Shown here piece by piece: positions 1 through 22,473 of a stretch of 22,473 bases of DNA. Where the stretch lies: positions 1-22,473 of IMG/VR virus record IMGVR_UViG_3300032053_014227. The stretch is one strand, 5' to 3'. The translations under genes and the position numbers were made by a program. Positions within the stretch are counted from its first letter, which is position 1, and each line of letters opens with the position of its first letter. The notes below the pieces were generated by a model that was not told the DNA's origin, ran no database searches, and saw only the letters and a program-made list of their open reading frames with translations. The stretch comes from a virus.

Positions 1-2
1 AG

Positions 3-479
3 ACAGTGGACGCGTCTTGCCACTTCTCGGCGTACGCGGGTAGGGCTTTCAGCGCGACTCCATTCCAGTGGCTTCACGATTACCGTGGGGCTAAGACCAG
101 TGTTCGACTGGAAAAGGTGGCTCCGCTCTCTACGGACGCAGGCAGCCACGCTTCTTTTGACTCGATGCTCGCCACGTACGTCGGCGGCTACGACATGTTC
201 AGCGTGCCGATTACGAACGAGTTCAATCTGAAAGGCATACCGCCTGCAACGTATACGCTGTTCCTCTACGCGGACACGACTTCCGGCCCCAACGCAACCG
301 ACTTCTACGTTTCTGTCAACGCAGGTGCGCCAACAGTGCTGACCAACGCTCCAACTGGAGCAGGCACGTTTGTCGAAAACGACAACTACGTCAAAGTGAA
401 CCTCGTTCTAAGCAGTGACGACGTGGTCGCCGTTAAGGCGAACGGGTTCCTTTCTGGTCTGCAACTGAAGCGCGTATGA
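3..479 (+). CDS. C-terminal part of a beta-rich surface or appendage protein (5' end outside window)
   Basis: The reading frame is open from the first complete codon, so the gene probably starts upstream; the GTG at 6 is only an internal candidate. The last ~157 residues are rich in small polar and aromatic residues and end in a pattern like LKGIPPATYTLFLYAD, then NYVKVNLVLSSDD, then FLSGLQLKRV. This resembles the jelly-roll, carbohydrate-binding-like C-terminal domains of secreted Planctomycetota and Verrucomicrobiota proteins, which end in NGLQ-type strands. Its TGA overlaps the next ATG (ATGA at 476-479), so it is translationally coupled to the glycan cassette and may be part of the same operon. 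A role as tail or fibre protein is inferred from context only; no catalytic motif is seen. Confidence 0.6.
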   Translation, partial: TVDASCHFSAYAGRAFSATPFQWLHDYRGAKTSVRLEKVAPLSTDAGSHASFDSMLATYVGGYDMFSVPITNEFNLKGIPPATYTLFLYADTTSGPNATDFYVSVNAGAPTVLTNAPTGAGTFVENDNYVKVNLVLSSDDVVAVKANGFLSGLQLKRV

Positions 480-1813
480 GCTGGCACGGGCTGTTTACCG
501 TAATCCTTCTGAACGACGGTAGCCTGCCTGACTTAGCGCTGGCCCGCGAGAGCTTCAACAACCAGTCGTGGCCCCACCGTGAGCTGCTTCTGTCTGACGA
601 AGGTGTGCCGCTATCTGTCACCTCTCAGCGTGCTCACGGAGAGTACTGCGTAGTTTGGAGGTCCAGTCTGGCGCAGCTCTATGCCTCAGACTGCCTTCTG
701 AAAATCGCTCAGTGCGTAGCTCCAAGGCAGTTGACTGTGCTGCGCTGCTACGGCCAGCAGGTGGCATCCGCCTTTTTCCGGCGGGCGGCTCACCTTCTCG
801 AATCTGACCAGCTTGAGGTTGTCGATGCGACTACGGTCGCTGTTGCCGATAGTAAACCGAAAGAGGAGCCGGTCGCATCCGAAGAGCGTATTCGCCGGAG
901 AGACCGCGCTCTGGACGGTAGGATCAAAGTTGAGCGCTTGAGACCGGAGTCTGCTCTGGTTAAGACGCAGAGCCACGTGTGGCTGAACAACGCTATCGCG
1001 GTTTATCGCGGTCGTAGGCTGATGACCTACCGATCCGAGCATCAGCCCTATTGGCAGCATTCGCAAATCGGTATCTGCGAATGCTACGATAATTGGGTAC
1101 CGGTGCCGAAAACAGCTAAGACGTTTGCGTGCCCACGAGCTGAAGACGCTCGGCTTTTTGTGCATGAGGGCGATCTTTACATGCCGTATACTGATAATAA
1201 GTTTCAGCTCCTGTCCAAGCTAAGAGACGACCTCGCCATCGACTGGATACGACAGTTTACAGAAGTGCCCGGAGTGGTTCTGCAAGCGCAGGAAAAGAAC
1301 TGGAGTTTTTTCAGCCACTGGTCGGGCATTCATGCGGTTTACAGCATCAATCCACACAGTGTGTTGGCCTATCGGGACGGCCAGTTGCGGCTTTGTGCTG
1401 AGCAGGCGTGGACGTTCCACTGGCCCTACGGCGAATTGCGCGGCGGTGCGCCACCGGTTCTGTTTCAAGGGCTCTATTGGCACTGGTTCCACAGCTCTCA
1501 TCGCATGGCCTTTGGCAGGGACGACTGCCGTTGGAACCTGAGCCGACGGTACCATGTCGGCGTGTATGCCTTTGAGGCGAAACCACCCTTTCGGCCCGTT
1601 GCCTGTGTGCGTTGGCCGGTGATAAGCGGTGCGGACAGAGAGCGGCGCTCGATGCCCGGAATCAACCGGCCCAGCGAGCACGCCGTAGTGTTTCCGTGTG
1701 GCGCAGTGCGCACGGAGACTGGGTGGTGGCTTAGCTACGGCGAAAATGACATTCGCTGCTGCGTGGCATTCGTGCCTGACTCAGTTGTGTTTGAGACCCT
1801 GATTTGGCTATGA
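476..1813 (+). CDS. GT-A-like N-terminal remnant fused to a GH130-like five-bladed propeller domain
   Basis: 445 residues. Residues ~6-60 look like the start of a family 2 glycosyltransferase (FTVILLNDGS, then SFNNQSWPHRELLLSDEG), but where a DxD nucleotide-sugar site is expected the sequence reads GEYCVVWRSS, so the domain appears short and probably inactive. Residues ~160-435 match the landmark order of GH130 phosphorylases and hydrolases: AEDARLF at 222-228 (the family's acidic ED-x-R region), EKNWSFF at 273-279, YSINPHSVL at 289-297, RGGAPPV at 322-328, FHSSH at 338-342, and VFPCG plus SYGENDIRC at 405-428. GH130 enzymes act on beta-mannosides or related glycosides by phosphorolysis or hydrolysis; the substrate here is unknown. 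It begins by ATGA overlap with the upstream gene and ends by overlap with the glycosyltransferase, inside a glycan cassette. It could instead be a non-catalytic glycan-binding propeller. Confidence 0.7.
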   Translation: MSWHGLFTVILLNDGSLPDLALARESFNNQSWPHRELLLSDEGVPLSVTSQRAHGEYCVVWRSSLAQLYASDCLLKIAQCVAPRQLTVLRCYGQQVASAFFRRAAHLLESDQLEVVDATTVAVADSKPKEEPVASEERIRRRDRALDGRIKVERLRPESALVKTQSHVWLNNAIAVYRGRRLMTYRSEHQPYWQHSQIGICECYDNWVPVPKTAKTFACPRAEDARLFVHEGDLYMPYTDNKFQLLSKLRDDLAIDWIRQFTEVPGVVLQAQEKNWSFFSHWSGIHAVYSINPHSVLAYRDGQLRLCAEQAWTFHWPYGELRGGAPPVLFQGLYWHWFHSSHRMAFGRDDCRWNLSRRYHVGVYAFEAKPPFRPVACVRWPVISGADRERRSMPGINRPSEHAVVFPCGAVRTETGWWLSYGENDIRCCVAFVPDSVVFETLIWL

Positions 1814-2814
1814 AAATCGTTAGCGACTGGTACTACCCTCTGCCAAAAGGTTTTTGGGAAAACTGCTGTGTAAACGACCCGCTGGAGTCTCCGCCGCTAC
1901 GTGCGCTGGAGCGCCTGTCTGGCGCTCACGAGTGCCACGCCTTTACAGCCAGCACCGAAGAACAGTGCGACCGCGTCATCAATGGCGTAGCGTACCATAC
2001 CCGTTCAAGCTGGACAGAGTGGCTGCCTGAGATTGCCGCTATGCAGCCTGATGTGATCCTGAGCAGCGGCTTCCTGAGTGTCTCGTACGAAGTGGCCAAG
2101 GCGGCTCCGAAGGCCAAGACCGCTGTCTTTTTGCACTCTGACCCAGCCAGCATGTTTCTGACCTGCGGCTGTGACGACCGCTGGAAGATTTTTTCTGCGT
2201 TGATCACGCCTTTGGACTACGGCGTGCGCGTCATCAAGCGGCTGCTGCCGGACATGCGCGTGGAGGTTATCCCCTGTGCGGCAAACACTGCTTTGTGCCG
2301 GAAGTACCACAAACCGATGTTAGAAAAGCGCCTCATTGCGTGTGGGGCTGGTTGGCACGAGCGCAAAGGTGCGTCCTACTCCAACAAGGTCTTCGACTCT
2401 GTTCGCAACGACTTTAACCGGCCTTGCGGGGTGCTCCTGTGGGGGTTGCCCAAGTTGCAATTTTTCGAGGCGATGGCGGACTGCAAGCTGCTTTTCTTTC
2501 CGTCGTACGGTGAAGGTACCGCGAGAGCCGTAACGGAAGCGGCTGCGGTGGGGACTATGCCGGTTGTACCGCTTGAGTCGGCGTCGAACTGCGAGCACGT
2601 GCGCAAACTTGGCGGTGTCGCAGTTCCTATGGGCATGTACCTGTCGCCTACGCATAACGAGCAGTTCGCGGTGGACTTTACTGTGCCGCCCCGCGAGATG
2701 GCCGAGAAGTTGATCCGTCTGGCTGACAGTTTGACAGAATACACGCCTGACGTGGCGTGGTTCGACGCCGAAAATGAAATTAAGCTGTTCGTGCAGCTCG
2801 CTGAAACCCTATGA
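1810..2814 (+). CDS. GT-B fold glycosyltransferase, GT4-like
   Basis: 334 residues from the ATG at 1810; an in-frame TTG lies 6 bases upstream, but the ATG gives the same ATGA stop/start overlap seen throughout this cassette. The C-terminal half carries the retaining GT4 signature: a GWHERKG loop at 181-187, then PSYGEGTARAVTEAAAVG with the EX7E pair at E235 and E243. GT4 enzymes transfer a sugar from a nucleotide donor to a glycan or small acceptor in the cytoplasm. The N-terminal half is a diverged acceptor domain containing LHSDP near 108-112. No membrane segment is seen. Donor and acceptor cannot be read from sequence. It lies between the GH130-like protein and a sugar-type O-methyltransferase, which supports a shared glycan product. 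Confidence 0.8.
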   Translation: MKIVSDWYYPLPKGFWENCCVNDPLESPPLRALERLSGAHECHAFTASTEEQCDRVINGVAYHTRSSWTEWLPEIAAMQPDVILSSGFLSVSYEVAKAAPKAKTAVFLHSDPASMFLTCGCDDRWKIFSALITPLDYGVRVIKRLLPDMRVEVIPCAANTALCRKYHKPMLEKRLIACGAGWHERKGASYSNKVFDSVRNDFNRPCGVLLWGLPKLQFFEAMADCKLLFFPSYGEGTARAVTEAAAVGTMPVVPLESASNCEHVRKLGGVAVPMGMYLSPTHNEQFAVDFTVPPREMAEKLIRLADSLTEYTPDVAWFDAENEIKLFVQLAETL

Positions 2815-3431
2815 GCGACTACGATAAGGTTCTACTAGAAGCGCTCTCCGGCGGCACGGTTGGCGGGATGCAGAACATCAGCTCTCTGGTCGTGCTAGCC
2901 CATCTGGCAATGCAGGCTGAATCATTGCCCGGAGACTTGGTCGAGTTCGGCTGTGCTGAAGGCAGAACAGCGCGCCTGTTGGCCACGGTTTCGACCAAGT
3001 TGGTTCACGTGTACGACAGCTTCAACGGCCTTCCAACCAAAGACCCATTGGACGGCAACAGCGAACAGTTCGTAGAAGGAGCGATACGCACCTTGCCTGA
3101 GACTGTTATCGCAACATTTGAGGCTGGAGGACTGGAGCCGCCTGTCATCCACAGCGGCTGGTTTTGCGATCTTACGGACAGCGACATGCCAGAGCAGGTA
3201 GCCTTTGCGTTTTTGGACTGCGACTTTTACCATAGCATGTTGGACGCGCTGGCGCTGGTTTACCCCAAACTTTCGCCCGGAGCGGCCCTAGTCGTCCACG
3301 ACTATCATCACCATGAGCTACCGGGGGTTAAAGTTGCTTGTGACCAGTTTATGGATGGTAAGCCTGAGAAACTCGAACCTGTATACGGCGCGAAGGGCTA
3401 CGAGGTTTTTCGGATGTTTTACAAGCTATGA
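2811..3431 (+). CDS. TylF/MycF-like SAM-dependent O-methyltransferase
   Basis: 206 residues. The Rossmann motif I is GDLVEFGCAEGRTARLLA at 41-58. YDSFNGLP (68-75) is followed by FLDCDFY at 134-140 and VHDYHHHELPGVKVACDQF at 162-180, which match the acidic, metal-binding and cofactor region of macrocin-type O-methyltransferases. Known members of this family methylate sugar hydroxyls on natural products and glycans using a divalent metal. It is somewhat shorter than the antibiotic-pathway enzymes but retains the core. It overlaps both neighbours by ATGA, so it is probably co-translated with the glycosyltransferases. The likely role is capping or decorating the glycan they make; the exact acceptor is not known. 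Confidence 0.82.
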   Translation: MSDYDKVLLEALSGGTVGGMQNISSLVVLAHLAMQAESLPGDLVEFGCAEGRTARLLATVSTKLVHVYDSFNGLPTKDPLDGNSEQFVEGAIRTLPETVIATFEAGGLEPPVIHSGWFCDLTDSDMPEQVAFAFLDCDFYHSMLDALALVYPKLSPGAALVVHDYHHHELPGVKVACDQFMDGKPEKLEPVYGAKGYEVFRMFYKL

Positions 3432-4180
3432 CGCTGATTTTCGGGCTCCTGTACGACGACGGGCTTCTGCACCGGTTCTTGCGCTACTATGCGCAGCTCG
3501 GTGTTAGCCGATTCATCTGCCAGCTCCACGATCCGCTGATTCGTGACCGCGTTGAGGCTGTCTTGGCGGAGTACGACTACATCCTGCGCATCTCAGAGTT
3601 CGGTCTGTTTAACGGACTCAAGGACTCTCTAAGCCAAGACGTTGTCCGGCTAGAACATGTGAGCGCCAACGCGTGGTACGCCGTTGCGGACTTGGACGAG
3701 TTCCACTACCACCCCGGCTATCCAACTTTGGAGGCTTTGCGCGCTGCGGTTGAAGCCGCCGGTTGTGACTATGTCCACGGGGAGTTTGTGGACCGTATTG
3801 CACAAGACGGCAGCATTCCACGCCTATCCGAAACGGAGTCGCTAGACAGCCAGTTCCCCCTCGCAGCGGATGTGACGAAGATCATTCTAGGCGGCCTGTG
3901 CTCGAAGGTCATGCTGGCTCGTGGCACGGTGCCTATCGGGACAGGGCACCACAAGGCCGCCGGTAAGCCGTTTCCGCTTCCGTGTGAAGTGCATCACTTC
4001 AAGTGGGCGGGTTCTCTGATGCTCCAGCGCCTTCACGTGCGGATGCGGGCCTACAGGGATCAGGGCTTGGGCTGGTATGTGGAGCCGGAGCGCTTTTTCC
4101 GGCATTTTGCAGAGCACCAGCGCATAGACATTGAGCACCCGGCGCTGAAGGTGCGGCGCGCCGCCGTGATTGGGGCCTAG
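3428..4180 (+). CDS. Family 2-like glycosyltransferase (GT2_4 / GT92-like)
   Basis: 250 residues. Features typical of the GT2_4 group are the N-terminal LLYDDGLLHRFLRYYAQLGV (residues 7-26), the aspartate-rich WYAVADLDEFHYHPG (83-97) containing a DxDEF metal and donor site, and GTGHHKA at 171-177, which resembles the conserved acceptor-side histidines. The family transfers sugars to glycan acceptors with GT-A chemistry. It starts by ATGA overlap with the methyltransferase and is the last gene of the cassette. Its TAG is part of a CTAG tetramer (4177-4180) whose other strand forms the stop of the small opposing gene. Donor sugar and acceptor are unknown. Confidence 0.78.
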   Translation: MTLIFGLLYDDGLLHRFLRYYAQLGVSRFICQLHDPLIRDRVEAVLAEYDYILRISEFGLFNGLKDSLSQDVVRLEHVSANAWYAVADLDEFHYHPGYPTLEALRAAVEAAGCDYVHGEFVDRIAQDGSIPRLSETESLDSQFPLAADVTKIILGGLCSKVMLARGTVPIGTGHHKAAGKPFPLPCEVHHFKWAGSLMLQRLHVRMRAYRDQGLGWYVEPERFFRHFAEHQRIDIEHPALKVRRAAVIGA

Positions 4181-4362
4181 CCCGGCACGACGCTCGGCGG
4201 CATGGGCTTGGGCGGTTCGGGCTGCGGGGGGCGCTCTGTTTGACGGGAAGCCCACGCGAGCCCGAAGGCTGCGTTGGCGCTCTGGTCTACAATCGGTGGT
4301 GCGTGGCGGTCGCGGCCAGAGTACTTTTCCGCAGCAGCAATCTTGTCGTTCAGCGTTTCCAT
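4177..4362 (-). CDS. Small proline-rich hypothetical protein
   Basis: 61 residues from the ATG at 4362. It begins METLNDKIAAAEKYS and ends in a proline-rich tail (PPQPEPPKPMPPSVVPG). It forms the 3' part of a much longer open frame that runs antisense to the primase and GroES genes, but only this segment lies in otherwise non-coding DNA and has its own start. The upstream region on this strand reads TATATT, then AAGAACG, then ATG, compatible with a -10 element and a near-leaderless start. It faces the primase gene across 15 bases and converges on the glycosyltransferase, sharing CTAG as both stops. No family is recognised. Confidence 0.5.
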   Translation of the reverse strand: METLNDKIAAAEKYSGRDRHAPPIVDQSANAAFGLAWASRQTERPPQPEPPKPMPPSVVPG

Positions 4363-4363
4363 C

Positions 4364-4370
4364 GTTCTTA
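4364..4370 (+). promoter_or_regulatory. GTTCTTA start-proximal motif before primase
   Basis: GTTCTTA lies 7 bases before the primase ATG at 4378, with the intervening bases reading ATATACC. No Shine-Dalgarno sequence is visible. It is one of several GT(A/T)(G/C)TTA copies close to start codons in this window. It also lies in a 15-base divergent gap shared with the small minus-strand gene. Proposed as a -10-like promoter element; not demonstrated. Confidence 0.45.
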
Positions 4371-4377
4371 ATATACC

Positions 4378-5427
4378 ATGAAGATCGGACTGGCGCTGAA
4401 GCAAGAGATCGAGAACACCTTTCAAATGGTGCCGTCTCGGGCCACGTCGGACGAGGTCACCTTCCTCTGCCCGGAGCCCGGCTGCAACGACAAGACCGGC
4501 AACCGCAGCGTCAACCTGAACAACGGCAAGACCAACTGCTGGCGCTGTGGAAAAGGCGGCAACTTCATAGGATGGGCTCGGCGGCTGGGCTACCGTTTTT
4601 CCAACGAGGGAGACCTCTCTGGCGGCGGAAGCATGACGGACTTTGTCGAGACGCCCACGCCAAAGACGCTGCTTCCACCTGTCCAGCCCATCGCGTTGCC
4701 CAAGGGTTACCTGCGGATCGTGGACGAACCTGAATCCGTATACACGCGGCTGATCAAAGCGATGGCTGAGCGCAAAAACCTGACACTGGAGGACTTCATC
4801 GCCGCCAACGTGGGGTTCACGCGGGTTCACCCGGTTTGGGAGTCGTTTGCCATCTTCCCGGTGGTGGAGCGCGGCGTGGTGGTGTACTACCAAGGCCGCA
4901 CCTACATCGACGAAGCGGACAAGCCTACCAAGCGCTTTCCGAACCGGCAGGAACTCAAGTACGGGGCGCGCTACTGGGTCTACAACATCGACGAAGTGCG
5001 CGAGCGCGAACCGGGTATCGTGATCGTGGTCGAGTCGATTTTGAACGTGCTCAGCCTCAAGTGGAAGCTGGCCCAGCTTGGCTGGGACAAGGAGGTGGTG
5101 CCGGTCGCGGTGTTCAAGCACAAGGTCAGCGCGGAGCAGTGGATCAAGCTTACGCGCTGCCGGGGCGTGAAGGAGGTCTGTCTGATGTTTGACCACGATG
5201 CTACGGACAAGGCGTGGGAGTCCAGCTACACGCTGACCAACCGAACTACCCTCACGGTTGCCGAGATGCCCGAAGGCCCGGACAACAAGAAGCTCGATCC
5301 GAATGACGACGTGGAAGAAGCCATCCGCGTGTTTGAATCGCGCAAGTTGTATACGGTAGGTGATGCGCTGGGCCACAAGCTCAAACCCGCCGTCCGCCCA
5401 TCGCTTGTGGGCACCCGCTACGTGTAG
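4378..5427 (+). CDS. DnaG/gp4-type primase: zinc-binding and Toprim domains without helicase
   Basis: 349 residues. A CHC2-like zinc ribbon has C31, C36, C54 and C57 (FLCPEPGC and NCWRCGKGG). A central RNA-polymerase-like region follows (e.g. YYQGRTYIDEADKPTKRF, 170-187). The Toprim core is GIVIVVESILNVLSL (213-227, acidic E219), MFDHDATDKAW (270-280, the DxD pair at D272/D274) and a later KKLDPNDD. This is the layout of bacteriophage primases that make RNA primers at the replication fork. The usual VEG of the first Toprim motif is VES. No helicase domain follows, so the helicase must be encoded elsewhere, unlike T7 gp4. It precedes the GroES-like gene by 18 bases on the same strand. Confidence 0.85.
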   Translation: MKIGLALKQEIENTFQMVPSRATSDEVTFLCPEPGCNDKTGNRSVNLNNGKTNCWRCGKGGNFIGWARRLGYRFSNEGDLSGGGSMTDFVETPTPKTLLPPVQPIALPKGYLRIVDEPESVYTRLIKAMAERKNLTLEDFIAANVGFTRVHPVWESFAIFPVVERGVVVYYQGRTYIDEADKPTKRFPNRQELKYGARYWVYNIDEVREREPGIVIVVESILNVLSLKWKLAQLGWDKEVVPVAVFKHKVSAEQWIKLTRCRGVKEVCLMFDHDATDKAWESSYTLTNRTTLTVAEMPEGPDNKKLDPNDDVEEAIRVFESRKLYTVGDALGHKLKPAVRPSLVGTRYV

Positions 5428-5433
5428 TTTGCC

Positions 5434-5440
5434 GTTCTTA
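5434..5440 (+). promoter_or_regulatory. GTTCTTA start-proximal motif before GroES-like gene
   Basis: GTTCTTA is 5 bases upstream of the ATG at 5446. A second related heptamer, GTAGTTT, begins at 5423 across the upstream stop codon. No purine-rich ribosome-binding site is seen. Confidence 0.45.
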
Positions 5441-5445
5441 GTGGC

Positions 5446-6108
5446 ATGAAGAACTTCAGAGATTGGCAGGTCCGCGTATTCGGCCACCGAGTCATGGTTG
5501 AGCGCGTCACCGAACGGCAGGGCAGCATCATCGTGCCTCAGAGCGCCGACAACCTTTACCAAATCGGACGTGTCGTGTTCGTGGGCAACGGCCAAGACCC
5601 CGAGTTCGTTGTGTCCGCCAGAGGCGCGGGCATTATGCGTGTTCGGCCAGAGCCAAAAGAGTCGCTGGTTGCGGTGGGAGACCTCGTCTACTTCCAGACG
5701 AACATGATCATGGCCGCGCACCAGCAGTACGAGTACGGAACCGAAGCTTACCTCAGTCTCCACCAGACTGAGCTGATTGCGCGGCTGGCGTCCAACGTCG
5801 TCAACTACGACAATTTCGAGCCCTTGGGTGAGTGGGTGCTCGTACAGCCGCACAAGCGCGAACAGGACAGCCGGATTGTCGTGCCTGACACCGTCAAGGC
5901 CGGGGCCTTCATTTACTGGACTCTGGCCAAAAAGAGCGTTGTTTCTCAGTTGAGCGTCCAGCTTGGCCAAGAGATCATGGTCAACACGGGCCGGATCAAC
6001 CCCATTTTCATTCCGACGCTCGACATAGCCACTGCCGAGACCAAGCACACTGAGTTCTCGTACATCTCGTCGGAAAACATCCTTGGCGTCGTGGACGAGG
6101 GTGCATAG
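5446..6108 (+). CDS. Tandem (double) GroES-like co-chaperonin
   Basis: 220 residues, about twice the usual GroES length. Copy one (about 11-114) aligns by eye with GroES: GHRVMVER, then GSIIVPQSAD, GRVVFVGNG (41-49), VAVGDLVYF (75-83) and a closing strand AYLSLHQTELIARL (101-114). Copy two (about 125-218) repeats the order with GEWVLVQPHKRE, SRIVVPDTV, LGQEIMVN (173-180) and EFSYISSENILGVVDE (203-218). GroES-type proteins cap GroEL and assist folding; phage versions such as T4 gp31 replace host GroES for capsid folding. Two linked copies resemble the organisation of plastid Cpn20. Copy two lacks the VGNG-like motif and is more diverged. It follows the primase on the same strand. Confidence 0.82.
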   Translation: MKNFRDWQVRVFGHRVMVERVTERQGSIIVPQSADNLYQIGRVVFVGNGQDPEFVVSARGAGIMRVRPEPKESLVAVGDLVYFQTNMIMAAHQQYEYGTEAYLSLHQTELIARLASNVVNYDNFEPLGEWVLVQPHKREQDSRIVVPDTVKAGAFIYWTLAKKSVVSQLSVQLGQEIMVNTGRINPIFIPTLDIATAETKHTEFSYISSENILGVVDEGA

Positions 6109-6334
6109 TCGGCCTGAGACTACGGGTGGGGCCTACATCGCTGCCGTTCCGTGTCGCGGCCAGCTCCAGTGGTCACGCATTCATTTCCGAAGCTGTCGGG
6201 GCACGGCGATCAGGCGCGAGTGCCCGGTTTGCGGCTACAGGGACTCGTGGAACCCGCAGAGCAAAGCCTTCGAGACCGTTCAGCCTAATCCTTCTCCCGG
6301 CGGCCTTCTAGCGTGGCTGGCGGCCTACCAGTAG
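6101..6334 (+). CDS. Small zinc-ribbon-like hypothetical protein
   Basis: 77 residues from GTG 6101, overlapping the GroES-like gene by 8 bases. It contains C18, C32 and a CPVC pair at 41-44 followed by GYRDSW, a spacing that could bind zinc. The C-terminus is GGLLAWLAAYQ. The frame fills the gap exactly and its TAG stop is embedded in the GTAGTTA motif of the next gene. The start is uncertain: GTG gives the short overlap, and a TTG lies further upstream. Family not recognised; a nucleic-acid or structural zinc role is possible. Confidence 0.5.
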   Translation: MHSRPETTGGAYIAAVPCRGQLQWSRIHFRSCRGTAIRRECPVCGYRDSWNPQSKAFETVQPNPSPGGLLAWLAAYQ

Positions 6335-6337
6335 TTA
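6331..6337 (+). promoter_or_regulatory. GTAGTTA start-proximal motif before giant appendage gene
   Basis: GTAGTTA is 4 bases upstream of the GTG start at 6342 and contains the TAG stop of the upstream gene. The longer string TACCAGTAGTTA is shared exactly with the motif before the fibre gene at 16950. Confidence 0.5.
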
Positions 6338-6341
6338 TGGC

Positions 6342-9300
6342 GTGACGCAAGTCGGAATCAACTGGGACACGCTGACCTACCGGCCCGGCGATACCCTCAA
6401 AGCCAGTATCTTCCTGAGCGACCCGCAGGGGCTGCCTCCTCGCTCTCTGTCGTGGGTTCTTCGCCACAACAACAATACCATTGTGGCCACAGGGGGTGGC
6501 ACCGTTGTCCGCTATGAAAACGCACAGCACGGGGTCTACAGGCTCACGGTGACCGCCGCTGACAGCGCAGGCCAAGGGTCTGCGGCAGAAAGCGCTGTGG
6601 TGGTGTCAGGAGGCGAGGAATCTCGGGTGGCTGTGGTTCCTTTGGGGGTGGGCAGCACGTCGATGTACTTGGGGGCACTGTTCAGTACTGAACAGCGCAC
6701 GGGAGCCGGGTCTTCTCCCGTTTTGCCGTTCCAGATTTCGTCTTCCACGGAAGACATCTATCTCCTGCCCGGCACCACGCATTTCAGCCTCGATCTCGAC
6801 CCGAACCAAGGCGCTGTAGACGACGAAGTGGTCGTCCGTACGAGGCTGGGCAACTGGGCTCTGGTAGGCTTTCCCGCCGGGCTGAACGGCGAAGACATCG
6901 GCTACGACTACACGACGGATCACCCGCTCATTCCGGCACCTGCGGACCTCAAGCTCCGCGTGGCCGTTGACGCCTTCAAGGTGCATGGAAGCTCATTCGC
7001 GTCCTCCAACTTCCGTGTGCGGGTCAAGTGTTGGTGTGCCACAGGGGCGCAGATATGGCAGTACGACCAGTGTGCCTACTCGATGCACCCCGGAGGTGAA
7101 GGTTTGCGCCAGCGGAAGTTTGCTGCGCTCTTCACAGGCGTCGAGCTGGAGACGGATGTGGACGCCCGGCAGGATCGCCTATTTGCGAGCGGGCAGGTGC
7201 TGTACACGACGCCGGACGTAACAACCATACCGGCGGGCGCGCTCGCGCCTACGGGCGCTCCAAACCCGTCAGACAGCGCCACAGGCATGTTTTTCACCGA
7301 CTCCAACGCGTACGCAACGTACGAGTCTGAAGACCATCTGGAGATCGAAGCCAAGGCTGTCGCGGCCATCGAAGGTGTTCGGCCCTTCTACGTCAGCTTC
7401 CAGATGCCGGGCTACCCTTTGATCGTTCAGCGCGTCAAGCGCCTGTACGGCAATCTTGTCGTATACGCGAATGGAGGGCCACTAGACGTGAACGCCGTGG
7501 TGACGATGGACATTTCCACCGGCACAGGCGATAAGCGCTACACCTTTCGGGTGGCCGCCAGAGCTGTTTACAGCCCTGATCCAGACCTTTTCGTGCGGTG
7601 TGGCTCTGTACCGATTGACTTGTCAGACTTTCAGTTTGGCTCCACCGGTATAACGGTAGCCTTTGCGGTCAACTACAGCTACAGCCCTGCGTTTTACCCG
7701 GCCATCAGTGGAACGGGCACTCTGCCTCCCGAGTGGGGGCCGGACAGCATCTACGCGAGCACCTATGGGCGCAGCGTGAAGTACGACGGAGCCTGCTACA
7801 GCAACCCGCAGTCCGTGTCTCTGATTGAAGCCGAAGCGGTTGTGCCTGTTGTGACCTCCAACGGATGCGCCAGTACCGATTGTGGCCCTGTTGGCATCTA
7901 TTGCTACGACGCGGTTGAGGCCCCGGTGGAGAAGGTGACTGTGCCGCAGCCTTACCAACAACCGGCACCGTACATTGCCTTTGGCAGCAACCCAGCGCGC
8001 TGCTTCTACAATCCGGTGCTGACTACTGAATACGGAGGTACGGAATACGACGCGCTGGACATCAGGTCGTATACGGATAGCTCGCTCTGCGGCAAATGGG
8101 GCCGGTACCGCCGCTGCGGCTCTCCGACCACCATTTTGACGGTGGTGTACCCAACTGTGGCCTCACCCCACAGTTTCATCAGCTACGACTCGAAGTGCTA
8201 CCAGTACAACGGCACAACGATTCTCAGCACGGGGTCCACAACTTTCGTTTCGGTAGGCAGCGTGTCTCCCGTGGCCAGTTGCAGCGACGCACTCTGCAAC
8301 GGTTCCAATGCAGCCGGTGAGAGCTACCTCTACAGAGACGCGGAAACCGGGCAGCAGGTCAGCGTGCGTTTTCCACATCTCGACGTTGGCGTTCCGCACT
8401 TTGCTGTCTCGCCTTCCGTCGTGGATAGCGGAGTTTCCGGGCTCTCTGAGGGGAACAGCCGCATCCTGTTTCGTCAGGCAGGCCGTAAGCGCATCAGCAC
8501 CGTCTCCGGCGCGGGTGACCTTCAGTTGGCGTTTGCTTCAGCGGCGGTAGCAAAGTCGGTGCTTGTCTACCGGGGTGGCGCGCTCGTGGCGTCGTACCCA
8601 CTATCGGTCTCAGAGTCTAAGCTTACCATTCCAGTGCTCAGCGGTGACGACCTATGGCTCGACGTGTCGTCGGGAGGCCGAGTTCCAGCTAAGATGGTGG
8701 GTGCCAGCGTCGTCGCAAGTTGGGCACCGGTTGTGCGGCTGCCGCGTGTTTACGATACCGGCACGGTCAGCTCTTCTGGTTCAGTCAAGGCGGTTGGCTT
8801 CTGCGGGCTTACGGACCATCAGTCGTACGTCTTTTTTGGGACGCTGCCTGCCGAGAACATGACCGGGGATGTCGTGAACCCCGACACGCTCGTTACGGTT
8901 CAAGGCTCAGGGTCGCCTGAGTATTGGCTCGTCCGCAGCCGGGCTATTGGTGACCTGACTCCTTCTGCGCCTACAGGAGTCTTTCCCTACGCCGGAGAGA
9001 CTTTGAACAGCCCAATGGTGTTCAAGTTCTACGCGGTTAGAGAAGTCCAAGGAGCCCACGGGGAGTTCGATGTGTGGCTTGGCGCTAACGGCACGTTTCC
9101 GGCACATCTGAAGCTCGACGATTTCCGTGTGATCAGCGCGTCAGGAACGTCTTACCAACGCGACGCGCAGATCGGTGATACCAGTCGTAACAACGTCGTG
9201 GTGACCGGGTCTCCCACGGGTATCAGGCTCCCGCGCATGTTCGTGGCCGACGACGGCCAGCTCATTTCTTCAGACGCGGATGGCGTCACAGAGGCCGCAG

Positions 9301-10292
9301 TGTACATCGGAAACAAGCTCTTCACCTCCACCGGGCAGGTGGACACCGGGCTTTCGAGCCAGATTTACCGGGACTTGGTCAGCTACCCTCCAGTCGTATA
9401 CGAAGGTGCTGTCGCTCAGGCAGGCAATCCCGGCCCGCTGACGATCTGCACAAGCACGAACGAGATTTACGCTTCGGACAACTTCGTCAACCGCGTGCTA
9501 GTCAGTGACGCGACAACGCGGGTGCCCATTGCGAATATCGCAACGTCTGGCCCTGTACACAAGATCGACTACTGTCCGACGACTGACCGGGTTTTTGTGG
9601 TTGATGACACGCCTTTGGGCGGAACCTACTACGTCATCAACCCCCACACGCACGCAGTCGAGTCTACCCACACGGTTTCCCCTGCCGTTACGCTTGTCGA
9701 TGTGCGCTATTGCCCGGACGACGGCTTCATGTACTTGATCGGGTACGGTGTGCCCACCAACAGCGACAATACCTTCTTCCGGGTGGACCCGGTTAGCTAC
9801 GTGTATACATCGTACGCTTCACCGACGACTGGAACCGAGAACGCCCTGCTCTACGTCCCCGATACGCGTGAGATGTGGGGCGTAAGCCACGGCTGGTGCT
9901 TGAACATCGACGACTTTTCCTTCCGCCAATACAGTAACTTCGGAGCTTTTGACGCTGCCTACGGTGACCACAAGGTCTATCTGAAGTTTTACACTCAAAC
10001 GTCAGTGTTTGACCCGGTGCGGGACACGACGCTTTCGGCGGTGAGCCTTACCTATTCCACAGGTGGCGCGGCTTTCCACCCGATCAGGAAGCGCTTTTAC
10101 ACCACAGTTCTCGACGCTTTTGGGTCTTTGGACACGTGGTACACAACGATTACTCCGTACGGGGCGGCAGACAACAGCATTCCGGGTTATCCGGGCAGTC
10201 AGAACTGGTTCGTGTACAACGCGGTCACAAAGAAGGTCATAGGCGGCATGGGTCCGCTTGGATACCCGAGCATTCTGGTGAGCCTGACGTAG
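6342..10292 (+). CDS. Giant phage appendage/adhesin with Cys-rich repeats and C-terminal beta-propeller
   Basis: 1316 residues from GTG 6342; the ATG at 6337 is out of frame and closes at once. Residues ~1-90 look like a PKD or cadherin-like beta-sandwich (SWVLRHNNNTIVATGG, then GVYRLTVTAADSAG). Two similar cysteine motifs follow, one near 480-515 (YDGACY ... GCASTDCGPVG) and one near 613-650 (YDSKCY ... ASCSDALCNG), typical of environmental phage fibre modules. The last ~300 residues (from about 1010) contain repeated strands such as NEIYASDNFVNRVLVSD, KIDYCPTTDRVFVVDD and VRYCPDDGFMYLIG, which look like a YncE/NHL-type beta-propeller. There is no signal peptide or transmembrane segment. It is probably a tail fibre or spike used in host recognition; which domain contacts the receptor is not known. 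Its 3' end overlaps the opposing gene by 56 bases. Confidence 0.75.
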   Translation: MTQVGINWDTLTYRPGDTLKASIFLSDPQGLPPRSLSWVLRHNNNTIVATGGGTVVRYENAQHGVYRLTVTAADSAGQGSAAESAVVVSGGEESRVAVVPLGVGSTSMYLGALFSTEQRTGAGSSPVLPFQISSSTEDIYLLPGTTHFSLDLDPNQGAVDDEVVVRTRLGNWALVGFPAGLNGEDIGYDYTTDHPLIPAPADLKLRVAVDAFKVHGSSFASSNFRVRVKCWCATGAQIWQYDQCAYSMHPGGEGLRQRKFAALFTGVELETDVDARQDRLFASGQVLYTTPDVTTIPAGALAPTGAPNPSDSATGMFFTDSNAYATYESEDHLEIEAKAVAAIEGVRPFYVSFQMPGYPLIVQRVKRLYGNLVVYANGGPLDVNAVVTMDISTGTGDKRYTFRVAARAVYSPDPDLFVRCGSVPIDLSDFQFGSTGITVAFAVNYSYSPAFYPAISGTGTLPPEWGPDSIYASTYGRSVKYDGACYSNPQSVSLIEAEAVVPVVTSNGCASTDCGPVGIYCYDAVEAPVEKVTVPQPYQQPAPYIAFGSNPARCFYNPVLTTEYGGTEYDALDIRSYTDSSLCGKWGRYRRCGSPTTILTVVYPTVASPHSFISYDSKCYQYNGTTILSTGSTTFVSVGSVSPVASCSDALCNGSNAAGESYLYRDAETGQQVSVRFPHLDVGVPHFAVSPSVVDSGVSGLSEGNSRILFRQAGRKRISTVSGAGDLQLAFASAAVAKSVLVYRGGALVASYPLSVSESKLTIPVLSGDDLWLDVSSGGRVPAKMVGASVVASWAPVVRLPRVYDTGTVSSSGSVKAVGFCGLTDHQSYVFFGTLPAENMTGDVVNPDTLVTVQGSGSPEYWLVRSRAIGDLTPSAPTGVFPYAGETLNSPMVFKFYAVREVQGAHGEFDVWLGANGTFPAHLKLDDFRVISASGTSYQRDAQIGDTSRNNVVVTGSPTGIRLPRMFVADDGQLISSDADGVTEAAVYIGNKLFTSTGQVDTGLSSQIYRDLVSYPPVVYEGAVAQAGNPGPLTICTSTNEIYASDNFVNRVLVSDATTRVPIANIATSGPVHKIDYCPTTDRVFVVDDTPLGGTYYVINPHTHAVESTHTVSPAVTLVDVRYCPDDGFMYLIGYGVPTNSDNTFFRVDPVSYVYTSYASPTTGTENALLYVPDTREMWGVSHGWCLNIDDFSFRQYSNFGAFDAAYGDHKVYLKFYTQTSVFDPVRDTTLSAVSLTYSTGGAAFHPIRKRFYTTVLDAFGSLDTWYTTITPYGAADNSIPGYPGSQNWFVYNAVTKKVIGGMGPLGYPSILVSLT

Positions 10293-10827
10293 TCGGCCCG
10301 AGCTGCTGGTGGAGCACCTGCTGAAGCGTGGGGTTCGTGTCGGCCATCATCTGGATGACGCCCATTACTTGCGCGATCACGTAGTTTTGAACGTTGGAGG
10401 TGTTGTCCGGCACTTCGACGTACACGGGTGGACCGCTGAACTGTCTTGAGCAGACCACCTGCACAACCATGTCGCTCCTGATTGTTTCACCGAGGATTTT
10501 CACCGTGGCACTGCGCGCCGCGAACTTCTTCTCGTAGCGGTAGCCGACGTGGGAAGTCACATACGCAATTAGGCGTGGGTCGCGGATCGAGACGTCGAAC
10601 ATGAACCCGGAGTGCTCAAAGCTGATGGCGTTGCTGGAGTTCTCGATGGCGTTGCAGCGGAAGCCATGCCGGACGAAGAACTCGTCCAGACGGCGTAGAG
10701 CGCTCACGCACGCGCTGTAGCGGTTTTCGGGGGCTGTCAGGGGCTGCGGCGGCTGCTGCGGCGGCTCCCACTTGACGACTTCGCCTCCCGGCCCGGCTAT
10801 GAACCCAATTTGCTTCTGCGCGCCCAT
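10237..10827 (-). CDS. Hypothetical phage protein
   Basis: 196 residues from ATG 10827. A longer open frame extends upstream through the intrinsic terminator and the neighbouring gene, but that extension is compositionally shadow-like, so the ATG is preferred. The protein has a proline/glutamine stretch (WEPPQQPPQPLTAPE, about 20-34) followed by a mixed alpha/beta region, including FFVRHGFRCNAIENSS and YVEVPDNTSNVQNYVIAQVM. No family is recognised. The start follows a GTTCTAC heptamer by 5 bases. The 3' end overlaps the appendage gene on the other strand. Confidence 0.6.
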   Translation of the reverse strand: MGAQKQIGFIAGPGGEVVKWEPPQQPPQPLTAPENRYSACVSALRRLDEFFVRHGFRCNAIENSSNAISFEHSGFMFDVSIRDPRLIAYVTSHVGYRYEKKFAARSATVKILGETIRSDMVVQVVCSRQFSGPPVYVEVPDNTSNVQNYVIAQVMGVIQMMADTNPTLQQVLHQQLGPTTSGSPECSGIQADPCRL

Positions 10828-10839
10828 GTTGAGTAGAAC

Positions 10840-10865
10840 AAAAAGGCCGCCCACGAAGGGCGGCC
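10840..10865 (-). terminator. Rho-independent terminator of the 10889-11383 gene
   Basis: On the minus strand an 8-bp perfect stem (GGCCGCCC paired with GGGCGGCC, loop TTCGT) is followed directly by TTTTT. It begins 23 bases beyond the stop of the upstream gene. The T tract ends 12 bases before the ATG of the next gene, so that gene needs its own promoter or readthrough. Confidence 0.85.
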
Positions 10866-10888
10866 TCTGATCTTGATGGCAGGCGAGC

Positions 10889-11383
10889 TTAGACGGTGAT
10901 GCCACCGGGGTTGATGATACCCGCGCCTGCGTTGGTGATGCCGCCGCTCGTGGTGGTCGGGCCGCCGACAGAGCCCCACTTCTTCTGGAGTTCAGCCTTG
11001 TTGAACGCGTCATCGTAGCCCCAGCCCTTGCGGCCCGAGGCGACAATGTCGATCTGCGCGTTGCGCAGGTCGGCCTTGTTGCGGATGACCGCCGAGACGT
11101 TGACGGTGGTGCTGCCGGAACCGAAGAACGCCACCCGCTTGTTGAGCAGGACGTAGCTCTTGGTGATGGAGCCACCGGGGGCAACGGTAAAGGCCGCTCC
11201 GACGAGAGCGAACCCTGACGGGCTGGACGTGCCGTCGTACTGCATCAGCTTGATGTACGCCTGATTCGGCCCGGTGTTCTCGAACACGAAGTCGATGTTG
11301 CCGAGCTTGTCGTTGGCGGACTGGGCATACGCAGCGAAGACTGTCGCGTCTGTTCCAAATCCAACGCTTGATAGTTGATTCAT
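10889..11383 (-). CDS. Small beta-rich structural-type protein
   Basis: 164 residues from ATG 11383; an in-frame GTG at 11419 would add 12 residues. The body is beta-rich and serine/glycine-rich (KLGNIDFVFENTGPNQAYIK, then GGSITKSYVLLNKRVAFFGSG) and ends in a glycine/threonine-rich tail (GGPTTTSGGITNAGAGIINP). Composition and a strong terminator just downstream suggest a highly expressed virion protein, possibly a head decoration or tail component; this is inference. No known fold is recognised. Confidence 0.65.
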   Translation of the reverse strand: MNQLSSVGFGTDATVFAAYAQSANDKLGNIDFVFENTGPNQAYIKLMQYDGTSSPSGFALVGAAFTVAPGGSITKSYVLLNKRVAFFGSGSTTVNVSAVIRNKADLRNAQIDIVASGRKGWGYDDAFNKAELQKKWGSVGGPTTTSGGITNAGAGIINPGGITV

Positions 11384-11496
11384 ACTTTTGACTGTGGTTT
11401 CTGTTGCTGCCAGCCGCACGACTGGCGTTCACCCGTAACCACGTAATGCGCACCTTCCGCGCCTACGGCAGTTGGTGCCCGATTGTCTTAGATGTA

Positions 11497-12546
11497 TCAC
11501 GTTTCGCCTCTGGCCAAGCTGAGCCCGATTTCCAAAAGCTCCTGTTCAGCGATCTCGATGCCCTGTTCGCTCGGCGGCAACCGCGTCATGTAGCGCTGCA
11601 TGGCTCCTTCGAGTGACCAGCCAGACTCCGCCAACGTTCCACTACCGCCTTCAGCTCCGACTGTTTCGTAGGCATAGACAGCCTCGAAGCGGTTCGAGTA
11701 CGGCAGCGCAAACCACTCTTCGGTCTCGGCGTGGTTGGCGAGGGTCACCCTCCAGCGGTCTTCACTCGCAGGATCAAAACCTGCTTTGAACCCTGCGAGC
11801 GTGCTGTTTATGTATACGGGAAAGGCCCCCGTCGCCACCCACTCGACGGACAGGCTGTCGAGGTCCACGAGGGCCACGCGCTTAGCCTCGTCCGCCTCGC
11901 CCCAATTCTGTTGGAACGGCGAGCCGACATAGTGTATACGGGACGTGAAGCTCTGCGGTTTGTGAATGTGGCCGAGCAGCGCAAGGTCGAAGCGCTTGAT
12001 GATTTCAAACGGAACTCCGGTTACGGCGGGGCCAGAGTTTAGAGCCGACCCTACAATCTGGAAGTGACCGAAGAGAACCTTGGTAAACTTCCGGTACTTC
12101 ATCGTCTGCGTGTCGAGCCACCGGGCGAGCTTATCGTGGTCGTTGTCTTCCGGGTACGACACGAAGAAGAGGACTCTGTTGCCGCCGTGCTGCACGATCT
12201 GGTTGTGCAGCACGTTGAACCTGCCGCTGAACATTCGGCCCACGTCTACTGAAGCGTTACGGAGGTATTGCTCGTGGTTGCCTATGATCTTGAAGTTCGT
12301 GTCCAAGACTGGAAAGGGCTCCAGCCCGGCTATGACGGCGTCGATGACGGGCACGGGTATGGCTGTCCGGTCGTCAGTTGTGTCGCCAAGGTCTACGAGG
12401 CCAGCGCACGCATTTTGAGTGAAAACGCTGTACAGGTCGCGGTAGAACTTCCTGACGCGAAAAAGCTGGAGCGGCGTGTTCGGGTCGTTGAAACAGCGCT
12501 CGTCGCCGTCTGTGGCTTGGAGGTCCGCGTATACGAGTAGTTTCAT
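11497..12546 (-). CDS. SbcD/Mre11-like metallophosphoesterase (T4 gp47-type nuclease)
   Basis: 349 residues. Calcineurin-type phosphoesterase motifs are in order: YADLQ (residues 6-10), LGDTTDDR (53-60), GNHE (89-92), LFGHFQ (158-163) and LLGHIHKP (190-197). This is the Mre11/SbcD arrangement, which with an SbcC/Rad50 partner processes DNA ends during phage recombination and replication. Motif I is normally DxH; here it is D8-L-Q10, so one metal-binding histidine is replaced by glutamine. The partner ATPase is not in the window. The start is preceded by TAAAGT then seven bases, compatible with a promoter -10 close to the ATG; no Shine-Dalgarno sequence is seen. Confidence 0.82.
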   Translation of the reverse strand: MKLLVYADLQATDGDERCFNDPNTPLQLFRVRKFYRDLYSVFTQNACAGLVDLGDTTDDRTAIPVPVIDAVIAGLEPFPVLDTNFKIIGNHEQYLRNASVDVGRMFSGRFNVLHNQIVQHGGNRVLFFVSYPEDNDHDKLARWLDTQTMKYRKFTKVLFGHFQIVGSALNSGPAVTGVPFEIIKRFDLALLGHIHKPQSFTSRIHYVGSPFQQNWGEADEAKRVALVDLDSLSVEWVATGAFPVYINSTLAGFKAGFDPASEDRWRVTLANHAETEEWFALPYSNRFEAVYAYETVGAEGGSGTLAESGWSLEGAMQRYMTRLPPSEQGIEIAEQELLEIGLSLARGET

Positions 12547-12586
12547 AGTTTACACTTTAGGCTGACAGCGCTATGCCGGTGGCGTG

Positions 12587-12751
12587 ATGCAGTTCATCCC
12601 ACATAGAACGCAGCGGTTTCTAACCTTGGGCGATCTGGTCTCCGTGATCTACGGCAACTTGCCGAAGCCTTCAGCGCGAAAGTTCCTTCAAGCGCTGGCT
12701 GACGCAGGGCGTATTCGCATGAGCGGAGTCAAGGTCTGCATAGGAGGTTGA
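12587..12751 (+). CDS. Small winged-helix-like hypothetical protein
   Basis: 54 residues (begins MQFIPHRTQRFLTLGDLV, ends AGRIRMSGVKVCIGG). It was found by reading the gap and is shorter than usual ORF cut-offs. The pattern LGDLVSVIYGNLPKPSARKF followed by LQALADAGRIRM resembles a short helix-turn-helix with a small beta hairpin, as in phage transcription adaptors, but similarity is weak. A GTG three bases upstream is an alternative start. It lies divergently from the nuclease gene, with 40 bases between them. Confidence 0.4.
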   Translation: MQFIPHRTQRFLTLGDLVSVIYGNLPKPSARKFLQALADAGRIRMSGVKVCIGG

Positions 12752-12823
12752 AAATCAAGCGTATTTGGTGCGACTACCCCTTTGGGCGCAGATTTGGTTC
12801 TACTTGGTGTGGAACTTAGTTTG

Positions 12824-13024
12824 ATGATAAAGCTGTACTCGCTCGCGATCAACGGCAAGCCCGTGTGTTCCGTCAGCGCCGAAGTTCCGCCGTGGCTGCC
12901 TGTTCAGCCCCACCTGAATCGGGTGTGGTTGCGGGGTCTGATACAGCAGGTGCTGTCCTCCCATTTCCGCTCACGTAGTTACTGGTGTGATGACCGAAGC
13001 CCATCTAGCCCGTGTCTTAATTGA
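12824..13024 (+). CDS. Possible small hypothetical protein
   Basis: 66 residues from ATG 12824, preceded by TTAGTTTG. The sequence MIKLYSLAINGKPVCSVSAEVP looks like a plausible beta-hairpin start, but the last residues overlap the next gene by 35 bases in another frame and look like shadow sequence. It is the only reasonable frame in the 12752-12989 gap. No family is recognised. Confidence 0.35.
   Translation: MIKLYSLAINGKPVCSVSAEVPPWLPVQPHLNRVWLRGLIQQVLSSHFRSRSYWCDDRSPSSPCLN
12975..12981 (+). promoter_or_regulatory. GTAGTTA start-proximal motif
   Basis: GTAGTTA is 5 bases before GTG 12987 and 8 before ATG 12990, the alternative starts of the next gene. The surrounding DNA has no Shine-Dalgarno sequence. 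Confidence 0.45.
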
Positions 13025-13349
13025 CGAGGCCGGGGACGCCGAGATCGACCCGAAGATCAAAGTGCTGATGACCCGCATCATGCACCAGATACACTCGGTT
13101 CCGTCCTTGGAGACTTTTCTCGTCGATGCCGGTGTGGTCCCTATGGACAATGGCGGCGCGGACATCCAGCTCGACTTTCTCCGCCTGCCTGAAGAGGTTG
13201 TTCCCCAGATCGAGCGTCTGCTGACGGCTGATTTCTTCCGGCAGCACAGGTGGACCAAGTACGTGAAAAATGGCCAAGCGCACATGGGCTTTCAGTTGAT
13301 TCTGCGGCCCGATGACTTGCCCGGCGACGCGTACGACTACGCGTACTGA
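12990..13349 (+). CDS. Hypothetical protein
   Basis: 119 residues from ATG 12990; GTG 12987 directly before is also possible. The protein is mixed alpha/beta and soluble (MTEAHLARVLIDEAGD, then LPEEVVPQIERLLTADFF) with an acidic C-terminus ending DAYDYAY. It is preceded by a GTAGTTA motif. Its stop overlaps the next start (TGATG), so the two genes are probably co-translated. No family is recognised. Confidence 0.6.
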   Translation: MTEAHLARVLIDEAGDAEIDPKIKVLMTRIMHQIHSVPSLETFLVDAGVVPMDNGGADIQLDFLRLPEEVVPQIERLLTADFFRQHRWTKYVKNGQAHMGFQLILRPDDLPGDAYDYAY

Positions 13350-13663
13350 TGCCTTCTGAAGTCGCCAAAAAAGTTGCGGGCACCTTCATTGCCGACCCCG
13401 GTGAGCCGAAGACGCCCGTGTTTGCGTGGTTGCAGAGCGAGTGCCGCGCAGGGTGCTTCGCTCACACAGTCAAGGCGTGGTGCAAAGAGCAGGCGGAACC
13501 TCTCGATCCCGCCTTACTCATCGTGGACGCAATCAGCTCAAACGGTATACAGGGCCACGTTCCCTGCCGCATAGCTGATCATGAGGCCACGAGCACGTTC
13601 TTGACCGAAGTCGCCTTCGTGCTCAACCCCAAGACCTCAATCGTTCTTCGGGCTGACCTCTAG
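13349..13663 (+). CDS. Hypothetical protein, coupled to upstream gene
   Basis: 104 residues starting in the TGATG overlap. It has four cysteines (ECRAGC, AWCKE, VPCR), but no recognisable zinc motif, and a beta-rich C-terminus (TEVAFVLNPKTSIVLRADL). Its 3' end overlaps the opposing ribbon-helix-helix candidate by 27 bases. Function unknown. Confidence 0.55.
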   Translation: MPSEVAKKVAGTFIADPGEPKTPVFAWLQSECRAGCFAHTVKAWCKEQAEPLDPALLIVDAISSNGIQGHVPCRIADHEATSTFLTEVAFVLNPKTSIVLRADL

Positions 13664-13867
13664 GTTTTCGTTTGCGTGCTCGGGGTTTTTGTACTCCAGT
13701 CGCCCGGCGAGGTAGTCGAGCACGACTTTTCGGCAAAGCAGGCGCATCGTGCGCACCCCACGCGGCGGGTTGTCGTCGTGGAGCTTCTTGAGGGCTTTTT
13801 CGTGCTGCGGGCTGACGCGGAACGACAGCACCACGGTTTTTACGGCGGAGCCTTTCTTTTTTGGCAT
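13637..13867 (-). CDS. Ribbon-helix-helix-like DNA-binding protein (candidate regulator)
   Basis: 76 residues. A basic N-terminus (MPKKKGSAVK) leads into a strand and two helices, VVLSFRVSPQHEKALKKL (12-29) then GVRTMRLLCRKVVLDYL, consistent with a short ribbon-helix-helix DNA-binding fold as found in Arc/MetJ-type regulators. The tail is acidic. It is transcribed divergently from the portal gene across 62 bases that contain an inverted repeat (13885-13898) and a motif on each strand, so auto-repression or control of the structural operon is plausible. This is inferred; no relative was identified with certainty. Confidence 0.5.
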   Translation of the reverse strand: MPKKKGSAVKTVVLSFRVSPQHEKALKKLHDDNPPRGVRTMRLLCRKVVLDYLAGRLEYKNPEHANENLEVSPKND

Positions 13868-13873
13868 ATACGG

Positions 13874-13880
13874 TAAGAAC
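13874..13880 (-). promoter_or_regulatory. GTTCTTA start-proximal motif (minus strand)
   Basis: On the minus strand GTTCTTA is 6 bases upstream of the ATG at 13867. The same heptamer precedes the primase and GroES-like genes on the plus strand. Confidence 0.45.
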
Positions 13881-13884
13881 GGGA

Positions 13885-13898
13885 ATCCGTGGACGGAT
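13885..13898. promoter_or_regulatory. Inverted repeat in divergent intergenic region, possible operator
   Basis: ATCCGT, then GG, then ACGGAT: a perfect 6-bp inverted repeat between the divergent ribbon-helix-helix candidate and the portal gene. It sits between the two start-proximal motifs, a suitable place for an operator. Short repeats of this size can occur by chance. Confidence 0.35.
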
Positions 13899-13918
13899 AC
13901 CCCGTGTTTTGGTTCTTG

Positions 13919-13925
13919 GTAGTTA
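13919..13925 (+). promoter_or_regulatory. GTAGTTA start-proximal motif before portal gene
   Basis: GTAGTTA is 4 bases upstream of ATG 13930, in true intergenic DNA (no overlapping stop codon). A TTGGTTCTTG string lies just before it; a near-identical string occurs upstream of the fibre gene. Confidence 0.5.
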
Positions 13926-13929
13926 ACGT

Positions 13930-15849
13930 ATGGCGACGAACACCGCAGCGACCAGCCTGTTCAAGTACCTCGGCCTCACCGGAAGCTCCGGGGTGCGCAC
14001 GGGTTCTCTCGTTCCACGAGCGGGCACTGCCGACGCGGAGCAGCGTCTTTGGCAGGAGTTTCAGGACGCGGGCCGGGTAGCTGACCCGGACATTTGGACA
14101 CGGTTCAACACCGTGATGAAGCGCCCGACGACGTTCGAGGCGATGCTCCAGTTGTGGGACGAGATGAGCCAGTGGGACTTGATCGCGGCAGCGCTGGTTG
14201 AAATCACGGATGAGGCCACCCAGTCGGACGCCAACTCGCCGGGCACGCTCTGGTACCAGTGCAACGATCAGGACTTTGAGGAGGAGCTGAACGACATGCT
14301 CCAGCGGCTGGACGTGGAGTCTATCCTGCCCTCGCAGGTCTGGCATCTTGCGTCGCTGGGCAACCACTTTGAAAAGCTGGAGTACGCGCCGGTAGAGGGC
14401 GTACTCGGCATGAGCTTTGTCCACCCTATGGACATGCGGCGCTATTGGCTGGAGCGCAACCGCAAGTGCATAGGGTTCAGGTGGCACGGGCACAAGCCCA
14501 ACAAGGAGGACGTGTTCGTGATGCCGGACAACGAGACCCCGGTCGAGCGGGTCTCCATGACGGCTAACCAGAACATCGAAGACCTGTGGTACCCGTGGGA
14601 CTTTCTGCACTTTCGGCGGATGTTCCGCATGAGGATCAGTGAGCACGGCGAGCCGGTGTTTGCCGAGGCTGACGGCATCTACAAAAAGCTGCGCATGGCC
14701 GTGGACCAGATGGTGGTCCACCGGGCACAGGTCCAGCCTGTGCGCTACGCCATCAACGTGGACGTGCAGGAGCAGCCGCCCATCGAGCAGATGAAGACCA
14801 TTCAGCGCTGGCGGCAGACGCTGCGGTCCAAGATGGCTTTCGGTCAAACGGGCGCGCCCAACGAGTTCAATGCGGCCACGGACTTTCAGAGCTTCTACAA
14901 CGCATGGGCGCTCGACACGATCATCTACCTTGCCCAGCCCAAGGGGTTCAACAACACGATCCAGCAGTTGAACGGCACCCAGCAGGTGCCTGACGTATAC
15001 GACATCGAGCTTCTGACCGATCTCTTCTACTCCATCATCGGAATGCCCCGGTCGTGGTTCGGCAGCCAGCGCGATGAGGGCGGCAACGCTCCATCGGGCA
15101 AGGCCCTCTTGGCGCAAGACATCCGGTTCCTGCGCAAGATCAAGTCGATCCGCCGCCCGATCATCAACCAGTACACGTGGCTGGGCTATTTCCATGCGAT
15201 TCTCAAGGGCATGTCTGTGGAGACGCTGGACATCAAGGCCATGATGTCGCCCATTGGCTCGCTCGAAGAGCAGATGAAGATGGAGCTGCTCAAGATGCAA
15301 GCCGAGACGTTGCAGGTTCTCGGCGACGTGATGGAGCAGTACAGCCTGCCCAAAGAAGCGTGGATCGAGGTCATTTTCAAGCGGTACATGCACCTCCCCG
15401 ACGATGTGGTTCACGTTTTTCTGACGGCCCTACCAGCGGAGGTTGGAGCCGAGCAACAGTCGGAGAGCAAGAAAACAAACGCACCGTATACATTCAAGAT
15501 AATTCGTCAGATTGAGGAGAAATTGGCAAAAACTCCGGGTGCGCTGGAGCTGATTGGCCAGTTGAAGGAGGCCGTATACGGCGAAGAGCCACGTGCGCGC
15601 AAGGTCGGCAAGAAGCGCACCGTGCAAGAGTTTGTGGCCATGCCCTCCGTCAAGGAGCGCGACGTGGTCATCTCCAGCTTTGGGCGGCACCCGCTGGAGC
15701 TGGGTCGGTCTACCGGCGGGGCATCGACGACCAAGGCGAACCTGATGGACTCGGTCCAAGCGCCTCAAGGGGCTGAGCCCCCGCGCCCAATCACCGAGGC
15801 CATGAACGGCAACGGCTGGGAGCAGTACCGAAAATGGGTTAAGGTCTAA
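13930..15849 (+). CDS. Phage portal protein, T4 gp20-like
   Basis: 639 residues. Typical portal features include LWDEMSQWDLIAAALVEITD in the N-terminal third, the central QPVRYAINVDVQEQPP, then the conserved ELLTDLFYSIIGMPRSWFGS (from about residue 360) followed by SGKALLAQDIRFLRKIKSIR. This last block matches the gp20 segment where the helical core lies near the DNA channel. Portals form a dodecameric ring at one capsid vertex, docking the terminase and then the tail. It is longer than T4 gp20, with a low-complexity C-terminal ~120 residues. Its stop overlaps the gp25-like gene (TAATG), so it heads a structural operon. A 524-codon antisense frame beneath it is treated as a shadow. Confidence 0.85.
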   Translation: MATNTAATSLFKYLGLTGSSGVRTGSLVPRAGTADAEQRLWQEFQDAGRVADPDIWTRFNTVMKRPTTFEAMLQLWDEMSQWDLIAAALVEITDEATQSDANSPGTLWYQCNDQDFEEELNDMLQRLDVESILPSQVWHLASLGNHFEKLEYAPVEGVLGMSFVHPMDMRRYWLERNRKCIGFRWHGHKPNKEDVFVMPDNETPVERVSMTANQNIEDLWYPWDFLHFRRMFRMRISEHGEPVFAEADGIYKKLRMAVDQMVVHRAQVQPVRYAINVDVQEQPPIEQMKTIQRWRQTLRSKMAFGQTGAPNEFNAATDFQSFYNAWALDTIIYLAQPKGFNNTIQQLNGTQQVPDVYDIELLTDLFYSIIGMPRSWFGSQRDEGGNAPSGKALLAQDIRFLRKIKSIRRPIINQYTWLGYFHAILKGMSVETLDIKAMMSPIGSLEEQMKMELLKMQAETLQVLGDVMEQYSLPKEAWIEVIFKRYMHLPDDVVHVFLTALPAEVGAEQQSESKKTNAPYTFKIIRQIEEKLAKTPGALELIGQLKEAVYGEEPRARKVGKKRTVQEFVAMPSVKERDVVISSFGRHPLELGRSTGGASTTKANLMDSVQAPQGAEPPRPITEAMNGNGWEQYRKWVKV

Positions 15850-16583
15850 TGATCATCGTCACCGATTACAGCGGAGTTGACCTGTCCCAAAACCCGCCTG
15901 CGGACCAAACGCTGACGGCGGGCGGGGCTGGGGTCTCGTTTGCCATTCAGGCCAAGATCACCGAGACCGATACGATGCTGCCATTTCAGTTTCTTTCTGG
16001 AACTGTGGACTGGCGCGACGGTTCGCCGCCCACAGTTCTTTCGGGCAATGGCACGATCACGGTGGACCTTCAGCACACGTACCAGCCCGGCCAGTACGTC
16101 GTTTCAGTATACGCGCACGACTATGCCTCTCCTGCGCCCAGTGAAGCACAGGTCAACTTTTTGGTCTCAGTCGAGGCAAGCACGCTCATCGCGCAGCCGA
16201 GCAGGTTCGTGTACGGGCCTATCTTGCCACGTGATAGCGGCTTCCCCGGCCCGCAGGACTGGCTTTTCAACTCGTCGAGCGACATCTTCATTCTGGAATC
16301 TTCGGTGAGGATGCTGCTCAGCACCACCAAGGGCGAGCGGATTATGGAGCCGGACTACGGAACCCAAATCGTCCGCATTCTCTTTGAGACCAATGCCCAG
16401 AGTATCGAGCCCTTGATCCAGCAGGAGATCGTGGAGGCTATCGCGAGGTGGGAGCCTCGGGTTGAGCTTCAGAGCCTTGTCATTGAGCGTGATCCCAATA
16501 ACCGCAGCGTCACCGTTACGCCCACGTTCTTATCCAAGTTGAGCCAGCGTGGTTTTCAAACGACGCTCCAGTTCACGCCATAG
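15849..16583 (+). CDS. PKD-like domain fused to gp25-like baseplate wedge protein
   Basis: 244 residues, nearly twice the usual gp25. Residues ~20-108 look like a PKD beta-sandwich (GTVDWRDGSPP at 51-61, then LQHTYQPGQYVVSVYAHD at 74-91). Residues ~145-244 are the gp25/gpW-like fold with GERIMEPDYG (162-171) and WEPRVEL (201-207), which includes the conserved EPR core motif. gp25 is a component of the wedge complex in contractile tails and is related to type VI secretion TssE; it sits at the sheath-baseplate interface. The added PKD domain may place an exposed beta domain on the baseplate. It is coupled to the portal gene by TAATG. Confidence 0.82.
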   Translation: MIIVTDYSGVDLSQNPPADQTLTAGGAGVSFAIQAKITETDTMLPFQFLSGTVDWRDGSPPTVLSGNGTITVDLQHTYQPGQYVVSVYAHDYASPAPSEAQVNFLVSVEASTLIAQPSRFVYGPILPRDSGFPGPQDWLFNSSSDIFILESSVRMLLSTTKGERIMEPDYGTQIVRILFETNAQSIEPLIQQEIVEAIARWEPRVELQSLVIERDPNNRSVTVTPTFLSKLSQRGFQTTLQFTP

Positions 16584-16584
16584 C

Positions 16585-16944
16585 ATGACGGAAGTAACGC
16601 AGACAGTTAATCGGCGAGAGTTCATCGCCAAGTTCATGCGCGACTGCGGGGTGACCTACAGTCAGGCGTGCCGCATTTACGAAAGCATGGTCTCGGTGTT
16701 CGAGGATGGCGTAGTCAGCGGCTCGAAGATCAGGGTAGGCCGGGTCGGAGCGCTGATTCCAGTTTGGCGGAAGCCCCGAGAAGTGACGATGCACTTCCGC
16801 GTGGAAAAGGGTGGTCGTGTGAAGAAGACGCGGCGCACCTACACGCTGGACGGCAGGTTCGTCTTCAAGTTCAACCTCTATCGCCGATTCGTCGATACCC
16901 ACAATCTCAGGTGGTTCTTGGACTTTGGCGGTACCAGTAGTTAA
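16585..16944 (+). CDS. HU/IHF-like DNA-binding protein
   Basis: 119 residues from ATG 16585, one base after the upstream stop; a longer in-frame start at 16549 would overlap gp25 and is not preferred. The N-terminus VNRREFIAKFMRDCGVTYSQA resembles the HU helix pair, followed by FEDGVVSGSKIRVGRVGALIPV (the body strands) and an arginine/lysine-rich arm region (EKGGRVKKTRRTYTLDGRF). HU-type proteins bend DNA; divergent phage and bacterial versions also occur. Its location between baseplate and fibre genes is unusual. It could have been recruited as a virion component. Alternative: an unrelated small structural protein, as the match is from pattern reading only. Confidence 0.55.
   Translation: MTEVTQTVNRREFIAKFMRDCGVTYSQACRIYESMVSVFEDGVVSGSKIRVGRVGALIPVWRKPREVTMHFRVEKGGRVKKTRRTYTLDGRFVFKFNLYRRFVDTHNLRWFLDFGGTSS
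16937..16943 (+). promoter_or_regulatory. GTAGTTA start-proximal motif before fibre gene
   Basis: GTAGTTA is 6 bases upstream of ATG 16950, in the longer shared string TACCAGTAGTTA. It overlaps the end of the HU-like gene, but that gene's stop is TAA, so the motif is not explained by a TAG stop. Confidence 0.5.
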
Positions 16945-16949
16945 AGCGT

Positions 16950-18254
16950 ATGGCCATAAAACCACTTGAACTGCCGACTTCCGCCGGGCTGGCGTACGGC
17001 CAAGGCGATGTTCGGCACTTGGCTGAAGGTGACGACCTGTCCGTTCCGTCGGTTTCAAATCCGACGCGACAGCTTGCCGAGCGCGACAACCTCCTCCAGC
17101 AAAAGCTCAACGAGGCTATCGCCGTCATCAACAACACGGAGCAGTTTGCGCCTTTGCCGGTGGTTCGTACCACGCTGCCGCCAAACGACGAGACGGTCGT
17201 CATCAACTACCGTATACCGGCTGGTTTTGAGTCCCGCGTGCTCAACGCGAGCATCGCGTCTACGCCTTCGAGCACGGACATTGAACTCAACGTCTACTAC
17301 AACACGGGTTTTGGAGGCTCGACCGGTACGGCTATCGTTACGACCTCAACGGAGTTCGCCGGAGGCGTCCAGTTTTACCAAAGCGGCGAGTTCATTGTCT
17401 CGCTGAAGAACAAGGGTGCGATCACGCTCGACTTGGTGGCCTCTGTGCTGCTGACGATTCGCCCTCTAGGCGCGCAGGGCACACTGCTCGTTGGCAGCGT
17501 CATCTCAGGTGAGCAGGGGCCTCCGGGTGTAGCCGGGCCTCCGGGGCCTCCGGGGCCTACGGGCTCAGGCGGGGCGGGTTCCCCCGGCATGGTCTGGACT
17601 GGCGCGTGGGACATCACGAAGGCGTACAACCCAAACGACGTGGTCTCCTACACGACGTATGGCACGGTGGTCTCGTCCTACATCTGCCGCGCTGGCAATA
17701 CCGGCGTTGATCCCACAAGCACAGCAATCATTTGGAATCCTGTGGCGCTTGCTGGGGGCCTTGGCGCACCCGGCCCGACTGGGCCATCAGGCGGCAGCGT
17801 GGTGTTCAGCGCCAGCGAGATCAGCGTAAATGGCGTGCTGACGGCGGGGACTCCGTTCACTGGTGGCGTGTCTCCACAAAACGCAGAGTACACGAGCGGA
17901 GCTGTGACGGCTCCGGGCAACACGGCCAACGTGCCCCTGCATGAATCATTCTTCGGGCTGCCTAGCGGCACACCCAAAGGCATCACCGTGTTGAGCGGCG
18001 CGATACGCACTTACTTCTGCGGGTTCGGTACGCTGACGCTCCCCAAGATTATAGGCGGAGCACAGGTTGACTACAGCAACAGCGCGATCAGCTTGACGGT
18101 GTGCGCCAACGGCACAAGCCTGACTGCGCCGATGAGCCAGCAGTGGAGACCTGTTGAGTACCGAAAGAACTCGACGGATCAGTACTTGGTGATCGTGAAC
18201 TCACCCAACCCTGTGCCGATCCTCGCCGTCGTTAACGGGGCTCAGGTGGTCTGA
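16950..18254 (+). CDS. Tail fibre protein with collagen-like segment and carbohydrate-binding-type module
   Basis: 434 residues. An N-terminal region includes a coiled-coil-like stretch (ERDNLLQQKLNEAIAVINN, near 44-62) and a beta-rich domain. A Gly-X-Y run at residues 187-213 begins GEQGPPGVAGPPGPPGP and a shorter GAPGPTGPSG lies further on. Between them is a WTGAWDITKAYNPNDVVSY module (about 216-266), like the short carbohydrate-binding or chitin-binding-type repeats often found next to collagen segments in phage fibres. The C-terminus is beta-rich. It is probably a trimeric fibre that contacts the host surface. The gene is preceded by the shared GTAGTTA motif and its 3' end overlaps the opposing gene by 13 bases. 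Confidence 0.75.
   Translation: MAIKPLELPTSAGLAYGQGDVRHLAEGDDLSVPSVSNPTRQLAERDNLLQQKLNEAIAVINNTEQFAPLPVVRTTLPPNDETVVINYRIPAGFESRVLNASIASTPSSTDIELNVYYNTGFGGSTGTAIVTTSTEFAGGVQFYQSGEFIVSLKNKGAITLDLVASVLLTIRPLGAQGTLLVGSVISGEQGPPGVAGPPGPPGPTGSGGAGSPGMVWTGAWDITKAYNPNDVVSYTTYGTVVSSYICRAGNTGVDPTSTAIIWNPVALAGGLGAPGPTGPSGGSVVFSASEISVNGVLTAGTPFTGGVSPQNAEYTSGAVTAPGNTANVPLHESFFGLPSGTPKGITVLSGAIRTYFCGFGTLTLPKIIGGAQVDYSNSAISLTVCANGTSLTAPMSQQWRPVEYRKNSTDQYLVIVNSPNPVPILAVVNGAQVV
17508..17588 (+). repeat. Collagen-like Gly-X-Y repeat in fibre gene
   Basis: Twenty-seven codons encode eight Gly-X-Y triplets and a final SPG, with GPP the commonest triplet. At the DNA level this is a short GGGCCTCC-type direct repeat. 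Such segments form triple helices and commonly vary in length between related phages. Confidence 0.85.
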
Positions 18255-19576
18255 ATTACACCCGCTTTGTAGCCTCGGTGCGCGCAGGTGGGCCAGTGCG
18301 TTTCCACGGATTTTGCGACGCGCTTCATGTAGAGCTTGGCAGCGGCTTCAACACCGTCCTGCCTGTAGCTCTCCAGCACTTCGTTCGTGAATGCCTCGAA
18401 CCACGGCTGCTCAACACCGTCTTTAAGCATTTGGGCAAGCAGGATGTTGCCTTGGCGGAGGTACCACACGAGGGCTCGGCGGCACTGGCGGAAAATCTGT
18501 TGTTCGACTCGGCCAATGGTGGCCCATTCCTCTGGCGACAGCCTGCGGGTGATGTTGGCCTGCGTGCAGAACCAGCAGCATCCGGCGTGGTCTTTTATCT
18601 GAACCCAGACGGTGGGTGTAAAAGCCTGCGCGCCGCCGACGCTCGTGTTGTCAACGAGAAGGCGCATGTAAAACTGGCCGCTGTTGTCGCCGCCCGGCGC
18701 TTTAATGTCGAAGTATACGGTAAAAGAGCCTATACCGGCCAAAGAGCCAAAGGCGGGGGACGGCGTGCCTGTGTTGCTCTTAACACCAGTGTTACCGTAG
18801 TTGTTGTAGACAGCCGTGACGTCGTCCCAGACGGAACCGTTGACCGAAGACTGCCACTTGTACGTGAACGGCGGCGTGCCTGCGACGGTTGAAACAACGC
18901 TTGTATACGTAGGGAACGACTCACCGCCACCGGGTTCGATATGGAGGATGGGGCTGCTCGGCGTAGGTAGGTGGTAGCTGCCCGATCCTCCACCCACAAG
19001 GGTCCACACGCCTAGACCGGTGATGCGCGGCGTCTGCACGGGTCCGCCGGAGCGCAACGAGCATGGAACCTCGTAGCCAACGTCGTTGATGAAGAGGACC
19101 ACGACCTGATCGCCGACGATGTAGCCTCCGCTGTCGTAGCTGTTTTTCGGGAAAGCGGCCATGCCGCCGTGGGCCTCCCAGTGGCCAAGCCGGGTGTGGG
19201 GCACGAGTACGTCGTCATTGACTGATGCAATGCTGGCCGCCAGACCTGCGGCGAACTCGGTGACCCATGCTGACCCCTCTACGGCATTTTGGATGTCTGC
19301 GGCTACGCTGGGGTCGAGCAGGCCCGTCGTGGAAGCCTGCCCGGCGAGCGCGGTGCTGTTTGCGGGGGCATAGTATACGTTTCCGTTGACCGTAAAGCGC
19401 GCTTGGTACGCCCCGACTACGTCGCCGTGGTTGTTCTCGTAAGGCCCGGAGACCAGATTGATCCCGTGCGCCTTGGATAGCGACGTGTTGGCGTGGGCGT
19501 TCAGGTTTGAAGCCAGCTCGTCCAATCGGAAATTGATGTCTCCGATAGCTGCCTGCGTGATGATGCTTTTGTCCAT
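18242..19576 (-). CDS. Ig-like phage appendage protein with Cys-containing helical C-terminus
   Basis: 444 residues. The N-terminal ~200 residues contain short fibre-like strands and SYDSGGYIVGDQVVVLFIND (146-165). A beta-sandwich follows, about 210-328 (PPFTYKWQSSVNGSVWDDV), that looks Ig-like. The last ~115 residues are helical and start with a cysteine cluster (GCCWFC, Cys 333, 334, 337), with Cys 365 and a final CAHRGYKAG (Cys 431). The cysteines suggest a metal-binding or disulphide-linked end. It starts in TGATG overlap with the upstream Ig-domain gene, so the two are co-translated. A tail or neck appendage is the best guess; no exact family is recognised. Confidence 0.6.
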   Translation of the reverse strand: MDKSIITQAAIGDINFRLDELASNLNAHANTSLSKAHGINLVSGPYENNHGDVVGAYQARFTVNGNVYYAPANSTALAGQASTTGLLDPSVAADIQNAVEGSAWVTEFAAGLAASIASVNDDVLVPHTRLGHWEAHGGMAAFPKNSYDSGGYIVGDQVVVLFINDVGYEVPCSLRSGGPVQTPRITGLGVWTLVGGGSGSYHLPTPSSPILHIEPGGGESFPTYTSVVSTVAGTPPFTYKWQSSVNGSVWDDVTAVYNNYGNTGVKSNTGTPSPAFGSLAGIGSFTVYFDIKAPGGDNSGQFYMRLLVDNTSVGGAQAFTPTVWVQIKDHAGCCWFCTQANITRRLSPEEWATIGRVEQQIFRQCRRALVWYLRQGNILLAQMLKDGVEQPWFEAFTNEVLESYRQDGVEAAAKLYMKRVAKSVETHWPTCAHRGYKAGVIQTT

Positions 19577-20160
19577 CAGAATGGCCAGAATACGTCGTGT
19601 AGCTCAAACCCCGGTTCGCCCGTGTACCCGCCGGTACTTCCGATGGTGAGTGTGCCCGCTGAACTGACGACGCTTCCATTGCTGTTTTGCGCGGTGGCGT
19701 AGTACGCACCTGCAAAGGATGTCTTAACGCTCGGGAAGACAAGCTTCGAGGCTGTGCCTGTGCTCACTGCCACGCCGCCCTTGAACCAGCGGTAGCTGAC
19801 GGGCGTGTCCGAGATAACGCCTACGAAGAACTGCGCCGGGTTTCCGGCGGCCACTACGACGTTCTGCGGCTGGCTGATGATTGTGGGAGGCGCGCCGGAC
19901 ACCACCGTTGAACCCGTGGCATTGATCGGCAGGATCAGGGGCAGGTCAACGCCGCCAGAGTCGGTCAGCGATACGCGCAGGCTGTAGACGGCGGATGTGT
20001 GCGCGGCAGCGTCAAGGTAGGGCGTCGCGTATACGAGCGACTGGTTGTGCTTCTCCCAGCCGCGAGTCGTGTGCGCAGCCACCCCGTCGCCGTAGCCCTT
20101 GACGGTTGCTGCGGACACGGCTTTGGCCGTGTCCGTGAGGATGCTGACGTTGACGCTCAC
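19576..20160 (-). CDS. Ig I-set domain structural protein
   Basis: 194 residues from GTG 20160. Residues ~91-172 fit an Ig-like I-set domain: PPTIISQPQNVVVAAGN, then SYRWFKGGVAVSTG (122-135) and SFAGAYYATAQNSNGSVVSSAGTLTI with the DxGxYxC-like strand written as AGAYYAT. The pattern is typical of cell-surface and phage adhesin domains that bind glycans or assist assembly. The N-terminal ~85 residues are a different beta-rich region. A 10-bp perfect hairpin lies in the early coding sequence (20112-20135). It is likely a virion surface protein. Confidence 0.65.
   Translation of the reverse strand: MSVNVSILTDTAKAVSAATVKGYGDGVAAHTTRGWEKHNQSLVYATPYLDAAAHTSAVYSLRVSLTDSGGVDLPLILPINATGSTVVSGAPPTIISQPQNVVVAAGNPAQFFVGVISDTPVSYRWFKGGVAVSTGTASKLVFPSVKTSFAGAYYATAQNSNGSVVSSAGTLTIGSTGGYTGEPGFELHDVFWPF
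20112..20135 (-). other. Perfect 10-bp inverted repeat in the 5' coding region
   Basis: CGGACACGGC and GCCGTGTCCG form a perfect 10-bp stem with a 4-base loop. In the minus-strand mRNA it starts about 25 bases after the GTG start codon at 20160. It is stable enough to influence translation initiation. It has no T tract, so it is not a classical terminator. Confidence 0.55.
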
Positions 20161-20172
20161 GGCGTATACGAC

Positions 20173-20643
20173 TTACTCTTTGGGCGGCTTGGGAACGCGG
20201 CGCTCCATCTCGACTTCGGGCGCGCCCTCTTCAGGCTCTTCGGGGAGGGCAGGGCCACCCTCTTCGCCGCCTTCTGCCGGGGCTCCGCCCATTGCCTCTT
20301 CCGGCGAGACTTCTTCGGCACCGGGCGGAAGGTCCGGCTCGCCAGCGCCTTCGGCACCCACTTCAGCGCCGGGTTCAGCGGCTACGGTCTCTTCGCCGGG
20401 CGGCATGGGGATCGGGAAGTCCTCTTTGCCCGCCGCAGCGCCTTCTTCGCGGGCCTTCTGGTCTTCCTCTTCCTCGCCGGGGCCGGGCACGCGCTGCATG
20501 TACCAGTCGAGTTCGGCCAGCAGCTCGTCGGTCATCGGATCGGCGTGACTGGCTTCCAAAGCTCCCCGCATGGCCTCAAGCTGGCCCCACGAGACTTCGA
20601 GCTTGTAGTCGTTGAAAGTGTTTTTGATTTTGTCGAGCTTCAT
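20173..20643 (-). CDS. Acidic, probably disordered hypothetical protein
   Basis: 156 residues. The first ~50 residues are ordered and helical (MKLDKIKNTFNDYKLEVSW). The remainder is low complexity, rich in Glu, Pro, Ala and Gly (e.g. EEEEDQKAREEGAAAGKED). It ends basic (RRVPKPPKE). The composition resembles phage scaffolding-like or prohead acidic linker proteins, but no core or protease signature is seen, so this is only an analogy. It is the first gene of a minus-strand unit that ends with the Ig-domain genes, and has GTAGTTA 20 bases upstream of its start. Confidence 0.6.
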   Translation of the reverse strand: MKLDKIKNTFNDYKLEVSWGQLEAMRGALEASHADPMTDELLAELDWYMQRVPGPGEEEEDQKAREEGAAAGKEDFPIPMPPGEETVAAEPGAEVGAEGAGEPDLPPGAEEVSPEEAMGGAPAEGGEEGGPALPEEPEEGAPEVEMERRVPKPPKE

Positions 20644-20663
20644 ACCAGTTTTTCCGTTCTATC

Positions 20664-20670
20664 TAACTAC
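20664..20670 (-). promoter_or_regulatory. GTAGTTA motif upstream of acidic protein gene
   Basis: On the minus strand GTAGTTA is 20 bases upstream of the ATG at 20643, leaving room for a short leader. The 62-base divergent gap (20644-20705) also holds GTTCTAT on the plus strand at 20656-20662, facing the GT9-like gene. Confidence 0.4.
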
Positions 20671-20705
20671 GCCGCATCCACCAGATGCCGTAAAGAACCA
20701 AAAGC

Positions 20706-21839
20706 ATGAACCTCGTCACGTTCTCCGAGCCAGTGACCTGCGCCTTCAAAAAGAGCGCGGGCGGCATGACCATCACGTTTGAAGCAGGCCGAGAGTACTT
20801 GCTGGCAAACGCTCAGCTCGACCGGCTGATGCAGGACGAGAACGTCAAAAAGCGCACGTACAAGGTCTCCAAAGCCGAGTCGCGCATCCGCAATTTTCTC
20901 GTGGCAGGGCGAGAGGAGGGCCAGAAGCGCCTGCTCCTGTTCAACGGCAGCGGCGGCTACGGCGACCAGATTATGACGTGGCCTGTGGCCAAGATTCTCA
21001 GTCAGTGGTTCGACGTGCACATCCTCACCGACCCCGGCAACAACGTCTGCTGGTGGAACCTGCCTTTCGTCAAAAGCATCCAGACCATCCCGATCCAGTG
21101 GGAGATGATCAAGATGTATGACTACTTCGTTCCGTTTGAGGCGGTCGTCAACATGGATGAGCACCAAGATCAGGGTCACCCCGTGGACATGATGCTCCAC
21201 AAGATGGGCCTTGATCCATCCAAGATTCCAGCCGAGGCCAAGACCGTAAAACCGAACTTCACGTACAGCGAGATGGCTTCAACGGCCATGTGGAAGGACA
21301 AGCGCGTTGGGCTCTACCAGTTGTCTAGCGCCAACCCGGTGCGCTGCCTGCCTGTCGGCGACAGCGTTTACCACCTGCTCAAGCTGGCTGAGGCCACGCC
21401 CGAGATCACGTGGCTGGGGCTCTACGATGAGTTCGTCCCAAAGGAATACAAGGAGACCCTCGACGCTAAAATCACCGAGTCGGGGCTGAAGAACCTCCAG
21501 TCGTACTGCTTCCCGAACCTGCGCGAGCTTTGGGTGACAACCCAGATCGCTTCCGTCGTTGTCTCGCCTGACTCGATGATGGCGCACATCGCAGGCTCGT
21601 TCGGAACGCCCTGCGTCGGCCTCTGGGGGCCGATCTCGCCCGATGTCCGGGTGAAGTACTACAAAAACCACTACCCGATTTACCACAGAGAGTTCTGCGT
21701 TCACGCTCCATGCTTCTGCTACATGGCGACGTTCCCGAAGTACTGCCCGGCTCGGCCCACGGCGCGCACGGCCTGTGAGGTCTTGGCGGGCATCGCGACG
21801 CACGAAATCATCGACCTCGTGAAGAAGGTTGCGCGGTAG
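20706..21839 (+). CDS. GT9 (heptosyltransferase-like) glycosyltransferase
   Basis: 377 residues. Residues ~1-66 are an extra N-terminal domain (FSEPVTCAFKKSAGGMTITF, then REYLLANAQLDRLM) not found in standard enzymes. The GT-B body starts at KRLLLFNGSGGYGDQIM (74-90), which matches the GT9 N-terminal GD-loop whose Asp acts as catalytic base in heptosyltransferases. The C-terminal domain has VVVSPDSMMAHIAGSFG and PCVGLWGP, the classic GT9 donor site. A cysteine-rich C-terminal segment follows (FCVHAPCFCY, then YCPARP). GT9 enzymes add heptose or similar sugars to core LPS. Here it may modify a virion glycan or the host envelope; this is inference. Confidence 0.8.
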   Translation: MNLVTFSEPVTCAFKKSAGGMTITFEAGREYLLANAQLDRLMQDENVKKRTYKVSKAESRIRNFLVAGREEGQKRLLLFNGSGGYGDQIMTWPVAKILSQWFDVHILTDPGNNVCWWNLPFVKSIQTIPIQWEMIKMYDYFVPFEAVVNMDEHQDQGHPVDMMLHKMGLDPSKIPAEAKTVKPNFTYSEMASTAMWKDKRVGLYQLSSANPVRCLPVGDSVYHLLKLAEATPEITWLGLYDEFVPKEYKETLDAKITESGLKNLQSYCFPNLRELWVTTQIASVVVSPDSMMAHIAGSFGTPCVGLWGPISPDVRVKYYKNHYPIYHREFCVHAPCFCYMATFPKYCPARPTARTACEVLAGIATHEIIDLVKKVAR

Positions 21840-21933
21840 TCTGCGTAAGTCCCTAATCCGTATACGCTTGCGGTGTGCAAATAAATCGAACTTAAACGTT
21901 GACTTTTTGTGCGTTCGCGCCGATCCTACGCAC
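21840..21933 (+). promoter_or_regulatory. Intergenic leader between GT9-like and HTH-like genes
   Basis: A 94-base gap, locally AT-rich (AAATAAATCGAACTTAAACG). It contains the palindrome CGTATACG at 21859-21866 and a TTGACT at 21899-21904 that could act as a -35, although the region 17 bases later (GATCCT) is a poor -10. No hairpin terminator is obvious. Regulatory content is likely, but the promoter assignment is weak. Confidence 0.3.
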
Positions 21934-22410
21934 ATGAAATCGAACACGATTACTCCTGAACAAGTCCGCGACACGATGCTCGCCGAAGGCGTGACCAGCT
22001 TCACTTCCGGTGACTACGCATCCAAGCGCATCGCTGCGAAACTCGGCGTGAGCGCTCAAGCCCTCTACGCCGCCATCCGCCGCAGCGCCGTTGTGCGCAT
22101 TGTTGCTCCCTCAGAACAACCGGAAAGCCTTCAAGCGCAGGTCATGTACCCAGAGCTGTTCCGGTTCAAGGTCTACTACAGCGGCGACCGCCCAGTGAAG
22201 CGCTATTACTGGCTCAGGCCCGAGCCGAAGGCTGCCCCCATGATCACTGTCGCACCGCCCACGCCTGTCACCGCCAAGGACGACCTGAGCTGGGCCGTCC
22301 AGAAGCTGGAGCGCGCATGGGACATGGCGAGCCACAAAGGTGAGACCCCTATCGCAGCCTACATCCACGACGCGATCACGTTGATCAAGCGGGCCACCGT
22401 CAAGCTGTAA
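21934..22410 (+). CDS. HTH-like hypothetical protein
   Basis: 158 residues from ATG 21934; a longer in-frame start at 21829 overlaps the GT9-like gene and would encode unrelated sequence, so it is not used. An N-terminal helix-turn-helix pattern is plausible at SGDYASKRIAAKLGVSAQAL (25-44), followed by YAAIRRSAVVR. A proline-rich linker (PEPKAAPMITVAPPTPV) joins a C-terminal helical domain. It may be a DNA-binding protein; no specific family is recognised. It follows the GT9-like gene on the same strand after a 94-base leader. Confidence 0.6.
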   Translation: MKSNTITPEQVRDTMLAEGVTSFTSGDYASKRIAAKLGVSAQALYAAIRRSAVVRIVAPSEQPESLQAQVMYPELFRFKVYYSGDRPVKRYYWLRPEPKAAPMITVAPPTPVTAKDDLSWAVQKLERAWDMASHKGETPIAAYIHDAITLIKRATVKL

Positions 22411-22417
22411 CCATGCG

Positions 22418-22473
22418 ATGAAAACCCAGTCCACAGCTATCGTTGCCAGCGTTTCTCGGCTTCATCGGGTCTT
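22418..22473 (+). CDS. Possible start of another gene, cut by window edge
   Basis: ATG 22418 opens a frame (MKTQSTAIVASVSRLHRV) that runs to the end of the window without a stop. It lies 7 bases after the previous stop on the same strand. Too short to assign; it may be the true next gene or a chance frame. Confidence 0.3.
   Translation, partial: MKTQSTAIVASVSRLHRV

Follow-up and report, generated by a model that had tools for sequence, protein, structure and literature searches.

Late promoters of phage T4 have the consensus TATAAATA, are read by the sigma factor gp55 and depend on the sliding clamp gp45 and the co-activator gp33. RNA synthesis usually begins at a pyrimidine-purine (YR) step. 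Leaderless genes occur in many bacterial groups (PMC3160421), and in Deinococcus the -10 motifs located 6-7 bp before open reading frames (ORFs) have been validated as leaderless promoters (PMC12340547). Among phages, Thermus phage phiYS40 produces leaderless middle and late mRNAs, a conclusion that has an experimental basis (PMC3594737).

The window analysed here is a 22.5-kb IMG/VR fragment (22,473 nucleotides) from a T4-related phage that carries portal, baseplate wedge, SbcD-like and primase-like genes. Genes in this fragment and in its relatives are preceded by two classes of short motif, defined as class A, (G)TA[G/T/A/C]TTA or (G)TAnTTA, and class B, GTTCT(T/A). The arrangement parallels that of leaderless genes in Deinococcus-Thermus and other bacteria in that an element resides a few bases before the start, no Shine-Dalgarno sequence is present and the mRNA lacks a leader, although this last feature is only predicted for the phages. 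Moreover, the sigma70-type promoters of these phages (TACACT or TACAGT 6-8 bases before ATG) look like their bacterial leaderless counterparts, whereas classes A (TAnTTA) and B (GTTCT) do not have the TANNNT form and are sorted by gene function. Deinococcus leaderless promoters, at 6-7 bases (PMC12340547), also lie further from the start than class A, which has a modal spacer of 4 bases.

Class A resembles the late promoters of T4 in having a short -10-type element without conserved sequence further upstream and in heading virion genes, but its consensus is (G)TAnTTA rather than TATAAATA and its RNA is predicted to start at the start codon. The sigma-like phage protein described below is weakly similar to the gp55 family, but a pairwise profile comparison found no direct similarity to T4 gp55. 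Phage phiYS40 likewise has leaderless middle and late transcripts, but it belongs to a different phage group, and our own proposal is based on sequence only. No phage with an equivalent arrangement turned up in the limited set of papers searched. What would be new is a pair of phage-specific, function-sorted leaderless promoter classes in T4-related phages, together with a candidate sigma factor.

The initial annotation of the window described a single recurring motif, GT(A/T)(G/C)TTA, and named eight copies, all of which are present at the positions and distances that it gave (Table 1). Two of these were said to share the longer TACCAGTAGTTA, which indeed occurs exactly twice. On both strands together, GTWSTTA is found 11 times (4.0 +/- 2.2 in shuffled sequences). 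Seven of these copies lie 4-8 bases upstream of starts, where 0.05 would be expected, and the probability of finding seven of 11 within 3-10 bases of a start is about 6e-15 for the window. The copies at 7225-7219 minus, at 9194-9188 minus and, inside a gene, at 16526 plus precede no start and look like chance occurrences. It is uncertain whether the copy at 20664..20670 is a promoter element, as it is beyond the usual distance and lacks the YR step. The enrichment before starts thus holds, but a single motif merges two separate signals, TAnTTA and GTTCT, and the list of copies was incomplete because the GTTCT at 10839-10835 minus had been overlooked.

Table 1. Motif copies, terminator and associated genes in the window. 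Gaps are in bases between motif and start codon.
Feature	Position	Strand	Details
Class B GTTCTTA	4364..4370	+	Gap 7 to primase-like gene at 4378
Class B GTTCTTA	5434..5440	+	Gap 5 to GroES-like gene at 5446
Class A GTAGTTA	6331..6337	+	Gap 4 to GTG start of 6342-10292
Intrinsic terminator	10842..10868	-	T run directly into class B element 10835..10839
Class B GTTCT	10835..10839	-	7 bases upstream of ATG at 10827
Class A GTAGTTA	12975..12981	+	Gap 5 or 8; small conserved gene starts at 12987 or 12990
Class B GTTCTTA	13874..13880	-	Gap 6 to 76-aa gene starting at 13867 minus
Class A GTAGTTA	13919..13925	+	Gap 4 to portal gene at 13930
Class A GTAGTTA (TACCAGTAGTTA)	16937..16943	+	Gap 6 to tail-fibre-like gene at 16950
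GTAGTTA	20664..20670	-	20 bases upstream of 20643 minus
DNA primase-like gene (class B)	4378..5427	+	PHROG 47, 4.9e-23
GroES-like co-chaperonin gene (class B)	5446..6108	+	PHROG 3188, 2.1e-6
1316-aa gene, function unknown (class A)	6342..10292	+	No PHROG match
Gene, function unknown (class B)	10237..10827	-	Own gene calls
Portal gene (class A)	13930..15849	+	PHROG 213, 5.2e-11
Tail-fibre-like gene (class A)	16950..18254	+	PHROG 5073, 6.1e-13

For three class A copies in the window, the predicted RNA start (marked by a caret) falls on or close to the start codon: on the G of GTG for the 6342 gene (TAGTTA-TGGC^GTG), on the A of ATG for the portal gene (TAGTTA-ACGT^ATG) and at 16948 for the tail-fibre-like gene (TAGTTA-AAGC^GTATG). 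The YR step is absent from its usual place at the 12975..12981 element. In the class B element at 5434, GTTCT is followed by the modal 7 bases and a C precedes the ATG. An additional GTTCT is located at 13912-13916, near the class A element of the portal gene. The start of the 10237..10827 minus gene was revised to 10827, and its orthologue in the related contig G005 has the identical terminator-GTTCT-ATG arrangement. Other window genes also retain their motifs: class A precedes the orthologues of the 6342-10292 gene in all three contigs G001, G003 and G005, class B is found in six of six orthologues of the 76-aa gene, and most closer relatives likewise have GTAGTTA ahead of their portal gene. 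As a separate observation, the hexamer GTATAC is strongly over-represented in the window (24 places from 251 to 21860, versus 1.4 in shuffles), is also frequent in G005 (106 versus 46), and is absent from contigs G007 and G011.

A search with the portal protein identified 47 related loci. The discovery set comprised the window and seven large related contigs (42-211 kb, 47-61% G+C), for which our own trained script called 881 usable genes, window included; gene starts are likewise our own calls. Class definitions were fitted on this set before they were applied to a hold-out set of 14 further loci (277 genes) that were not used in discovery.

Within the last 22 bases before starts, GTAGTTA was observed 74 times (1.2 expected), GTTCTTA 26 times (0.8), GTATTTA 21 times (0.4) and GTAATTA 11 times (0.2). 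Class A precedes 132 of the 881 genes and class B precedes 99, with both present at only 6, whereas random positions carry class A in 0.24% and class B in 0.96% of cases. The modal distance to the start is 4 bases for class A and, counted after GTTCT, 7 bases for class B. In the hold-out loci, 26 genes have class A and 20 have class B. Enrichment upstream of starts, the genome-wide check proposed for the motif, thus amounts to tens of fold and is repeated in loci that had no part in its definition. As had also been claimed, genes internal to operons, whose starts overlap the preceding gene, mostly lack the motif (present in 4% of overlapping genes in the discovery set and in none of 67 in the hold-out set). 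No conserved -35 or other upstream position was found in class A alignments. The reported lack of Shine-Dalgarno sequences was borne out at all 23 called genes of the window, and Shine-Dalgarno sequences are near background overall (7% versus 3%); they occur together with a motif at only 2 of 881 genes, where 11.5 would be expected.

These genes meet one criterion for leaderless genes in that a promoter-type element lies no more than about 12 bases from the start codon. Another such criterion, TANNNT at 6-7 bases upstream of the start, is not fitted by classes A and B but is fitted by a separate third set. Two-element sigma70-like promoters (e.g. TTGACA-N17-TACGAT) peak 6-8 bases upstream of starts, with 14 at this peak versus about 0.3 expected. 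The contig G010 has in addition 19 TTTCCA-N15/16-GTAT(T/C)CT promoters, 13 of them at 5-7 bases upstream of starts, and none was found in the other contigs. When these are included in a wider two-element set, 30 of 31 start codons directly follow a pyrimidine.

The two motif classes are associated with different gene sets. Named class A matches across all contigs are mostly to tail fibre, portal, baseplate, head-tail adaptor and tail sheath proteins, and those of class B are to GroES, SbcC, SbcD, helicases, DNA polymerase, Holliday-junction resolvases and primase. In G005, for example, class A precedes head-tail adaptor and tail fibre genes, and class B precedes genes for DNA polymerase, helicases, a DnaB-like helicase and SbcC. 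Virion exceptions within class B are a baseplate hub family (6 members) and terminase (2). As judged by these homology matches, class A is shown to precede mainly virion genes and class B mainly replication, recombination and chaperone genes. Class membership is also kept between orthologues, as reciprocal best pairs between contigs comprise 69 A-A and 66 B-B pairs but only 6 A-B pairs (135 concordant versus 6 discordant).

We propose that the motifs are core promoter elements in a clade of large T4-related phages, in which transcription would begin with the start codon's first base or a few bases upstream. Class A, (G)TAnTTA-N3-Y^R, where R is the predicted first base of the RNA, would head mainly virion genes, and class B, GTTCT(T/A), would head mainly replication, recombination and chaperone genes. 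Two-element sigma70-type promoters, in which the -10 element lies 6-8 bases upstream of the start, would form a third set, and operon-internal genes would be reached via read-through and overlapping starts. Class A would most likely be read by host RNA polymerase carrying a conserved phage sigma-like factor of ~336 aa, and the reader of class B is unknown. We consider it likely that these are two leaderless or near-leaderless phage promoter classes, the first of which is probably read by the ~336-aa factor. We also lean towards the fuller proposal that host-type, replication and virion promoters are all leaderless, or nearly so, with this sigma factor serving the virion class and an unknown factor, of whatever kind, serving GTTCT. 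The leaderless state of the mRNAs, the timing of expression and the assignment of the factor to class A are all inferred from sequence, without mapped transcripts.

A phage sigma factor had been suggested in the initial annotation, and a sigma-like gene is indeed found in related contigs (G005, G008, G010 and G011) and in 19 IMG/VR loci, some of them on the same contigs, but it is absent from the window fragment. The encoded ~336-aa protein matches PHROG 234, the family of the T4 late sigma factor gp55 (8.4e-5 in G005), and its C-terminus matches PHROG 836, a late transcriptional activator (down to 4e-6). The structure predicted for this protein (pLDDT 74.7, pTM 0.36) can be superimposed on region 2 of E. 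coli sigmaE on -10 DNA over 91 of 91 residues (2.2 A, Z 11.2). The structure tool cautions that, with helical folds, a Z below about 13 may lack specificity; a search with the model returned sigma factors only among the PDB matches listed, and for this modelled protein the uniformity of that list is a stronger argument for a sigma fold than Z. Direct pairwise profile comparison of the sigma-like alignment with T4 gp55 gave no match, and we therefore call the protein sigma-like rather than a gp55 orthologue. A sequence search of solved structures with the same alignment and a six-frame search for Pfam region 2 also gave no match. Two other candidates were rejected: Sigma70_r4 matches in G005 are in fact small helix-turn-helix proteins rather than full sigma factors, and no beta-subunit match was found that would indicate a phage multisubunit RNA polymerase. 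In G008, the gene for the ~336-aa protein is itself preceded by a class B site, which suggests an expression order of host-type, then class B, then class A promoters that is plausible but unproved.

An alternative sigma factor of the host could also read leaderless promoters of this kind, as could a host polymerase modified by other phage proteins, without involvement of the ~336-aa protein. The host is unknown, and the protein has been assigned on the basis of co-occurrence and fold only. Moreover, neither class was found in the stretches examined of two hold-out loci, L116 and L127, though both carry the sigma-like gene; these loci may use an altered promoter sequence. Nevertheless, we regard such a reader as unlikely, given that motif and sigma-like gene are conserved over contigs of 47-61% G+C, presumably from different hosts, and that two additional sigma factors (PHROG 351, at 114354-115079 and 137138-137872) are encoded in G010, the only contig in which another promoter type was found. 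A Flavobacteriales host was considered because of a metagenome-assembled genome, but only one contig so binned has a portal-protein relative, and this link is not relied on because Bacteroidota promoters are not of the TTGACA/TANNNT type. Within G005 (locus L100, G005 99500-101500), tRNA-Met and tmRNA genes are located at 470-546 and 736-1153, and the tmRNA (Rfam, 6.9e-50) could be a pointer to the host. In G010 (locus L071, G010 20001-40000), ARAGORN identifies at 9006-9079 a tRNA with anticodon CTA, called tRNA-Pyl, which is possibly an amber suppressor.

For class B, GTTCT, rather than being a -10 element, might bind an activator or repressor of the phage at a site overlapping the transcription start. 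GTTCT and its complement AGAAC are sometimes palindromic between divergent genes, as in GTTCTTAGAAC, and the distance to the start is less fixed than in class A, with no clearly fixed YR step at longer spacers. This possibility appears distinctly doubtful, as GTTCT favours one distance and one strand, start codons at the modal distance follow a pyrimidine in 37 of 41 cases (9 of 9 in the hold-out set), and no separate sigma70-like -10 element was found beside it.

The initial annotation had favoured a -10-type promoter that yields leaderless mRNA and had named as its alternative a new ribosome-recognition site, which would replace the Shine-Dalgarno sequence on mRNAs with ordinary leaders. The position of the motif 4-10 bases before starts, as for a Shine-Dalgarno sequence, would suit a ribosome site, as would the near-background frequency of Shine-Dalgarno sequences and the presence of the motif upstream of same-strand genes with gaps of 1-40 bases, where it is more frequent than at gaps above 40 bases. 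What separates the two possibilities is the YR step. All 64 class A start codons at spacer 4 directly follow a pyrimidine (13 of 13 in the hold-out set), and 20 of the 24 GTG starts of this class are found at that spacer. At spacers of 6-10 bases, the YR step remains at +4/+5 after TAnTTA in 36 of 49 cases, versus 124 of 343 control sites (36%; p about 1e-6), and it is present at 37 of 51 GTAGTTA copies away from called starts, although several of these precede a start missed by the gene caller. The step is thus tied to the motif and not to the start codon, which favours a promoter and disfavours a ribosome site.

Gene layout also supports the promoter interpretation. In the window, the terminator at 10868-10842 minus runs straight into the motif, with GTTCTACTCAACATG following, and terminators likewise abut the motif at G005 174618 minus, G001 16900 and G010 115939 minus, which leaves no space for another promoter. 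Divergent genes only 27-42 bp apart can each have their own motif in that space, overlapping genes nearly lack the motif, and the two-element promoters stand at about the same distance from start codons. A ribosome site would further have to accommodate a motif class that tracks gene function and a motif that is missing from most genes, and no phage bS21 was found that might serve as an alternative reader. It accounts for the data much less well than a -10 promoter element and is very unlikely. The sequence GTAGTTAAGACAGC was also noted at G005 150650, G001 18025 and G003 2180 with no start codon in the usual place, and may represent a class A promoter that gives a slightly longer leader or drives a small RNA. 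Finally, despite the shortness of the motif and its post hoc choice, a chance pattern selected by eye is refuted by the tens-fold enrichment, the hold-out replication and the conservation of class between orthologues.

In a widespread group of uncultured phages, many transcription units thus appear to begin at the start codon. If this is true, promoter choice would be tied to the translation start, within the dozen bases before the start codon, and promoters, gene starts and expression classes could be read directly from metagenomic sequence. These phages would also offer a clean family for the study of promoter choice by phage sigma factors, and their hosts would be predicted to have ribosomes that accept leaderless mRNA well.
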